Origin: Halorubrum sp. CSM-61 | GTDB taxonomy: Archaea > Halobacteriota > Halobacteria > Halobacteriales > Haloferacaceae | Assembly (NCBI RefSeq): GCF_003781945.1 | Contig: NZ_RJJW01000006.1 | Coordinates: 186,001 to 250,000, forward strand | Length of the DNA: 64,000 nt | Direction of reading: 5' to 3' | In this document: one piece after another, positions 1 through 64,000 of the stretch | Layout of the letters: each line of letters opens with the position of its first letter | Numbering within the stretch: position 1 is the stretch's first letter | Translations under genes and position numbers: made by a program | Notes under the pieces: model-generated | Databases searched by the model: none | The model's input: only the letters and a program-made list of their open reading frames with translations | What the model was told of the DNA's origin: nothing

Positions 1-49
1 CTGCGCCGACACGGGAGACGCGACGGCGGACGCCGAGACGGAGCGGTAG
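1..49 (+). CDS. 3' end of an unidentified gene
   Basis: The frame starting at base 2 reads an acidic tail (CADTGDATADAETER) and stops at TAG 47-49. The Asp/Glu-rich composition and G/C third positions fit the end of a haloarchaeal protein. The rest lies outside the window, so the product cannot be named. Confidence 0.35.
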   Translation, partial: CADTGDATADAETER

Positions 50-69
50 GCACGCCGACCGTGCGCGAG

Positions 70-117
70 TTACTTCCAGACCGCGCCCGTCGTCTCCCGG
101 TCGCCGCCCCCGGCACG
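70..117 (-). pseudogene. Possible truncated 3' end of a minus-strand gene
   Basis: Reading the minus strand from about 117 down to the TAA at 70-72 gives a plausible high-GC C-terminus ending GGGDRETTGAVWK. Further upstream the frame becomes arginine-rich nonsense and the composition drops toward lower GC near 130-180. It looks like the remnant of a gene cut where the accessory region begins. The identity is unknown and the call is tentative. Confidence 0.25.
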
Positions 118-1063
118 TGCACGTCGGGCTCGATCGTGACCGACAGCGATATTGTGACGTTACCCCTGATACATCCGTAATAGTAGTAGTGTTCCAGATC
201 CACGAGACGATAACACGATGTTGGCGACGTGGAAACAGCGAGGCCTCGATCCACCAGAGCAGCTCCAATCAATTTTGGTGGGAGAGAACTTCGGTAAAGA
301 CGAGAGGCATCACTGAACATCAGATCTGGCTTCTGCTATCCAACTACGCTCAGTCTTACGACTTCGCTCGTAGAAGTGAGGCTTGTCCATGAACTCAGCT
401 TCGAACCTTCTGGGTGGGAGGTAAATCCGCCACTCAGCGTCACCGTTCCAGACTTCAGGGCGAGTTGAGTCCGATGACTGCGCCGGAATTATTGTTTGAG
501 CGCTTGTTTGAGATTTAGACTACGGCGATCAACCCGAGTCCGCGGAATAAATATGGCAACTCTACAATCCCGGAAGATGGATCTGATACCTACCTTTCGT
601 TCATTGGAAGGTATTATTCCAGCGGTGCGGTGCCGTGGGGTTCCCGCGTGTTCACGCGCGGGACACAATTTTGGAGGATGTGTTTGATGCGTGCCTTATT
701 TTCACAGTTACTGGGAGGGTATTTGCTGAGAGCATGTGCGTATTAATCGCCGTCGTCATCGACTAGTTGACGAGTGCAAACAGCGATAGAGACGAACCTT
801 AATCTCCGACCGCATTTGGCTATATCACCACTTATAGATACAATCTTAATTTCCGATATATTAGGGGTCAACCAGTGCCGTTCCAGTATTCACCGCTGGG
901 TCAAAAGGTAGATCTGGCTCTGTTGACTCGATGGAAACGCTGCTATCCTTGGAGAACGTGAAACAAGATATGGGGCGCAAGAGACCGATAAGGATTCCGT
1001 GCCATCGAGCACGTTCTGTTGACTGGTCCATGCGCGAAAGAAGTCGAGCCATGGGCGCTACAG

Positions 1064-1092
1064 CCCGGATGCCGCGCAGCGCGGCATCCGGG
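1064..1092. repeat. Perfect 13-bp hairpin
   Basis: Left arm cccggatgccgcg (1064-1076), 3-base loop cag, right arm cgcggcatccggg (1080-1092). There is no T-run behind it, so it does not look like a standard terminator. A second hairpin of the same arm length lies about 100 bp downstream. Confidence 0.8.
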
Positions 1093-1195
1093 AAAGCCCG
1101 AATAGGTGAATCTCTACTTCACGTGCTGGCGTCCCGAGTCACAAGATCGCCTCTCCGAACGATGATGACCACTGGCCGGGCAGACAGACGAGGGA

Positions 1196-1226
1196 GCTGA
1201 GGGCCGCCGAGCTGGCGGCCCTCAGC
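1196..1226. repeat. Perfect 13-bp hairpin
   Basis: Left arm gctgagggccgcc (1196-1208), loop gagct, right arm ggcggccctcagc (1214-1226). It has the same architecture as the hairpin at 1064. A T-rich stretch (tttcttt) follows about 14 bases later on the plus strand, so a terminator role is possible but no obvious gene precedes it. Confidence 0.8.
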
Positions 1227-1528
1227 GGTCGGTCGGAGCCTTTCTTTAGCATCTGCTATCGCTAGACAGCGACCGCACCGCAGACACGTTCCGACCGCCT
1301 GCCGGTTGTGAGAACAGCAGATCCCCGGACGGCGTAATTATTTTGTCGTTAGACGTGGTTTGCCCGGGTAGCAGCGTTTCCATAGGTGAAATCCTCTTCT
1401 TCAGATATATCCTCTCTCGAAACAGCTGTTCGGTGATGACTGCGTATTGGCGGCGTGAAATAAGACCAACCAAAATCGAGTGAGAGCACAACACCAATAG
1501 TTTTGAGGGTAGTGGGCGTACCACACAC

Positions 1529-1735
1529 ATGTCCTCTGAGAAGGCTTGTCCGGACTGCGAAGAAGTATTAGAGCAGATGGAGTTACAGGGGACCGACGTC
1601 GTGGAGACGCTCTCTATCGTCTCAAAAGCGTCAGACGACGGATTCCTTAGTAGTATGCGGGCGGACGAAATTCTCACGCCAGTTCCATACGTTTGCCCCA
1701 ACTGTCGACGAACCCTCCTGTATGCCGAAAAGTAG
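1529..1735 (+). CDS. Small double-CxxC zinc-ribbon protein
   Basis: 68 residues with CPDC near the N-terminus (residues 8-11) and CPNC near residue 57, the usual four-cysteine layout of a zinc ribbon. The stretch between is acidic, as in haloarchaeal proteins, and the protein ends shortly after the second knuckle. Small zinc-finger proteins of this size are numerous in haloarchaea and most have no assigned function; some affect biofilm and motility. It stands alone upstream of the inositol-phosphatase gene, separated by about 105 AT-rich bases, so co-transcription is unlikely. It could bind nucleic acid or a protein partner; the sequence does not decide. Confidence 0.65.
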   Translation: MSSEKACPDCEEVLEQMELQGTDVVETLSIVSKASDDGFLSSMRADEILTPVPYVCPNCRRTLLYAEK

Positions 1736-1840
1736 CCGATAAATTAGTCACCTGTACTTATCACACCTTTCTCGCTCTACAACAACCAATAAGCAGACTG
1801 CGGGTGTCATTCTTTCATCGGTATCTTTTTTATCATCTTT

Positions 1841-2629
1841 ATGAGATTGCGAGCTGTGACTGATCTTAACGAGATTGAAGCCGTTGCCGGTGCAGTCGTA
1901 CAGGCTGGGGGCGCAGAACTTCGCCAGCGGTACCGCGACGGTGACAATGATGGCAATTATAGCACCTATGACGTAAAAGCCGCTGCTGATGAGGCCGCAG
2001 AGGAGAAGATGTTACCTGTTGTGAGGCGGGCGTTTCCGGATCATGCCGTGTTTGCTGAGGAAGCAGGCACGTTCGCCGGGAGTGCTCCCTACAGATGGAT
2101 AATTGATCCATTGGATGGCACCAACAACTTCGCTGCTGGACTTCCAACGTTCGCCTCCTCAGTAGCAGTCCTTCAGGATGAAGAACCGATGCTGGCGGCT
2201 CTCCACCAGCCCGCTACTGGCGAGACGTACCTCGCTCGCCGGGGTGCTGGCGTCCGCTATGAAGACCAACAGGTGACTGCGGAGAGCGACATAGACGTAG
2301 AAGCTGCCACAGTAGCGACTATCGTTGGGCGCGACGTGCCCCGTGATTCTGACCTTGCTCGGCAAGCTGACGACATCCAAGCGGCGGTGGACGAGACAGT
2401 AAAACGAGTCATTGACAGTTGGGCACCAACGGTTCACTCGGGCCTGTTCTCCCGAGGTCAACTCCAAGGTCTCGTGCAATTTCATCCCGACGAAGAGGAA
2501 CAGACAGTCACAGAACTGCTGGCAACAGAAGCCGGTGCGTCTACCCGGCGGGATGGGCCCCTCTATATTGCTGCCTGCGACGATGAGACGCTAACGGCAC
2601 TGTGGCAAGCGACGAGCGACGTGCGGTAG
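1841..2629 (+). CDS. Inositol monophosphatase / FBPase-like phosphatase
   Basis: 262 residues, normal length for the Mg-dependent inositol-monophosphatase superfamily, which also includes archaeal fructose-1,6-bisphosphatases and PAP phosphatases. The metal-binding motif DPLDGTNNF is intact, preceded by the EEAG acidic pair that normally reads EE(S/T). In the C-terminal signature (usually WDxAAG...EAGG) the Trp and Asp are replaced by Glu-Glu, followed by TELLATEAGA. The Asp to Glu change is conservative, but activity should not be assumed. The substrate cannot be told from sequence. The gene lies alone in the accessory region, next to the IS5 element, and may be an acquired gene. An AT-rich tract (tttttatcatcttt) sits directly before the ATG. 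Confidence 0.85.
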   Translation: MRLRAVTDLNEIEAVAGAVVQAGGAELRQRYRDGDNDGNYSTYDVKAAADEAAEEKMLPVVRRAFPDHAVFAEEAGTFAGSAPYRWIIDPLDGTNNFAAGLPTFASSVAVLQDEEPMLAALHQPATGETYLARRGAGVRYEDQQVTAESDIDVEAATVATIVGRDVPRDSDLARQADDIQAAVDETVKRVIDSWAPTVHSGLFSRGQLQGLVQFHPDEEEQTVTELLATEAGASTRRDGPLYIAACDDETLTALWQATSDVR

Positions 2630-2850
2630 CTACCCCTCCCAACGAGAATACCTTGGTCCACTATAGGAGATCTTTCGACGAGGGACGGACAGCCAACGCA
2701 CAATAGTTCATTCCACCACTAGATGGCTGCTGTGTCGTGCGATTTGTTCCGCTTCCAAACACTCTCTGAGATGTTGCTGTCCACACAAGCCCTGACTCAC
2801 GTCCTGCGGTTTTGAGCTTTGTGCTGTGTTGAATAGATGCTGAGTCACGG

Positions 2851-3675
2851 TCACAGCGGCTCACACAGCGGTTCTATGTTGATGATGGCAAACATCAAGA
2901 CAATCTCACGGAACTGTCGATACCAGCCCAGCGCTCGCACGGCATCGCCGAGCGAGCGCTTTGTTGTCGAGTAGGATGTTTCGGCCATCCACCGCTGAGA
3001 GTAGCCCTTCGCCCGGTTGAGTGCGTTATTCGCAGCTGCGTTCGCTGACGAGCCGCGATAATGAACGAGGTAGTCGATGTCGTGTGCGGCGATCTCGTAC
3101 TCAGTGTACCAGTCTTGGAAGCCGTTGTCGGCGGCGACGGACTGCAGGTCGTCCACGTTTCGGCGGACGACCTGCGGTCCGGTCTTCGTGTCGTGCTTCC
3201 ACCGAGCTGCGATGTGAACGTCAAGAACAGCCAGCGATTCCACATCAGTCAATGTCGTCACTTTTAGCGTCTGTATCGTCCGTCCTGCCCGCTGACGAAA
3301 GTACGAGGACGCACGTCGCCGGTCGAAGAACGTGCTGTCGAGCGCAGCGTGGCCGGACTGCGGGTGCTGCTGCGCGGAAACGCGCAGCAGCGCCCGCCAC
3401 ACCCACATTTTCAGCCGATCGGACGACTTGTAGATCGTCGTGTGATCGGGGAGATCGTCCCGATCTAAGTCGAGAGCGTCACGAATCTCAGTCATGTACT
3501 GTAGTCGATTCGGCGTTTCGCGGTAGCTGTGGCCGTCTTCGACCCGAAAACAGTGTAGAACGACATGGACCCAGCGGGCGAACCCGCCGCTGGCGGGCTC
3601 GCCCGCGTGCTTCCCCAACGCTTGTTTAGCTAGGTCACGACACTGCTCGATGAAGTCGAGGATATCGATTTCCAT
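2851..3675 (-). CDS. IS5-family DDE transposase
   Basis: 274 residues. Catalyses cut-and-paste of the surrounding IS. The likely catalytic triad is D113 (ALDSTFF), D183 (AADNGF) and E232 (MAETSYS), followed by the K/R helix expected for IS5 (TTKRSLG). The reading frame is intact and fills the space between the terminal inverted repeats, so the copy may be active. Two long inverted repeats lie inside the gene (3360-3397 and 3574-3606); they do not disrupt the frame and are discussed as a finding. Confidence 0.93.
   Translation of the reverse strand: MEIDILDFIEQCRDLAKQALGKHAGEPASGGFARWVHVVLHCFRVEDGHSYRETPNRLQYMTEIRDALDLDRDDLPDHTTIYKSSDRLKMWVWRALLRVSAQQHPQSGHAALDSTFFDRRRASSYFRQRAGRTIQTLKVTTLTDVESLAVLDVHIAARWKHDTKTGPQVVRRNVDDLQSVAADNGFQDWYTEYEIAAHDIDYLVHYRGSSANAAANNALNRAKGYSQRWMAETSYSTTKRSLGDAVRALGWYRQFREIVLMFAIINIEPLCEPL
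3360..3397. repeat. 17-bp inverted repeat inside the IS5 transposase gene
   Basis: Arms 3360-3376 and 3381-3397 (gcgggtgctgctgcgcg on the left) pair over 17 positions with one G-T wobble around the loop gaaa. It is fully inside coding sequence. Confidence 0.85.
3574..3606. repeat. 15-bp inverted repeat inside the IS5 transposase gene
   Basis: Arms gcgggcgaacccgcc (3574-3588) and ggcgggctcgcccgc (3592-3606), loop gct, one mismatch. Located near the 5' end of the transposase coding region, so in the mRNA it would lie close to the start codon. Confidence 0.85.
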
Positions 3676-3768
3676 ACCAACTTCGATTTCCTCGGCTTCA
3701 CCCTTCTAAACCGTCGATATCGGCAGATAAGATCGCTATTCAACACAGCACTATGGACATGTATGTAG

Positions 3769-4450
3769 TTGTATTGGCACCGCCGTACGCTTCAGCCAAG
3801 TCCGAATCCGGCGCTCTCGACCGCCTTCACCGCTGCTAAACAGAATAATAGCTGTGTGGTGCCAGTGTTCGTGTTAGATGACGCGATTTTGTCACGGGCC
3901 AACGGGTTAGGAGTCGCGTTCATGCTCGGTTCTCTTCATGAACTTCGAGATTGGTACCGAGGCCATGGCGGTGATATCGTGATACAGCACGGAGACCCAA
4001 CCGACGTCGTAGGTTGTCTTGCGCGGACCATCGGAGTCGAACAAGTCGTGTGGAACAAAGACCATTCACAACTGGCCCGTGCCCGTGACCGTGCGGTTCA
4101 GCGTGCTCTCACCCGCACCGGAGTCGCCTAGACGTCCGTTCCAAACGAACAGCCGAGCAAAATGAATTCATCTACAACGTTGCCCTCGAACCCAGAGGCG
4201 TATCTGGCTAACCCACATACACTGGAGATTAAGACCCAAGCCGTGCCACGACTCTCAGACCTTCGTGAAGACGAATACGACTCAGCACCCCTCACCGCCG
4301 GTACTGAATCTGCTCAAAAGCGATTACGAGCCCTATCGAACGGAACAACGTATCGTCGGTGTGACGACACCGGATAGTACGTCACTCAGCATGATACGGC
4401 ACTCGACTGGGTTCGAACGATTTGGCACCGGTCAGATAACAGCCGATGAG
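3769..4450 (+). pseudogene. Decayed deoxyribodipyrimidine photolyase
   Basis: The frame from TTG 3769 gives a clear photolyase N-terminal antenna-domain fragment: YWHRRTL, NPALSTA, VVPVFVLDD, LGVAFMLGSL, LRDWYRGHGGD, VVWNKDHSQLARARDRAVQRAL. It hits TAG at 4129-4131. The same frame then continues (4132-4377) into the later linker of the family (NPHTLEIKTQAVPRL, AGTESAQKRL) after losing the internal segment, and stops again. A further remnant (FERFGTGQ) lies in another frame near 4410. There is no normal start, because the right end of the IS5 element is only 17 bp upstream. The photolyase function is lost from this copy; another photolyase may exist elsewhere in the genome. Confidence 0.85.
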
Positions 4451-4479
4451 GCGGGTTCTACCAGTCGTATCGATATTTG

Positions 4480-4767
4480 ATATTGTCAACGCGCTTCACG
4501 ACCAATATCCGGGGGGAGTCTTTCTCCGTTCGCTTATTCAGGTGCGTTAATATATCTCACACTGAGTTCAACCTCTGTATCTCGCCGAGATTTCTGACAT
4601 AATGTAGGTAGATCAGTACTGTGGGTCGGTATGTGGATCTCCTGTATTGAGCGATCTGGCCTGCTAGCCTTTTGAGGAGTTTCTATTCGGGGTCTGCGTG
4701 TTCTCTTCAGTATACACTAGATTACCACCTCAGAGTAGCGCAAAACACGAGATTTAGATACGTTGAC
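4480..4767. other. AT-richer spacer without a gene
   Basis: About 290 bases between the photolyase remnant and the IS630 element. No ORF with recognisable motifs was seen. Its right edge, read on the minus strand, is the probable former 3' end of the zinc-ribbon gene that the IS630 interrupts. Confidence 0.5.
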
Positions 4768-4778
4768 TATAGTATCCA

Positions 4779-5270
4779 CTAGAAGTAATTACTCACTTTT
4801 GGAATCGAGAGTTGATCAAGAGCACTGTCGATCGCTGTTATAAGTTCGTCGAGTGAGTCGAAAAAGCGGTTGCTGAGAGCTGCTTGGAGCTGTCTCCAGC
4901 ATTCTTCGACTGGATTCAGTTCTGGCGAATATGAAGGAAGCGTCACGAAGGTGAGGTCGTCACGGGCCGCGAGGTCCGTGACGGCCGATGCCTGAAAATA
5001 CGGTGCACCATCGAGGACAACAATTAGATCGTCTTCAAATTCTTCACATAGTGCTAATATGAAATGTTTTGCGTGGGCGGCGGTGATGTACTCTGTAAAC
5101 CGAGAGAAAAAGCGATCACCGTCTTCGGTGATTGCGCCCAGCAGACACGTCCAGTCCCGTTGACTAGATAATTCGACGGACGGCCGCGTGCCGCGCGGAA
5201 ACCACGCGGCACGCGGCTCAACTTGGACCGATTTCTTGGTTTGATCGATACAGACTACTGTGGCGTCCAT
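4779..5270 (-). CDS. IS630-family transposase, DDE catalytic part (orfB)
   Basis: 163 residues holding the catalytic half: D9 (CIDQTKK), D87 (VVLDGAPYF) and E122 (ELNPVEECW), the D-D-E pattern of IS630. Its ATG overlaps the end of the upstream frame by 16 bases. The frame is also open back through an A7 run (T7 at 5281-5287 on the plus strand), which suggests that orfA and orfB are joined by a -1 frameshift, as known for IS630 elements. A perfect 13-bp inverted repeat (5183-5217) is embedded in the gene. Confidence 0.9.
   Translation of the reverse strand: MDATVVCIDQTKKSVQVEPRAAWFPRGTRPSVELSSQRDWTCLLGAITEDGDRFFSRFTEYITAAHAKHFILALCEEFEDDLIVVLDGAPYFQASAVTDLAARDDLTFVTLPSYSPELNPVEECWRQLQAALSNRFFDSLDELITAIDSALDQLSIPKVSNYF
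5183..5217. repeat. Perfect 13-bp inverted repeat inside the IS630 transposase gene
   Basis: Arms gccgcgtgccgcg (5183-5195) and cgcggcacgcggc (5205-5217) around a 9-base loop, within orfB coding sequence. A shorter one (gcgccggcg / cgccggcgc with a 4-base loop) lies in orfA near 5444-5465. Confidence 0.85.
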
Positions 5271-5791
5271 TTCCCGCCGCTTTTTTTGATCTCGTCGTAA
5301 AACTCATCTTGCTCGTCTTCGTCGGATTCAGCGGCTGAACGGCGTGGTTTTTGATAACTCAATCCCGCCTCTTTCAACAACCGCCGGCAGCTTGGGATTG
5401 AGTAGTCGACGCCGTACGTTTCTTCAAGATATTCTTGTGCGAGCGCCGGCGTCCACGCCGGCGCGTCAACGCCGATCTCTTCGGGTGATTCGTGGACTGT
5501 TTGTTCAAACTCTTGTTGCTGTTTTTCTGGGAGTTTTCGTCTTCGACCAGATCGGTGAGCATCTGTAACAGCTTGTTCAAGCGGTTCGTCGGTATCAAGT
5601 CGGTTGAGCCAGTTATAGATCGTTTTTCGCTCTGTGTCGTACCACTCGGCAAGTTCGGTTTGCGTGACGCCGTTTTTGTACGCGATCGCAGCTAACAGCC
5701 GTTGAGTCGGCTTGTTTCCATCAACATTGTCAAGCGTCTCTTGGAGTTCTTCGACGGAGATCTCGTTGAGGTGATCCATTACAGGCAGCAT
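5255..5791 (-). CDS. IS630-family transposase, DNA-binding part (orfA)
   Basis: 178 residues. The N-terminal half is a helix-turn-helix of the IS630/mariner type (VTQTELAEWYDTERKTIYNWL), followed by the winged-helix linker (WTPALAQEYLEETYGVDYS...CRRLLKEAGLSYQKPR). The frame ends shortly after DEIKKSGGKWTPQ, where the AAAAAAA run allows slippage into orfB. Alone it would bind the inverted repeats but could not cut. Confidence 0.9.
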   Translation of the reverse strand: MLPVMDHLNEISVEELQETLDNVDGNKPTQRLLAAIAYKNGVTQTELAEWYDTERKTIYNWLNRLDTDEPLEQAVTDAHRSGRRRKLPEKQQQEFEQTVHESPEEIGVDAPAWTPALAQEYLEETYGVDYSIPSCRRLLKEAGLSYQKPRRSAAESDEDEQDEFYDEIKKSGGKWTPQ

Positions 5792-5825
5792 ATGTCTTTG
5801 AGTAAAAAGTTCTACCGACTACTAT

Positions 5826-5942
5826 AACTTTCTCCTCAATTTCGTCCTGGTCCGCGATCTGGATATCGAGACAATTCGGACACACCAGTTTCTCGTTGTT
5901 ATGGTCCAAGATGAGAAGATGGCTACAGTCAGAACAGGGCAT
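5826..5942 (-). pseudogene. Zinc-ribbon gene interrupted by IS630
   Basis: From ATG 5942 the minus strand reads a small CxxC protein: PCSDC near the start, then LLILDHNNEKLVCPNCLD and QIADQDEIEEKVI, at which point the IS630 inverted repeat begins. Removing the IS and one TA copy joins the frame to the sequence left of 4768 and gives EIEEKVSQRI followed by TAA. The original protein was therefore probably about 46 residues. It resembles small haloarchaeal zinc-ribbon proteins of unknown function. Confidence 0.6.
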
Positions 5943-6025
5943 ATCCTTGTTTATGCTAGATTTGTGAGTTTAATATACCTTGGCTGGGAGCCGTCCTAAG
6001 GTCGACAGTCTGGGATGGTCTGACT

Positions 6026-6110
6026 AGATTTCGAGATAGGGGCCGCAAGCCCGAAATCTGGTACTGTAGCCGATTATCACGGATGTCAAATCTCAGTACC
6101 AGATTTAAAT
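6026..6110. promoter_or_regulatory. Nested inverted repeats over the promoter of the HELTH gene
   Basis: aaatctggtactg at 6054-6066 is perfectly complementary to cagtaccagattt at 6094-6106, and an overlapping pair agatttcg (6026-6033) / cgaaatct (6052-6059) shares the same half site. The last copy runs into a TATA-like box (tttaaat, 6104-6110) 23-29 bases before the ATG at 6133, the spacing of a leaderless haloarchaeal transcript. The layout suggests an operator or a pair of alternative hairpins. Confidence 0.55.
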
Positions 6111-6132
6111 GCTTAGCAAATAGTGACTTGGT

Positions 6133-6534
6133 ATGGCTGGAGTTCAAGCAACCTTTCTTGCTATCTGTTTCCCAGCTCTTGCGATAGGACTCCACGAACT
6201 GACCCACGTAGCAGTCGCCCGGATTGCCTGCCCGCTTTCGATTGAACAGACCTCATGGGTCCCGTTCCGACTTCGCCTTGATTTTGAGAGACTGCCGGCA
6301 AAAGCCACACTCCGGATGATTGCACTTGCCCCTCTATTTGTCGGCGGCGTGGCTGCTGCCATCGCTATTCAAACCGGTATTTGGCAACAGATTAAAATCG
6401 CCGACCCGTACTATCTCCATCATCTTATGATAGCGTACTGGTTCCTCTATATCATCCCGAGCCCTACAGATATTCGACTAGCCATTTGGCCGTCGGTAGA
6501 AGATACACAGCGTGTTCAGATGAACCCACAATGA
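6133..6534 (+). CDS. Membrane protein with HELTH metallopeptidase-like motif
   Basis: 133 residues with at least three hydrophobic segments (about 5-22, 60-80, 92-115). The first ends in HELTH, an HExxH zinc-binding motif located in or next to a membrane helix, as in small site-2-type (M50-like) peptidases and DUF3267-like proteins. I do not see a clear second ligand motif such as NPDG; the late IIPSPTDIRLAIWP could supply an Asp. The stop overlaps the start of the next gene (ATGA at 6531-6534), so the two are translationally coupled and probably work together on a membrane or surface protein. Confidence 0.6.
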   Translation: MAGVQATFLAICFPALAIGLHELTHVAVARIACPLSIEQTSWVPFRLRLDFERLPAKATLRMIALAPLFVGGVAAAIAIQTGIWQQIKIADPYYLHHLMIAYWFLYIIPSPTDIRLAIWPSVEDTQRVQMNPQ

Positions 6535-7985
6535 GCAACCAGCCAACTAGCACGCCGATGAGAGACGACAATCGTGCTGTCTCGACAGTAATCGGGGTCG
6601 TTATTTTGTTTGGGTTCCTGATCCTTGCGCTCTCACTATACCAGGTAGAAATCGTTCCACAGCAGAATGCCGAGGCTGAGTTCCAACACTCCGGAGAGGT
6701 CCGCAACGATCTTGTCGAGCTCAGAGCGGGTATTCTACAAGCTGGGAGCATCGACCAGCCGCAGTACCAGACGGTTCAGTTAGGTACTAGCTATCCAACC
6801 CGCGTATTCACAATAAATCCACCACCGCCAGCTGGAACAATCCGGACGACGGAGTCGTATCCGATCACAATTGCGTACGAGTCAAACGGTACGGTGATCG
6901 AGACTATCCCCACGCGGTTCATTGAGTACCGGCCGGGCTACAACGAGCTCGATCAGTCCCCAACGTGGTACGACGCGTCTGTGCTCTACCTTGACGCTCG
7001 TCAAGAGGGGGGTGGTATCGCGGTGATCGAAGATCAGAGTCTTGTTAATGACGGGAAGGTACAAATTACAGCTCTCCAGAACGAGTTTCGGCGAAGCGGG
7101 ACCGGTCGGGTTACAGTTGAACTCCGCCCAGCAGAGAGCATCACTGGCGATATTCCCGAGGGTGATCTCAACGTCACGATTCCGACGCGGTTGAGTGATG
7201 AAGAGTACTGGAATGGTACTGACATCTCAAGCGACATCTACAGTATCACGGACGACAGAAATGGAGACAATGTACATAATTTAACGCTTGAGACAACCAC
7301 TACCAACCTGACCGTAGATACGGTCGGCGTACAGGAAGCACCTGAAGAGCCGAGTCAGAATGATAATGCACGTCTTGGTGGTGGCGGTAGCGACGGCGGG
7401 GATGATTCCGATGGTGAGCCGCCCATGGGACTAGTATACAATAATGATGCTATCGCGATAGATGGAAATGATGACCCTCGTCCAGATAGGAGTGGTGGGG
7501 TGGAATTTTCAGTCACGAATCAATATGAGCAGCCAGTCACCATAACAAGCATGACAATCGATCCAGATAACCCTGATATCAATGAACTAGATGACGCCGT
7601 GCCCAATGATTTTACCGGCAACCGTGACCCCTATGCTGACGAAGTCGAAATTTGGACTGAAAATAGTTCTGGGAGCATTCAGTATTCAGAGTGGACCACC
7701 AGTCCTGGACAATTTACTGATAATGAGGCGCTTGCGATTGATGATCAAGTAACAATGTCGCCGGGAATAGATGGGGATATAAATTCTGACACATTATCCA
7801 GAATTCAGTCTGGGCAACGACTTGAACTTAGCATGTATGAGTTTTACGAGGAGGGTGGAGGGGGCTTCCCTTACTATCAAAACGATAATATAGATATGAG
7901 TGGGGAACAGCTTACAATCACCCTCGTATACGAATTCGATGATGGTACCACGGATTCGACAACATATCAGATAACGCCGTCCTGA
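6531..7985 (+). CDS. Pilin-like N-terminus surface protein (haloarchaeal)
   Basis: 484 residues from ATG 6531; an upstream in-frame start would intrude into the preceding gene. The N-terminus (DDNRAVSTVIGVV) is followed by one hydrophobic helix (ILFGFLILALSLYQVEIVP). That is the architecture of haloarchaeal archaellin/pilin-like and DUF7289-type proteins: a processed or anchored N-terminus with the rest outside. The body is beta-rich and very acidic, with a Gly-Gly-Asp-rich linker around residue 285 and potential N-glycosylation sequons (NGT, NLT, NSS). It probably sits on the cell surface. The second half has weaker codon bias and more A/T than the first, which may reflect recombination. Confidence 0.65.
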   Translation: MSNQPTSTPMRDDNRAVSTVIGVVILFGFLILALSLYQVEIVPQQNAEAEFQHSGEVRNDLVELRAGILQAGSIDQPQYQTVQLGTSYPTRVFTINPPPPAGTIRTTESYPITIAYESNGTVIETIPTRFIEYRPGYNELDQSPTWYDASVLYLDARQEGGGIAVIEDQSLVNDGKVQITALQNEFRRSGTGRVTVELRPAESITGDIPEGDLNVTIPTRLSDEEYWNGTDISSDIYSITDDRNGDNVHNLTLETTTTNLTVDTVGVQEAPEEPSQNDNARLGGGGSDGGDDSDGEPPMGLVYNNDAIAIDGNDDPRPDRSGGVEFSVTNQYEQPVTITSMTIDPDNPDINELDDAVPNDFTGNRDPYADEVEIWTENSSGSIQYSEWTTSPGQFTDNEALAIDDQVTMSPGIDGDINSDTLSRIQSGQRLELSMYEFYEEGGGGFPYYQNDNIDMSGEQLTITLVYEFDDGTTDSTTYQITPS

Positions 7986-8481
7986 TAATTATTCAAAAAT
8001 CAACACTTGGTAAATTCCTGAAAGAAACTAGCCACAACTAGCTCCCGATGCAGTTTGACCGTACAGTCAATTCTGTGAGCAGTCTCTGTTTCTCGTGTTG
8101 GGTGTCGTGTGTTCGACGTCAACTCTAACTCTGAGGAACCGGCATCCGTTGTAGTTTAACGCCTCACGCCAGCGCTGTCTCCTGATCTGAATTCCGTTGG
8201 GGCTACCTGTCAGGGAAACCCGGTAGCTGCTGTGAGTTACCAACAACCGGATTCAGGAGTTGTTGACCGGATCAAAAGAGCGTTTCTCTCTAATGAGTTG
8301 CGCGAGCGCGCTCGCGCAACGAATCTCGTCTAGGTTCAGGAAGAGCCTTTAGTTCAGTTCGGCCAACGAGAGAGGGCGTATACTCTACTATACATAATCT
8401 CAAATGTGTCGAGAAGGTAGTGCTATACACAAAACCGCAGTAACCCCCACTTGTTTAAGTTGATAGCGTGTCCTCGAAAAC
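7986..8481. other. Intergenic spacer with a 24-bp palindrome
   Basis: 496 bases without a convincing ORF. It holds a perfect palindrome at 8297-8320 and, near its right end, a TATA-like gtttaagt about 8450 placed 30 bases before the recombinase ATG. Nothing else was recognised. Confidence 0.55.
8297..8320. repeat. Perfect 24-bp palindrome
   Basis: gttgcgcgagcg (8297-8308) is followed directly by its reverse complement cgctcgcgcaac (8309-8320) with no loop. It lies 161 bp upstream of a serine recombinase start codon, so it could be a recombination or operator site, but hairpins of this kind also occur elsewhere in the region. Confidence 0.85.
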
Positions 8482-9303
8482 ATGAGCGAAAACGGACCCG
8501 CGACCGCGGCGATCTATGCCCGCGTCTCGACATCGGATCAGGACGTATCTCGGCAGCTTGACGAGGCGCACGAGCATTTGGAACGTCTCGGTGTGGGAGA
8601 CATCGAGGAGTATCCAGAGATCGTCTCCGGCGCTGCCGACACCGACACTCGTGAGGTCTACAACCAACTCCTCGATGATGTCGAGAGTGAGGAGTTCGAC
8701 CTCGTGGTCGTTCACGAGATCAGCCGACTCTCCCGGCTCGGTCCGACTGAGATTCACGAGTTCATCCAACACTGCTTGGAACACGACACTGGTGTCGAGG
8801 CCCTCGACGTTGGTCTGAAGATCCACGTTGACGACGGGGAGCTCCAGCAGACGATATACAGCATGGTCGCTCGGTTGATGGGCGACCTCGCTCAGATAGA
8901 ACACCAGCAAAAACTCCAACGGATACGGTCTGGCGTCCGCGCTGCACAGTCTGCCGGAAAGTGGACTGGCAGACCGCCTGCGGGGTTCGTTGTCGAGGAC
9001 GGTTACCTCCGCGTTGATCCGACCGAGTTCCTACACGTCCGGGAGGCCCTCACCCGTGTCGACCGCGGTGAGTCGTTCGCGACTGTCGCCAGCGACACCG
9101 GCATCGCCGAGTCGACGCTCCGGAGTCTTCACCAAGATCGGCGCGACCTCTACCTCGGCGGCGAAGCTGAAGACGACCGCGTCGACGAAGCGCTCACCGA
9201 CGTCCGTCCGCTGGAGGATGCGCGGGCCGAGGATCCCAACCTCGAAGAGCTGCGCGAACGCGTCGAACGGTTAGAGGAGGCCACGGACGTCAACAACCGC
9301 TAG
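8482..9303 (+). CDS. Serine recombinase (resolvase/invertase family)
   Basis: 273 residues. The catalytic domain starts IYARVSTSDQD (nucleophile Ser about residue 17) and includes EISRLSRLGPTEI, the conserved arginine-bearing motif, then the long E-helix (SMVARLMGDLAQIEHQQKLQRIRSG in two parts). A short helix-turn-helix-like C-terminus follows (SFATVASDTGIAESTLRSL). The extra acidic tail is typical of haloarchaeal proteins. Such enzymes resolve or invert DNA, or integrate elements; no partner sites were identified, though the 24-bp palindrome lies upstream. It is a candidate mobility gene for this accessory region. Confidence 0.9.
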   Translation: MSENGPATAAIYARVSTSDQDVSRQLDEAHEHLERLGVGDIEEYPEIVSGAADTDTREVYNQLLDDVESEEFDLVVVHEISRLSRLGPTEIHEFIQHCLEHDTGVEALDVGLKIHVDDGELQQTIYSMVARLMGDLAQIEHQQKLQRIRSGVRAAQSAGKWTGRPPAGFVVEDGYLRVDPTEFLHVREALTRVDRGESFATVASDTGIAESTLRSLHQDRRDLYLGGEAEDDRVDEALTDVRPLEDARAEDPNLEELRERVERLEEATDVNNR

Positions 9304-9348
9304 CGCCTCTACCCACCCCCTCAATCGGCTCATCGGTTTACATTCCTA

Positions 9349-9789
9349 TCAGACCGAGATATCTACCTCTCTACTTTCCCACTTCTTTTCTACCTCATCC
9401 ACTGATTTCTCGTTGTCAACCACGTCGGCTAAGTCGCGGAGGTACTCTACGATGTCATCGTTTTCTACGTCCCATCGCTGGTCCGAGATGGATTTGAGAC
9501 TCGTCGCTAGCTCACGGGCTTCATCAGCCGTGTAAGCTGCGTCAGTCTCGCCAATATCAACGATAACGGCAAACTCGTTGTCGGTGATACTGAGGTTCAA
9601 CGACGACACCTCGCCGTCAATAATGCTGCTCGATACCCTGTCCTGAAGATCTGACTCATACATTACGTAGTCGGTCTTGTCGGTCCCATTTGAAATCGGG
9701 GCATCGTCAGGGTCGGAGCGGTCAACTTTCGACTGAGGGCAGGTACTCCTTTGACCTGAGATATTCTGCTCAATGGTCGTGTCAGACAC
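9349..9789 (-). CDS. Haloarchaeal hypothetical protein
   Basis: 146 residues, acidic, no membrane segment and no cysteine motif. The first about 40 residues look disordered; the rest (from YVMYESDLQDRV) alternates strands and helices and ends in an acidic helix. Its codon use is less G/C-biased than the core genes, in line with the accessory region. An AT-rich box (aaatatatttttc, about 9936-9948) lies too far upstream to be certain as promoter. I do not recognise the family. It is convergent with the recombinase, 45 bp apart. Confidence 0.55.
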   Translation of the reverse strand: MSDTTIEQNISGQRSTCPQSKVDRSDPDDAPISNGTDKTDYVMYESDLQDRVSSSIIDGEVSSLNLSITDNEFAVIVDIGETDAAYTADEARELATSLKSISDQRWDVENDDIVEYLRDLADVVDNEKSVDEVEKKWESREVDISV

Positions 9790-10046
9790 GTTTCTCTACA
9801 GTTACGTATCGAATCAAACACCCGAGACTGCGTCGGGGTCGATGTCCGCCGGTGGGTGCGTACTGGGGCCACTATTCGGGCCCATACGTTCTATCCGAAT
9901 ACGTGGGACCTAGTGAGGGTCCTATTTGTTGAAAATATATTTTTCTTTATGAGAATTCCCACACTCGCTCCTATAGAATCCACTGTAAGTAAAGCCACAT
10001 CAGACAACCGGCCTGTGACCGCCGTACGCCCCACGTGGCCGAGGTC

Positions 10047-10214
10047 TTACTTGTCGGCAGCGCGGTCGTCAAGCGGATCGGGCACGGAGAGGTCCTCAAC
10101 GTCGGCGTTGATCTCCTCCGCAGAGAGGTCCGACCTTTCAGCGAGGAATTCACTCACGCGATCGCCAAGGCCCCCGACGGCGTCCTCGAACGACTTGAGT
10201 TCGGCGTCACTCAT
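10047..10214 (-). CDS. Small acidic hypothetical protein
   Basis: 55 residues from the ATG at 10214 (MSDAELKSFEDAVGGLG...). A longer in-frame start at 10283 adds an arginine/isoleucine-rich segment unlike haloarchaeal protein and is less likely. The composition is helical and acidic, resembling the tail of a coiled-coil protein. No domain is recognisable. Confidence 0.5.
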   Translation of the reverse strand: MSDAELKSFEDAVGGLGDRVSEFLAERSDLSAEEINADVEDLSVPDPLDDRAADK

Positions 10215-10349
10215 AGACACCTTCCGCCGGATCCTGATTCGGATCGTGCCATTTCTCGAACCTCCGGAGCAGCGTGTCGGCATGCTACTCGATGTACGCG
10301 ATATCGTAGTGCGGGGCTCGTGTTAAACTAGGTAGGATATCAATAATGT

Positions 10350-12599
10350 CTATTCATCTACGAAATTAACATTCGTGATCTCAAACCGTGCTCCACCGTC
10401 CGTCCCGTCCGTAACGCGAATCTGCCAGCCGTGAGCATCGACAATCTGTTTGACGATATTTAGTCCGAACCCAGTTCCATTTGCCGACTGCGAGTAGCCC
10501 ACGTCAAAGATAGCGTTGCGTTCGTCGGTCGAAATGCCTGCCCCATCGTCTTCAACATAGAACCCGTCGGCTAGTTCTCCGACCGTCACTGTCACCCCTT
10601 CTCCACCATGTTCAACCGCGTTTCGAAACAGGTTCTCAAATACTTGCTTGAGACGACTGCTATCTGCCCACACGGTTCGATCGACGGTAGTAATTATACG
10701 TCCGTGCTCCGTCTGAACGTTCTCCCAACACCCGTCTGCTATCATCGCGAGATCAACCGGCTGAGTGTCACTCACCTCTTTATTATTCTGGGCCAAAATG
10801 AGAAGATCTTCAATCAGCGCCTCCATCCGCTCCAGTGCTCGGCGGACACTGTCGAGATGGTCGCTATCACACTCGTCGGCCACCAAGTCAAGATGCCCGG
10901 TAGCAACGTTTAGCGGGTTCCGAAGATCGTGTGACACAACGCTGGCGAACTCCTCTAGTCTTTGTTGGCGTTCTATCCGCTGAGTAATATCCTGAAACGT
11001 GCCGCGCACACCAACGATTTTGCCATCCTCACGCCAAGGCTCGCCGCCGGTACGAACCCATCGCACCTCATCGTCAGCTGTGATGATGCGTAACTCCAAG
11101 TCGTATGGTTCCCCGTCAGTTAACACCCGCTCGACAGCATCCTGAATCGTCGTCTGATCTTCGGGATGATAGAACTCGACGGCGTTCTCAACTGGTGGTT
11201 CGAAGTCCATGTTGACGCCGAGAATCCGGTAGACTTCATCGGTCCACCGGAGTGACTCTGTTCGGCGGTCAAGCTCCCAGCCACCGACGTCTGCGACGGT
11301 CTGGGTCTGTGAAAGGAACTCGTTGGCCTGCTCAAGTTCCTGGCGTTGCTGCTTGCGTGCCGTGATATCACGATATAACCATATATTCGCTTCACCTTCG
11401 GGCAGGGTGTACGGTACGTAATCACGTTCTACCACGCGGCCATCTGTGAGCTGGAGTTCTTCGTTTTGAACCAGCTCCCGTTGTTCGAGTCGCTCGGAAA
11501 TCGCCTCGATGAACGCCTCTGGGTCGGTGAATCGGGATTTGAATTCTTCAGCTGCTGTGGCGCAGTCGCGTCCAATTACTTCCTCACTATCGATCGGGAC
11601 GCCAAGTGTTTCGCCCAACTGGTCGTTTGCCATGAGTACGTCACGTTCAGCGTCTTCAACGAGTACGCCCATCGGCAGATTCTCGACGATTGTGCGGAGG
11701 ACAGTATTTGTCTGCTTAAGCTCTTGTTTACGCTCTTTACGCTCGCTGATATCACGCAAAATCCCAACTGACCCCTCGAAAGACTCCCCTTCGTAGGGTA
11801 AGACGCCCATATGATCCTCACAGGGGATTGGCTCCCCTTCGGCGGGCTCGATCTCAATCTCGAACTGTACGCTATCGGGGCCGTTCGACGAAAGAAGCCT
11901 CCCGAGGTGACTTTTCGAGCGGTCGACCACCTCCGATGATTTGATTAGTGTTGGTGATGCTCCAATAATTCTCTCACGCTCGTACCCAACCATTTCGATG
12001 AACGCGTCGTTCACGTATTCGAAGTGTCCTGTTTCATCAAGTACGTAGACCGGGTCGTTGAGAGTCTCGACGAGGGTTCGAAATTGAGTGAGTGCGATCT
12101 CCTGTTCCTGTTTCACAGAGCGATCCCGTACCGAACAGACTAGCTCACTGGTCTCCGTCTGAGCAACGGTGTGATCCTCAACGAAGGTCGTTCCGTCGGC
12201 TCGGAGCCCAGTTGTTTCCCCGCTCCAGTAGCCGTCCTCGGCGACAGTCGGCAAAATAACGTCCCGTACGATCGCTGTGTCGCTGTCGGGGTAGATCAGT
12301 TCCCAGTGCTCCCCCTCCATCTCGTCGGGATCATATCCATAGATGTCTGCGTAGGCCTGATTGACATAAATATACTCACCGTCCTCATTCAGGATGCTAA
12401 TGCCTTCTTGCGCCGTTTCAATGGCTTTGCGCTGCCGTTTGCGCTCTTTTTCTGCACGATATCGGTCGACGGCGTTTCGCAGTCGGTTCGCCAATACAGT
12501 ATACTGGTCAGATACACGCTTTTTCTGGAGATAGTCAGTCACGCCAGCGGAGATAGCTTCACCTGCAATCTCCTCAGAACCCTTGCCAGTAAACAGCAC
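10350..12599 (-). pseudogene. PAS-domain histidine kinase, receiver domain cut off by ISH3
   Basis: 749 residues from GTG 12599. Order: C-terminal end of a receiver domain (LFTGKGSEEIAGEAISAGVT), a linker helix, four PAS domains (about 65-180, 180-300, 300-420, 425-540), a HisKA domain with FASVVSHDLRNPL, and an HATPase domain (NLFRNAVEHGG, DDGAGI, GFGLNIV). Haloarchaeal kinases of this type normally begin with a whole receiver of about 120 residues. Here the frame runs upstream only to DPDLPFV, and TGA 12624-12626 lies in the ISH3 end. The kinase part is intact and could still be made if an internal start works, but its normal promoter and phosphoacceptor Asp are gone. Confidence 0.85.
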
Positions 12600-12726
12600 A
12601 AATGGGAGGTCAGGATCAGTACCTCACAAAGCATCCTCAGCTAGCTGTTTCTGAAGCCTGAGTTCTGTGGTGGAGCGGTTGTGCTGGGTGGTCTTGACGA
12701 GAAGATCGTCGACGAACCGACGGAGA

Positions 12727-13917
12727 GCTGTCGCTGTCGGCGGCGGCTGCCGCCGACGCGACAGCGTCGCCACTCCTGGCGGAGGCTAGCCCGGTCGGAG
12801 ATTAGCGAGTAAACCGGTCGTCTGGTGGTCGGTTTGCGGGGACGGCCCGACGCGTCGCGAGGGCCGTCCACGCTGCCCGTTGAATCATGTTGATGAACTC
12901 CTTGAACGACCACTTCCAGAGGCGACGCCCTCCACGGCGGGGCGTCGCCACGTACTCCCAGTGTAAATACCGCCAGACGTTCTGTAACAACAAGCTCACC
13001 ACGACGTACAGCAGCCGTACGACCGGATTTTGTGTCGAGGTCGTCGCAATACTTTGCTCGGAGAGTCGGTAGCTGGCCTCGATACCAAAGCGTTTCGCGT
13101 AGTGGTATCGAGCGTCTCGTGGTGAATTGATGAACGGCGCGTCAGCGGCGTAGCCGTGACGCGCCACTCCATGTTCGTCGTACCGTCCGTTTTGGTACGT
13201 ACAGTCGATGTAGACGGGAAACTCGACGGTCCAGCTGTGACCGTCGAGTTTCGCCGTCATGTCGTGTTGAATCACGCGACTCCAGCCTTCCGAGAGTTCT
13301 TGCTTGATCGTCTGTCCCCAGCGGACGATCGGCATGACGTAGGCGTGGTTGTGTGCCTGAAGCAGCGTCAAACACTTGCTGTCGTAGAATTCGCGGTCAA
13401 GAAAGACGGCCTTGACCTCGAGGTCAAGGCCGTCGAGGATACCGAGAAACTCTGCGAGGACACTGCTGGCGGTGTCGCCGTCTTCGAGACGGCGCACCGC
13501 CAGCGTGTAGCGTTTGTTCTTCACACGCGCGTAGAGTGTGGCGTAGGCGTGGAACGCAGTCGTTCCACGCTTCGCTTGTGAGTGATACAAGCCGTCTGTC
13601 CCATCTTCGTCGCCGTAGTAGGGCCGCAGGTGGAGGTCTGAAACGACCTCCACCTGCTGGGGAAGGACGTCGAGGACGTCCTTCTGAAGGAGCGCGTTTC
13701 CGACTTGTTCGAGCGTCTCAAGATCGAACTTGGTGCGGAGATGGTAGAGAACCGAATTTTCGTGGGGAGCATCTTCGCTTTTCTCACAGAGCGTTGAGAC
13801 CGAGGTCCCGTCGGCGCACGCGCCGACGAGGACCTCGTAGATGTCTTCAGCATCGAGTTCAGCGTTTTCAGCGAGTGTGAGGGCAACTTCCTCGTCAAGG
13901 GAGTTGACGAGGAAGTT
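12727..13917. repeat. Array of inverted repeats inside the ISH3 transposase gene
   Basis: Seen pairs (left-right): 12727-12765 (17 bp, one bulge), 12921-12949 (10), 13136-13165 (13, one bulge), 13219-13251 (13), 13405-13434 (15, no loop), 13469-13500 (14, one bulge), 13547-13570 (10), 13626-13657 (13), 13662-13684 (10), 13801-13837 (16, one bulge), 13885-13917 (14). They are evenly spread and all are inside one open reading frame. Confidence 0.85.
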
Positions 13918-13992
13918 AAGAAGCTGGTCCTCGTGAATTTCACCGTCTGCTTGCTTGGTATTAGACACACCTTCAGCAAGCAGACGTCTCAA
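12802..13992 (-). CDS. ISH3-family transposase
   Basis: 396 residues. ISH3-type DDE transposase: RGTTAFHAYATLYARV, then AVFLDREFYDSKCLTLL with the second Asp, and RFGIEASYRLSEQ with the catalytic Glu, followed by a basic region. The frame is intact between the terminal repeats, so the element may be active. Remarkably, at least ten long inverted repeats lie within the 1.2-kb gene (see findings), including a perfect 30-bp palindrome at 13405-13434. Confidence 0.93.
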   Translation of the reverse strand: MRRLLAEGVSNTKQADGEIHEDQLLNFLVNSLDEEVALTLAENAELDAEDIYEVLVGACADGTSVSTLCEKSEDAPHENSVLYHLRTKFDLETLEQVGNALLQKDVLDVLPQQVEVVSDLHLRPYYGDEDGTDGLYHSQAKRGTTAFHAYATLYARVKNKRYTLAVRRLEDGDTASSVLAEFLGILDGLDLEVKAVFLDREFYDSKCLTLLQAHNHAYVMPIVRWGQTIKQELSEGWSRVIQHDMTAKLDGHSWTVEFPVYIDCTYQNGRYDEHGVARHGYAADAPFINSPRDARYHYAKRFGIEASYRLSEQSIATTSTQNPVVRLLYVVVSLLLQNVWRYLHWEYVATPRRGGRRLWKWSFKEFINMIQRAAWTALATRRAVPANRPPDDRFTR

Positions 13993-14159
13993 CTAACCGG
14001 CTTTGTGATGTACTGATCATCGGCGCTGCGTACGCCCGGGCCCGAACGTGCGATGATGACCAGAGCACTCACCAGGAACCGTGAGAAACCTAATTCACCC
14101 GCTTACCGGCATGGCTTCGGTACCGGTGTTAGAGACCACGCCGAGTACGATCAAGGACA

Positions 14160-15395
14160 ATGGACCAGATAAGAGCTGAGGTGAAGGACGCGTCGGCGCT
14201 GTTGAAGAAGTTCGGGGCGGACCCGAGGTTCGATCTACCGGACAGCTACGGGGAACGAAACTCCTACGGTGGAAACGGGGACTACCCGCCGGACTGGGAC
14301 CAACGACGGAGGGCAGTCTGGTGGTTACAGGACGACCTCTGTGGTCGTTGTGGCCGTGACACGGGTAACGGCGGGCACGTCCACCACGTCAACTGGCTAG
14401 CCGACGGGGGCACGAACCGACTGGAGAATCTCGTGGGGCTTTGTGTCGACTGTCACGCCCTCATGCACCCGACAAATCAGGACCTGAATGGGGACTGGAA
14501 GGCCGCACCAAAGTTTCCTCGTGAAGGTTCGCACGACGAGGTAGCAGTGATCAGGCGAGAAGATTTCGATTCCAATCGTGGGGCAGAGACCGCCGTGGGT
14601 AGGGACTTCGAGAAGCTCGAAGCAGAAACCAGTACACATAAAACCACCTATACGTCAAAATCGCCTGTCTTATACGATATTCCGCCTCACATCTCTCGTA
14701 GATTCCCCGAGTCCGGTGGTTCCCGGGCCGTGTTATCGGAACTGAACAGTCTCCTCTTAATGCGTGGCCGAGTCCCGGAAAACGAGACTCACAATACGCG
14801 CACCGTTCAGATTGAGGCCACTCAGTCCGGGCTGCTCGGATGGCTCTCCCCGTTCGAACCGCGCGTCGATGTCACGGTCAGCGCCGCTGAGGACACGGGG
14901 CGGTCGTTCGACTCGGTACGCGAAAGGAGAGCCCTCGACGGGGGTCACGACACGGAGATCGCGTTCTCCGAGAACGTCACAGAAGCCACCGTTGCCGTCA
15001 CCGGCGGGGACGGCGAACTCGTCAGCAGACGAGTGGCCTTCGACGACGAAAGCCCCACGCAGTCGGTGTCCGTTTCGGTGTCCCCGCCTTCTCTGTCGGC
15101 TTCGACCGTCGGTGGGTATGCCCGGAGCTTCGGAGAGAAATCGCTCTTGCTTCCGCTGCTTTACGGATTGCTGGCGCTGATCTTCATTCCCGCTGCGGGC
15201 GTTGTTCTCCTCTTTTCCGTAATCGGTATGCTGGCTGGAGGGATCGGCCTCGTGGGATGGACTCTCATCGCGCTCTTCTTCGGCGGTTCATGGGTAACGG
15301 TCGGCCAAATGGCGCTGGCAACGGTGCTGTCGCTCGTTGCCGGCTCCGTCGCGGTCATGATCTTGGAATTCTTCGGAATCGACCTCGGTGAGTAG
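14160..15395 (+). CDS. HNH endonuclease fused to a C-terminal membrane domain
   Basis: 411 residues. Residues 47-104 form an HNH nuclease: WDQRRRAVWW, CGRC (61-64), HVHHVNWL (73-80), NRLENLVGLCVDCHALMH (C95, C98, H99/H103). A beta-rich stretch of about 90 residues follows (about 215-305), then three or four membrane helices (about 325-405) ending EFFGIDLGE. HNH domains cut DNA in restriction, intron homing and phage-defence systems; a membrane-bound version would act near the envelope or detect a membrane signal. The gene is alone, with no methylase or partner visible, at the edge of the accessory region. Function is unknown, and a defence role is inference only. Confidence 0.75.
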   Translation: MDQIRAEVKDASALLKKFGADPRFDLPDSYGERNSYGGNGDYPPDWDQRRRAVWWLQDDLCGRCGRDTGNGGHVHHVNWLADGGTNRLENLVGLCVDCHALMHPTNQDLNGDWKAAPKFPREGSHDEVAVIRREDFDSNRGAETAVGRDFEKLEAETSTHKTTYTSKSPVLYDIPPHISRRFPESGGSRAVLSELNSLLLMRGRVPENETHNTRTVQIEATQSGLLGWLSPFEPRVDVTVSAAEDTGRSFDSVRERRALDGGHDTEIAFSENVTEATVAVTGGDGELVSRRVAFDDESPTQSVSVSVSPPSLSASTVGGYARSFGEKSLLLPLLYGLLALIFIPAAGVVLLFSVIGMLAGGIGLVGWTLIALFFGGSWVTVGQMALATVLSLVAGSVAVMILEFFGIDLGE

Positions 15396-15502
15396 GACCT
15401 CTACTCTCCGGGCTCGTACTCACCTGTGTCCCGACTGCGGTCATCGATCGTTTCGCCGATCGCTCGTCGATCTCGACGGCGCCATCAGACTGATGCCCTC
15501 AT

Positions 15503-15511
15503 TTATAAAAA
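15503..15511 (+). promoter_or_regulatory. TATA box of the sugar isomerase gene
   Basis: tttataaaa lies 23-31 bases before the ATG at 15534, the distance expected for a leaderless haloarchaeal transcript. It also supports the ATG at 15534 over the upstream in-frame start at 15426. Confidence 0.65.
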
Positions 15512-15533
15512 TTCGCCGAACTCACAACCCGAC

Positions 15534-16283
15534 ATGGACATCGGCCTCACCGTCGGCGACGACCTCGATCGGCTCGAAGCGTCGCCCGCGCGGTTCGACT
15601 TCTACGAGCTCGGGGTCGGCGAGCCGACGCTCGTGCCGGGCGATATCGACCCGGACCGACTCGACGACGCCCTCGACGGCCGCGACCTGCTCGTCCGCCT
15701 CCCGTACAGCCAGCGACTGGCGACGTACGTCCCCGAGGTCAACGACGCCATCGTCGACTACCAGCGTCGACTCTTAAAAGCGGCCGGCGACCTGGGCGCG
15801 GAGAAGGCCGTCCTCCACGCCACCTCCGCCGACCGCGACGACACCGAGTTCCGCGAGGTCGCGGCCGACCAGCTCCGGCGGGTCGCCGACGCCGGCCGCG
15901 AGGCGGGCGTCGAGGTCGTCGTCGAGAACGTCGGCCACCAGCACGCGGGGCTCCAACTGTCCGTCCTCGGCGACCTCGCTCGGGAGACCGACACCCCGAT
16001 CTGCTTCGACGTGGGCCACGCGTACATGGAGGGCGACAACAAGGCCGTAAAGCGGTTCCTCCGCAGTCACGGCGACCGGATCTCGCACCTCCACTGCCAC
16101 GACGTGCGCCGCCGCGGCGACACGCACCTCCCCGTGGGGGCCGGCGAGGTCGACTACGGGATCGTCGAGTCCGAACTCGGGGACTTCGACGGCACGGTCG
16201 CCTTGGAGGTGTTCACCGACGACGAGACGCTGCTCCTCGACTCGGCCGAGCGCGTGGCGGCGCGGCTCGGCGTCGACTTTTAA
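15534..16283 (+). CDS. Sugar phosphate isomerase/epimerase-like TIM barrel
   Basis: 249 residues. The AP-endonuclease-family-2 / xylose-isomerase-like TIM barrel is indicated by VVVENVGHQHAG, ICFDVGHAYMEG, HLHCHDVRRRGDTHLPVGAGEVDY and ALEVFTDDE. These supply the Glu, Asp, His ligands for a divalent metal. The family includes sugar-phosphate and inosose epimerases/isomerases and endonuclease IV; the length and lack of a DNA-binding signature favour a sugar enzyme. Codon bias switches here to the high-GC type, so this is the first core-type gene. A TATA box precedes it. Confidence 0.8.
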   Translation: MDIGLTVGDDLDRLEASPARFDFYELGVGEPTLVPGDIDPDRLDDALDGRDLLVRLPYSQRLATYVPEVNDAIVDYQRRLLKAAGDLGAEKAVLHATSADRDDTEFREVAADQLRRVADAGREAGVEVVVENVGHQHAGLQLSVLGDLARETDTPICFDVGHAYMEGDNKAVKRFLRSHGDRISHLHCHDVRRRGDTHLPVGAGEVDYGIVESELGDFDGTVALEVFTDDETLLLDSAERVAARLGVDF

Positions 16284-16312
16284 GATCCAACCGCCGAGCG
16301 ACGGCGGGGCGA

Positions 16313-17158
16313 TCAGGGCGAGTCGCGGTCTGCGTCGTCGGCGGAACCGCCGTCGTCGGTCGAATCGTCGTCGGCGTCCGTCGCCGGTTCGTCGCCGTCA
16401 GCCGACCTATTTTCGGCGTCTGCCTCCTCGTCCGCTTCGTCCGACTCGTCGTCGAACTGGCGCTTGATCGACTCCAGCTCCGACTCCACGTCGACCTCGG
16501 GCGCGGGGTCGTCGTCCGGGTCGTTTCCATCTCCCTCCTCGTCCGGGTCGGTCACGTCGATCCGGACGCCGCGGTCGTCGCTCCCGGTCGAGTCGTCGGG
16601 GTCGGTCGCTTCGTCGGTGGTTCGGGTCTCGTCCCATCGATCGCCGCTCCGCGTGTCGAGCCGGCCCCGCCGCCCGCGCCGGGCCGCGTCGGCCTCGCGG
16701 CGTCCCTCGTCGATCCGGGCTTCGATCTCCGCCGTGAGGTCGCGCGCCTCCTCGATGATCGACCGCGAAGCGGCCTCCTCCGGGAGGTCGGCCTCCGAGA
16801 GCGCCGTGCGGAGCTCCGAGAGCGACCGCGACAGCCCGGCGCTCGCGCCGTCCCGCACGTCGCCGAGGCGGTCGGCCGTCGAGCCGGCCTCGTCGAGGGC
16901 CCGATCGGGGTCGGCGAGCCGGAGCGTCCCCTGTACCAGTTCGAGCGACTTGATCGTCGTCTCGAGGAGGGCGATCACCGTCGGGATGGTGTACCGCTCG
17001 GTGAACCGGAGGAGCTCGGAGAGGCGGGGCGGCCGAGGGGAGCCGCGGCGGTCCCGCTCGGTCTCGCGGAGGTCGCGGCGGAGCTCGCTCAGTACGTCCT
17101 CGAGCTCGTCGAGCCGCTCTTCGAGGTCGTCGTCGCGTCGGTCGTCGCGGGAACTCAT
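16313..17158 (-). CDS. Acidic coiled-coil haloarchaeal protein
   Basis: 281 residues. Starts with a charged coiled coil (LEERLDELEDVLSELRRDL), then a segment with some hydrophobic character (RYTIPTVIALLETTIKSLELVQGTL), further helices and a C-terminal third made almost wholly of Asp, Glu, Ser, Gly. It matches haloarchaeal conserved hypotheticals (DUF7547-type, from memory). No enzymatic motif. It is convergent with the isomerase gene. Confidence 0.7.
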   Translation of the reverse strand: MSSRDDRRDDDLEERLDELEDVLSELRRDLRETERDRRGSPRPPRLSELLRFTERYTIPTVIALLETTIKSLELVQGTLRLADPDRALDEAGSTADRLGDVRDGASAGLSRSLSELRTALSEADLPEEAASRSIIEEARDLTAEIEARIDEGRREADAARRGRRGRLDTRSGDRWDETRTTDEATDPDDSTGSDDRGVRIDVTDPDEEGDGNDPDDDPAPEVDVESELESIKRQFDDESDEADEEADAENRSADGDEPATDADDDSTDDGGSADDADRDSP

Positions 17159-17227
17159 GCCGCGTCGTAGGCGGTCCGCGGATAAAAAGCCCGGCCGGGT
17201 CGCGAAGGCGGCCTTCGAGCGGAGCGC

Positions 17228-18447
17228 TCAGAACCCCTCGCGCAGGTGTGTCGTCCGCGGCGGGAACAGCGCGCGGAGGTCGGCGGCGGTCGCGGGGTCG
17301 GCGGCGAGCCCGTCGCCCCGGACCGCCTCGTCGACCGATCTGTACCCGACGTACAGCTGCGAGAGGGCCCCGACGTCGACCGCGGCGTCGGCGTCCGCGG
17401 CCTCCGAGTCGAGCGGTTCGACGGAGACGTCCCCGTCCGCGACGGCGACACCGAAGGTCCCGTCGTTCCAATCGACGAGAGGGTCGGCGACCGAAAGCGT
17501 GAACGCGGCCTCGACCGCGGGGTCGGGGTCGAGCGCTTCGAGGGCGGCGGCGACGTCGACGAGACGGACCATCGGCCCGGTCCGGACCTCGCAGTCGACG
17601 GCGCGGGGGTCCTCGACGAGGTCGAGCAGGGGCGCGTCCGGCGGGGCGCGGATCCGGATCTCGGCGACCTGCGAGTCGTGGTTGCGGAAGAACCGGAGCA
17701 GCTGGAACCACGCCTCGTCGTCCGCGACGGCGACGTCGGTGACGCGCATCACGGTGTCGTCCGCGTCGTCCGAGTCGTCGTCGAAGCTGTACGCGCAGAG
17801 CCCGCGGAGGTCGCCGTCGCGCTCCCAGCCGTAGACGAACGGGTCGGTCTTCCAGCCCTGCAGGGCGCGTTCGCGCCACCACTCCTCGGTCCAGTCCATC
17901 GTCAGGTCGTACCGGTCCGCCATCTCCGCGAGCACCGGTCTCACCGCCTCGTAGTCGTCCTCACCGAGCCGGCGGAACCTCCCGGCGTCGTCGCCCGCGG
18001 TCGCGATCAGGTCGTCGACGAACCCGACCGCTCGGGGGGCGCGGCGAGGCGGCGGTAGCGGCTCGCCGTCGCCCAGCCGTAAGCGGCGTAGAAGGGGTAC
18101 TCGAAGGGCCACAGCGTCGAGACGAACACCCCCCGGTCGCGGTACTCCGCCAGCGACTCGCGGAGCATGCGCCCGACGTTCCCCTGCCGGCGGTGTTCCG
18201 GCGGGGACGCGACCGCGGAGAGCCCGGCGACCTCGCGGTCGGTACCGCGGATCCGCAGCGGGAAGTAGTGGTGCGCGCAGACCGCGACCGGGTCGTCGTC
18301 GGCGTCGAACAGGCCCCGCGTCTCCGCGATGGTGTCGTGGTCGTCCGCCTCCTCGGGGTCGTACGGGCCTTCGGCGGGCGAAAAGGCGTATCGCATGAAC
18401 GCGTCGAACTCGTCGGCGCGCTCGTCGGGAAACGATCGGTACTCCAT
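17228..18447 (-). pseudogene. Eis-like GNAT acetyltransferase, frameshifted
   Basis: The N-terminal 139 residues (18447 to about 18030) form a GNAT domain: VAGLSAVASPPEHRRQGNVGRML, then YPFYAAYGWATASRYRRL. The frame then ends, while the matching C-terminal half continues in the next frame down to 17228 (VGFVDDLIATAG...DYEAVRPVLAEMADRYDLTMDWTEEWW... and a sterol-carrier-like tail). Adding one base to the G6 run at 18034-18039 restores a single protein of about 406 residues, normal for this family, which acetylates amines of unknown identity. The break is either a real mutation, phase-variable homopolymer slippage, or a sequencing error. Confidence 0.82.
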
Positions 18448-18553
18448 GTCCCGTCGGCTCGCGGGAGCGGAATAAGTCTTCCCGGAGCGTGCGGGGGAGT
18501 CCCGTCCTCGTGGGTGACGCTCTCGGTCGGACTGACGCGGCGGCGGCGGGGGC

Positions 18554-19654
18554 TCAGTCGAACCGACCGCGTCGGTACTGCACCGGCCAGTCGGCGTCCG
18601 CGCCCAGCTCGTGGGCGGCCTCCAGCGGCCAGTACGGGTGCCGGAGCATCTCGCGGCCGAGCGCGACGAGGTCGGCCCGTCCGTTCCGGACGAGGGCGTC
18701 GGCGTGGGTCGGCTCCGTGATCCCGCCGACCGCGGCGACCGGCACGTCGGTCCCCTCGCGGATCGCCTCGGCGTACGGCACCTGATAGCCGGGGCCGGTG
18801 CCCGGGAGCTGCTGGTCCGGGTGGATCCCGCCGCCGGAGACGTCGATCAGGTCGGCGCCGGCCTCGGCGAGCAGGGGGGCCAGCCGCACGGAGTCGTCGG
18901 CGTCCCACGAGTCGTGCTCGGGGAGCCAGTCGGTCGCGGAGATCCGGACGAACACGGGCTTGTCGTCGGGCCACACGTCCCGCACGGCCGCGACGACCTC
19001 GCGGACGAGGCGGGTGCGGTCCTCGAAGCTCCCGCCGTACTCGTCGTCGCGGTCGTTGGTGACCGGCGAGAGGAACTGGTGGAGGAGGTAGCCGTGCGCC
19101 GCGTGGATCTCGGCGACCTCGAAGCCGACGTCGCGCGAGCGCTCCGCGGCGGCCGCGAACGCGTCGACCACCTCGTCGATACCCTCGCCGTCCAGCCGGC
19201 TCGTCGCCGCCAGTTCGCCGTCGGCGGCGCCCGGGTCCGGGTAGGGCGCGTCGGTCGCGGAGACCGTCTCCCAGCCCTCCTCGCGGTCCGCAGGGATCGG
19301 GTCGCCGCCCTCGGCCGGCGGGCTGTGCGAGCCCTTCCGGCCGGCGTGGGCGAGCTGGATCCCGGGCGTCGCGCCCTGCGACTTCACGAAGTCGACGATC
19401 GGCTCTATCGCCTCGGCGTGTTCGTCCGACCAGATCCCCAGGCAGTTCGGGGTGATTCGGCCGCGCGGCTCGACCGCGGTCGCCTCGGTCATCACGACCC
19501 CGGCCCCGCCGGCGGCGCGGGAGCCGAGGTGGACCCGGTGCCAGTCGTTCGCGAACCCGTCGTCCGCGGAGTACTGGCACATCGGCGACAGCATCACGCG
19601 GTTGCGGAACTCGGTGTCGCGCAGCGTGAACGGTGTGAAAAGCGAGTCCGTCAT
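18554..19654 (-). CDS. Old yellow enzyme family NADH:flavin oxidoreductase
   Basis: 366 residues, one TIM barrel binding FMN. Seen: RVMLSPMCQYSADDG (the Cys typical of YqjM-type enzymes), EATAVEPRGRIT, QLAHAGRKG, FEVAEIHAAHGYLLHQFLSP, RTRLVREVVAAVR, VRISATDW, VGGITEP and ALGREMLRHPYW. These enzymes reduce activated C=C bonds using NAD(P)H and act in the cytoplasm in stress or detoxification. A single-gene unit, divergent from the small gene at 19795. Confidence 0.93.
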   Translation of the reverse strand: MTDSLFTPFTLRDTEFRNRVMLSPMCQYSADDGFANDWHRVHLGSRAAGGAGVVMTEATAVEPRGRITPNCLGIWSDEHAEAIEPIVDFVKSQGATPGIQLAHAGRKGSHSPPAEGGDPIPADREEGWETVSATDAPYPDPGAADGELAATSRLDGEGIDEVVDAFAAAAERSRDVGFEVAEIHAAHGYLLHQFLSPVTNDRDDEYGGSFEDRTRLVREVVAAVRDVWPDDKPVFVRISATDWLPEHDSWDADDSVRLAPLLAEAGADLIDVSGGGIHPDQQLPGTGPGYQVPYAEAIREGTDVPVAAVGGITEPTHADALVRNGRADLVALGREMLRHPYWPLEAAHELGADADWPVQYRRGRFD

Positions 19655-19794
19655 CGTGGACGTCGACGGCCCCCACCGAGTAATGGGATCCGATCCCCCG
19701 CCCGGCTCGCCGCCGCCGAAACGCCCCCGGTCGGATTTTCGCTGGTTTAGGCCGACCGAAACCTATAACCCCCCGCACCCCCGACGGACCGGTA

Positions 19795-19956
19795 ATGAGC
19801 GCTGGGGACCGGATCGAACGCGACGTCGAGGAGTCGTCTGACGCACGGCCGCGGGTCGAGGCGAGCCGCTGCTCGCCCGAACGCACCGTCTTCACCGAGG
19901 AAGGGAACACGGACGCGTGGATCGCGACCGATCTGACGGTCGAACTGGAACGGTAG
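19795..19956 (+). CDS. Small conserved haloarchaeal protein, 53 residues
   Basis: ATG 19795 to TAG 19954-19956: MSAGDRIERDVEESSD..., then CSPERTVFTEEGNTDAW and IATDLTVELER. Short proteins of this pattern (EGNTDAWI near the end) are conserved in haloarchaea (DUF7331-type, from memory) with unknown role. A TATA-like box (cctataac, about 19762) precedes it. Convergent with the 20472-20014 gene. Confidence 0.72.
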   Translation: MSAGDRIERDVEESSDARPRVEASRCSPERTVFTEEGNTDAWIATDLTVELER

Positions 19957-20013
19957 CGGTCCGCCTTCTCCCTCCTTCTCTGCCGCCGTCTCGGCATATC
20001 CGCACAGCACCGC

Positions 20014-20472
20014 TTATCCCAACCGGTCCCGCACCGCCCGCGACAGCCGATCGACGAACCCCGACACCCCGCCAGGTTCGCTCGATCGCTCGACATCGGA
20101 GAGCGCCCATCCCGCCTTCTCGGCCGCTTCGTCGATCGGCACGTACTCGAAGCCGACGTGGGTCGCGACGCGCCGGTTCGCGGCCGACGTGCCGACGAAC
20201 ACCGTCCGCGGGGCGTCGGTCTGTTCGTAGACGTCGCCGAGCGTCCCCCACTTGTCCCAGTTCCGGAGCGCGTAGTCGTTGTCGATGCCGGCCTCGTCGA
20301 CGAATCGCTCGACCGCCTCCGCGTCGTTGGCGACGACCCCGACGTGGCGGCTCCACTCCCGCGCGTCAGCGAACGTCGCCGCCGGGTCCGCGAGGCGCCG
20401 GGCGGCACCCAGCGAGAACGCGAGCGTCACCTCGCCGGTGCGGTCCTCGGGATCGTCGACGTCGATGCTCAT
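20014..20472 (-). CDS. Haloarchaeal conserved hypothetical protein
   Basis: 152 residues; soluble and acidic. Recognisable segments are LAFSLGAARRLADPAATFADAREWSRHVGVV, split here as LAFSLGAARRLADP and AREWSRHVGVV, and GTSAANRRVATHVGFEYV. The family is a haloarchaeal DUF (7124-type, from memory) of unknown function. Divergent from btpA-like gene, sharing a 119-bp promoter region. Confidence 0.7.
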   Translation of the reverse strand: MSIDVDDPEDRTGEVTLAFSLGAARRLADPAATFADAREWSRHVGVVANDAEAVERFVDEAGIDNDYALRNWDKWGTLGDVYEQTDAPRTVFVGTSAANRRVATHVGFEYVPIDEAAEKAGWALSDVERSSEPGGVSGFVDRLSRAVRDRLG

Positions 20473-20591
20473 CTCTCGGTGCCTCTTCGAGCCCGATCGG
20501 GTAAACCGTGTGGGGGAGTCGGAGTCGCCCGCGAGGCCCCGAGGCCTCCGTGTGGTGAGACTTATCCGCGGAGGCGGCGTCCGCCCGGTAT

Positions 20592-21419
20592 ATGCAGTTC
20601 GAGGCCACTTTCGGCACCGACGCGCCCGTGATCGGCATGGTACACCTCCCGCCCCTCCCGGGGGCGCCGAAGGCGCCGGACGACGGCGCGGCGGCGATGC
20701 GGGACGCGCTCGACCGCGCCGCCGCCGACGCCCGCGCGCTCGACCGCGGCGGCGTCGACGGGATCATGGTCGAGAACTTCGGGGACGCCCCCTTCTACCC
20801 GGACGACGCGCCGAAACACGTCGTCGCGAGCGTCACGCGGTCCGCGACCGAGATCGCGGCCGAAACCGACCTCCCGCTCGGGATCAACGTCCTCCGCAAC
20901 GACGCGGAGGCCGCGCTGTCGGTCGCCGCCGCGGTCGGCGCCGACTACGTCCGGGTGAACGTCCACACCGGTGCGCGGGTCACGGACCAGGGGGTCGTGC
21001 AGGGAAAGGCCCACGAGACGCTCCGGCTCCGCGACCGCCTCGGCGTCGACGTCGGCGTGTTCGCCGACACGGACGTGAAACACTCCGCGCCGCTCTCCGC
21101 CGACGGATACACGGCGGAGTCGTTCGCCGACACCGCCGAGCGCGGCCTCGCCGACGCCGTGATCGCCTCCGGGCGCGGCACGGGCGAGGCGATGGACGCG
21201 GAGACGCTCGAGACGGTCGTCGCCGACCGCGACGCGCACGGCCTCGACACGCCGGTCCTCGTCGGGAGCGGCGTCCGGGCGGACACGGTCGGCGACGTGC
21301 TCTCGGTCGCCGACGGCGCGATCGTCGGCACCGCGCTCAAGGAGGGCGGCGAGACGACCGCCCCGGTCGACGCCGACCGGGTGGCGGAGCTCGTCGCGCG
21401 GGCTGACGAGGCGCGGTGA
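20592..21419 (+). CDS. BtpA/SgcQ-family TIM-barrel protein
   Basis: 275 residues. Opens with GTDAPVIGMVHLPPLPGAP and continues GGVDGIMVENFGDAPF, PLGINVLRNDAEAALS, YVRVNVHTGARVTDQG, GVFADTDVKHSA, DAVIASGRGTGE, VGSGVRADTV and GTALKEGG: the BtpA family TIM barrel. In cyanobacteria BtpA stabilises photosystem I; in other organisms the fold is thought to be a phosphosugar-binding enzyme. A nearby PfkB kinase and a deaminase, convergent with it, suggest a sugar or nucleoside link. A TATA-like actta lies about 20559. Confidence 0.9.
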   Translation: MQFEATFGTDAPVIGMVHLPPLPGAPKAPDDGAAAMRDALDRAAADARALDRGGVDGIMVENFGDAPFYPDDAPKHVVASVTRSATEIAAETDLPLGINVLRNDAEAALSVAAAVGADYVRVNVHTGARVTDQGVVQGKAHETLRLRDRLGVDVGVFADTDVKHSAPLSADGYTAESFADTAERGLADAVIASGRGTGEAMDAETLETVVADRDAHGLDTPVLVGSGVRADTVGDVLSVADGAIVGTALKEGGETTAPVDADRVAELVARADEAR

Positions 21420-21446
21420 GGGATCGGTGACGGCGGCTCGGAAGAC

Positions 21447-22463
21447 TCAGGATTCTCGCTCCGCGAGGAACGCCTCCGCCTCGTCCCGGGTCGGGAGCCC
21501 CGGCTGGGCGAACCGGGAGGTGCAGTTGATCGCGGCGACCGCGGCCGCGAACCGGACCCCGTCGGCGACTCCCGCGCGGTCGCGGCGAGGGTTCCCGCGA
21601 CCGTCGCTCCCGGCGAGCCACCGGTCTATCAGCCCCGCGGTGAACGAGTCGCCGGCGCCGGTCGCGTCGACCACGTCGACCTCGAACGCGTCGAACTCGG
21701 TGACCTCGCCGCCGGCGACGACCGTCATCCCGTCGGCGCCGTGGGTGAGGACCGCGCGGGGCCACCCGTCGCCTGCCAGAGTGGTTCGACCGCTTCCCTC
21801 CCGCGCCAGCTGCGCGGCCGCGACGCGGTCCACCGCCGCGTCCGGCCCGTCGAAGTAGGCCGCGGCCGCCACGTCGTCGGCGACGAACAGGTCCGCGGCG
21901 TGGAGCAGCCGGTGGATCGTCTCCGGCTCGGTCCCCCGCCCGACGAGCTCCTCGACCGAGCCGGAGAGGTCGAACGCGAGCGCGGGCGGGTCGGCGGCCG
22001 ACTCGACCGCGTCGAGCACCGCCCGCGAGACCGCGTCGGGCGCGTAGCCGGTGAGGAAGACGGTCTCGGCCGCGGCGAGCGCCTCCCGGTCGGCCTCGCT
22101 CAGTCGGAGGCGGCGGAAGCTCTCGCCCGCGGTGACGATGGCGCGCTCGCCCGCCGGATCGCTGAGGATCACAGACCGCGTCGAGGGGTCGCCGCCGACG
22201 GCGACGCGCGAGGCGTCGACGCCGGTGTCCGCGAGGTACTCGCGCGCCCGCTCGCCGTACTCGTCGTCGCCGACGCGGCTCACGAGCCCCGCGTCGCGTC
22301 CGAGCCGATCGAGCGCGACGCTCACGTTGGCGCCGACGCCGCCGAACGCGGTCGTCACCTCGCTCGCGAACGCGCCGCCGTCCGGCTCCGGGAGGTTGCT
22401 GACGGCGTACCACTCGTCTATCGCCGCGGCGCCGACCGCGAGGATCGGGGGCGGGCCCGTCAT
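21447..22463 (-). CDS. PfkB-family sugar/nucleoside kinase
   Basis: 338 residues. The first signature (FGGVGANVSVALDRLG, N-terminal GG) and the second (VVDATGAGDSFTAGLIDRWL with catalytic Asp) mark a ribokinase/PfkB enzyme, which phosphorylates a sugar, sugar phosphate or nucleoside with ATP. It is 30 bp behind the deaminase gene on the same strand, so it is probably in one operon with it. A kinase of a nucleoside or of ribose-1-phosphate would fit, but the substrate cannot be read from sequence. Confidence 0.9.
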   Translation of the reverse strand: MTGPPPILAVGAAAIDEWYAVSNLPEPDGGAFASEVTTAFGGVGANVSVALDRLGRDAGLVSRVGDDEYGERAREYLADTGVDASRVAVGGDPSTRSVILSDPAGERAIVTAGESFRRLRLSEADREALAAAETVFLTGYAPDAVSRAVLDAVESAADPPALAFDLSGSVEELVGRGTEPETIHRLLHAADLFVADDVAAAAYFDGPDAAVDRVAAAQLAREGSGRTTLAGDGWPRAVLTHGADGMTVVAGGEVTEFDAFEVDVVDATGAGDSFTAGLIDRWLAGSDGRGNPRRDRAGVADGVRFAAAVAAINCTSRFAQPGLPTRDEAEAFLAERES

Positions 22464-22493
22464 GGGCGCCGCGACTCCTCTCTCACGCTCACG

Positions 22494-23018
22494 CTACGAT
22501 TCACCGTCCGCCGACTCGTCACCGTACACCGACTCGTGGAGCTCCATCGCGGCCGCTTCGGCGATCGGTCCCTCGACCGCCGTCTCGCTGCCGGCCCGGC
22601 GGATCACCTCGGCACAGGGGATCGACACCACGTCGCCGGTGAGCTCGTCGAGCGTCTCGCCCGCGACGCCGAAGACGACCCGGCCGATCCCGGCGTAGTG
22701 GATCCCGGTCGCGCACATCGGGCACGGCTCGGTGCTGGCGTACATCGTGCAGCGGGCGCGCTCGTCGGCGTCGAGCTCGCGGCCGGCCCACCGCGCGAGC
22801 GTCAGCTCCGGATGGGCCGCCAAGTCGTCCTCGGACAGCGTCTCGTTGTGCCCCTCGGCGACGATCTCGCCGTCGAGGACGATCAGCGCCCCGAACGGGG
22901 TGTTCCCCATCTCGACGGCCTCCTCCGCGAGCTCGATCGCGCGATCGACGTACTCGCGGTCGGTCGAACCCGTTTCGTTTCCGCCGCTCGAACCGCCGGC
23001 GTCTGCCGGATCGCTCAT
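22494..23018 (-). CDS. Nucleoside/nucleobase deaminase (CMP/dCMP-deaminase fold)
   Basis: 174 residues from ATG 23018 (an earlier GTG at 23042 is possible). Zinc-binding motifs: HPE (LAAHPELTLARWA), in place of the usual HAE, and PCPMC (TEPCPMCATGIHY). VEMGNTPFGALIVLDGEIVAEGHN is the guanine/cytosine-deaminase-type substrate loop, split here as NTPFGALIVLDGE and AEGHN. The HPE variant also occurs in related deaminases of plants and archaea. It heads the operon with the PfkB gene and is divergent from the PHP gene (82 bp). Confidence 0.87.
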   Translation of the reverse strand: MSDPADAGGSSGGNETGSTDREYVDRAIELAEEAVEMGNTPFGALIVLDGEIVAEGHNETLSEDDLAAHPELTLARWAGRELDADERARCTMYASTEPCPMCATGIHYAGIGRVVFGVAGETLDELTGDVVSIPCAEVIRRAGSETAVEGPIAEAAAMELHESVYGDESADGES

Positions 23019-23099
23019 ACTCCCCTGTTCGCCCGTGGGCACCTAATCCTTCGTCTGGCGCGTCGGTCGCGTTATATATCTCCCGGCGTTAGCTCGGCC

Positions 23100-24020
23100 G
23101 TGTCCCGCGTCACCGTCAGCATCGATCCCCACGTCCACTCGGACGACAGCTACGACGGCCACGAACCGGTGGAGCTCATCCTGGAACACGCCGCGGAGAT
23201 CGGGCTCGACGCGGTGGTGATCACCGACCACGACGTGATCGGCGAGTCGAAGCGCGCGGCGGAGATCGCCGACGAGTACGGGCTGATCGGGGTCCCCGGC
23301 GTCGAGGTGTCGACCGCGCACGGCCACCTGCTCGCGGTCGGCGTCGAGCGCATGCCGCCGCGTCGGCGTCCCTACGACGAGACGGTCGCGTGGATCCACG
23401 AGCGCGGCGGCGTCGCGATCGTGCCGCATCCCTTCCAGCGGTCGCGCCACGGGGTCCGCGAGCGGAACATCCCCGTGCCGGACCCGGCGGAGGGGGAGGG
23501 CGAAGGCGAGGCGAACGACGAGATCGTCGACACCGGGGAGGTCGGCGACGGCGGCGCGACCGCCGAGACCGTCGAGACCCCCGAGGTCGACGCGATCGAG
23601 GTGTTCAACGCGTGGCTGTTCACCGGGTACCGCAACCGCCGCGCGCGGCGGTTCGCGGCCGAGCACGGTTATCCGGGAATCGCGGCGAGCGACGCTCACC
23701 GGCTGGAGTACGTCGGGCGCGCGTTCACGGAGGTCGAGATCGAGGGCCGCGAGTCGGTCGACGCGGTCACGGCCGACGACGTGCTCGACGCGATCCGGAA
23801 CGGGACCACGCGGGTGGACGGCCGCCGCGCCCCGGTTCCGATGGCGGCGAAACACTACGCCGGCGCGGCCGGCCGCAAGTCGGGGTACTACGCGCGGACC
23901 GGCGCGGTTCGGAGCGCGACCGCCGCGCACCGCGGGGTCGCCGAGGCCGTCTCCACCGCCCGGGTCGCCGTCTCGCAGGGCGCGCATCGCACCGCACGCG
24001 TCCTCTCGTGGGTGATCTGA
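23100..24020 (+). CDS. PHP-domain metal-dependent phosphoesterase
   Basis: 306 residues from GTG 23100, the first codon downstream of a TATA-like gttatata. PHP motifs: DPHVHSDDSYDG (HxH), ITDHDVIG, GVEVSTAHGH, IVPHPFQRSRHG and AASDAHRLEYVG, giving the full set of His/Asp metal ligands. These proteins hydrolyse phosphoesters such as 3',5'-nucleotides or histidinol phosphate. An acidic insertion (about residues 130-165) and a basic C-terminal tail are not part of the core. Role in the cell unknown. GTG is preferred because an ATG would cut into the first motif. Confidence 0.85.
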   Translation: MSRVTVSIDPHVHSDDSYDGHEPVELILEHAAEIGLDAVVITDHDVIGESKRAAEIADEYGLIGVPGVEVSTAHGHLLAVGVERMPPRRRPYDETVAWIHERGGVAIVPHPFQRSRHGVRERNIPVPDPAEGEGEGEANDEIVDTGEVGDGGATAETVETPEVDAIEVFNAWLFTGYRNRRARRFAAEHGYPGIAASDAHRLEYVGRAFTEVEIEGRESVDAVTADDVLDAIRNGTTRVDGRRAPVPMAAKHYAGAAGRKSGYYARTGAVRSATAAHRGVAEAVSTARVAVSQGAHRTARVLSWVI

Positions 24021-24093
24021 CGGGCCTCACGGGCGACGGTCCGATCGGTCCGCCGGAGACGGGTTTTTGCCCGCGGGCGCGAAACGACCGGCC

Positions 24094-25338
24094 ATGAGCC
24101 ACGACAGACGCGAGGCCGGCTTCAAGCGGCGGACCCGCGTCGCTGACGCGCTGGCGACGCTGCTCGACGCGGCCGACCCCCACGGCCGGACCGAGTCGGC
24201 GCCGCTCGCCGACGCGGACGGGAGGGTCGTCGCCGAGCCGATCGACGCGCCGGCGCCGGTCCCGAGCTACGACCGCGCCGCGATGGACGGGTACGCGGTC
24301 CGCGCCGAGGACACCTTCGGCGCGTCCGATCGGTCGCCGGCGGTACTGCGGGCGGTCGACGCCGAGGCCGACGCGATCGCGCCGGGCGAGGCGGCGCGCG
24401 TCCACACCGGGAGCGCAGTCCCGGACGCGGCCGACGCGGTCGTGATGATCGAGCAGATCGAAGCGGTCGGGGACGAGATCGAGGCGTTCGACGCGGTCGC
24501 CGAGGGCGAGAACGTCGGCGAGGCCGGCGAGGACGTGGCGGAGGGTCAGCGGCTCTTCGAGGACGGCCACGTCCTCCGGCCCTCCGACCTCGGCCTCCTG
24601 AAGTCGGTCGGACTCGACGCGGTCCCCGTCTACGAGCGCCCGACCGTCGCCGTGATCCCGACCGGCGAGGAGCTGGTGCAGTCCGATCCCGGCCCCGGCG
24701 AGGTGATCGAGACGAACGGGCTGACGGTCTCTCGGCTGGTCGAGCGGTGGGGCGGGGAGGCCCGCTACCGCGACGTGGTCACCGACGACGAGGACGCGCT
24801 CGCGGCCGCGATCGAGAACGACCTGGACGCCGACGCCGTCGTCACCACCGGGGGCTCCTCGGTGGGCGAGCGCGATCTGCTCCCGGAGGTGGTCGACTCG
24901 CTCGGCGAGGTGCTCGTCCACGGCGTCGCCCTGAAGCCGGGGCATCCGGTGTGTCTCGGCGTCGCCGACGACACGCCGATCGTCTCGCTGCCCGGCTACC
25001 CGGTCGCCTGCATCGTCAACGCCGCGCAGTTCCTCCGGCCGCTCCAGAAGCGGGTGGGGGGGACGACCGCGGACCCGTTCCCGACGCGACGCGCGCGGCT
25101 CGCCCGGAAGGTGCCGAGCGAGCCGGGCACGCGGACGTTCGCGCGGGTATCGTTCTCGGAGAGCGAAACTGACGACGGAGGAACGGATCTCCCCGCCGCC
25201 ACCCCGACCCGCGCCAGCGGCTCCGGGATCCTGTCGAGCGTCGCGCTCGCGGACGGCTGGGTCGTCGTCCCCGAGCCACGGGAGGGGCTCGACGCGGGCG
25301 AGGTCGTCGACGTGGAGCTGTGGGAGGCGAGCCCATGA
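24094..25338 (+). CDS. moeA: Molybdopterin molybdenumtransferase MoeA (first copy)
   Basis: 414 residues. MoeA joins molybdate to adenylylated molybdopterin in the last step of molybdenum cofactor synthesis. Seen: PSYDRAAMDGYAVRAEDTF, VHTGSAVPDAADAVVMIEQ, PSDLGLLKSVGLDAV, IPTGEELV, TTGGSSVGERD, GVALKPGHPVCLG and LPGYPVA. The order and length are normal. The stop overlaps the start of the second moeA by four bases (ATGA), so both are made from one mRNA. Archaea often carry two MoeA copies, one possibly for tungsten. Confidence 0.95.
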   Translation: MSHDRREAGFKRRTRVADALATLLDAADPHGRTESAPLADADGRVVAEPIDAPAPVPSYDRAAMDGYAVRAEDTFGASDRSPAVLRAVDAEADAIAPGEAARVHTGSAVPDAADAVVMIEQIEAVGDEIEAFDAVAEGENVGEAGEDVAEGQRLFEDGHVLRPSDLGLLKSVGLDAVPVYERPTVAVIPTGEELVQSDPGPGEVIETNGLTVSRLVERWGGEARYRDVVTDDEDALAAAIENDLDADAVVTTGGSSVGERDLLPEVVDSLGEVLVHGVALKPGHPVCLGVADDTPIVSLPGYPVACIVNAAQFLRPLQKRVGGTTADPFPTRRARLARKVPSEPGTRTFARVSFSESETDDGGTDLPAATPTRASGSGILSSVALADGWVVVPEPREGLDAGEVVDVELWEASP

Positions 25339-27329
25339 GCGACCGCAAGGAGTTCCGCGACCTCGCGACGCCGGAGGCCGCCCGCGAGGCGATCGGCTCG
25401 CTCGACCTCTCGCCGGAGCCGGAGACGGTTCCCCTGAGAGAGGCCCGCGGCCGAGTCCTCGCGGAGCGTATCGACGCCGCTATCGACGTGCCGGGGTTCG
25501 ACCGCGCCTCGATGGACGGCTACGCTGTCCGCGCCCGCGACACCTTCGGCGCCGACGAGGCGGAGCCGGCCGAACTCGATCTCGTCGGCGCGGTCCACGC
25601 GGGCGCGGCTCCCGACGTGACCGTCGAGCCCGGGACCTGCGCCGAGATCTCCACCGGGGCCGTGATGCCGGACGGCGCCGACGCCGTGGTGATGGTCGAG
25701 CGGACCGACGAACTGGACGCGGCCGGTGGCGATCCGGACGTCGAGAGGGACGAGCCCGATCGGATCGCCGTCCGGACCGCCGTCGCGCCGGGCGACCACG
25801 TGATGAGCGCGGGCGCGGACATCGCCGCGGGCGCCCGCGCGCTCGGACCCGGAACGCGGCTGACTCCGCGAGAGATCGGCCTCCTCTCGGCGCTCGGCGT
25901 CGACGAGGTGCCGGTCGAGGGGAAACCGCGCGTGGGAATCGTCTCGACCGGCGACGAGCTGGTGCGCCCGGGCGAAGACCTGGACCCCTCGCGCGGCGAG
26001 ATCTACGACGTGAACTCGACGACGATCGCGGCCGGCGTCGAGGAGGCGGGCGGCGAGCCCGTCCTCTACCCGCACGCAGGCGACGACTACGACGAGATGG
26101 AGCGGCTGCTCCGGCGCGCGGCCGACGAGTGCGACCTCGCCCTGTCGTCCGGGTCGACCTCGGCGAGCGCGGTCGACGTGATCTACCGCGTGATCGAGGA
26201 GCGCGGCGAGCTCCTCCTCCACGGCGTCGCGGTCAAGCCCGGTAAGCCGATGCTGATCGGACGGCTCGACCGGCGGGCGAAGGAGGGGACGAGCGAGAGC
26301 CCCGGGGAGTCCGCGTACGTCGGTCTCCCCGGCTACCCCGTCTCCGCGCTCACGATCTTCCGGACGTTCGTCGCGCCCGCGATCCGCGAGGCGGCCGGCC
26401 GGCCGGAGCCCGCGACGGCGACGGTCGAAGGGCGGATGGCCGTCGGCGAGCGCTACGGCGAGGGCCGGATGCGGCTGATGCCGGTCGGGCTGCTCGACCT
26501 GAACGACGGCGACCTCCCGCTCGTCTACCCGGTCGACAAGGGGTCTGGCGCGACGACGAGCCTGGTCGAGGCCGACGGCGTCGTCGCAGTCGATCCGGAC
26601 ACGGAATACCTCGACCGGGGCGAGCGCGTCTCGGTGCAGCTGTTCTCGCCCGACGTGCGCCCGCCGACCCTGCTCGGCGTCGGCGAGGACGACCCGGCGC
26701 TCAACCGCCTGCTCGACCGCCTCGAAAGTCCCAGATACCTGCCGGTCGGCTCCCGCGAGGGACTCCGTCGGCTGCGCGACGGCGTGCCCGACGCGGCGGT
26801 CGTCGCGGGCCCGGGCGACCGCGAGGTCGACGCCGTCGACCTCGGCGGCTGGCGCCGCGAGTGGGGGCTGGTCGTCCCCGAGGGCAACCCGGACGGCGTG
26901 ACGGGGCTCGCCGACCTCGTCGACGGCGACCTGCGGTTCGTCAACCGGTCGACCGACTCGGGGCTCCGCCGGAGCCTCGACGACGCGCTCGACGGTCTCG
27001 CGGCCGACCGCGACGCGTCGCGCCGCAACCTCACCGACCGGATAGACGGCTACGGGCTGACGGTCCGGGCGTTCGAGAGCCCGGTCAGAAAGGTGATCGC
27101 GGGCGACGCCGACGCCGGGCTCGGGCTCCGCGAGACGGCGGAGCGGCTCGGCTGCGGGTTCGTCTCGCTGGGCGAGCAGCCCGTTTCCGTCCGCGCCGCG
27201 CCCGACCGCGTCGAGCGCGACGCGGTCGCGGAACTCGCGGGTGCGCTAGAAGACCTCGTCGATACCGCAGACGACGACCTCCTCGACGATCTGGCGGGCT
27301 ACTCGCGGAACAGCCGGAACGATCCCTGA
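25335..27329 (+). CDS. moeA: MoeA fused to a periplasmic-binding-like domain
   Basis: 664 residues. Residues 1-435 repeat the MoeA motifs (GFDRASMDGYAVRARDTF, STGAVMPDGADAVVMVER, STGDELV, GSTSASAVDVIYR, GVAVKPGKPML, GLPGYPVSALTIF). Residues 445-650 are a PBP-like domain of the LysR-substrate/ModA type (LLGVGEDDPALNRLLDRL, WGLVVPEGNPDGVTGLADL, RFVNRSTDSGLRRSLDD, GDADAGLGLRETAERLG). This fusion occurs in many archaea; the extra domain probably binds molybdate, tungstate or cofactor and is cytoplasmic here (no signal peptide). It overlaps the first moeA by four bases, and its end overlaps the convergent thioesterase gene by 31 bp. Confidence 0.93.
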   Translation: MSDRKEFRDLATPEAAREAIGSLDLSPEPETVPLREARGRVLAERIDAAIDVPGFDRASMDGYAVRARDTFGADEAEPAELDLVGAVHAGAAPDVTVEPGTCAEISTGAVMPDGADAVVMVERTDELDAAGGDPDVERDEPDRIAVRTAVAPGDHVMSAGADIAAGARALGPGTRLTPREIGLLSALGVDEVPVEGKPRVGIVSTGDELVRPGEDLDPSRGEIYDVNSTTIAAGVEEAGGEPVLYPHAGDDYDEMERLLRRAADECDLALSSGSTSASAVDVIYRVIEERGELLLHGVAVKPGKPMLIGRLDRRAKEGTSESPGESAYVGLPGYPVSALTIFRTFVAPAIREAAGRPEPATATVEGRMAVGERYGEGRMRLMPVGLLDLNDGDLPLVYPVDKGSGATTSLVEADGVVAVDPDTEYLDRGERVSVQLFSPDVRPPTLLGVGEDDPALNRLLDRLESPRYLPVGSREGLRRLRDGVPDAAVVAGPGDREVDAVDLGGWRREWGLVVPEGNPDGVTGLADLVDGDLRFVNRSTDSGLRRSLDDALDGLAADRDASRRNLTDRIDGYGLTVRAFESPVRKVIAGDADAGLGLRETAERLGCGFVSLGEQPVSVRAAPDRVERDAVAELAGALEDLVDTADDDLLDDLAGYSRNSRNDP

Positions 27330-27760
27330 CCGACGACGACCTCGGCGGCGTCGCCGTTCGTCGAACTGGTGACCGTCATGTCGCTGACGCCGATCGAGCC
27401 GCCGGACCTGACCACCGTCGCCTCCGCCCGGAGGTCGCCGGTCGCCGGCCGGAGGTAGTTCGCGTTGAGGTTCACCGTCGCGACCCCGCCCGAGAGCGGG
27501 TCCTCGAAGGCGGTGCGCTGGACGATCCCGCCCGCGGTGTCGACGAGCGTCGCGGCCACGCCCCCGTGGATGGTGCCGCCGTCGCTGTTCGTCAACTTGT
27601 CGTCGAACGGAATCGAGAGGACGACCCGGCCGCGCTCGACGACGTCGACCGACGTGTTCAGCCACGAGAGGTAGCCGTGCTCCTCCTCGATCCGCCGCTC
27701 GACGAGCTCGACCGCTTCCGCCGGCAGCGGCTCCATCGCCTCGACCTCGCTCCGGTCCAT
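27299..27760 (-). CDS. PaaI-type hotdog thioesterase
   Basis: 153 residues from ATG 27760; the longer frame upstream to 27868 is arginine/cysteine-rich and unlikely. Hotdog fold with SDGGTIHGGVAATLVDTAGG, the catalytic helix region of the PaaI/HGG family (HGG present), then GVATVNLNANYLRPATGDL. Such enzymes hydrolyse acyl-CoA esters. Its 3' end overlaps the end of the second moeA, tail to tail, so the two transcripts may interfere. Confidence 0.88.
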   Translation of the reverse strand: MDRSEVEAMEPLPAEAVELVERRIEEEHGYLSWLNTSVDVVERGRVVLSIPFDDKLTNSDGGTIHGGVAATLVDTAGGIVQRTAFEDPLSGGVATVNLNANYLRPATGDLRAEATVVRSGGSIGVSDMTVTSSTNGDAAEVVVGQGSFRLFRE

Positions 27761-28003
27761 ACCCCACCGTCGGCGTCCCCCCGCTTGTAGCCCTCGGAAC
27801 TCGCAACAACGACACTGAGGTTGGGGCCGTCGCGACGGAACGCAACCCGCCAGCCCGGCCCTTATCAACGAATCCGCGCCATCCGCCCCGTGCCCTGACG
27901 CGTCGCCCCGCGGCGGCCGAGGCCGGAGTCCGGTGCACCGCCGCGGCGGAGCGTTCGCACCGGCTGTTCGCCACCCCTCTCGCCACCCGCCGGTCCCCCG
28001 AAC

Positions 28004-28891
28004 TCACCCGACACCGAGCCGGATCGGGTCGTCGCTCGGGACGAGCGCGAGCGACACGCTCTCCCCGAGTTCGAACCGCCCGTCCGGACAGACGATCTTC
28101 GCCCCGAATCCGCCGTCTCTGGCCGCGAACAGCGACAGCCCCACCACGCGCTCGCCGTTCGCGAGCACGTCGACCGGCTCCCACGCGACGCCTCGACCCC
28201 GGGCGACGCCGACGCGGGTCCCCCACAGCGACAGCGCCGTCCCGTCCGCGAGCGCGTCGAACGCGCCGCCGCCCGCGTAGTGTGCCAGCCCGCCGTCGAG
28301 GGGAACTCCGTCGTCGCTCGCGAGCGCCGCGAACCGCCGACCGGGTGCCGGATGAGTCGGCGCGTCGAGGACGACGTGCGTCGGACCGCGCTCGGCGACC
28401 GTACCGGTCCCGCCCCATCGCATCGGTTCGACCGGTACGTCGACGTCGACCGGGAGCGACCCGCTCGCCCGGAGCGCGTTCGCGCCCGGGGGTCTGAACC
28501 CGAGGTGGACGTGGTCGTCGACCCACCGCCCGAAGAAGCCGGACCGCGTCAGCGGGCCGAGCGAGTCGCCGACGGCGACGCGGTCGCCCGGCGACACCTC
28601 CGGGACCACGTGGAGGATCCGCGCGAGCGTCCCCGGTTCCGCGCCCGCACGCCGACACCAGTCGTCGTCGAGCTCGACGACGATCAGGTGGTCCTCGTCG
28701 GCGGCGTACGGGCGGTCCGGACAGCCGACGGTCCGCGTCTGGCGGACGACGCCGGCGACCGGCGAGATCCCCGTCTCGCCGTCCGGGTAGAGGTCGATCG
28801 CGCACCCCTCGTGGTGCGCGGGGTACGGGGAGTTGAACCGCGAGAACTTCCGGAAGCGGTCGAACACGGACGCCGGGAGCGTGACGGCCAT
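28004..28891 (-). CDS. M23/LytM-like protein without signal peptide
   Basis: 295 residues from ATG 28891. The region HHEGCAIDLYPDGETGISPVAGVV resembles the first metal motif of M23 peptidases (given in pieces: HHEGCAIDL, ISPVAGVV). ILHVVPEVSPGDRVAVGDSLGPL and DDHVHLGFR match the later strands and the HxH motif. The spacing HxGxxxD is looser than the standard HxxxD, so catalysis is uncertain. Archaea lack murein, and no signal peptide or membrane segment is seen, so the role must differ from cell-wall hydrolysis. The C-terminal 130 residues are an unassigned beta domain. Confidence 0.6.
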   Translation of the reverse strand: MAVTLPASVFDRFRKFSRFNSPYPAHHEGCAIDLYPDGETGISPVAGVVRQTRTVGCPDRPYAADEDHLIVVELDDDWCRRAGAEPGTLARILHVVPEVSPGDRVAVGDSLGPLTRSGFFGRWVDDHVHLGFRPPGANALRASGSLPVDVDVPVEPMRWGGTGTVAERGPTHVVLDAPTHPAPGRRFAALASDDGVPLDGGLAHYAGGGAFDALADGTALSLWGTRVGVARGRGVAWEPVDVLANGERVVGLSLFAARDGGFGAKIVCPDGRFELGESVSLALVPSDDPIRLGVG

Positions 28892-28976
28892 CGAACCGTC
28901 ACGACGGGCTCGACGGGCAAGTGGGCGTCGGAGCCGGCCATCGCCGCCCGCCTCTGGGACGACCGCCACCCCCCGA

Positions 28977-30659
28977 TCAGCCGTCCGCGGGCTCGATCCC
29001 CGTGATAACGAAGCGCGCGCCGCCGGACGCCGACTCCTCGACGGAGAGCTCCCAGCCGTGCGCCTCGGCGATGTCGCCGACGATGGCGAGCCCGAGCCCG
29101 GTCCCGCCGCCGAGGGAGACGCCGCGCTCGGTCACCTCCGAGCGCTGATCCGGCGGCACGCCGGGGCCGTCGTCTGCGACCGCGAGCGCGATGCCGTCCT
29201 CTCGGCGCTCGAACTCGACCCGCACCGCCACGTCGTCGCCGGCGTGTTCGATCGCGTTGCGGAACAGGTTCGAGAGAAGCTGTTCGAGCCGGTCGCCGTC
29301 GGCCGAGACGGGCACGTCCGGACCGTCGACCGACAGGGTCGCGTCCGCGGTCTCGAGCCGCGACCAGACCCGCCTGACGGTCCCGTCGAGCGAGACGCGG
29401 TCGAACTCGTCGACCGACTTCCCGGCGGTCGCCAGCGACAGCAATCCCTCGATCAGGTCGTCCATCCGCTCGTGGGCGTTGGCGGCGCGGTCGAGCGCGT
29501 CGTCGCGCTGGTCGCCGGCGTCGGTGCGGGCGAGCTCCACCGCCGCGGTCGCGGCCGCCAGCGGGTTCCGGAGGTCGTGTGAGACGACGCCGGCGAAGTC
29601 CTCCAGCCGCTCGTTCTGTCGCTCTAACTCGGCCTCGCGGCGCTCCAGTTCGGTCTGTCGGCGCTCGCGTTCGGTCACGTCGCGGAGCAGGAACACGTGC
29701 CCGCGGTCGGTCCCGCGAGGGTCGGTGATCGGGTCCTCCTGGATGTCGAACTGCCGTCCCCCGATCGATATCGGGTGCTGCACGCCGATCTCCAAGCGCG
29801 GGAACACGTCCGACAGCGACGATTCGACCGCGTCCGGGGGAAGGAGCTCTTCCGCCGCCGGGTTGAGGTCCCGAATCCGGCCGTCGGAGCCGGCGACGAT
29901 CACGGGGTCCTGCATCACCTCGACGGCGGTGTCGCGGGCGACGACCGCGGCGTCGAGCGTCCCGAGCCAGAAGACGGTCCCGTACAGGAAGGCGCCGTGG
30001 ACCACGATCCCCGTCGGGTACCACGCGAGGTTCGCGTAACTCCCCACGTCGACGATCGTGACGATTCCGCCCAGAAACGGGAACAGCGTTCCGAGCAGTA
30101 TGACGAACGTTTGGAGCCGGTAGCGGTTCCCCGTCCGGCGGTACAGGTCGACGACGACGAGGACGCCGGCGATACACAGCCCGTAGGCGTACAGCACGAA
30201 CGCGGCGTCCGCGACCCCGAGGTCGAACGAGAGCAGCGCGAACGGCCCGTCGACGACGGCCGCCAGCGAGCGGCGCGAGATCCCGTGCGTCCCGCTCGAC
30301 CAAGCGGTCAGTACCCAGACGAACGCCGGGGCCGCGAGCGCGACGGTCCGGTTCTCCGTTCGCCACCGGTCGTGACCCGAGAACGCCAACACGAACGCCA
30401 TCCAGATCCCGGGAACCGCGGCGACCAGCGGAGTCGAGAGGTTGAGCGCGACGATCATCGCCAATTCGCTCGAGCTGGCGACCCTGACCGCGTACAGAAG
30501 CGAGACGCCGCCGCCACAGAGCAGGTAGAGCGCGACCTCGGTGCCGCCGGGCTCCTCCCGGTCGGTCCACGCGACGTATCCGAGCCCGATCCCGATGGCC
30601 CCGGCGAGCAGGCAGGCCGCGAGGTACGCCTGCACCGGTAGCGCGCCGAGATCGGTCAT
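28977..30659 (-). CDS. 7TM-PAS histidine kinase
   Basis: 560 residues. About seven hydrophobic segments in residues 8-225 (the His_kinase-7TM sensor type), a PAS domain (about 245-335, with DPVIVAGSDGRIRDLNPAAEELL read in parts), a coiled coil, HisKA with EDFAGVVSHDLRNPLAAAT, and HATPase with NLFRNAIEHAGD, DDGPGVP and GTGLGLAIV. It senses a membrane or intramembrane signal and phosphorylates an unknown response regulator; no regulator gene is adjacent. Divergent from the lipoate ligase-like gene, 128 bp apart. Confidence 0.93.
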   Translation of the reverse strand: MTDLGALPVQAYLAACLLAGAIGIGLGYVAWTDREEPGGTEVALYLLCGGGVSLLYAVRVASSSELAMIVALNLSTPLVAAVPGIWMAFVLAFSGHDRWRTENRTVALAAPAFVWVLTAWSSGTHGISRRSLAAVVDGPFALLSFDLGVADAAFVLYAYGLCIAGVLVVVDLYRRTGNRYRLQTFVILLGTLFPFLGGIVTIVDVGSYANLAWYPTGIVVHGAFLYGTVFWLGTLDAAVVARDTAVEVMQDPVIVAGSDGRIRDLNPAAEELLPPDAVESSLSDVFPRLEIGVQHPISIGGRQFDIQEDPITDPRGTDRGHVFLLRDVTERERRQTELERREAELERQNERLEDFAGVVSHDLRNPLAAATAAVELARTDAGDQRDDALDRAANAHERMDDLIEGLLSLATAGKSVDEFDRVSLDGTVRRVWSRLETADATLSVDGPDVPVSADGDRLEQLLSNLFRNAIEHAGDDVAVRVEFERREDGIALAVADDGPGVPPDQRSEVTERGVSLGGGTGLGLAIVGDIAEAHGWELSVEESASGGARFVITGIEPADG

Positions 30660-30787
30660 CGTTACCTGACACAGTCAGAGGGTCGGCAAAACGTTTGTGT
30701 CACGCGCTCGCGACGGCCCCGAACGCGGACGACGCGCGTCTGCCGCGCGTCGCAAGCGGCTTGTTCGACCGACCCCTCTCGCCGGGT

Positions 30788-31501
30788 ATGCGCGTGCTCA
30801 GGGGTCGCGACTCTCGCCCCAGCGCGGACCGGGGGCACACGGCGGCGCTGCTCGCGGGCGCGAGCGACGGGACGCCGGGACTGCGCGTGTGGACGCCGCC
30901 CCGACAGGTCGCCTTCGGCCGTCGCGACGCCCGCGAACCGGGCTTCGAGCGAGCGAAGCGGATCGCCGCCGAGCGCGGGTTCGAGCCGATCGAGCGCGAC
31001 GTTGGAGGCCGCGCCGTCGCGTATCCGGGCGACACGCTCGCGTTCGCCCACGCGATCCCGCTCGGCGACGGCTCGGGTTCCGGGTCGATCGCGGCCCGGT
31101 ACGAGCGCGCGACGGGGGCGGTCGTCGACGCGTTGCGGAGCCTCGGCGCCGACGTGACGCGCGGCGAGCCCGAGGAGTCGTTCTGTCCCGGCGACCACTC
31201 GGTCCGCGTCGCGGGCGGCGGCAAAGTCGCGGGGATCGCCCAGCGGGTCCGGGGCGACGCCGCGCTCGTGGCCGGCTGTCTGGTCGTCACGAGAGCCGAC
31301 GCGCGCGACATCGCCGACGGTACGGCGGCGGTGTACGGCGCGCTCGGCGTCCCGTTCGACCCGGAGGCGGTCGGGAGCGTCGCGGAGGCTGACGGCCCGA
31401 ATCGACCGAAACCCGTCGCTCTGGCGCTTGAGAAGGCGTTCATCGACGGTCCGTGGAGCGACGGCGAACCGCGGATCGATCGGGTCGACCGCGACGACTG
31501 A
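30788..31501 (+). CDS. Lipoate-protein ligase / BPL-LplA-LipB family
   Basis: 237 residues, start at ATG 30788 after a short leader. The LplA-fold motifs are RVWTPPRQVAFGRRDA, IERDVGGRAVAYPGDTLAFA (in pieces RDVGGRAVAYPG), RYERATGAVVDALRSLGADV, ESFCPGDHSVRVAGGGKVAGIAQR (in pieces GGGKVAGIAQRV with the catalytic Lys). It would attach lipoate or a related acyl group to 2-oxoacid dehydrogenase or glycine-cleavage proteins. Shorter than full-length LplA, as in other archaeal members that may need a separate accessory domain. Confidence 0.85.
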   Translation: MRVLRGRDSRPSADRGHTAALLAGASDGTPGLRVWTPPRQVAFGRRDAREPGFERAKRIAAERGFEPIERDVGGRAVAYPGDTLAFAHAIPLGDGSGSGSIAARYERATGAVVDALRSLGADVTRGEPEESFCPGDHSVRVAGGGKVAGIAQRVRGDAALVAGCLVVTRADARDIADGTAAVYGALGVPFDPEAVGSVAEADGPNRPKPVALALEKAFIDGPWSDGEPRIDRVDRDD

Positions 31502-31605
31502 GCCGCGAGCGCCGTCTGCGACACGGTCCACCGACGGCTCGCGGGGCGATCGGGACGGATCGCGCTTTCGACGTGCTTTTTATTCGCGGGGGTCTCGGTT
31601 CGCCC

Positions 31606-32004
31606 ATGGCCGAATTCAAAGTCGTCATCGCCGACCCCGACTCCGGCGAGACGTTCCAGCGAGAGGTCGACGGACAGGACGCGAACCGGTTCCTCGGTCG
31701 CGAGATCGGCGACGAGATCGGCGGCGACGCCCTCGGGCTCTCCGAGCACACGGTCGAGATCACCGGCGGCTCGGACGAGACCGGTCGCCCGATGCGCGAG
31801 GACGTCTCGGGCACCCGCCTGAAGGAGCTCCTCCTCGAGGGCGGCGTCGGCTTCAAGCCGTCCCGCGAGGGCGAGCGCAAGCGCATCACCGTCCGCGGCC
31901 GCGAGATCGACGACGACGTGGCCCAGATCAACGTCTCGGTCGTCGACGGCGACGATGTCGCCGCCGCGCTCGGCGAGGACGACGGCGACGCCGACGAGGA
32001 GTAA
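31606..32004 (+). CDS. rps6e: 30S ribosomal protein S6e
   Basis: 132 residues: MAEFKVVIADPDSGETFQRE, GREIGDEIGGDALGL, ITGGSDETGRPMREDV and KRITVRGREIDDD are all diagnostic of archaeal S6e; the length is normal and the tail is acidic. A TATA-like box (tttttatt, 31577-31584) sits 22-29 bases before the ATG, the leaderless spacing. Followed after 13 bases by the hypothetical gene at 32018, so likely one transcript. Confidence 0.97.
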   Translation: MAEFKVVIADPDSGETFQREVDGQDANRFLGREIGDEIGGDALGLSEHTVEITGGSDETGRPMREDVSGTRLKELLLEGGVGFKPSREGERKRITVRGREIDDDVAQINVSVVDGDDVAAALGEDDGDADEE

Positions 32005-32017
32005 GCGCCCCCTTTCG

Positions 32018-32485
32018 ATGCCTCGCGTCCCCTCCGACGACGAGGGCGTCGCCGCGATCCGCGTCTCGCTCGCCCGGAGCGGCGGCACTCGCCGCCCATG
32101 CGTCCGGATTCCGAACGACGACGAACTCGACGGGCGCGTCGAGTCCGGGAGCCGCGAGTCGCTGTCGCTCGCCGCGGGCGACATCGTCCGCGTCGCCGTC
32201 GACCGCGAGGAGTACTACGCCCCGGTTCGGAGCGACGGCGAAGGCCGGCTCGTCCGGGGCGCGTTCGACAACCGACGGCTCGCGCGCGAGCCCGGCGAGG
32301 GGGCGAACCGCCTCGCCGAGTGGCTCGACGCCAACGGCCGCGAGCCGGGCGACGTCGTCGTCCTCGACGTCGTCGTTCCTGGCGAGCAGTACGGGCTCCG
32401 GATTCCGGGAGAACGAACGGTGTACGACGCGACGCGCGGTCCTCCGTCGTCGCTGTCGGACATCGCCCGCGACCTCGACGGGTGA
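32018..32485 (+). CDS. Haloarchaeal conserved hypothetical protein (after rps6e)
   Basis: 155 residues, no membrane segment. Contains CVRIPNDDELDGRVE, LAAGDIVRVAVDREEYYAPVR and DVVVPGEQYGLRIPGE, a beta-rich domain that in haloarchaea typically lies next to rps6e (DUF7112-type, from memory). It is 13 bp after S6e and probably co-transcribed. The function is not known. Confidence 0.72.
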   Translation: MPRVPSDDEGVAAIRVSLARSGGTRRPCVRIPNDDELDGRVESGSRESLSLAAGDIVRVAVDREEYYAPVRSDGEGRLVRGAFDNRRLAREPGEGANRLAEWLDANGREPGDVVVLDVVVPGEQYGLRIPGERTVYDATRGPPSSLSDIARDLDG

Positions 32486-32572
32486 GGCGGGGCGGGTCGG
32501 CCAGACGCCGGCCGTTCCCACGGAGACGGACAGGCCGGATCGCTTATTCTCGCGCGCGCCCGACCTCGATAC

Positions 32573-33658
32573 ATGCAAGAGGTCGACGCGGATCTGACGG
32601 CGCTCGACCGCGGGATTATCAACGCCTTCCAGGGCGGGTTCCCGGTGACCGAGCGTCCCTTCGAGCCGGCCGCGGACGCGCTCCGCGAGCGCGGGGTCGA
32701 CGTGACCGGCCCGGAGCTGTGCGAGCGCGTGCGCGAGCTCGACGAGGAGGGAATCTTATCCCGGTTCGGCGCGCTCGTCAACGCCGAGGAGATCGGCGGG
32801 GCGGCGTCGCTCGTCGCGATGCACGCGCCGGAGGACCGGTACGACGATTTCGCGGAGACGGTCAACGAGTTCACCGCGGTGGCGCACAACTACGAGCGCG
32901 AGCACCCGCACCTCAACATGTGGTTCGTGGTGAGCGTCGCGGACCACCCGGACCCGGACAAGGACGGGAGCGATCGGGTCGACGAGGTGCTCGCGGAGAT
33001 TGAGGCCGCGACCGGCCAGGAGACGTACAACCTCCCGAAAGTTCGGGAGTTCCACGTCGGCGCGAAGTTCCTCGTCGACGGGCCGGTCCCCGACGGCGAC
33101 GTGGACCTGTCGGATCTCGGCCCCGCCGTCTCGCCGAGCGACCGGTCGACGCTCACGCCCGCGGAGCGCGACCTCGTCGTCGAGATCCAGGGCGGGCTCC
33201 CGATCACGGAGACGCCGTACGCCGACGTGGCGGCCGCGATCGGCGCCGACACCGAGTGGGTGATCGAGACGGTAAAGCGGTTCGACGCGGAGGGGAAGGT
33301 GCGTCGCGTCGGCGTCATCCCGAACCACTACGCGCTCGGGTACACCGAGAACGGGATGACCGTCTGGGACGTGCCCGAGGAGGCCCTCGACGAGGTCGGC
33401 CCGGCGGTCGCGTCGTTGGGGTTCGTCACCCACTGCTACCAGCGCCCCCGACACGCGGGCGTCTGGGAGTACAACTTCTTCGCGATGACCCACGGGCGGA
33501 CGGAGGCCGAGAGCGAGCGCCGGATCGCGGAGGTGAGAGAGCTGATGGACGAGTACTGGGAGGTCGGCGCGGACGACTGGGACACTCTGTTCTCGACCCG
33601 AATCCTGAAGAAGACGGGGATCCGCATCGCCGACCGCGCCGACAGCAACACGGCGTGA
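32573..33658 (+). CDS. ahbAB: Fused siroheme decarboxylase (AhbA-AhbB)
   Basis: 361 residues made of two copies of the Lrp/AsnC-like fold: copy 1 about 1-180 (DRGIINAFQGGFPVTERPF, ILSRFGALVNAEEIGG, AVAHNYEREHPHLNMWFVV) and copy 2 about 195-350 (ERDLVVEIQGGLPITETPY, KVRRVGVIPNHYALGYT, VTHCYQRP, WEYNFFAMTHGR). Siroheme decarboxylase removes two acetate groups from siroheme to give didecarboxysiroheme in the archaeal haem pathway. Subunits A and B are usually two genes; here they are one. It leads the operon with the siroheme-forming and HemA genes. It is often mis-named as an Lrp regulator. Confidence 0.93.
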   Translation: MQEVDADLTALDRGIINAFQGGFPVTERPFEPAADALRERGVDVTGPELCERVRELDEEGILSRFGALVNAEEIGGAASLVAMHAPEDRYDDFAETVNEFTAVAHNYEREHPHLNMWFVVSVADHPDPDKDGSDRVDEVLAEIEAATGQETYNLPKVREFHVGAKFLVDGPVPDGDVDLSDLGPAVSPSDRSTLTPAERDLVVEIQGGLPITETPYADVAAAIGADTEWVIETVKRFDAEGKVRRVGVIPNHYALGYTENGMTVWDVPEEALDEVGPAVASLGFVTHCYQRPRHAGVWEYNFFAMTHGRTEAESERRIAEVRELMDEYWEVGADDWDTLFSTRILKKTGIRIADRADSNTA

Positions 33659-33689
33659 CCCGCCGAACCGCGGTCTCACGGGGGCACGC

Positions 33690-34382
33690 ATGATCCCGCT
33701 GTACCACGACTTCGCCGGCGAGACGGTGCTGGTGTTCGGCGGCGGCGCCGTCGGGTCGCGGAAGGCGTCCCGGTTCGCCGACGAGGCGCGGGTCGTCGTC
33801 GCGAGCCCCGCGTTCGACGACCGGCTAGCCGATCTCGGCGAGGGGGACGCCGCCGAGGGAGACGTGGGGTCGGTGGAACTGGTCCGCGCCGCGCCCGCCC
33901 CCGACGCGGTCAGCGACTGGGTCGACCGTCTCGATCCCGCGCTCGTCGTCGCCGCCACCGACGACGCGGCGGTCAACGCGGCGGCCGAGGCGGCCGCGCT
34001 CGACGCGGGCGCGCTCGTCAATCGGACCGACGTGTCGGCCGCGGACCGGTCCGGCGGTCGAGGGGCGCGGAGCGTCGTCGTCCCGGCGACGGTCGAGGAC
34101 GACCCGGTCAGGGTGGCGCTCTCGACGGGGGGCGCGAGCCCGGCGCTCGCGAAGGCGCTCCGCGAGCGGATCGAGGCGGAGATCGACGGCGCCGGCGCGA
34201 TGGCGGAGCTGTCGGGGACGCTCCGCGCGGAGCTCAAAGACCGGGGTATCGCCCCCGAGAGGCGCCGGGAAGCGATCCGCCGCGTCGTGCGATCCGAGGG
34301 GGTTTGGAAGGCTTTACAAAAGGGGGATTCCTACGGTCGGAAAGAGGCGGATTCCGTGATCGAGGAGGTACTCACCAGATGA
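33690..34382 (+). CDS. Precorrin-2 dehydrogenase / sirohydrochlorin ferrochelatase-like
   Basis: 230 residues. The N-terminal Rossmann fold GGGAVGSRKASRF and VVAATDDAAVNAAAEAAA mark the Met8p/CysG N-domain that oxidises precorrin-2 with NAD (some also insert iron). VNRTDVSAAD and ALSTGGASPALAKALRERIE are conserved family segments. It lies 31 bp behind the siroheme decarboxylase and overlaps hemA by four bases (ATGA), so the three genes feed the same haem route. Confidence 0.93.
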   Translation: MIPLYHDFAGETVLVFGGGAVGSRKASRFADEARVVVASPAFDDRLADLGEGDAAEGDVGSVELVRAAPAPDAVSDWVDRLDPALVVAATDDAAVNAAAEAAALDAGALVNRTDVSAADRSGGRGARSVVVPATVEDDPVRVALSTGGASPALAKALRERIEAEIDGAGAMAELSGTLRAELKDRGIAPERRREAIRRVVRSEGVWKALQKGDSYGRKEADSVIEEVLTR

Positions 34383-35722
34383 AGGAGACGGGCGCAATCT
34401 CGGGCGTGAGCGTCGCCCACTCCCGCGCGACGGTCGACGAGATCGAGGCCGCGGGCGGCGACGGCGTCCGCGCCACCGTCTCGGACCTGCTCGCGCGCGA
34501 CGGGGTCGAGGAGGCGTTCGCGCTCCAGACCTGCAACCGCTCGGAGGCGTACGTCGTCACCGACCGGACCGTCGACGGCTCGGTCGCGCTGGAGTCGTTC
34601 GCCCCCGAAGTCCGCGGCGGCGCGGTCCGCCGGCTCGACCACGAGGAGAGCTTGGAACACCTGATGCGGGTCGCCTCCGGGCTCGAGTCGCTCGTGCTCG
34701 GCGAGGATCAGATCATCGGCCAGCTCCGCGAGGCGTACGAGGAGTCGAAGTCCGCGGGCGGCATCGGCCCGGTGCTGAAAGACGGAGTGACGAAGGCGCT
34801 CCACGTCGGCGAGCGGGCGCGGACCGAGACGTCGATCAACGAGGGCGTCGTCTCGCTGGGCTCGGCCGCGGTGCGACTGGCCGCAGGTGAGATCGACCTC
34901 ACCGACGGCTCCGCGGTCGTGGTCGGCGCCGGCGAGATGGGGACGCTCGCGGCTCGGACGCTCGACGACACCGCGGTCTCGGAGATCGTCGTGGCGAACC
35001 GGACGGTGCCGAACGCGGCGTTCGTCGCCGAGGAGGTCGACACGCCCGCGGAGGCCGTACCGCTCGCCGACCTCTCGACCGTGGTCCCGGACGCCGACCT
35101 CGTGATCGCGGCGACCGGCAGCCCGGACCCGGTGATCCGGTCGAAACACGTGGCGGGCGCCGACCGGCTCGTCTGCATCGACATCGCGCAGCCCCGGGAC
35201 GTGGACCCCGCGCTCGACGACCGAGAGGGTATCGCGCTGTACGACATCGACGCGTTGGAGGACGTGACCCGCAAGACCCGCGAGAGCCGCGAGGAGGAGG
35301 CGCGGGAGGTCGAGGCCATCATCGACGAGGAGCTCGACCGGGTCTTGGAGGCGTACAAGCGCAAGCGCGCCGACGACGCCATCTCCGCGATGTACGCGGG
35401 CGCCGACCGCGTGAAGGCCCGTGAGGTCGACCGCGCCGTTTCGAAGCTCGAAGCGCAGGGGGACCTGACCGACGAGCAGCGCGAGACCGTCGAGGACCTG
35501 GCGGACGCGCTGGTCGGGCAGCTGCTCGCCGCTCCGACCCGGTCGCTTCGAGACGCCGCGGGGGAGGACGACTGGGAGACGATCCGCACCGCGCTCCGGC
35601 TGTTCGACCCCGAGTTCGACATGCTCCCGGAGGGGCCAGGCACGAGCGACTCCGGACGCGACGCGGCCCCCAGTGGCGTGGAGGTCCCGCCCGACTCGGT
35701 CGCCGAGGAGCTCGACGATTGA
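34379..35722 (+). CDS. hemA: Glutamyl-tRNA reductase HemA
   Basis: 447 residues. The first enzyme of C5 haem synthesis, reducing glutamyl-tRNA to glutamate-1-semialdehyde. Seen: LQTCNRSEAYVV (catalytic Cys), ASGLESLVLGEDQIIGQLREA, TETSINEGVVSLGSAAVRLA, VVGAGEMGTLAARTL, VVANRTVPNA and the C-terminal dimerisation helices (YAGADRVKAREVDRAV). The start at 34379 overlaps the upstream stop; the longer upstream frame is not used. Convergent with the SSS symporter gene. Confidence 0.97.
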   Translation: MKETGAISGVSVAHSRATVDEIEAAGGDGVRATVSDLLARDGVEEAFALQTCNRSEAYVVTDRTVDGSVALESFAPEVRGGAVRRLDHEESLEHLMRVASGLESLVLGEDQIIGQLREAYEESKSAGGIGPVLKDGVTKALHVGERARTETSINEGVVSLGSAAVRLAAGEIDLTDGSAVVVGAGEMGTLAARTLDDTAVSEIVVANRTVPNAAFVAEEVDTPAEAVPLADLSTVVPDADLVIAATGSPDPVIRSKHVAGADRLVCIDIAQPRDVDPALDDREGIALYDIDALEDVTRKTRESREEEAREVEAIIDEELDRVLEAYKRKRADDAISAMYAGADRVKAREVDRAVSKLEAQGDLTDEQRETVEDLADALVGQLLAAPTRSLRDAAGEDDWETIRTALRLFDPEFDMLPEGPGTSDSGRDAAPSGVEVPPDSVAEELDD

Positions 35723-35802
35723 GCACGATTCTCCGGCTGCGGTTCTCCGACCGCGACGCGGTTTTGCGGACGTAACCGACCCGTGAGCGACGACGACTCG
35801 CC

Positions 35803-37287
35803 TCAGTCCCCGGCGACCGCGAACCGCGAGGCGTCGCCCTCGGCGGTCGGCGCGGTGACGAGCGAGACGACGACCGTGAGGACCGCGGAGAGGACCATCA
35901 GTCCGAGCGCCACGTCCCAGCCGCCGGCGACGGTGCGGGGCAGCGTCGGCACGGCGGCGACGACCGCTGACAGCACCACGGCGAGGTACGCGACCTGCGG
36001 GACGAGCACGCCGGCGATCATGCCGGTCCGCGTCGTCCGGTCCCAGTAGAGCGCACAGATCACGGGGAGCGCCAGCAGCGCGAACCCGGAGAAGGCGGTG
36101 TCGCCGACCTCGATCAGCGTTCCGGGACGGAAGAGGCTCGCGACGAACGCGGCCAGCGCGAAGGCGGCGACGCCGATCCGGGCGATCCACGCCTCGCGGC
36201 GCTCGGAGGCGTCGGCGTTGATCACGGGCCGGTACACGTCGCGGGTGAAGTACGACGACCCGGAGAGCAGCATCGAGTCCGAGGAGGACATCATCGCGGC
36301 CATCGCGCCGGCGATCACGAGCGCCGCGAACCAAGCGGGGGTGTACTCGTTCAACACGACGGAGAGCACGTTGGCGCCCTCGGGCACCTCGATCGGCATC
36401 CCGACCGCCCACGCGCCGAGCATGAACGCGGGGAGGAAGAGGAGGAGGACGAGGACCGGCCACAGCACGAACGACCGCTTCAGCGTCTCACCCGACCTCG
36501 CGACGAAGAATCGCTGGTTGATCTGCGGGAACATCGTCACGCCGAACGCGATGGTGATCGCGGTCGAGACGATGAAGCCGGGCGAGTAGAGGCCGCCGCC
36601 GAAGCTCCCGAAGTCGGGCCGGGCGTCGAGCATGGCGCCGGTTGCCGCGCCGACGCCGCCGACCGCCGAGACCACCCAGACCGCGGCGATCCAGACGACA
36701 GAGAGCATGAAGAGTCCCTGCACGGTGTCGGTCCACGCGACGCCGCGCATCCCGGCGAGGACGACGTAGCAGATCATGAAGGCGGTGACCAGCGCCGCGC
36801 CGCCCCAGTAGGGGACGGCGCCGCCGGTGAGCCCCACGAGCGCCTCGCCCGCGCCCATCTGCTGGAGCATGACGTACGGGAACAGCCAGAGGAGGCTCAC
36901 CCCGGCGACGAGCGCGCGGAGCCCGGTGGAGCCGAACCGGTCGCCGAGCATCTCCCCGAGCGTGACGTACCCGTGCCGGTCGCCGATCAGCCACTGCTTG
37001 TAGCCGATCGCGTACCACAGCACCGCGAACAGCACCCCGTCGAGCGTCCCCATCACGACCAGCCACTCCGGGCCGGCGGCGAACGCGAGGTTCGGGCCGC
37101 CGAAGAAGGTGAACGCCGAGAGCAGGGTGGCGAACGTGGTGAACAGCAGCACGACCGTCCCGATCGACCGGTTCGCGAGGTAGTAGTCCTCGGCGGTCGC
37201 CTCGGAGACGCGGTAGGCGACGAGCCCGACCGCGAGCGCGAACAGGAGGTAGCCGACGACGACGCCGAGCGACAGGCCGAGCGTCAC
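35803..37287 (-). CDS. Sodium:solute symporter (SSS family)
   Basis: 494 residues, about 12-13 membrane segments. The family signature is seen in the N-terminal half (VSEATAEDYYLANRSIGTVVLLF, GVAWTDTVQGLFM), with AGAMAAMMSSSDSMLLSGSSYFTRDVYRP in pieces AMMSSSDSMLL and SSYFTRDVYRP. It imports a solute with Na+, suited to a high-salt organism. The substrate is not known from sequence. It overlaps the DUF3311 gene by four bases; that small partner is characteristic of the acetate/pantothenate/monocarboxylate-type branch. Confidence 0.93.
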   Translation of the reverse strand: MTLGLSLGVVVGYLLFALAVGLVAYRVSEATAEDYYLANRSIGTVVLLFTTFATLLSAFTFFGGPNLAFAAGPEWLVVMGTLDGVLFAVLWYAIGYKQWLIGDRHGYVTLGEMLGDRFGSTGLRALVAGVSLLWLFPYVMLQQMGAGEALVGLTGGAVPYWGGAALVTAFMICYVVLAGMRGVAWTDTVQGLFMLSVVWIAAVWVVSAVGGVGAATGAMLDARPDFGSFGGGLYSPGFIVSTAITIAFGVTMFPQINQRFFVARSGETLKRSFVLWPVLVLLLFLPAFMLGAWAVGMPIEVPEGANVLSVVLNEYTPAWFAALVIAGAMAAMMSSSDSMLLSGSSYFTRDVYRPVINADASERREAWIARIGVAAFALAAFVASLFRPGTLIEVGDTAFSGFALLALPVICALYWDRTTRTGMIAGVLVPQVAYLAVVLSAVVAAVPTLPRTVAGGWDVALGLMVLSAVLTVVVSLVTAPTAEGDASRFAVAGD

Positions 37288-37550
37288 GGCCGGTCACCCC
37301 CGAGCACCGACCTCCGGCCCGAGTCCGCTTCCGACTCCGGCCGGCGACCCATCCCGCGCTCCCACGCGCCGCTCCGGACGAACAGCGAGAACAGGAGGGC
37401 GCACAGCCCGAGCCACGCCACGTGCCACCAGATCCACACCGGCAGCCCGGCGACGACCCGATCGACTCCCCACAGCGGCCACGGCACCGCGAAGGCGACG
37501 AGGACCGCGAACGTCGGTATCCACACGAGATCTCTCCGCGATCGACTCAT
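37284..37550 (-). CDS. DUF3311 small membrane protein, symporter partner
   Basis: 88 residues with two membrane helices (about 9-30 and 38-62; IPTFAVLVAFAVPWPLWGVD, WWHVAWLGLCALLFSLF). DUF3311 proteins sit next to SSS symporters and are thought to be small subunits. It overlaps the start of the symporter gene by four bases and is transcribed first, in front of the inverted repeat at 37595. Confidence 0.88.
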   Translation of the reverse strand: MSRSRRDLVWIPTFAVLVAFAVPWPLWGVDRVVAGLPVWIWWHVAWLGLCALLFSLFVRSGAWERGMGRRPESEADSGRRSVLGGDRP

Positions 37551-37594
37551 GTGGAACGACGTTGGAATCCGACGGATAAATACTATTGGACTAG

Positions 37595-37613
37595 TTCGAT
37601 ATTAAGTATCGAA
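37595..37613. promoter_or_regulatory. Inverted repeat in the DUF3311-dnaG divergent promoter
   Basis: ttcgata (37595-37601), loop ttaag, tatcgaa (37607-37613), in an AT-rich tract between the divergently transcribed symporter unit and dnaG. It is 45 bp upstream of the DUF3311 start codon, about the position of the promoter for that unit, and could be a repressor site. Confidence 0.5.
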
Positions 37614-37726
37614 GAGAATTATTCTTCAAACGACGACGACGCAGGCGCGTGCGATAACTATTTTCGCCGACGCGCACAACGACGCACGGGCGGCCGGCTC
37701 CGCCCGATCATCACCATTCACCCATC

Positions 37727-39298
37727 ATGAAAGACACCGAAAAATACCTCATCCACGCCACCATCGCGGCCGACGGCGTCGTCGAGCGGAGCGACGTCGT
37801 CGGCGCGGTGTTCGGCCAGACGGAGGGGCTCCTCGGCGACGAGCTGGACCTGCGGGACCTCCAGGAGTCCTCGCGGGTCGGGCGGATCGACGTCGCCGTC
37901 GAGTCCGAGAACGGCCAGTCGTTCGGCGAGGTCACGGTCGCGTCGAGCCTCGACAAGGTCGAGACCGCGATCCTCGCCGCCGCGCTGGAGACGATCGACC
38001 GCATCGGCCCCTGCCACGCCTCGGTGGAGGTGACGAGCATCGAGGACGTGCGAGCGGCGAAGCGCCGCGAGGTCGTCGAGCGCGCCAAGGAACTCGTCGC
38101 CGGCGGCTTCGAGGAGACGAGCCTCAGGAGCGACGACATCCTCGAAGAGGTCCGCGAGGCCGCCCGCGTCGAGGGGATCGTCGACTACGAGGGGCTCCCC
38201 GCCGGCCCCCGCGTCGGCGACTCCGACGCCGTCATCGTCGTCGAGGGGCGCGCGGACGTGCTGACGCTGCTGGAGTGTGGAATTAAGAACGCGGTCGCCG
38301 TCGAGGGGACGAACGTCCCCGACGCGGTCGCCGACCTCACCGCCGACCGCACCGTCACGGCGTTTCTCGACGGCGACCGCGGCGGCGAGCTCATCCTGCG
38401 GGAGCTCGCGCAGGTGGGCGACGTGGACTACGTCGCGTTCGCGCCGCCCGGCGAGTCGGTCGAGGACCTCGACCGCAACGCCGTCTTCGAGGCGCTCCGC
38501 GGAAAGGTGCCGTACAGCAGCCTCGCCGACGAGCCGAACCTTCGGGAGGCGGCCGCGGACGACTCGAGGGACTCCCCCCTCGAAGGCGACGGCACCGACC
38601 TCCCGGGCGGGGCGTCCGGGTCCTCGGACGACGAGGGAGGCGAAAACGCGACCGCGAGCGAGGACGGCGGCGACGATCGCGACGCCGGTGTCGTCGCCGG
38701 CGGCGCTCGGGGCGCGGCGGGGGGCGGGCTCGTGGAGGCGGTCGAGGACGCGCCGGCGCCCGCGGCGATCGACGGGGAGGAGAACGAGACCGACGAGGGG
38801 CGCGAGGAGGACGGCGACGGCTCGGCCGGCGACGGTGAGACCGACGGCGAGACCGCCGAGGGCGACGACGCCGAATCCGGTCCCGACGACGCGGAGATCA
38901 CGGATACGGATCCCGACGACGAGGCGGTCACCGAGAGCGGAGCAGAGAGCACGGCGGAGGGCGGAGCGGACGACGACGCGCCCCTCGACGACGAGCCGCG
39001 GTCGATCGAGGAGCACGTGCAGGAGGTCGTCGACGCCGGCAGCGACCGCGCCCGGCTGCTCGGCGACGACCGCGGCGTCCTCGCGGAGGTCGACGCGGTC
39101 GACGCCTTCGACGCGGTCGAGACCGCCGAGACGGCCCCGCACACGGTCGTCGTCGACGGGCTGATCGACCAGCGCCTGCTCGACGTCGCCGCCCAACGCG
39201 GGGTCAGCGAGCTGCTCGGCCGCGAGGTCGGCGAGTTCGTGAAACGACCCGTGGGGACGCGGGTGCTCACGGTCGGCGACCTCCGCGCCGGGAGCTGA
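37727..39298 (+). CDS. dnaG: Archaeal DnaG primase-like protein
   Basis: 523 residues. A bacterial-type Toprim domain is flanked by archaeal extensions: MKDTEKYLIHATIAADGVVE at the N-terminus, then VIVVEGRADVLTLLECGIKNAVAVEG and VTAFLDGDRGGELILREL (Toprim acidic residues), PGESVEDL, and a C-terminal domain ending RVLTVGDLRAGS. A very acidic low-complexity linker (about residues 290-430) is larger than in most archaea, a haloarchaeal habit. In archaea DnaG is linked to the RNA exosome and may also act in DNA replication. Confidence 0.96.
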   Translation: MKDTEKYLIHATIAADGVVERSDVVGAVFGQTEGLLGDELDLRDLQESSRVGRIDVAVESENGQSFGEVTVASSLDKVETAILAAALETIDRIGPCHASVEVTSIEDVRAAKRREVVERAKELVAGGFEETSLRSDDILEEVREAARVEGIVDYEGLPAGPRVGDSDAVIVVEGRADVLTLLECGIKNAVAVEGTNVPDAVADLTADRTVTAFLDGDRGGELILRELAQVGDVDYVAFAPPGESVEDLDRNAVFEALRGKVPYSSLADEPNLREAAADDSRDSPLEGDGTDLPGGASGSSDDEGGENATASEDGGDDRDAGVVAGGARGAAGGGLVEAVEDAPAPAAIDGEENETDEGREEDGDGSAGDGETDGETAEGDDAESGPDDAEITDTDPDDEAVTESGAESTAEGGADDDAPLDDEPRSIEEHVQEVVDAGSDRARLLGDDRGVLAEVDAVDAFDAVETAETAPHTVVVDGLIDQRLLDVAAQRGVSELLGREVGEFVKRPVGTRVLTVGDLRAGS

Positions 39299-39434
39299 GG
39301 ACGGGCGCACGGCGTCTCGGGCGGGACGAACCATCAGTTCGGTGGACGCGAGTTCTTGAGCAATTACGGGAGTACGTCTCGCACGTTTCTGGAGTGGCTG
39401 TTTATAAGTGATCGAGTGGTGTCGCTGTCGGCTG

Positions 39435-39441
39435 TTTATAA
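39435..39441 (+). promoter_or_regulatory. TATA-like box before element copy A
   Basis: tttataa, 22 bases before the first conserved base of the structured element (39457). A second tttataa lies at about 39400-39406 in a near-repeat (ggctgtttataagt), and a third at 39724-39730 after the element. Confidence 0.5.
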
Positions 39442-39456
39442 GTCGTCGACGGCGCT

Positions 39457-39716
39457 GCGGTGAACACTTCCAAAGCCCCAGCCGCTGCGGGCGCCGCACG
39501 CTCGCTGCGCGCCTCACTCGGTCGCTGCCGCTCCCTCGTTGCGGTGCTTACATCGCCTGCGGCGCCCGCAGCGGCTGCCCCTTTGAATCCCACCCGACCG
39601 CTCAGCACCGCAGCCTCACGCCTCCCCAGCCTCGTCGCTGGCGGCGATAGCCGCCAGCGACTCCCTCGCGCGTGCTCCTCGCGGCCTGTCGGCCGCTCGG
39701 AGGCACGCGCCACCGC
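39457..39716 (+). repeat. Structured dispersed element, copy A
   Basis: 260 bp. Ends pair gcggtg with caccgc. Conserved blocks shared with copy B include tgaacac..ccaaagccccagcc near the left, gctgcccctttga.tcccacc in the middle, cagcctcacgcctccccag, then the right hairpin and aggcacgcgccaccgc. Stem 1: 39480-39498 with 39558-39576 (19 bp, perfect). Stem 2: tcgctggcggc/gccgccagcga around gata, near 39636-39661. Stem 3: gcggcc (39681-39686) with ggccgc (39691-39696), loop tgtc. It lies between convergent genes dnaG and the prepilin peptidase gene, so it interrupts no reading frame. It may be a structured RNA or a mobile repeat. Confidence 0.72.
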
Positions 39717-39880
39717 GTTGTTCTTTATAAGCAATCGTCGCTGTCGCTCGTAGCTCGTTTAAATACTGTTTCGCCGCCACCGATCTGCAATACTCACTCC
39801 CGTAATCGCTCGCTGCTGTGTCCGTACCGATCGGAACCGAACCGGCGCGTGTTGCTCGCGGCGAGGTTCTCCAAAGTCGC

Positions 39881-40879
39881 TTATACCAACCCGATCGCGC
39901 CGAGCGCCGCGAACAGCGCGTCCCCGTACGTCAGTGAGACGATCAGCCCGACCGCCATCGGAACGACGAACGGCATCCCCGGCGACACCAGCACGCGGTC
40001 CTTTCGGGCGACGACCGCCAGCCCGCCCCGGAGCGTCTCGGCGTCGGTGCCGTACGCGCCGTGGTCGATCTCGTCGAGGAAGCGCTCGGCGGCCCACGGG
40101 TCGGCGGGGCTGCCGGCGCCGTCGGCGTCTCCCTCGCCATCGGCTCCCGTCGCGACCCCTCCGTCCGTCCGCGGTCCGACGTGCGTCCCGCCGTCGGTCG
40201 GGTCGTGCGTCTCGCCGACGCTGGCGGGGTCGCGGAGGCGGTCGGCGTCCGCGCGCAGGTCCGCGAGCGGCAGCCCGCGCCAGCGCAGGTACATCCGGAG
40301 CGCGTCCAGATCGAGGCCGTTCCGGGTCGTCCCCGCGTCGTTCTCGAACAGGCGTCCGTGGCGGTCCGGCAGCGAGTCGGTCGCCACCGGCCGCGCGAGG
40401 AACATCGTCGCCGAGCGCTCCCCGCGGAGGAGGTTGATCCCGGCGAGACCGACCGGGTACGCGAGCGCGAGCAGGACCGTGTTCGTGAGCACCGTCAGCG
40501 AGAACACGCCGATCTGGGTGTCGACGAGCGGGAGTTTCGCTCCGGCGACGGCGTACTCCGGGAACGTCGGAAAGAGGACCGCGATCGCGATCAGCGCCTT
40601 CGCGTCGGCCCCGCCGAACGCGCCGAGGTACCAGAACGCGTAGCCCAGCGGGGCGACGAACAGCAGACTGATCGCGGCCTGAACGAGGAACAGCCGTCCC
40701 TCGAACCCCGCGAGGGGCCAGAGGCGGGCGGTCTCCCAGACCAACAGCAGCGCGCCGAACGCGTACAGCGGCGGCCACAGCCGGTTCGGGAGGCGTCGGG
40801 TCCGAACGTCCCGCAGGGCCGCCCACGCGAACACGGGGACGACGAACAGGCGGAGGGCGTCCGGCAGCGTCGCGAACAT
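39881..40879 (-). CDS. Prepilin peptidase (A24 family)
   Basis: 332 residues from ATG 40879. Membrane aspartyl peptidase cleaving pilin and archaellin signal peptides: the first Asp lies in AALRDVRTRRLPNRLWP and the second in GAFGGADAKALIAIA (GxGD-like GGAD). About seven hydrophobic segments, with a long acidic cytoplasmic loop (about residues 190-285) typical of haloarchaea. It could process the pilin-like protein at 6531 among others. Confidence 0.9.
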   Translation of the reverse strand: MFATLPDALRLFVVPVFAWAALRDVRTRRLPNRLWPPLYAFGALLLVWETARLWPLAGFEGRLFLVQAAISLLFVAPLGYAFWYLGAFGGADAKALIAIAVLFPTFPEYAVAGAKLPLVDTQIGVFSLTVLTNTVLLALAYPVGLAGINLLRGERSATMFLARPVATDSLPDRHGRLFENDAGTTRNGLDLDALRMYLRWRGLPLADLRADADRLRDPASVGETHDPTDGGTHVGPRTDGGVATGADGEGDADGAGSPADPWAAERFLDEIDHGAYGTDAETLRGGLAVVARKDRVLVSPGMPFVVPMAVGLIVSLTYGDALFAALGAIGLV

Positions 40880-41026
40880 GTCACCACGGGCGGCGCGGGC
40901 GTAATTAGGCGTTCGGGTTCGCGTATCGCGATCGATAGCGCGGCGGCGGTCGCGGGCGGTGAGAAGAGGAAAGAAGGGAGAGGCGAACCGCCGGCGCTTT
41001 GTGGGACCACTACCGACCGGCGACCG

Positions 41027-41548
41027 ATGCGACGCCGCGTCGGAACCAGTCTGTACGCCGGGCTCCTCTTCACCGTCCTCGGCGCGATCGCGTGGGGGAC
41101 CGGCCAGCCGTTCGTCTTCCCGAGCCTCGGGCCGTCGGCGTTCCTGATCGCGTTCGACCGGCGGAGCGAGCGCGAGCGGGCCGTTCGGGTCGTCGGAAGC
41201 CACCTCATCGGCGGCGTCGCCGGGCTGGCGGCGTGGTCGCTGATCGCGGCCGGCGCCAGCCTCACCGCGACCCCGCCCGCGTTCTCGCCCGAGGGATTCC
41301 GGCTCGCGGCGAGCGCGACGGTCTCCCTCGTGGCGACGAGCTGGGCGATGATCGCGACCGACGCGGTCCACGCGCCCGCCTGCGCGACGACGCTCATCGT
41401 CTCGCTCGGGCTCCTCTCGACCCCGCCGGAGGTGGCGATCATCGTCGCGAGCGTGACCGTGCTCGTGGGGTTCCACGCGGGCGTGATTCTGGTCTTCAAG
41501 CGGATCGTCGGCGACGCGCACCCGCTCTACCGGGCCGAGGATCGCTGA
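41027..41548 (+). CDS. HPP-family membrane protein
   Basis: 173 residues, four or five membrane helices. Contains GQPFVFPSLGPSAFLIAF and DAVHAPACATTLIVSLGLLS, the HPP-family signature, given in pieces VFPSLGPSAFL and HAPACATTLIVSLG. HPP proteins are thought to be membrane channels or transporters (nitrite in plants). No partner or substrate is indicated. Divergent from the prepilin peptidase gene, 147 bp. Confidence 0.88.
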   Translation: MRRRVGTSLYAGLLFTVLGAIAWGTGQPFVFPSLGPSAFLIAFDRRSERERAVRVVGSHLIGGVAGLAAWSLIAAGASLTATPPAFSPEGFRLAASATVSLVATSWAMIATDAVHAPACATTLIVSLGLLSTPPEVAIIVASVTVLVGFHAGVILVFKRIVGDAHPLYRAEDR

Positions 41549-41570
41549 CCGCCTCGTTCAGTCGCCCGAG

Positions 41571-41783
41571 TCACCGCGCCGGTCCCGCGTCGCGGTGGAG
41601 GTACAGGTACGCGAGCACCGGAACGATCGTGAACACGAGCGTCGAGAGCGCCCAGAGGACCGCGTAGGGGCTCCCGCGCGCCCTCGCGTCGCGGTAGATC
41701 CACGCCGCGGCGGCGACGACGACGCCGTAGATCACGAGCGTGAGCGGGAGCGACCACGGGAGGGCGACGCCGAAGAGACTCAT
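41571..41783 (-). CDS. Small two-helix membrane protein
   Basis: 70 residues from ATG 41783. Two hydrophobic segments (about 8-30 and 42-62; WSLPLTLVIYGVVVAAAAWI, VLWALSTLVFTIVPVLAYLY). Its ATG overlaps the stop of the upstream acetyltransferase gene by four bases, so the gatD operon contains three coupled genes: gatD, acetyltransferase, this one. Function unknown; similar short membrane proteins are widespread in haloarchaea. Confidence 0.7.
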   Translation of the reverse strand: MSLFGVALPWSLPLTLVIYGVVVAAAAWIYRDARARGSPYAVLWALSTLVFTIVPVLAYLYLHRDAGPAR

Positions 41784-42841
41784 TGTCCCCCGTCCGTGAG
41801 GTCCGCGGCCATCACGAAGTCCGGTTCGGCCGCGACCGGAACCCGGTTCGCGCCCGTGTCGCTCACGTGCTCGACCGTCTCCGGGATCAGTACACGGGCG
41901 TCGTCGGCGTCGACCGCGGCGGCGTCGGCCGCGATCGCGTCGTACAGCGCGCCGGCCGCCTCGACGTCGCGCCACGCGGCGACGCCGTAGGTCGCGGTCC
42001 GGGTCGTCTCGCCGTCCGTCTCGCGCTCCGTCACGCGCGTCCGGACCGCGAACCCGGCGAAGGCGTCCGCGCCGACGACCGCGATCAGTCGGTCCTCGTC
42101 GGCCGCAGCTCGCAGGCGCTCGCGGGTGAGCGACGAGCAGGCCCACGACTCGTCGGGGTCGAGCGCGAGCCCGCGCAGGTGGTCGCGGGCGACGCTGTCG
42201 CTCCAGAACGCCCACGCGGCGTTCGGGTCGGGGTCGGCGAGAGCGGCGAAGTCGGCCGCGACCGAGTCCGTTTCCGCCGGCTCCGGCTCCGCGAATCGGA
42301 ACTCCGTTGCTGGCTCGAAGCCGACCGCGCGCGACTGCCCGAGCCCCATGACGTTCCACGAGAACACCATGTTGCGACACACCCGCGCGCCGCGGTCGCG
42401 GGCCCAGTCGAGCACGGTCTCCGAGAGCGCGGTCCCGACGCCGAACCCGCGGGCGGCGGGGTCGACGCGGATCCCCTGTCCCCACGCCTCCCACTCGGAG
42501 AGCAGGACGCCCTGGATGCAGCCGACGACCGCCTCCGGTTCGCCCGCCGCGGCCGCGCCCGAACCGTCGCCCGCGACGAGCGTGTCGCCGTCTTCTCGAT
42601 CGGCGAGGCCGTCGAAATCGGCCGCGTCCGGCGGCAGCGTCGCGACGAAGGTGCCGCGGTCGGGGTCGTCGGACGCGGCCCACTCGGGGAACACGCGCGG
42701 GATGTAGTCCTCGTGGCGCTCGCCCCACGTGTCCCGCGCGAACGCGGCGACCGCGTCGGCGTCGGCGGGGCGGGCCTCGCGGACGACGGGAGTGGGAGCC
42801 GAGTCGGAGCCGGGGTCCGAGGTTCTCTCGGAGCTCGTCAT
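41780..42841 (-). CDS. Double-GNAT acetyltransferase
   Basis: 353 residues from ATG 42841. The N-terminal GNAT half is clear: REARPADADAVAAFAR, VVGCIQGVLLSEWEAWGQGIRVDPAARGFGVGTAL (in pieces QGIRVDPAARGFGVGT), and GLGQSRAVGFEPATEFRF. The C-terminal half is more divergent but has the same alternation and could be a second inactive GNAT copy. Acetyl-CoA acceptor unknown. It starts at the stop codon of gatD (four-base overlap) and is probably translated from the same mRNA. Confidence 0.85.
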   Translation of the reverse strand: MTSSERTSDPGSDSAPTPVVREARPADADAVAAFARDTWGERHEDYIPRVFPEWAASDDPDRGTFVATLPPDAADFDGLADREDGDTLVAGDGSGAAAAGEPEAVVGCIQGVLLSEWEAWGQGIRVDPAARGFGVGTALSETVLDWARDRGARVCRNMVFSWNVMGLGQSRAVGFEPATEFRFAEPEPAETDSVAADFAALADPDPNAAWAFWSDSVARDHLRGLALDPDESWACSSLTRERLRAAADEDRLIAVVGADAFAGFAVRTRVTERETDGETTRTATYGVAAWRDVEAAGALYDAIAADAAAVDADDARVLIPETVEHVSDTGANRVPVAAEPDFVMAADLTDGGQ

Positions 42842-44148
42842 CGCCAGGGCTGCGACTCCTCGGTCAGCTCGCCGGCGAGGTCTCGGCCCATCGCCTCGGC
42901 GGGGTCCGAGCGGTTCGCGAGCGCCCACATCAGCTTCACCTTCGCGGTGCCGGGGAGGGTGTCGCCCGCCTCGACGACGCCGGCGTCGAGGAGGTCGCGG
43001 CCGGTGTCGTACACCCGGTCGCAGACGCGGCCCGCGAGACACTGGCTCGTCATCGCGACGACGGTCCCGCCCTCGACCAGCTCCTCGATCCGCGGGATGA
43101 GGTCGGTGTGGACGTGGCCGAGCCCGGTCCCCTCGATCACGACGCCGTCCTTGTCGTCGAGGTAGTCCCACGCGGCCGGGTCCATGCCGGGCGTGAACTT
43201 CACCAGCTCCACGTCGGGAGCGAGGTCGGTCGCGGCCGAGAGGTCGGCGTCGTCGCCGTCCTCACCCTCGCCGTCCCCCCGCGCGATCGGCTCGCGGGCC
43301 CACTCGATGGCGTCGTCCGCGGCGCCGCCGTCGGCGCCCGCCTCGGCCGCGGCCTCGTAGTCGATGCGGCCGAGCGGCTCGGCGCCGACCGTCTCGAAGG
43401 CGTCGCGGCGAGAGGTGTGATTCTTCCGGACGCGGGTGCCCCGGTGGAGCGCGCAGGCGTCGTCGGACTGGGTCGCGTGCATGCAGACGAGCGTCTCGGC
43501 GTGGTCGGCCTTCGCGGCCTCGACCGCGCACACCGCGTTCATCACGTTGTCGGAGGAGGGCCGGTCCGCGGAGCGCTGGCTCCCGGTGAACACGACCGGG
43601 ACCGGGGAGTCGAGCATGAAGGAGAGCGCGGACGCGGAGTACTGCATCGTGTCGGTGCCGTGCATCACGACGACGCCGTCGGCGCCGGCCTCGACCTCCT
43701 CGCGGACGGCCTCGGCGAGCTCCCGCCAGATCGGCGGCTCCATGTTCTCCGAGAGGATGTTGGCGACGACGCGCCCGCGGTAGTTCGCGCGGCCGGCCAG
43801 GTCGGGGACGGCCCGGAGCACGTCCTCGGCGTCGAACTGTGCGGTGACCGCGCCGGTCCGGTAGTCGACGGTGGAGGCGATCGTCCCGCCGGTGGAGATG
43901 AGCGCGATCGTCGGCAGGTCGTCGTCGAAGGTGATCTCGGAGGCCTCGCCGCCGCCCGCGTCGGCGCCCTCGTCGACGTCGCGGGCGCCGGATTCGAGCA
44001 CTTCCACGTCGGCCTCGTCGCGGTCGACGCCGACGTTGTACCCCCCGTCGAGCTTGACGACGAGGTGGTCGCGAGTCGTCGAGGGGAGCAGTACGCCCTC
44101 GTTCGTGACGTCCCCGCGGTCGACGCGGACGCGATCTCCCGGTTGCAT
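42838..44148 (-). CDS. gatD: Glu-tRNA(Gln) amidotransferase subunit D
   Basis: 436 residues. The archaeal GatDE enzyme turns Glu-tRNA(Gln) into Gln-tRNA(Gln); GatD is the asparaginase-like half that frees ammonia. Seen: ALISTGGTIASTVDYRTGAV, NILSENMEPPIWRELAEAV, VVMHGTDTMQYSASALSFML, GSQRSADRPSSDN, TRVRKNHTSRRDAF and VIEGTGLGHVHTDLIP. The N-terminal GatD-specific domain (VRVDRGDVTNEGVLLPS) is present. Its partner gatE is elsewhere in the genome. Confidence 0.96.
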   Translation of the reverse strand: MQPGDRVRVDRGDVTNEGVLLPSTTRDHLVVKLDGGYNVGVDRDEADVEVLESGARDVDEGADAGGGEASEITFDDDLPTIALISTGGTIASTVDYRTGAVTAQFDAEDVLRAVPDLAGRANYRGRVVANILSENMEPPIWRELAEAVREEVEAGADGVVVMHGTDTMQYSASALSFMLDSPVPVVFTGSQRSADRPSSDNVMNAVCAVEAAKADHAETLVCMHATQSDDACALHRGTRVRKNHTSRRDAFETVGAEPLGRIDYEAAAEAGADGGAADDAIEWAREPIARGDGEGEDGDDADLSAATDLAPDVELVKFTPGMDPAAWDYLDDKDGVVIEGTGLGHVHTDLIPRIEELVEGGTVVAMTSQCLAGRVCDRVYDTGRDLLDAGVVEAGDTLPGTAKVKLMWALANRSDPAEAMGRDLAGELTEESQPWR

Positions 44149-44276
44149 ACCACCGGGTTCCCCTCCGGCGGACTTGAATCCAACCGTTCGGCGGTCGGGG
44201 CCGGAATCGCTGACGGGCGGAACGTCGCCGCCCCGGACCCAGTACGTCTTTCACCGTCGGCCCCGACCGTGAGCGC

Positions 44277-44924
44277 ATGGACCGCGACGAGTTCGCCGCC
44301 AGCATCGACCACACCGTGCTCGGCCCGGAGACGACGTGGGGAGACGTCGAGACCGTGCTCGACGAGGCCGCCGATCACGGGATGAACGCCTGCATCCCGC
44401 CCTGCTACCTCCCCGAGGCCGCCGACTACGGGAACGCACCGGAGACGATCGCGACCGTGGTCGGCTTCCCGCACGGCCAGCACGCGCCCGGGGCGAAGCG
44501 CGACGAGGCGGTCGCCGCGTGGGACGACGGCGCCGACGAGATCGACCTCGTGATCAACGTCGGCCGGCTCAAGGCGGGCGAGGACGACGCCGTCGCCGCC
44601 GAGGTCTCGGACGTGGTCGCCGCGGTGCCGGTCCCGGTGAAGGTGATCATCGAGACCGCGCTCCTGACCGGCGACGAGAAGCGTCGCGCCTGCGAGGCCG
44701 CCGTCGCCGCCGACGCCGACATGGTGAAGACCTCCACGGGGTTCGCCGACGGCGGCGCCACCGTCCCCGACGTGGATCTGATGAGCGAGTACCTCCCCGT
44801 GAAGGCGTCCGGCGGCGTCGGCTCCTACGAGGAAGCGATGGACATGCTCGACGCGGGCGCGGTCCGGATCGGCGCCTCCTCCGGCGTCGCCCTCGTCGAG
44901 GGCCACCCCGAGAGCGCGGACTAG
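44277..44924 (+). CDS. deoC: Deoxyribose-phosphate aldolase
   Basis: 215 residues. DeoC cleaves 2-deoxyribose-5-phosphate to acetaldehyde and glyceraldehyde-3-phosphate in deoxynucleoside breakdown. Seen: [59 protein letters not shown] and [17 protein letters not shown], the last with the Schiff-base Lys. Its end overlaps the end of the convergent chemoreceptor gene by four bases. Because the neighbouring binding protein is of the nucleoside-binding (BMP) class, the two may be functionally linked. Confidence 0.95.
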
Positions 44925-47347
44925 CGTTCGCCGGACGACGGATCTCGACCGTCACCGTCGGCCGCGAGCCCGTCTCCGCGCGTCGGACCGTCGCCGTCGG
45001 CGCTCGTTCGGGTTTCGGCGTCCCCGCCGCTCCCGGAGCGCGCTTCTCCTTCGACGTCCCCTCCGCTCTCGGTACCCCCTTCGCCCTCGATATCGTCCGG
45101 GTCGACGTCGACCTCGAAGGCCGAGACCGATTCGGAGAGCGAGGCCGCCTGTTCCCGGAGCCGGTCGGCGTTCTCCGCGATGGTGGCGACGGTCGCCGTC
45201 TGCTCCTCGGCGGCGGCGGACACCTGTTCGGAGCCGGCCGCGACCTCCCCGCTCACCTCGGCGACGTCCTCGACGCCCTCGACCGCGCGCTGGGTCGACT
45301 GCGCCTGATCTTCGGCCGCCTCGCTTATCTCTTGGACGCCGTGATTCGTCTCCTCGACCGCGTCCACGACGGCCTCGAGCGACGACGACGCCTCGCGGAC
45401 GGTGTCGGCCCCTTCGTCGATCCGCGCGTTCGTCTCGCGGATGTCGCCGACGGTCTCGTCCGTCTCCTCGCGGACGGCCGCGATCTGCGACTCGATCTCG
45501 GCGGCGGCCTCCTGCGTCTCCTCCGCGAGATCTTTGACCTCGTTCGCGACGACGGCGAAGCCCTCGCCGGCCTCGCCCGCGCGGGCGGCCTCGATGGAGG
45601 CGTTCAGCGCGAGGATGTTCGTCTGCTCGGCCACGTCGGTGATGAACTCGACCACCTCGTCGATCTCGTCCATGCGGTCGTCGAGCGCTTCCATCTGCTC
45701 GACCGCAGCCGCGGAGCGCTCCTCGATCGCGTCCATCTCGTCGAGCGCCTCCGCGGCGGCCTCGCGGCCCTCCGTCCCGCGCTCCGAGGCGGCCTCGGCG
45801 GTCTCCGCGACGGACGCGGCCGACGACGCGACTTCTTCGATGCTGGCGGACAGGTCGCTCATCTCGCCGCTCACCGTGTCGAGCCGCTCGTCCTGCCGGA
45901 CTGCACCGTCGGAAATCTCCTGGATCTGCTCGCTGACGGTCCCGCTCGCGGTCTCGACCTCGTCGGCGCCGGCCGCGAGGTCGGCGCTCGCGTCGTCGAC
46001 CGCGGCGGCGAAGGCGGCGACCCGCGCGGTGGTCCGCTCCAACTGGGCCACCATGTCGTTGAACTCCTCGGCGATCTCCCGCATCGCGTCGCGGTCCGCG
46101 TCGGGGTCCATCCGCCGGGTGAGATCGCCGTCGGCGACCGCGCCCATCACCTCGCTGTAGTCGGCCGCGCGCGTCTCCATGTCGCGGGTGACGGCCTCGG
46201 CCTCCTCGCGGGCGGCCTCGGCGTCGTCGACCGCGGCCTCGGCCTCGGCGATCCGCTCGCGGAGCGCGTCCCGCATCTCGCCGAAGCTCGTGAACAGGCG
46301 GCCGATCTCGTCGATCCGGCCGGTCGACAGGTCCGCGTCGAGATCGCCCGACTCGATCCGCTCGGCGCGGTCGCGCAGCCGCGCGAGGGGGACGACCGTC
46401 CGGCCGCCGAGCACGACGCCGACCACGCCGAGCGACGCGAGCGTGAGGAGGACGAGGAGCAGCACCGAGTTCCCCACGTCGTTCCGGACGGCGAAGGCCG
46501 TCGACTGGTCGACGCTCGTGACCGACACCCAGTCCGTTCCGGGCACGGCGGCGTACGCGTGGACCTGTCCGTCGCCGATCCGCGTCGCGGTCGTGGCGTT
46601 CCCCTCTCGGATCGTCTCGACGCCCTCGGCGTGTTCGTCCTCGTCGACCGTCCCGTCGATGTCGAGGACCGTCTCGCCGTCGGCGTTGAGGATCGTCGTC
46701 TCCTCGCCCGTGTCGGTGTCCTGGATCCGTTCGAGCTGCGGCTGGATGCGGGTCACCACGACGAGGTACCGCCCGTCGGCCCGCGGCACGGAGCTGGCGA
46801 ACGCCATCACCGGTCGGTCGTTGAGCACGGGCGACCGGTACGAGCGGGCCGACCGCCAGACGCGGTCGTCGTCGCCGACCCCTTCGGGCACGTCGGCGTC
46901 GCTCCACGGCGCGTCGAGATCGCTCGGGGACCGGCCCTCCAACGGCTGTTCCGTGCTGGCGACGACCCGGTCGTCGCCCGCGTCGACGAGGTGGATGCTG
47001 ACGATGTCGTCGGAGAGCAGCTCGTCTTTCAGCAGTATGTACGCCGGCGCGCGCCGGTCCGATCGCAGGGCGTCGGCCGCCGACATCGACCGCGTCTCCG
47101 TGCCCATCCGCTCGGTCCACGAGCCGATGGCGTCCGCCTGCAGCCCGCCGGTCTCTGCGAGCTGGGTCGTCGCGTCCGCCTCCACGGTCTCTCCCGTCTG
47201 GAGGTAGGTGAACGCGCCGCCGGCGACGACGACCGCCGCGACGACGAGGAACGCGAGCGCGAACTTGGCGGCGTACCGGCGCCGGACCGCGTCCGGGAGG
47301 ACCCGGCTCGCGGCCCGCGTCAGTCGGTCGACGAGGTCGGGCGCCAT
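44921..47347 (-). CDS. Methyl-accepting chemotaxis protein (halobacterial transducer)
   Basis: 808 residues. One membrane helix at about 28-48, an extracellular sensory domain (about 50-285, Cache-like), a second membrane helix at about 290-310, two HAMP domains (about 315-365 and 380-430), and a signalling domain with the conserved hairpin tip [42 protein letters not shown] in pieces ([34 protein letters not shown]). The extreme C-terminus is disordered and acidic. It starts at the stop codon of the binding-lipoprotein gene (TGATG), so the two are coupled. Confidence 0.95.
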
Positions 47348-48504
47348 CAGTCCAACGCCTCCGGGTCCGAGGGGACCGAGAGATCGCCGGCGACGATGCG
47401 GTCGCCGGACTCGGCGATCGCGGCGCGCACTCCGTCCGGGATCGCCGGTCCGAGCGACGTGCCGTACACGAGCGCGACGCCGTCCTCGGCGAGCCCGAGG
47501 GCCGTCGTCGACCCCGTGTCGAGCTCGCCGTCGATCGTCCGCGCGGTGGCGTCGTACACCGCGGTGCCGACCCGCTTCACCATCGACGCGAGTATCACGT
47601 CCGCGTACCGCGGGTTGCTCCGCGACTGGTCGGAGTCGACGCCGATCGCGTACCGACCGTGCTCCTGGGCGGCCTGAAACACGCCGAGGCCGCTCCCGCC
47701 GGCCGCGTGGTACACCACGTCGGCGCCCCGTTCGTACATCTCCGCGGCCGCGGCGTACCCGGCCTCGGGGTCGTCGAAGCTGTCGACGTAGGTCGAGAGG
47801 ACCGACACGTCGGCGGCCGCGTGGTCGACGCCGGCGCGGTACCCCGCCTCGAACTTGCGCACGAGGTCGGACTCGACCCCGCCGACGTAGCCGACGGTGC
47901 GCTCGTCCGGAACGGTCGAGCCCGCACCGACCGACACGTCTCGGTCCGTCACCAGCCCGGCGAGGTGGCCCGCCTGAAACGACCCCTCGTGCTCGCGGAA
48001 CACGTAGCTCGCCACGTTGTCGCTGTCGACCGCGGAATCGACGATCGCGTACCGCTGGTCCGGGTGTTCGCCCGCGACCGCCGAGAGCGCCTCCGCCTGC
48101 AGGAAGCCGATACAGCAGATCAGGTCGTAGTCGGGCTCCGTCGACGCCGACAGCGCGGCCTGCGTGGTCTCGAACTCCGGAGCAGAGGCGGGCTCCTCGT
48201 TCGCGAACGCCACGTCGTGGTCGAGGCGCGCGCGCTGGATCCCCCTGTTGGCCGCGTCGTTGAACGAGCGGTCGTCGAGCCCGCCGAGCGCGTAGATCAT
48301 GCCCACCGTCGCGCCGGCGTCGCTCGCGTCGCCGACCGCCTGTCCGTCCCCCGTCGTCGCCGCGGACGCCCCGTCCCCGGTCGACGTCGAGTTTTCGCCC
48401 GAATCACCGCCCAGACACCCGGCGAGTCCGCCGGCCGTAGCGGCGCCGAGCCCGGCGACAAGGCGACGCCGAGAGAGGGCCGTCGTCGATCGCGTGTGCG
48501 TCAT
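47347..48504 (-). CDS. BMP-family substrate-binding lipoprotein, paired with the transducer
   Basis: 385 residues. Tat signal (SRRRLVAG) and lipobox LAGC give a lipid-anchored secreted protein with Cys30. The body is a BMP/PnrA/Med-type fold: [74 protein letters not shown] and [11 protein letters not shown]. In bacteria this family binds purine nucleosides. No permease or ATPase gene follows, and the next gene is a chemoreceptor, so it likely serves taxis, as BasB and CosB do in Halobacterium. An operator-like palindrome lies upstream. Confidence 0.93.
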
Positions 48505-48543
48505 CTGTCTGCGCTCGACGGATCGGGAATAAAACGGCTACGA

Positions 48544-48564
48544 AGATATTATCAACGTTGATAA
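48544..48564 (-). promoter_or_regulatory. Perfect 16-bp palindrome over the BMP-transducer promoter
   Basis: ttatcaacgttgataa at 48549-48564, next to a TATA-like segment (aagatatt, 48543-48550, read on the minus strand as aatatctt). It ends about 45 bp before the start codon at 48504. A symmetrical site so close to the TATA/BRE region is the typical place for a repressor in haloarchaea. Confidence 0.6.
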
Positions 48565-48690
48565 CGGCGTTCGAACGCGTCTCCGTGAGTGGTTCTGTCA
48601 CGACACGGGGCGGGTTCGGCGCCCCCGCCGCGTTCTCTCGCCGCGGGAACGCCGTCTATTCATTTATACGCGGAGCGCGTTTCGTCGGGT

Positions 48691-48921
48691 ATGAGTCATT
48701 CGACCGGACCCGGATCGCGCGGACTGGACCTCGACGCGGCCTTCAAGGCGTTCGGCGCGGTGGGAATCCTCGTCTCCCTCGCGCTCATCGTGGGCGTGCT
48801 CGCGCTGACCGACCCGTTCGGCGAGTTCGTCAGCGCCTCGCCGGCGGCGTTCGGGAGCCTGCTGTCGGCCGGCCTCCTCGCCGCCGTCGGCTACGCGGCC
48901 TACGCCCTGCGGCGGCGTTGA
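48691..48921 (+). CDS. Small two-helix membrane protein
   Basis: 76 residues from ATG 48691, preceded by TATA-like atttata (48662-48668). Two hydrophobic segments (about 22-42 and 50-72). Short, Gly/Ala rich, no conserved enzyme motif. Followed 59 bp later by the next small gene. Function unknown. Confidence 0.7.
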   Translation: MSHSTGPGSRGLDLDAAFKAFGAVGILVSLALIVGVLALTDPFGEFVSASPAAFGSLLSAGLLAAVGYAAYALRRR

Positions 48922-48979
48922 CGAGGCGGGCGGTGACGACGCCGAGGGGTATAACCCGACGGCGGTCGAACCGGCGGCC

Positions 48980-49153
48980 ATGAGCGACGAGACGATCGAG
49001 GACGCGGTCGAGCGGTTCCTCGACGAGACCGAGTCCTCGCTGGACAGCTACGATCAGGGGTACGCTGACGCCGACGCGACGGTTTCGGTGCTCCGAACGC
49101 ACATCGACGAGCTGGCCGACGCCGTCGACGAGGGGGGAGAAGAGCGGGAGTAG
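48980..49153 (+). CDS. Small acidic coiled-coil protein, 57 residues
   Basis: ATG 48980 to TAG 49151-49153: MSDETIEDAVERFLDETE, SSLDSYDQGYADADATVS, VLRTHIDELADAVDEGGE. Predicted mostly helical and acidic, haloarchaeal in character. It ends four bases before the stop of the convergent ABC gene. No function known. Confidence 0.65.
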   Translation: MSDETIEDAVERFLDETESSLDSYDQGYADADATVSVLRTHIDELADAVDEGGEERE

Positions 49154-49156
49154 TCG

Positions 49157-49969
49157 TCAGGGCCCGGCGCCGATCAGCTCTCGCACCCGAGCGACGTGCT
49201 CGCCGAAGGCGGGGTCGCCGCGCTCGCGCGGGCGCGCCACGTCGACGTCGACGATCTCGGCGACGCGGCCGGGCTCGGCCGCCATCACCGCGATCCGGTC
49301 GGCCAGCGTCACCGCCTCGGCGACGTCGTGCGTGACGAACAGGACGGTCTTGCCGGTCGAGGCCCACACGTCGAGCAGCTCGCGCTGTAACATCTCTCGG
49401 GTCTGCGCGTCGACCGCGCCGAACGGCTCGTCCATGAGGAGGAGCTCCGGGTCGACCGCGAGCGACCGCGCGATGGCGACGCGCTGTTTCATCCCGCCCG
49501 AGAGCGACTTCGGGTACGAGTCGCGGAACTCGGCGAGCCCGACCAGATCGAGCATCTCGTCCACCCGCCGCTCGCGCTCGGCCGCGCTCACGTCGGTCCG
49601 CTCGAGCCCGAACCCGACGTTCTCCTCGACCGTGAGCCACGGGAAGAGGTGGTACTCCTGGAAGACGACGCCCATGTCCGTCGTCGGACCGGTGACGGGC
49701 GCGCCGGCGACCCGGACCTCCCCGTCCGTGGCCTCGGTGAGCCCGGCGATGATCCGGAACAGGGTGGTCTTCCCGCAGCCGGAGGGACCGACGAGACAGA
49801 CGAACTCCCCCTCGTCGACCCCGAACGACACGTCGTCGAGCGCCTGGACCGGCGTCCCGGCGTCGTCGTACGTCTTGCCGATCCCGTCGACGGCGACGTC
49901 GGCGACGCCGGCGGCACCGGACCCCGCCGGCTCCTCCCCCGCTCCGGGTCCGCGGTTCACGCCTGCCAT
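49157..49969 (-). CDS. ABC transporter ATP-binding protein (NitT/TauT/SsuB type)
   Basis: 270 residues from ATG 49969. Walker A is LVGPSGCGKTTLF, then the Q-loop FQEYHLFPWLTV, the signature LSGGMKQRVAIARSL, Walker B LLLMDEPFGAVDA and the His switch FVTHDVAEAVTLADR: the set of nitrate/taurine/sulfonate-type importers. It drives uptake by the permease at 49957 and the binding protein at 50760; the start overlaps the permease gene by 13 bp. Substrate unknown. Confidence 0.95.
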   Translation of the reverse strand: MAGVNRGPGAGEEPAGSGAAGVADVAVDGIGKTYDDAGTPVQALDDVSFGVDEGEFVCLVGPSGCGKTTLFRIIAGLTEATDGEVRVAGAPVTGPTTDMGVVFQEYHLFPWLTVEENVGFGLERTDVSAAERERRVDEMLDLVGLAEFRDSYPKSLSGGMKQRVAIARSLAVDPELLLMDEPFGAVDAQTREMLQRELLDVWASTGKTVLFVTHDVAEAVTLADRIAVMAAEPGRVAEIVDVDVARPRERGDPAFGEHVARVRELIGAGP

Positions 49970-50760
49970 GCTAACACCCGCCGTTGGACCGCGCGGAACG
50001 CCACGTCGACGACCAGGTACATCAGGCTCAACACGAAGATGTACGCGATGGCCCGGTCGACGCGGAGGTTGTTGCTCGCGCGCAGGATCTCGCGGCCGAC
50101 GCCCGGCACGGAGAAGATCTCGGCGGCGATCACGAGCATCCAGCACCGCCCCAGCCCGGTCCGGATCCCGGTCGTGATTCCCGGCAGCGACGCCGGAACG
50201 ACGATCGACCGGATCATGTCGAGGTCGCCGCGCACGCCGAGGGTCCGGCCCACGTCGAGCAGGTCGTCGGAGACCCCTTCGACGGCGCCGTAGGTCGCGT
50301 AGAAGTTGATCCAGAACCCGCCGACGGCGATGATGAACGCGGCGCCGGCGTGGTTGAGGCCGAACCACGCGATCGCGAACCCGATCAGCGCCAGCGGCGG
50401 GACGGGCCGGAGCAGCCGCACCAGCGGAGCGCTCACGTCGTCGAGCAGCCCGCTCCACGCGAACGCGACGCCGGCGGCCACGCCGAGCCCCGTCCCGGCG
50501 ATCGTGCCGGGGACCCAGTGGCGGATACTCGACGCCAGCGCCTCGGGCATCGCCCCCGAGGCGAGCTGCCCGCGGAACTCCGCCGCGACCGCGACCGGCG
50601 ACGGCAACACGAGCGGCGGCTGCGTGAGCGAGACGAGATGCCAGAGCGCGACGAATCCGGCCAGGCCCGCGGCGCCGCGGAGCAGCCGCCGCGGGTCGTC
50701 GAGGCCCAGGCCGGCCCGCAGCTCGCTCCCGTCGAACTCCCCTCCGGTGTCGGTGGCCAT
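49957..50760 (-). CDS. ABC transporter permease (SsuC/TauC type)
   Basis: 267 residues, six membrane segments. The cytoplasmic EAA loop is seen in LLDVGRTLGVRGDLDMIRSIVVPASLPGITTGIR (in pieces TLGVRGDLDMIRSI, VPASLPGITTGIR). Forms the channel for the binding protein and ATPase encoded next to it; overlaps both by a few bases. Confidence 0.93.
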   Translation of the reverse strand: MATDTGGEFDGSELRAGLGLDDPRRLLRGAAGLAGFVALWHLVSLTQPPLVLPSPVAVAAEFRGQLASGAMPEALASSIRHWVPGTIAGTGLGVAAGVAFAWSGLLDDVSAPLVRLLRPVPPLALIGFAIAWFGLNHAGAAFIIAVGGFWINFYATYGAVEGVSDDLLDVGRTLGVRGDLDMIRSIVVPASLPGITTGIRTGLGRCWMLVIAAEIFSVPGVGREILRASNNLRVDRAIAYIFVLSLMYLVVDVAFRAVQRRVLAWQA

Positions 50761-51785
50761 CAGAGCGAGTCGTACACCTCGAAGTCGAAGATCTGGTCGT
50801 TAGAGAGCTGTTCGTCGATCTGGTCGTTGCCCGCCGCGAACTCCGAGAAGACCTGGGTCGCTTCGCTGATCGATGAGGGGTCGGTGACGAAGTTCGACAG
50901 CGGCGAGTCGAGCGCCGTCCGCGCGCGATCGGCCGGCATCCCGATCCCCGACTCGACGTGTTGGGCCGTCTCGTCCGGGTTCGCGTCGATGAACTCGGTG
51001 GCCCGGACGTGCTGTTCGAGGAACTGCGCCGCGAGCGGCGACTCGCGGACCTCGTCGCTCATCAGCGTCACCGCGGCCGGCTGTCCGGGGAGGATCTCGG
51101 CCGCCGTCCGGAGCATCGTGACGGACGAGCCCTCCTCCCGCGCGATCGTCGGTACCGGTTCCATGATGGAGGTCCCGTCGATGTCGCCGCCGTTGATCGC
51201 CTGCCAGACCGCGTTGGCGCCGTTTATCTCGCGGATCTCGACGCTGTCGTTCGCCTCGGGATCGACGCCCGTCTCCCGGAGCCAGTAGCGGAGCAACACG
51301 TCGGGGACGCTCCCCTGCGGGAACGTGCCGAACCGGAACGGACGCCCCTGCTCTTCCTCCCACATCGCGAACGCGTCGGCGCCGTGCTGCTCGAAGGTGT
51401 CGTGGAACGAGGACTCGGCCATGATCCCCATCGGCTCGCGGATGTTCGCCGCGGTCACCCGCGCGGGGATGTCGTTGTCGATCACGATCATCGCCGGCAC
51501 GATCCCGAACATGGCGACGTCGATGTCGCCGCCGCCGAACGCCTGCACGATCGCCGGGCCGTCGGTGAACTCGCGGCCGTCGACCTCGGCGTCGATCTCG
51601 GAGAAGTACCCCTCGCCCTCCATCACGTACCACTGGAGGTCCGGGTAGATAGGCATGTGCGCGACAGTCAGCTCGTCGAGTCCGGAGCCGTCGCCGCCGA
51701 GACAGCCGGCGAGACCGACCGCGGCGGCGCCGCCCGCGGCCGCGAGGAACGACCGCCGCGAGGCTCCCGCGTTTCGCTCGTACAT
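50760..51785 (-). CDS. ABC transporter substrate-binding lipoprotein (NMT1/SsuA-like)
   Basis: 341 residues. Tat signal (SRRSFLAAAGG) with lipobox LAGC (Cys28), then an NMT1/SsuA-like fold: YPDLQWYVMEGEGYFSEID, AIVQAFGGGDIDVAMFGI and GGDIDGTSIMEPVPTIA. It delivers a small ligand such as a thiamine precursor, sulfonate, nitrate or taurine analogue; which one cannot be told. It is transcribed first in the unit, so it sets the operon's promoter. Confidence 0.92.
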   Translation of the reverse strand: MYERNAGASRRSFLAAAGGAAAVGLAGCLGGDGSGLDELTVAHMPIYPDLQWYVMEGEGYFSEIDAEVDGREFTDGPAIVQAFGGGDIDVAMFGIVPAMIVIDNDIPARVTAANIREPMGIMAESSFHDTFEQHGADAFAMWEEEQGRPFRFGTFPQGSVPDVLLRYWLRETGVDPEANDSVEIREINGANAVWQAINGGDIDGTSIMEPVPTIAREEGSSVTMLRTAAEILPGQPAAVTLMSDEVRESPLAAQFLEQHVRATEFIDANPDETAQHVESGIGMPADRARTALDSPLSNFVTDPSSISEATQVFSEFAAGNDQIDEQLSNDQIFDFEVYDSL

Positions 51786-52082
51786 ACCGCTTGAAAGAGT
51801 CGAGTGTCCAATACACCCGCGCCACCAGCAACTGGAGCAGATACCGGTGACAGAGCGGATCTGAATAAAAAGACGATGAACCCGTTTGTAGGCGATTTAC
51901 ACCGAGAAAACGCTTAGAAGGCCCGTCAGTGGTAGATGCAATACTTGCGAGGCGCGTGCCGCCGTTCTCTCGCTCTCCAGTCGCTCACCGATCCGCCGAC
52001 CCACTACCGACCCGCCGTCGAGCCGCCCTCGGCCCGCCACCGACCCGCCGTCGTTTATGAGGCCGCCCGCCAACACGCGCGT

Positions 52083-52994
52083 ATGGTCTCGGAGATCTTC
52101 GACCCCGACGCGTGGGAGCCGGTCACCGACGAGTTCGACGACGTCACCTACCACCGCGGCGTCGACGTGCCCGCCGTCAGGATCGCGTTCGACCGCCCGG
52201 CGGTCCGGAACGCGTTCCGGCCGGGCACCGTCGACGAGCTGTACGCCGCGCTCGACCACGCGCGCAAGCAGGCGGACGTGGGCTGCGTGCTGCTCACGGG
52301 CAACGGCCCCTCCGAGAAGGACGGCGGCTGGGCGTTCTGCTCCGGCGGCGACCAGTCGGTGCGCGGCGGCTCCGGCTACGAGTACCGCGACGACGACGAG
52401 GCGGGCGACGAGGACGACGAACTGGTCCGGGAGGCGCGCGCCGGCCGGCTCCACGTCCTCGAGGTCCAGCGGCTGATCCGATTCATGCCCAAGCCCGTGG
52501 TCGCCGTCGTGCCGGGGTGGGCGGTCGGCGGCGGCCACTCGCTGCACGTGGTCTGCGACCTCACCCTCGCGAGCGAGGAGCACGCGAAGTTCCTCCAGAC
52601 CGACCCCGACGTGGCCTCCTTCGACGGCGGGTTCGGCTCCGCGTACCTCGCGAAGCAGATCGGGCAGAAGAAGGCCCGCGAGGTGTTCTTCCGCGGGAAG
52701 ACCTACTCCGCCGAGGAGGCCGCGGACATGGGGATGGTCAACGAGGCGATCCCCCACGGGGAGCTGGAGGAAGTCGCGCTGGAGTGGGCCGACGAGATGA
52801 CGAAGAAGTCGCCGACCGCGATGCGCATGCTGAAGTACGCGTTCAACATGACCGACGACGGGATGGTCGGCCAGCAGGTGTTCGCGGGCGAGGCGACCCG
52901 CCTGGCGTACATGACCGAGGAGGCCCAGGAGGGCCGCGACGCGTTCTTGGAGAAGCGGGAGCCCGAGTTTCGCGATCACCCGTGGCACTACTGA
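52083..52994 (+). CDS. menB: 1,4-Dihydroxy-2-naphthoyl-CoA synthase
   Basis: 303 residues from ATG 52083. Crotonase-fold enzyme of menaquinone synthesis: RPAVRNAFRPGTVDELY, GWAFCSGGDQSVRGG, RLIRFMPKPVVAVVPGWAVGGGHSLHVVCDLTLAS (in pieces VPGWAVGGGHSLH, CDLTLASEEHAKF), FDGGFGSAYLAKQIG. The C-terminus HPWHY is typical. Menaquinone is the haloarchaeal respiratory quinone. A TATA-like tttatga (52054-52060) is 23-29 bases before the ATG. Confidence 0.95.
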   Translation: MVSEIFDPDAWEPVTDEFDDVTYHRGVDVPAVRIAFDRPAVRNAFRPGTVDELYAALDHARKQADVGCVLLTGNGPSEKDGGWAFCSGGDQSVRGGSGYEYRDDDEAGDEDDELVREARAGRLHVLEVQRLIRFMPKPVVAVVPGWAVGGGHSLHVVCDLTLASEEHAKFLQTDPDVASFDGGFGSAYLAKQIGQKKAREVFFRGKTYSAEEAADMGMVNEAIPHGELEEVALEWADEMTKKSPTAMRMLKYAFNMTDDGMVGQQVFAGEATRLAYMTEEAQEGRDAFLEKREPEFRDHPWHY

Positions 52995-53024
52995 GTCGGT
53001 CCCGCTGCGGCGGGTCGATCGCTC

Positions 53025-53918
53025 CTACCCGTGCGTGTACCCGCGGTCGGGAAGCGGATCGCCGTCGGCGGTGACCCCGTCCGCGGCGTCGACGACCCGC
53101 CCCACGCGGGTCAGCCCGCCCGGACACGCCTCGCCGGCGGGTGCGACCGCCTCGTCGGGGACGGCACAGACGAGCTCGAAGTCCTCGCCGAAGTGCGCGC
53201 CCAGCTCGAAGCGCTCGGCCGACTCCTCGGCGATTTCGTCGACCGCGGGGTGAACCGGGAGTCGCTCGCGGTCGAGCTCGAAGCCGACCTCGCTCGCCTC
53301 CGACAGCTGGTGGAGCGAGCGCGCGAGCCCGTCCGAGGAGTCCATCATCGCGGTCGCTCGGTCCGCGAGCGCCAGCCCGTCGGCGACGCGGGGCGTGAAC
53401 CGGAACAGGTCGTTGGCGCGCTCGACCGCCTCGTCGGTTTCCCTTTTAAATAACCGGAGCGCGGCCGCGGAGCGTCCCCACTCGCCGGTGACGCAGAGCG
53501 CGTCGCCGGGGCGCGCGCCGGACCGCGTGACGGCGCCCGCGTCGGTCAGGTCGCCGATCGCGGTCGAGGCGGTGGTGAACTCGTCGTGGGTGTCGAGGTC
53601 GCCGCCGACGTACTCGGCGTCGACCGCCTCGCAGACGTCGACCGCGCCGGCGACGAAGCGGTCGAGTTTCTCCTCGTCGAAGGCGGCGTCGGCGTAGACC
53701 GCGACCGCCGCGGTCGCCCTCGCTCCCATCGCCGCCACGTCCGAGAGCGACGCGCCGACCGCGCGCCACCCGGCGGTGTACCGCGTCGTCCCGGGCGGGA
53801 AGTCGGTCCGCTCGTGGAGCATGTCGGTCGTGATCACGGTGTCGCCCACGACGGCGGCGTCGTCGCCGGCGTGCGGGAGGTCGGCCGCGAGCGCCCGGAG
53901 CGCGTCTCGCTCGTTCAC
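53025..53918 (-). CDS. thiL: Thiamine-monophosphate kinase
   Basis: 297 residues. ThiL turns thiamine phosphate into thiamine pyrophosphate. Seen: HAGDDAAVVGDTVITTDMLHE, AVGASLSDVAAMGARATAA, GGDLDTHDEFTTASTAIGD, VTGEWGRSAAALRL, TAMMDSSDGLARSLHQLSE and GAHFGEDFELVCAV: the complete AIR-synthase-like set. Transcribed alone, with a TATA box at 53945-53952. Confidence 0.95.
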   Translation of the reverse strand: MNERDALRALAADLPHAGDDAAVVGDTVITTDMLHERTDFPPGTTRYTAGWRAVGASLSDVAAMGARATAAVAVYADAAFDEEKLDRFVAGAVDVCEAVDAEYVGGDLDTHDEFTTASTAIGDLTDAGAVTRSGARPGDALCVTGEWGRSAAALRLFKRETDEAVERANDLFRFTPRVADGLALADRATAMMDSSDGLARSLHQLSEASEVGFELDRERLPVHPAVDEIAEESAERFELGAHFGEDFELVCAVPDEAVAPAGEACPGGLTRVGRVVDAADGVTADGDPLPDRGYTHG

Positions 53919-53944
53919 GATACCGACGTGTCGGGGCCGAACGG

Positions 53945-53952
53945 ATTATAAG
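53945..53952 (-). promoter_or_regulatory. TATA box of thiL
   Basis: On the minus strand cttataat, 27-34 bases before the thiL ATG at 53918. The spacing indicates a leaderless transcript and supports that start. Confidence 0.65.
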
Positions 53953-54021
53953 GGATCGGTCCGGGCGGCCGGATCGCCCCCGCTCTCTCCCGATCAGTGA
54001 GTCCCGTTACCAAGAACCATT

Positions 54022-54102
54022 TAAACGGGTAATACACATTAACGAATATTATCATTATCAATCATTATGTTTATTACCAGCCTCCCGCACCTACCGAGTG
54101 CA
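54022..54102 (+). promoter_or_regulatory. AT-rich promoter region of the aceA operon
   Basis: An unusually AT-rich tract (about 54030-54075) in high-GC surroundings, with the TATA-like gtttatta at 54069-54076 about 30 bases before an ATG at 54103. A spaced pair ggtaata (54028-54034) / tattacc (54072-54078) flanks the tract. The composition and position fit a regulated promoter for the glyoxylate-shunt operon. Confidence 0.5.
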
Positions 54103-54204
54103 ATGTCAGTATCCGTACCCGGACACGCAGCAGCACGACCCGCCGACAGCACGATCACCAGACGACCGCCGCAACCGCCCACACGACCCGATGACGACAC
54201 CTAA
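54103..54204 (+). CDS. Candidate leader ORF upstream of aceA, 33 residues
   Basis: ATG 54103 lies at the expected start of a leaderless transcript from the TATA at 54069. It reads MSVSVPGHAAARPADSTITR then RPPQPPTRPDDDT and ends at TAA 54202-54204, overlapping the next ORF by 14 bases. No homologue is recognised. It may be a short regulatory peptide or an accident. Confidence 0.35.
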   Translation: MSVSVPGHAAARPADSTITRRPPQPPTRPDDDT

Positions 54205-54514
54205 CGACACCACACCGACGGCCGACCCGACGAACCGGACGACTCGAACGACCGAACAAACGCAGAGCGATCGAACGTCGACCGATCGACGCGGCACCGA
54301 CGCTTCTCACCGGACGATCCCCGGGCGCACGCCGAGCACCGAAGAGGCGGGCGCGCCGATCGTCCCGACGACCCGTCCCACGACCGAGGGGTCCACCGCG
54401 ACCGGGACCCCTCGACGCCCGAGTCCGCCGCCGACCGACGGCGAGCGAGACGCCCCGCTGGTCCCCGACCTGCGACCGACGCGTCGCCCGCGGACCGCCG
54501 GGGGGTCGCGATGA
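54191..54514 (+). CDS. Thr/Arg-rich hypothetical protein before aceA
   Basis: 107 residues, very rich in Thr, Arg, Pro and Asp, with no hydrophobic core; disordered in appearance. It is more basic than typical haloarchaeal proteins, so coding status is uncertain. In favour are the ATGA overlap with the following ORF at 54511 and the continuous layout between the AT-rich promoter and aceA. Confidence 0.4.
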   Translation: MTTPNDTTPTADPTNRTTRTTEQTQSDRTSTDRRGTDASHRTIPGRTPSTEEAGAPIVPTTRPTTEGSTATGTPRRPSPPPTDGERDAPLVPDLRPTRRPRTAGGSR

Positions 54515-54666
54515 GCGCCGTCCCCATGGCCGGGACCGGACGCGGACCGCGGCCGGACCCGACGACGTTCACGCGGCGCGCGGCCGAGCGGACCGAGCAG
54601 ACTGACGCCGCCGCGCGACTCGACGACACGACCGACCAGTTCACCGACGACGCGACCACGGAGTGA
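54511..54666 (+). CDS. Small hypothetical ORF before aceA
   Basis: 51 residues from ATG 54511: [33 protein letters not shown], ending [10 protein letters not shown]. Short and polar, possibly disordered. Overlaps the ORF before by four bases and the GTG of the longer aceA frame by four bases, or ends five bases before its ATG. Function unknown. Confidence 0.4.
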
Positions 54667-54671
54667 CACCG

Positions 54672-55715
54672 ATGCATCCCAACGAACTCGACGACGACAC
54701 CTTCACGAGAGATATCGACAACCCGGCCGGCCGGAGGCTCCGCGAACTGTTCGAGGAGCAGGAGTACACGTTCGCGCCCGGGATCTACCACGCGCTCGAC
54801 GCCCGCCTCGCGGAGATGGCCGGGCTCGACGCGGCCTACATGAGCGGCTACTCGACCGTCCTCGGCCAGTTCGGGTTCCCCGACCTGGAGATGGTCACGA
54901 TGAGCGAGATGGTCGAGAACGCCAAGCGCATGGTCGAGGCGACCAACCTGCCCGTCGTCGCCGACTGCGACACCGGCTACGGCGGGGTCCACAACGTCCG
55001 GCGCGCGGTCCGCGAGTACGAGAAGGCCGGCGTCGCCGCGATCCACATCGAGGACCAGACCTCGCCGAAGCGCTGCGGCCACATCGCGGGCAAGCAGATC
55101 GTCTCCCGCGAGGAGGCGCGCTCGCGCTTCGAGGCCGCGGTCGACGCCAAGCAGAGCGAGGACACCGTCATCATCGCCCGCACCGACGCGTACGGCTCCG
55201 CGAACGGCGACTGGGAGGAGCACCTCGAACGCGGCCGGATCTACGCCGACGCCGGCGTCGACCTCGTCTGGCCCGAGATGCCCGACCCGTCGCGCGAGGA
55301 CGCGGTCGAGTACGCCGAAACGATCCACGAGACCCACCCGGACCTGGACCTCGCCTTCAACTACTCCTCCTCGTTCGAGTGGGGCGCGGAGGAGGACCCG
55401 CTCACCTTCCAGGAGCTGGGCGATCTGGGCTACCAGTACATCTTCATCACGCTGTACGGGCTCCACTCGGGCGCGCACGCCGCCTACGAGGACTTCGAGA
55501 ACATCGCCGAAAACGACGAGGAGGCGCAGTTCGACCTCGAAGAGCGGTACATCGGCCACGAGACCGAGAGCCACCACGAGCTCTCCTTCGTCCCGCGGTA
55601 CCAGGACATCGAGGCCGAGTTCGACCCCGAGGCGCGCCAGCGGCAGGAGGAGTCCGCCGGCTTCACCGAAGACGAGAACGACCCGATCACCGCCGAGAGC
55701 GGCGACGACGACTGA
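54672..55715 (+). CDS. aceA: Isocitrate lyase
   Basis: 347 residues from ATG 54672 (a GTG at 54663 is possible and would overlap the previous ORF). Cleaves isocitrate to succinate and glyoxylate in the glyoxylate shunt. Seen: [59 protein letters not shown] (with the catalytic Cys in KRCGH), [15 protein letters not shown] and [12 protein letters not shown]. Both KRCGH and length match the haloarchaeal enzyme rather than the long bacterial one. Malate synthase is not in this window. Confidence 0.95.
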
Positions 55716-55757
55716 TCGGCGAGTCCGGGGTCCCAGCGGGCATCGCGGGACCCCGCC

Positions 55758-57008
55758 CTACTCGGGGATCGCGCCCAGATTTTTCAGCTCGTCGAGGTCG
55801 CCGTCGCCGTACCCGTACTCCCTGAGCACCGCCTCGGTGTGCTCGCCCAGCGAGGGGGGATACCGCCGGGCCGTCGTCGGCGTCCGCGAGAAGTGCATCG
55901 GCGAGCCCGGCACCCGCATCGGGCCGGCGGTCGGGTGGTCGAACTCGTCGACCATGTCCCGCGCGGCCAGCTGCGGGTCGTCGAACACCTCGGCCATGTC
56001 GCGGACGGGGCTCGCGGGGACGCCGTGCTCGCCGAGCCGGTCGAGCGCCTCCTCGGTCGCGAGCTCCGCGAATGCGGCGTCGAGCTCGGGATCGAGCGCG
56101 TCCCGGTTGCGCACGCGCTTCTCGTTGGTCTCGAACCGCTCGTCGGCCAGCAGGTCGGGGCGGTCGAGCGCCTCGCAGAGCCGCGGCCAGAACGCGTCGG
56201 ACGCGCAGGCGACGACGACGTACCCGTCCCGCGTCTCGAACGCCTGGTACGGGGCGATGTTCGGGTGCTTGCTCCCCATCCGCCCCGGCGGCTCGCCGCT
56301 CGCGAAGTAGTTCGCCGCCATGTAGCTGGTCCACGCGGCCTGCCCGTCGAGGAGGCTCACGTCGATCTTCTGGCCGGTCCCGTCGCCGAGCTCCCGTTCG
56401 AGGAGCGCCGCGAGGATCGCCTGCGTCGCGTACATCCCGGCGCCGATGTCGGCCAGCGCGACCCCGATCCTGACCGGCGCGCCGCCCTCGACGCCCGTGA
56501 TCGACATGAAGCCGCCGCGGGCCTGCATCACGACATCGTACGCGGGCTCGTCGCGGTCCGGCCCCCACTCGCCGTACCCGGAGAGCCCGCAGTAGATCAG
56601 TCCGGGGTTCTCTGCCGCGAGGTCCGGGTAGTCGAGACCCCAGTCGTCCATCTTGCCGACCCGGAAGTTCTCGACGAGCACGTCCGCCTCCCGCGCGAGG
56701 TCCCGGAACACCGCGCGCCCGGCATCGCTCGCGAGGTTCAGCTCGACGGACCGCTTGTTGCGGTTGACGCTGGCGTAGTAGGCGCTCTGTGCGCCCTCGC
56801 CGTCTCCGTCGTCCGCGCCGAAGGCCGGCGGGCGCCACGTCCGCGTCTGGTCGCCCTCGCCCGGTCGCTCGACCTTGATCACCTCGGCACCGAGGTCGCC
56901 GAGCTGCATGGTGCAGAACGGCCCCACCAGCACCCGCGAGGCGTCGAGCACGGTGAGTCCGTCGAGGGGTCCCGCGTCGCCCTCGGGGTCGCGCGCCTCA
57001 CCGACCAC
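55758..57008 (-). CDS. CaiB/BaiF family III CoA-transferase
   Basis: 416 residues. LDGLTVLDASRVLVGPFCTMQLGDLGAEVIKVERPG in pieces (DASRVLVGPFCTMQLGDLGA, EVIKVERPGEGD), NRNKRSVELNLASDAGR, YDVVMQARGGFMSITG and VDEFDHPTAGPMRVPGSPMH are diagnostic. It moves CoA between carboxylic acids; the pair is unknown. Convergent with aceA, so a link to glyoxylate/C2 metabolism is possible but not shown. Confidence 0.92.
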   Translation of the reverse strand: MVGEARDPEGDAGPLDGLTVLDASRVLVGPFCTMQLGDLGAEVIKVERPGEGDQTRTWRPPAFGADDGDGEGAQSAYYASVNRNKRSVELNLASDAGRAVFRDLAREADVLVENFRVGKMDDWGLDYPDLAAENPGLIYCGLSGYGEWGPDRDEPAYDVVMQARGGFMSITGVEGGAPVRIGVALADIGAGMYATQAILAALLERELGDGTGQKIDVSLLDGQAAWTSYMAANYFASGEPPGRMGSKHPNIAPYQAFETRDGYVVVACASDAFWPRLCEALDRPDLLADERFETNEKRVRNRDALDPELDAAFAELATEEALDRLGEHGVPASPVRDMAEVFDDPQLAARDMVDEFDHPTAGPMRVPGSPMHFSRTPTTARRYPPSLGEHTEAVLREYGYGDGDLDELKNLGAIPE

Positions 57009-57242
57009 GGGACGACACCTCCGTGGTCGGCCGTCGGATCGCTCCCGTACCCGGCTGCCGCGTCGCGTTCATGCAGTCCGGATCGGGCGGGCGGGTAATG
57101 AGCCTCCCGGCGGTCCACACCCGGGTCGGTCCTCGACGACGACGACGGTCGTCACCCTCGCCGACGACGGTCGTCACCTCCTCCGCCGGCGACGCCCGCC
57201 GCGTCGCCAACGGTTATACCGCACCGCGTCGATGGGACCTGC

Positions 57243-58037
57243 ATGGATCTCGACATCGAGGGGAACGTCGCGCTGACGACGGCATCGAGCAGCGGTCTCG
57301 GCTTCGCGTCCGCGCAGGCGCTCGTCCGCGAGGGCGCGAACGTGGTCATCAACGGTCGCGACGGCGACAGCCTCGCGGACGCGAAGGCGGATCTGGAGAC
57401 GGAGGCGGCCGGCGACGCCCGCGTCGTCGCCGTCGAGGGCGACATCACGGACCCGGACGATCTGGACCGGCTCGTCGAGACGACGCTCGACGAGTTCGGC
57501 CGGCTCGACCACCTCGTCACGTCGGCGGGCGGGCCGCCGTCCGGGGCCTTCCTCGACACCGACGACGAGGACTGGGAGGCGGCCTACGAGCTGCTCGTGA
57601 TGAGCGTCGTCCGGCTCGCGCGGAAGTGCGCCGAGCCCCTCGCCGACGGTGACGGCGGCACCATCGTTACCATCACCTCGCGGTCGGTGAAGGAGGCGAT
57701 CGACGGGCTGGTGCTCTCGAACTCGGTGCGGATGAGCGTCGTCGGGTTAGAGAAGACGCTCTCGATGGAGCTCGGCCCGGACGTGCGCGCGAACGCGGTG
57801 CTCCCCGGCTCTCACGAGACGAGCCGCATCCGGGAGCTCGTCGATCAGGCGATCGAGCGCGGCGAGTACGACTCCTACGAGGAGGGGCTCGCCGACTGGG
57901 TGGACAACCCGCTGGACCGCATCGGCGACCCGATCGAACTGGGGAACACCGTCGCGTTCCTCTCCTCGCCGCGGGCCGGCCACGTGAACGGGCAGGCGAT
58001 CGTCATCGACGGCGGCGGCGGGAGCTCGAACCTGTAG
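57243..58037 (+). CDS. SDR-family protein lacking the catalytic Tyr
   Basis: 264 residues. Rossmann fold with TASSSGLG (residues 13-20), EGDITDPDDLDRLVETTL, TSAGGPP (about 93-99) and a typical C-terminus (GHVNGQAIVIDGGGG). The expected YxxxK motif after S146 is replaced: LVLSNSVRMSVVGLEK has Ser/Asn in place of Tyr and Arg163 in place of Lys. A subgroup of SDR proteins with this change exists; their activity is unknown. TATA-like gttata about 57211. First of a row of four same-strand genes. Confidence 0.88.
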   Translation: MDLDIEGNVALTTASSSGLGFASAQALVREGANVVINGRDGDSLADAKADLETEAAGDARVVAVEGDITDPDDLDRLVETTLDEFGRLDHLVTSAGGPPSGAFLDTDDEDWEAAYELLVMSVVRLARKCAEPLADGDGGTIVTITSRSVKEAIDGLVLSNSVRMSVVGLEKTLSMELGPDVRANAVLPGSHETSRIRELVDQAIERGEYDSYEEGLADWVDNPLDRIGDPIELGNTVAFLSSPRAGHVNGQAIVIDGGGGSSNL

Positions 58038-58118
58038 TCGGTGCGGCCGGTTCGCCTTCTCGCTTCGCCCGCCCGCTACCGCAACCGTCAACCGGCGGGA
58101 TCGCCTCGGTCGGCGTAG

Positions 58119-59042
58119 ATGGAGGTCCTCGTCCGGCTCTCGGGGCTGCTCGCGCTGCTGCTCGCTGGGACGGGCCTCCGGCGCGTCGGCGTCCTCGACG
58201 CGGCCCGCACGGAGCTGCTCAACCAGACCGCGTACTACGTGGCGCTCCCGGCGCTAGTGTTCGTCGCGACCTACGATCAGGCGATCGGCGACGTGGTCTC
58301 GTGGGAGCTGTTCGTCGGCGTCGTCGCCGCGCTGCTCGGGACCGCACTCGTCGCGTCGGTCGTCCACCGGAACCGGTCGCCGAGCGCGCGCCGCAGCGTC
58401 GCGGTCGTCCAGTCGTACCACTCGAATCTGGGCTACCTCGGCGTCCCGCTGGTGGCGGCGACGTTCGACGCCGAGGTGACCGCGATCGCGAGCGTCATTC
58501 TGGGGATCGGCGCGCTGGTGCAGGTCCCCCTGACGGTGATCCTGCTGGTGTCGATGAACGGGGCGAACGCCGAGGGCGCGCTGGGGCGGCACCTCACGTC
58601 GCTCGCGGGCAACCCGGTCCTCATCGCGCTCGTCGCCGGCATGCTGATCGGCGGGTTCGAGCTCGGGGTGCCGACCGCGGCCGCGTCCGCCCTCGACTGG
58701 GTCGGGTCGCTGGCGCTCCCGCTCGCGCTGCTCTGCGTCGGCGCGACGCTGCAGGTCGACTCCTCGACGATCGACCGCCGAGCGACCGCCTCGGTAGTCG
58801 CGCTCAAGGTGGGGTGTATGCCCGTCATCGCGTGGGGCGTCCTCGCGCTGCTCGGCGTCAACGCCGCGACGTTCACCGCCGGGGTCGTGATGCTCGGGAC
58901 GCCGACCGCGGTGTCGACGTACGTGTTCGCGACCGAGCTCGGCGGCGACGCCGGGTTCGCCTCGCTGAACGTGTTCGTCACGACGGTCGCGTCGGTCGCG
59001 TCGCTGACCCTGTTGATCGAGCTGGTCGGCGCGGTCGCGTAG
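58119..59042 (+). CDS. AEC-family (auxin efflux carrier-like) transporter
   Basis: 307 residues, ten hydrophobic segments in two five-helix halves. Seen: LLNQTAYYVALPALVFVAT (half 1), YHSNLGYLGVPLVAATF, and ALDWVGSLALPLALLCVGATLQV (half 2). AEC proteins move organic acids such as malate or malonate. It lies 81 bp behind the SDR gene and 73 bp before the cupin gene, so it may belong to the same catabolic unit. Confidence 0.9.
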   Translation: MEVLVRLSGLLALLLAGTGLRRVGVLDAARTELLNQTAYYVALPALVFVATYDQAIGDVVSWELFVGVVAALLGTALVASVVHRNRSPSARRSVAVVQSYHSNLGYLGVPLVAATFDAEVTAIASVILGIGALVQVPLTVILLVSMNGANAEGALGRHLTSLAGNPVLIALVAGMLIGGFELGVPTAAASALDWVGSLALPLALLCVGATLQVDSSTIDRRATASVVALKVGCMPVIAWGVLALLGVNAATFTAGVVMLGTPTAVSTYVFATELGGDAGFASLNVFVTTVASVASLTLLIELVGAVA

Positions 59043-59115
59043 GCCGCACCGATCCGCCGAGTTCGGATTCCGCCGCGACCCGAACCGATTTGACACGGGG
59101 CGTCCACGGACGCCC

Positions 59116-59463
59116 ATGGAACACGTTCCGTTCGACGACGCGGAGACCTACGAGCCGGAAGACGGATGGGGACGCGCCGCGCTGGCGGGCAGCGACCGGT
59201 TCTCCTTCGAGTGGTTCGAGAAGCCGTCGGGCCACTCCTCGCCGATGCACGACCACGAGAACGAGCAGGTCTGCGTCTGCCTGGAGGGCGAGCTCGTCGT
59301 CCACACCGAGGACGACACCGCCGTGTTAGCGGAGTACGACTCGGTCCACCTCGACGCGTGGGAGTCGCACCGGGTCGAGAACCGGACCGACGAGCGCGCG
59401 GTCGGCCTCGACGTGTTCGCGCCGGGCCGCGGCTTCGACTTCTGGACCGACCGGGAGGAGTGA
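59116..59463 (+). CDS. Cupin-domain protein
   Basis: 115 residues. Cupin motif 1 is SPMHDHENEQVCVCLEGEL (two His, Glu) and motif 2 is HLDAWESHRVENRTDE. Such single-cupin proteins bind a metal and are isomerases, dioxygenases or sensors. The stop overlaps the next start by one base (TGATG), so it is coupled to the FAH-family gene. Confidence 0.88.
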   Translation: MEHVPFDDAETYEPEDGWGRAALAGSDRFSFEWFEKPSGHSSPMHDHENEQVCVCLEGELVVHTEDDTAVLAEYDSVHLDAWESHRVENRTDERAVGLDVFAPGRGFDFWTDREE

Positions 59464-60344
59464 TGGCGGGGGACACCCCACAGGCGGGAGACACGGGGGG
59501 GATCCGACTCGCCCGGACCGTCGAGGGCCGGCCTCTGCTCGGCGACGAGGACGGGTTCGTCCCGCTCGCGTCGGCCGGGATCGACGGGGTCGACGACGCG
59601 CTCGACGCCGCGGTCGGCGAGGTCGACGGCGACGCCTCCGGGAGGCCGGCGCTCCCGTCGCTCGACGACCTCCCCGCCTCGCGGACGCCGGCGGAGGGCC
59701 TCTCGTTCGGCGTCCCGTTCGACCCCGGGAAGCTCTGGGGGATCGGGCTCAACTACGCCGACCACGCCGAGGACCTCGACGCGGTCCGGCCCGCGGAGCC
59801 CGCGAGCTTCATGCAGCCGGCGACGGCGCTGACCGCGCCCGGCGGGCCGATCCGGCTGCCGCCGACCGAGGAGGCGTCTCGGGTCACGGCGGAGGCGGAG
59901 CTGGGCCTCGTGATCGGTCGGACCTGCAAGGATATCGGCGAGGGCGAGTTCGGCGACGTCGTCGCCGGTGTCGTCCCCGTCATCGATGTGACCGCCGAGG
60001 ACGTGCTCCAGCGCAACCCGCGCTTTCTCACCCGCGCGAAGAGCTACGACACGTTCCTCGTCGTCGGCCCGTGGGTGTCTGCCCCGGTCAGCGTCGACCG
60101 GCTCGCGGGGACGACCGTCCGGACCGTGATCAACGGCGAGACGGTCGCGGAGAACACCGTGGACCGGATGCTGTTCCCGCCCGAGGAGCTCGTGAGCGTC
60201 CACTCGCGCGTGATGACGCTGGAGCGCGGGGACCTGATCTCGACGGGGACGCCCGGCGCGGGCGTGATCGAGGCCGGCGACACGGTCCGCGCGGAGGTCG
60301 ACGGCGTGGGGGTGCTGGAGGCGGACGTGATCGGGAGTGAGTGA
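59463..60344 (+). CDS. Fumarylacetoacetate hydrolase family protein
   Basis: 293 residues from ATG 59463. KLWGIGLNYADHAEDLD, AEAELGLVIGRTCKDI (two metal Glu), FDVTAEDVLQRNPRFL-like segment IDVTAEDVLQRNPRFL, RMLFPPEELVSVHSRVMTLERGDLISTGTPGAGVIEAGD in pieces (SVHSRVMTLERGDLIST, GTPGAGVIEAGD). This FAH/HpaG fold hydrolyses or decarboxylates 2-oxo acids in aromatic or sugar-acid breakdown, fitting the cupin/AEC/SDR neighbours. Confidence 0.93.
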   Translation: MAGDTPQAGDTGGIRLARTVEGRPLLGDEDGFVPLASAGIDGVDDALDAAVGEVDGDASGRPALPSLDDLPASRTPAEGLSFGVPFDPGKLWGIGLNYADHAEDLDAVRPAEPASFMQPATALTAPGGPIRLPPTEEASRVTAEAELGLVIGRTCKDIGEGEFGDVVAGVVPVIDVTAEDVLQRNPRFLTRAKSYDTFLVVGPWVSAPVSVDRLAGTTVRTVINGETVAENTVDRMLFPPEELVSVHSRVMTLERGDLISTGTPGAGVIEAGDTVRAEVDGVGVLEADVIGSE

Positions 60345-60387
60345 ATGCGAGGAGAAAGCGGGGACGAACCGGGGCGGTGCCCGAGAG

Positions 60388-60552
60388 TCAGGCCGGCAAC
60401 GTGTCGATCCCGTTGATCTCGACGTAGCCGAACCCGCACTCGGGACAGCGCCACTTCGTCTTCTCGCCGAGGTGGAGGGTCATCGCCGCGGTCCGGTAGA
60501 ACGACTGGGCCTCTCCGCACGAGGGACAGTCCACGTCCTTTTCGAGCGCCAT
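60388..60552 (-). CDS. Small zinc-ribbon protein, 54 residues
   Basis: ATG 60552 to TGA 60388: MALEKDVDCPSCGEAQSFY, then TAAMTLHLGEKTKWRC, CPECGFGYVEINGIDTLPA. CPSC and CPEC knuckles 27 residues apart form a zinc beta-ribbon, a typical small haloarchaeal protein (DUF7838-type, from memory). Too short for most gene callers. Its upstream region contains the structured element copy B. Confidence 0.75.
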   Translation of the reverse strand: MALEKDVDCPSCGEAQSFYRTAAMTLHLGEKTKWRCPECGFGYVEINGIDTLPA

Positions 60553-60615
60553 GTACGCGGATCGGTCCGGCGCGGTTTTGAAGCTACTGATTCGCCGGTT
60601 GTACTCGGTCGATTA

Positions 60616-60622
60616 CTTATAA
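60616..60622 (+). promoter_or_regulatory. TATA-like box before element copy B
   Basis: cttataa, 25 bases before the first conserved base of the element (60641), the spacing of a haloarchaeal TATA to its start site. Another tttataa follows the element at 60924-60930. Read on the minus strand, the same box could be the promoter of the 60552 gene. Confidence 0.5.
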
Positions 60623-60640
60623 CTCGTTGCTGACGGCTCG

Positions 60641-60916
60641 GCGGTGAACACCGCCAAAGCCCCAGCCACGCTCGGCTCCCACAGCTCGCTGCGCTCCTCA
60701 GTCGCTCGTTTCACTCGCTCCCTGCGGTGCTTGCGTCGCTGGGGTTCGCCGAGCGCGGCTGCCCCTTTGAGTCCCACCCCGCACCGCAACTGCAGCCTCA
60801 CGCCTCCCCAGCCTCGCGGCTCGCTCGGGGCTCCCTTCGGTCGCCCACGTCGCTCACCGCGTCCCTCGCGCGCGCTCCTCGTGGCCTATCGGCCACTCGG
60901 AGGCACGCGCCACCGC
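60641..60916 (+). repeat. Structured dispersed element, copy B
   Basis: 276 bp, same orientation as copy A. Ends pair gcggtg with caccgc. Stem 1: agccacgctcggc (60664-60676) with gccgagcgcggct (60748-60760), 12 of 13 pairs. The sequence of this stem differs from copy A yet pairing is kept. Stem 3: gtggcc (60881-60886) with ggccac (60891-60896), loop tatc, again with compensated changes. The middle hairpin is less regular than in A. Lies between arcS and the small zinc-ribbon gene, both minus strand. Apparent ORFs across the element differ in frame between copies and are probably not coding. Confidence 0.72.
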
Positions 60917-60953
60917 AGTTCTGTTTATAAGTAGTGCTTCGACGTTCCCGTCC

Positions 60954-62756
60954 CTACTTCTCGTCGACGTGCCGGACCTCGCTGGCGACGCCGCGCGTCG
61001 AGTCGACCATCTCCGGACCGGACATCTCGGCGCGGCCGACCGCGAACGCCTTCGGCCCCTCGATGACGATCTCGTCGCCGACGCGGATATCGTCGTCCGC
61101 GTCGACGACGCCGGGCGCGAGAACCGAGCCGTGGGGAACGAACCGGTCGATCTCGACTCGCTTCGCGGGGGCGTCGCTCTCGACCCAGCGGCGCGCGCCG
61201 GCGAGGGTGAAAGAGAGGGTGCCGTACTGCGGCACCATCGTCGCGAGCTGTTCGCCCGGCTCGCCCTCGCGGCCGGCGTCGGGGTCCTCGCCCCACACCT
61301 GCAGTTTGGGGTACCGACCCGTGGTGCGGATGTCGGCCTCGCCCGGCCCGCCGAACAGGTCGTCGCCGGCGCCGTCGCCGAGCAGGTAGTCGGCGAGCGC
61401 CCGGACCGTGTTGTGCTCGCGCTCCCGCTTGCTGTAGGCCGGTTCGCCCTGTAAGGCGGCGTTCAGCTCCCCGAGCGACTCGTCGCTCGTGGGGTGACCG
61501 ACGCAGGTGTACTCGAAGGGGACGTCGATCGCGGGGTCGCGCTCGACGCGCTCGCAGATCTCGCGGTAGCCGTGGTCGGGGACGTGCGCGACGACGCGGG
61601 AGTAGTCGTTCCGCTCCAGATATCGGCGGAGCACCTCGGCGACGAACCCGGTCTCGTCCTCGCTCCAGTCGCCGGTGACGACCGCGTCGTAGTGCTGTGC
61701 GGGGTAGGTCGTCTCCAGCTCCTGGGGGACCACGCCGATCGGCGAGGTCATCGAAACGGTGTGGCCGCGCCACTGGATCGCGTCGTGGAACTGCCGGTGG
61801 CTCTGGGAGTCGCTGTACGGCTTGGTCGCCGAGCAGGGCACCAACACGAGCGGCTGGTCGGCAAAGCGGTTCCGGTACCGGCTCGTCACGCGGTCGGCGA
61901 ACCGCCGGATCTCGACGCGGTCGAGCGTCTCCGCGGTCGCCGCGGTCACCTCGGCGTCGCGCATGAGGGGGGTCCGTTCCTCTACGTACCCCCACTGGTC
62001 GTCGAACTCGCGGAACGCCGCCGTGAGCCACTGCTCGTGGCGGGTCTGGCCCTCGATGTAGTCGCGCAGGCGACCCGCCCGAACCCGCTCGCGGACGCGG
62101 CGGAGCTCGGCGCGGAGGGCGTTGACGTTGTGCTCGGCGCAGTCCGCGCGCGTGAACTCCTCGCGGGGGCCCGCACAGGCCGGACAGGCGCACGGGAGCT
62201 CGTCGAGGTCCTCAAGGAAGTGCTCGGCGTCGGCGGTGAGATACATCCCCTGGGTCCCCTTCGTCCGCGCGAGCGTCGCGTCCACGAGGTCGACGCCGGC
62301 GTACGCGAGCAGCGCGACGTTCCGGGGCGTGGCGACGCCCGACAGCGTGAGGGCGGTGTCGGCCGGGAGGGCCGCTTTCGCCGCCACGACCGCGTCGCGG
62401 AACGCCTCGCCGTGGCCGACGAACCCGGAGGCGTCGGCGAGGACGTACGCGTCCGCGCCCACGTCGTGCGCGCTCTCGCTGTCGACGACCGCGGCGGAGG
62501 GGTAGTCGACGTCGGGGTGATCGACCGCGAACGACTCGCGGACCTCCTCGCGGGTGCCCGCGGGGAACGCGCGGTGCGGCAGGACGGTGAGCGAGGCCTC
62601 GTCGCCGTCGGGAACCTCTCGGTCGCCGGCCCAGAGGCTGCCGGCGTCCTCGAGGAAGGGGTCCGCGAGCGCCGGCGTCGTCACCGGGTCTGCGAGCCGG
62701 AGCTCGCCGAGCCGGGCCGCGCCGTCGCGCTCGTGGACCTCGAAGTACTCGGTCAT
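60954..62756 (-). CDS. arcS: Archaeosine synthase ArcS
   Basis: 600 residues. The N-terminal TGT-like half (ADASGFVGHGEAFRDAV, TLSGVATPRNVALLAYAGVDLVDATLARTKG read in parts), the ArcS-specific motif PCSATKPYSDSQSH about residues 320-335, and a C-terminal PUA domain (APGVVDADDDIRVGDEIVIEGPKAFAVG in parts). ArcS converts preQ0-tRNA to archaeosine at position 15. The specific PC...KPY...H motif distinguishes it from the tRNA-guanine transglycosylase itself. Confidence 0.94.
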   Translation of the reverse strand: MTEYFEVHERDGAARLGELRLADPVTTPALADPFLEDAGSLWAGDREVPDGDEASLTVLPHRAFPAGTREEVRESFAVDHPDVDYPSAAVVDSESAHDVGADAYVLADASGFVGHGEAFRDAVVAAKAALPADTALTLSGVATPRNVALLAYAGVDLVDATLARTKGTQGMYLTADAEHFLEDLDELPCACPACAGPREEFTRADCAEHNVNALRAELRRVRERVRAGRLRDYIEGQTRHEQWLTAAFREFDDQWGYVEERTPLMRDAEVTAATAETLDRVEIRRFADRVTSRYRNRFADQPLVLVPCSATKPYSDSQSHRQFHDAIQWRGHTVSMTSPIGVVPQELETTYPAQHYDAVVTGDWSEDETGFVAEVLRRYLERNDYSRVVAHVPDHGYREICERVERDPAIDVPFEYTCVGHPTSDESLGELNAALQGEPAYSKREREHNTVRALADYLLGDGAGDDLFGGPGEADIRTTGRYPKLQVWGEDPDAGREGEPGEQLATMVPQYGTLSFTLAGARRWVESDAPAKRVEIDRFVPHGSVLAPGVVDADDDIRVGDEIVIEGPKAFAVGRAEMSGPEMVDSTRGVASEVRHVDEK

Positions 62757-62921
62757 ACTCCCCCTCGCGGGGGGACGGTCAATTCTCTTGTGTTCCGCGG
62801 CCGCGGGGCGGGACCGGGGGGAGGGGCGGGAGCGGAGACGGTCCCCGCTCCGCTGCTCCGATCCTCAGCGTCGATACTCGCGGACGAAGCGTTTTATCCG
62901 ACCCCACCGTCCGCGGACGGG

Positions 62922-64000
62922 ATGGCAGGACGGTACGACACGCGGGACGCCGGAGAGGGCCGACTACGGGAACTGCTGGTGACGCTCGGCGTGATCGACC
63001 CGGATCACGTCTCCGAGGAGCCGGAGGGGGGAGTCGCCCGCGCGACCGCCGCGCTGTTCGTCTCGCTTTCCGGGTTCGCCTTGCTGATACCGAACGTGAC
63101 CCCGCTCGTCTCGGGCGGCGAGCCGCCGATCGGGATCGCCCTCTCGGTTGGGGACCGCGCTCTCCGTCGCGCTGGTGCTCGTCGGCGCCCTCCTGTACCG
63201 CAGCGCGTTCACGACGCGAAACGCGGTCCGAATCGCCGTCTGGAGCCTCTTCGGGATCGTCGTGCTCGGCGGGATCATGGCCGGTATCATTCGGTATCAG
63301 GCCCAACTCGGGACACCGATGGTCGCGCCCACCTTCACGGTCGCGAAGGTGCTCGCGATCGGCGCGGTCGCGCACGTGATCATCGGCGTCTACGACGCCC
63401 GACGGGTCCGGGCCCAGCAGCTCGCCAAGGAGCAGCGGCGGGTCTCCGTGCTGAACCGGATGATCCGACACAACCTCCGCAACGAGACGACCGTGCTCGG
63501 GGGCCACGCCTCGCTCATCGCCGAGGGCGTCGACGATCCCGATCTCCGCGACTCGGCGGAGGCGGTGGCGAAGAGCGCCGCGGTGATCGGCGGCCTCGCG
63601 GAGGACGCCAAGCGGCTGCAGGCGGCCTTCGAGCGCCGCCCCGACGAGCGCGAGGCGGTCCCGGTCGAGCCGATGCTGGAGGACGCCGCCGCGGGCGCCC
63701 GCGAGGCGGGCGCCGAGACCGTCGCGGTCGACACCGAGCCCTGCGCCGCGCTGGCCGACGAGCGGCTCGCGACCGCGGTCGAGGAGCTCGCGACGAACGC
63801 GCCCGAACACGGCGCGAGCGCTGTCGAGCTGTCGGCCCGCGAGATCGACGGGGACGTGGAGATCACCGTCGCCGACGACGGCCCCGGGATCCATGAGGCC
63901 GAGAGCCGCGTGATCACCGGTCGGGACCCGGAGACCCAACTGGAGCACGCGAGCGGACTCGGGCTCTGGATCGTCCGGGCGACCGCCGACGCGTTCGGCG
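62922..64000 (+). pseudogene. Histidine kinase, frameshifted and cut by window end
   Basis: ATG 62922 opens a protein with a short acidic N-terminus and membrane helices. The frame runs to PIGIALSVGD, where it enters arginine-rich nonsense. In the next frame the protein continues at once (TALSVALVLVGALLYRS, VVLGGIMAGIIRYQAQLGT, RRVSVLNRMIRHNLRNETTVLGGHAS with the phospho-His, ELATNAPEHGA, DDGPGIHEA, GLGLWIVRATADAFG). Removing one G from the G4 run at 63150-63153 restores one reading frame. The end lies outside the window. Real frameshift or sequence error cannot be told. Confidence 0.8.

Follow-up and report, generated by a model that had tools for sequence, protein, structure and literature searches.

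A dispersed family of hairpin-bearing, non-coding mobile repeats in Halorubrum and other haloarchaea

The DNA analysed here (hereinafter referred to as the window) is a stretch of 64,000 nucleotides from Halorubrum sp. CSM-61 containing two similar elements, copy A (39457-39716) and copy B (60641-60916), and it raises the question of whether these are copies of a structured RNA or of a mobile repeat. An initial annotation made from the sequence alone had named both as candidates, and both halves of that proposal were backed, by strong covariation and by occupied and empty orthologous sites. The coordinates of the two copies and the blocks they share were as the annotation described. Its pairing of stem 1 was also reproduced, the one mismatch among the 13 pairs of copy B being A.C when read on the plus strand and a G.U wobble when read on the minus, and the double change from C-G to T-A in stem 3 was real. 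Neither copy interrupts a gene, as had been claimed: copy A lies between convergent genes at 37727-39298 (+) and 39881-41521 (-), and copy B between 59166-60344 (+) and 60954-62756 (-).

Both copies are members of a dispersed, non-coding repeat family in this Halorubrum-type genome. The element had correctly been called dispersed, but it is far from being limited to two copies: a covariance model of the P3-P2 core (R1), built on 56 sequences, gave at least 150 matches in the genome. The true copy number is probably above 150, since the weakest of the 150 matches listed still had an E-value of 1.3e-6. With at least 150 copies, the family is one of the most frequent non-coding features that this genome has. 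The further copies kept the stems, which the annotation had proposed to check by such a search. A DNA search with copy A yielded 68 matches in the same genome, from which 40 candidates were scored, and all 22 genomes of the genus that were searched gave matches as well.

In a class-wide sample searched with R1, all Halorubrum genomes were matched, nearly all of them with at least 27 matches each; matches numbered 2-20 in each of nine genomes from the other genera within the family, and 1-2 in each of eight genomes from other families. An exact scan of named genomes for a 20-base motif was positive in many Halorubrum species and in Haloparvum, Halobellus, Halorussus, and Halosimplex, and the order of parts was broadly alike at the loci read in these four genera. 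A tandem array of similar units of about 57-60 bp adjoined the element in Halosimplex pelagicum (L198). No Rfam family scored above its gathering threshold, and a permissive search gave chance-level matches only. Nothing describing this family was found in the literature, a search that covered open-licence papers and is hence weak evidence of novelty. Carriage by viruses was rejected, as the exact 20-base motif was absent from viral contigs (a 14-base scan was too unspecific for use) and blastn gave no match in phages; plasmids contained six partial matches only.

The basic unit is modular, spans about 260-300 bp, and contains three hairpins (P3, P2, and P1) on the minus strand (Table 1). Read on this strand, the parts follow in the order P3, the invariant GCGAGGGA, P2 (of any sequence), CGAGGCTGGGGAGGYGTGAGG, a linker, GGGACTCAAAGGGGCAG, the long P1, CTGGGGCTTTGGAGGTGTTCACCGC, and an AT box. 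The last part consists of tandem units of 51-69 bp in 1-5 copies; compared by description with a BOX-type middle module, this repeatable unit sits at one end of the element. For copy A, the mobile unit (39367-39802) extends beyond the edges given in the annotation.

Table 1. Positions of the parts of copies A and B in the window.
Feature	Position	Strand	Description
Whole mobile unit, copy A	39367..39802	-	436 bp; inverted repeats CGGGAGTACGTCTCGCA ... TGCAATACTCACTCCCG at the termini, the same motifs that bound identical units with unrelated flanks
Left junction, copy A	39356..39366	.	TTGAGCAATTA; target consensus TGATCGATNG
Right junction, copy A	39803..39811	.	TAATCGCTC; consensus CNATCGATCA; target duplication not found
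Left AT boxes, copy A	39401..39441	.	TTTATAA twice (39401-39407, 39435-39441), within a 34-bp repeat
Right AT boxes, copy A	39724..39764	.	TTTATAA (39724-39730) and TTTAAAT (39758-39764), 34 bp apart
GCGGTGAACACTTC block, copy A	39457..39470	-	Head of the unit motif; in tandem arrays of 51-69 bp in other copies
Stem P1, copy A	39471..39585	-	CAAAG and 20-bp helix; apex of two-pair steps between 2x2 loops
Covariance-model core, copy A	39614..39716	-	P3, GCGAGGGA, P2, GAGGCTGGGGAGGCGTGAGG on minus; 113 bits, E 1.5e-21
Hairpin P2, copy A	39634..39661	-	
Unpaired GCGAGGGA (minus)	39662..39669	-	Invariant
Hairpin P3, copy A	39670..39709	-	Contains tandem G.A/A.G internal loop
Copy B with flanking AT boxes	60617..60930	-	Stand-alone form, without terminal inverted repeats
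Covariance-model core, copy B	60796..60916	-	66.6 bits, E 7.2e-12

AT boxes flank most copies (left in 67 and right in 79 of 97, versus 13 and 0 of 97 in control windows further out). The TTTATAA boxes noted in the annotation are present, and their distance to the left block is mostly 27 or 30 nt, but being near-palindromic and found on both sides, they do not mark a start site or a direction. Changes in spacing within the 51-69 bp arrays (L001-L290, e.g., L072 and L047) were multiples of three in 60 of 63 unit-to-unit comparisons and in 100 of 119 unit-to-box comparisons. The idea suggested by this triplet-preserving spacing, that the unit is coding, was rejected, as substitutions had no codon-position bias and many units contained stops in every frame. 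The consensus of 39460-39470 and of the tandem units includes CACCTCC, the anti-Shine-Dalgarno core of 16S rRNA (GGAGGTG on the minus strand). A closing helix GCGGTG/CACCGC was discarded, the left side of this outermost block varying without matching changes on the right, and the mini-hairpin CGAGCGNNGCGAGCG was not enriched within the window.

The hairpins covary strongly, far above both shuffled and slid controls. The fold of 281 nt around copy A had z-scores of -7.7 on the minus strand and -7.0 on the plus strand relative to dinucleotide shuffles. Across 56 distinct sequences, 91.4% of cells paired and double changes occurred in 17 of 26 pairs; double-changed cells numbered 181 versus 57 ± 5 in shuffles, a figure that is not a probability because the copies share descent and have probably exchanged sequence by gene conversion. 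The covariation score was 0.363 versus 0.131 ± 0.008 in the control, and slid structures collapsed. While the letters of the hairpins change freely, the unpaired motifs GCGAGGGA and CGAGGNTGGGGAGG are conserved across genera.

Of the two strands, the minus strand is probably the structured one, whether as RNA or as single-stranded DNA, a view favoured by the retention of tandem GA/GA loops and by the excess of G.U over A.C on that strand. The tandem loop of P3 reads GA/GA on the minus strand in 86 of 94 copies, and among the 540 2x2 loops of the 171 units folded, 446 were GA/GA. Tandem G.A is a stable motif in both RNA and DNA; TC/TC is not known as one. In a plain MAFFT alignment, the inner and middle helices of P3 had 13 G.U (minus) versus 1 A.C; the model-fitted alignment stripped of its outer pairs gave 28 to 3, P1 gave 28 to 12, and strand-neutral scoring over the three stems gave 196 to 136. 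These and the loop counts come from related sequences and indicate a direction rather than serving as statistical tests. The lower half of P2 contained no G.U in 94 sequences. A plus-strand transcript, which the annotation had put forward as the functional product, was not upheld, since the conserved tandem G.A and the excess of G.U make sense on the minus strand. Folding energy was set aside as evidence on the strand: the minus strand folded better in 171 of 171 copies, yet the difference was almost as large in composition-shuffled controls (-22.7 versus -18.7 kcal/mol).

The family is mobile, as occupied and empty orthologous sites demonstrate. At the site of copy A, seven species, in each of which the junction was read, have the same convergent genes separated by a short, element-free gap; in G008, a 26-bp gap was located by coordinates only. 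The site was occupied in four genomes, with the core in one orientation in G000 and G003 and inverted in G012 and G005, and G007 carried a stand-alone unit. The site of copy B held a unit in G005, G019, G013, and G006; P1 was lost or replaced in G005 and G019, which speaks against the element being indispensable at this site. G017 had a different short sequence there, and G012, G008, and G004 had a longer coding-like insert instead of the element. This insert (L142-L144) measured about 900-1000 bp between the same flanking genes in the three species. Moreover, three pairs of units of 432-482 bp were 100% identical in unrelated flanks, which could be due to transposition or to full-length conversion between already occupied sites.

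The end motif CGGGAGTRNGTATNGCA occurred 69+68 times versus 3+7 for its reversed control. Two-ended units span 416-561 bp and have CGGGAGT...ACTCCCG terminal inverted repeats, with junctions of the form TGATCGATNG / CGGGAGT...ACTCCCG / CNATCGATCA; there are about 65 such copies, including copy A. Terminal inverted repeats around a unit too small to encode a transposase, as in MITEs, were confined to this copy-A subfamily and were missing from copy B. Target duplications, which the annotation had suggested checking, were not detected at the junctions by a register test of 75 copies, a test weakened by the near-palindromic target. The 18 regions inspected contained no longer element that shared these ends, as an autonomous partner would. 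At a greater distance, many flanks look like the two arms of an IS-like repeat ending in GGCTCTGTTGAAATCC, and L052 has one IS-like repeat without the core. Copy A sits within an older IS-derived repeat. The arms of the latter lie at 39310-39366 and 39803-39870, with similar arms at L052, L055, and L056, and L055 also has a transposase-like C-terminus or remnant beside the IS-like repeat.

None of 45 own copies tested was inside a called gene. Copies lay between convergent genes in 22 of 42 cases versus 7 of 30 intergenic gaps of the window, counts that are based on a simple home-made gene caller. Copies were found on all large contigs, and their spacing along the chromosome was not significantly regular (gap CV 0.87 versus 1.01 ± 0.09 simulated).

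Reverse transcriptase (PF00078) was detected in none of 23 Halorubrum genomes, with positive controls detected, which ruled out a SINE-like retroelement. The Y1 (RAYT/IS200) transposase (PF01797) was missing in 6 of the 23, and in two of these six (G015 and G018) all scored candidates matched the repeat model. The present genome has a single Y1 gene, which is not next to an element and is followed by a reading frame that we read as TnpB-like. A resident REP/RAYT system was rejected on these grounds.

We lean, with some reservation, towards a mobile, modular, non-coding haloarchaeal repeat family with BIME/BOX-like behaviour, the folds of which are kept through mobility. The folded minus strand, as RNA or as single-stranded DNA exposed in replication or transposition, would be recognised by a trans-acting protein during copying, and the hairpins would be kept mainly because only folding copies propagate. 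About 65 of the 150 or more copies, copy A among them, form a subfamily that may have become cargo of the 416-561 bp element with CGGGAGT inverted ends, which would then sit mid-way in the older IS-derived repeat, copy B representing the stand-alone form; gene conversion between copies may have produced mosaics. Against this explanation count the lack of reverse transcriptase in the genomes searched, the patchy Y1, the lack of a longer element with the same ends and of a target duplication in the regions and copies inspected, and a core common to several haloarchaeal genera, which is deeper than in many selfish repeats. A bolder version, which we advance only tentatively, would be an undescribed ancient mobile structured nucleic acid, i.e., a strand-specific, tandem-G.A-rich three-hairpin RNA or single-stranded DNA that spreads without reverse transcriptase or resident Y1 to at least 150 copies per genome.

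A functional haloarchaeal structured RNA family of about 250 nt on the minus strand, multiplied by a mobile carrier and having a host role such as protein binding or control of neighbouring transcripts, is considered less probable than this main explanation. The invariance of unpaired GCGAGGGA and CGAGGNTGGGGAGG across genera beside freely changing hairpins, the G.U excess on one strand (13 to 1, 28 to 3, and 196 to 136), and covariation beyond chance with collapse of slid controls, in which kinship of the copies is partly controlled, would all fit such an RNA, but its sites are dispensable, judging from the empty orthologous sites, modules have been lost in old copies, the box spacing suits a start on the plus strand better than one on the minus strand, and the lower half of P2 is devoid of G.U.

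We regard as improbable an ordinary MITE-like repeat whose hairpins are kept complementary by DNA-level template-switch (quasi-palindrome) correction, with no selection on folding. Such correction would account for stems that are almost purely Watson-Crick and for the 4 of 94 copies in which a perfect palindrome has replaced the tandem-GA loop, but it should erase these loops, which most copies keep (86 of 94), and the invariance of several unpaired motifs also speaks against it. Very unlikely, given the near-random spacing, is a role as DNA sites bound by proteins that organise the chromosome or act in transcription, with incidental hairpins. The AT boxes on either side, which in copy A lie 34 bp apart, and the spread across all large contigs might point to such sites, but they would leave the covariation unexplained.

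BIME/REP elements are numerous intergenic, mosaic, hairpin-bearing repeats with conserved stem imperfections and RAYT (Y1) transposases. The mobile family described here resembles them in all of these respects except the last, 6 of 23 repeat-bearing genomes being without Y1 transposase, and its three-hairpin unit is much larger. BOX elements of Streptococcus pneumoniae are intergenic, dispersed, and built of modules that form stable stem-loops; likened by description alone, the present family shares these traits and differs in being archaeal and in its tandem G.A signature. In behaviour, bacterial BIME/BOX elements and the small mobile repeats (SMRs) of Haloquadratum appear to be its closest counterparts. 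SMR-A and SMR-B of Haloquadratum walsbyi have neither a transposase nor a target duplication, and the inverted repeats at their termini are unrelated to those of known transposons; they insert preferentially into other mobile elements, and their mobilisation was considered enigmatic (PMC3119063). The present family behaves alike, as judged from that description, in its inverted repeats, the lack of target duplication and transposase, and its location inside other elements, whereas SMR-A is about 110 bp long and the units here span 416-561 bp with a structured, conserved cargo that is also found without inverted repeats (PMC3119063). PATEs, IS605-derived haloarchaeal repeats described as having near-terminal palindromes and no terminal inverted repeats, are likewise haloarchaeal, transposase-free, and palindromic, but the hairpins are internal here (PMC3119063).

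The family constitutes a natural experiment, in which one genome holds many variants of a single fold, orthologous sites are found both occupied and empty, and the strand bears a signature; an enzyme that moves the family, if found, could also explain the Haloquadratum SMRs. The left flank of site A was exchanged in G003 (L138 and L139), which points to an assembly break or to copies having recombined; recombination of this kind may rearrange haloarchaeal chromosomes.
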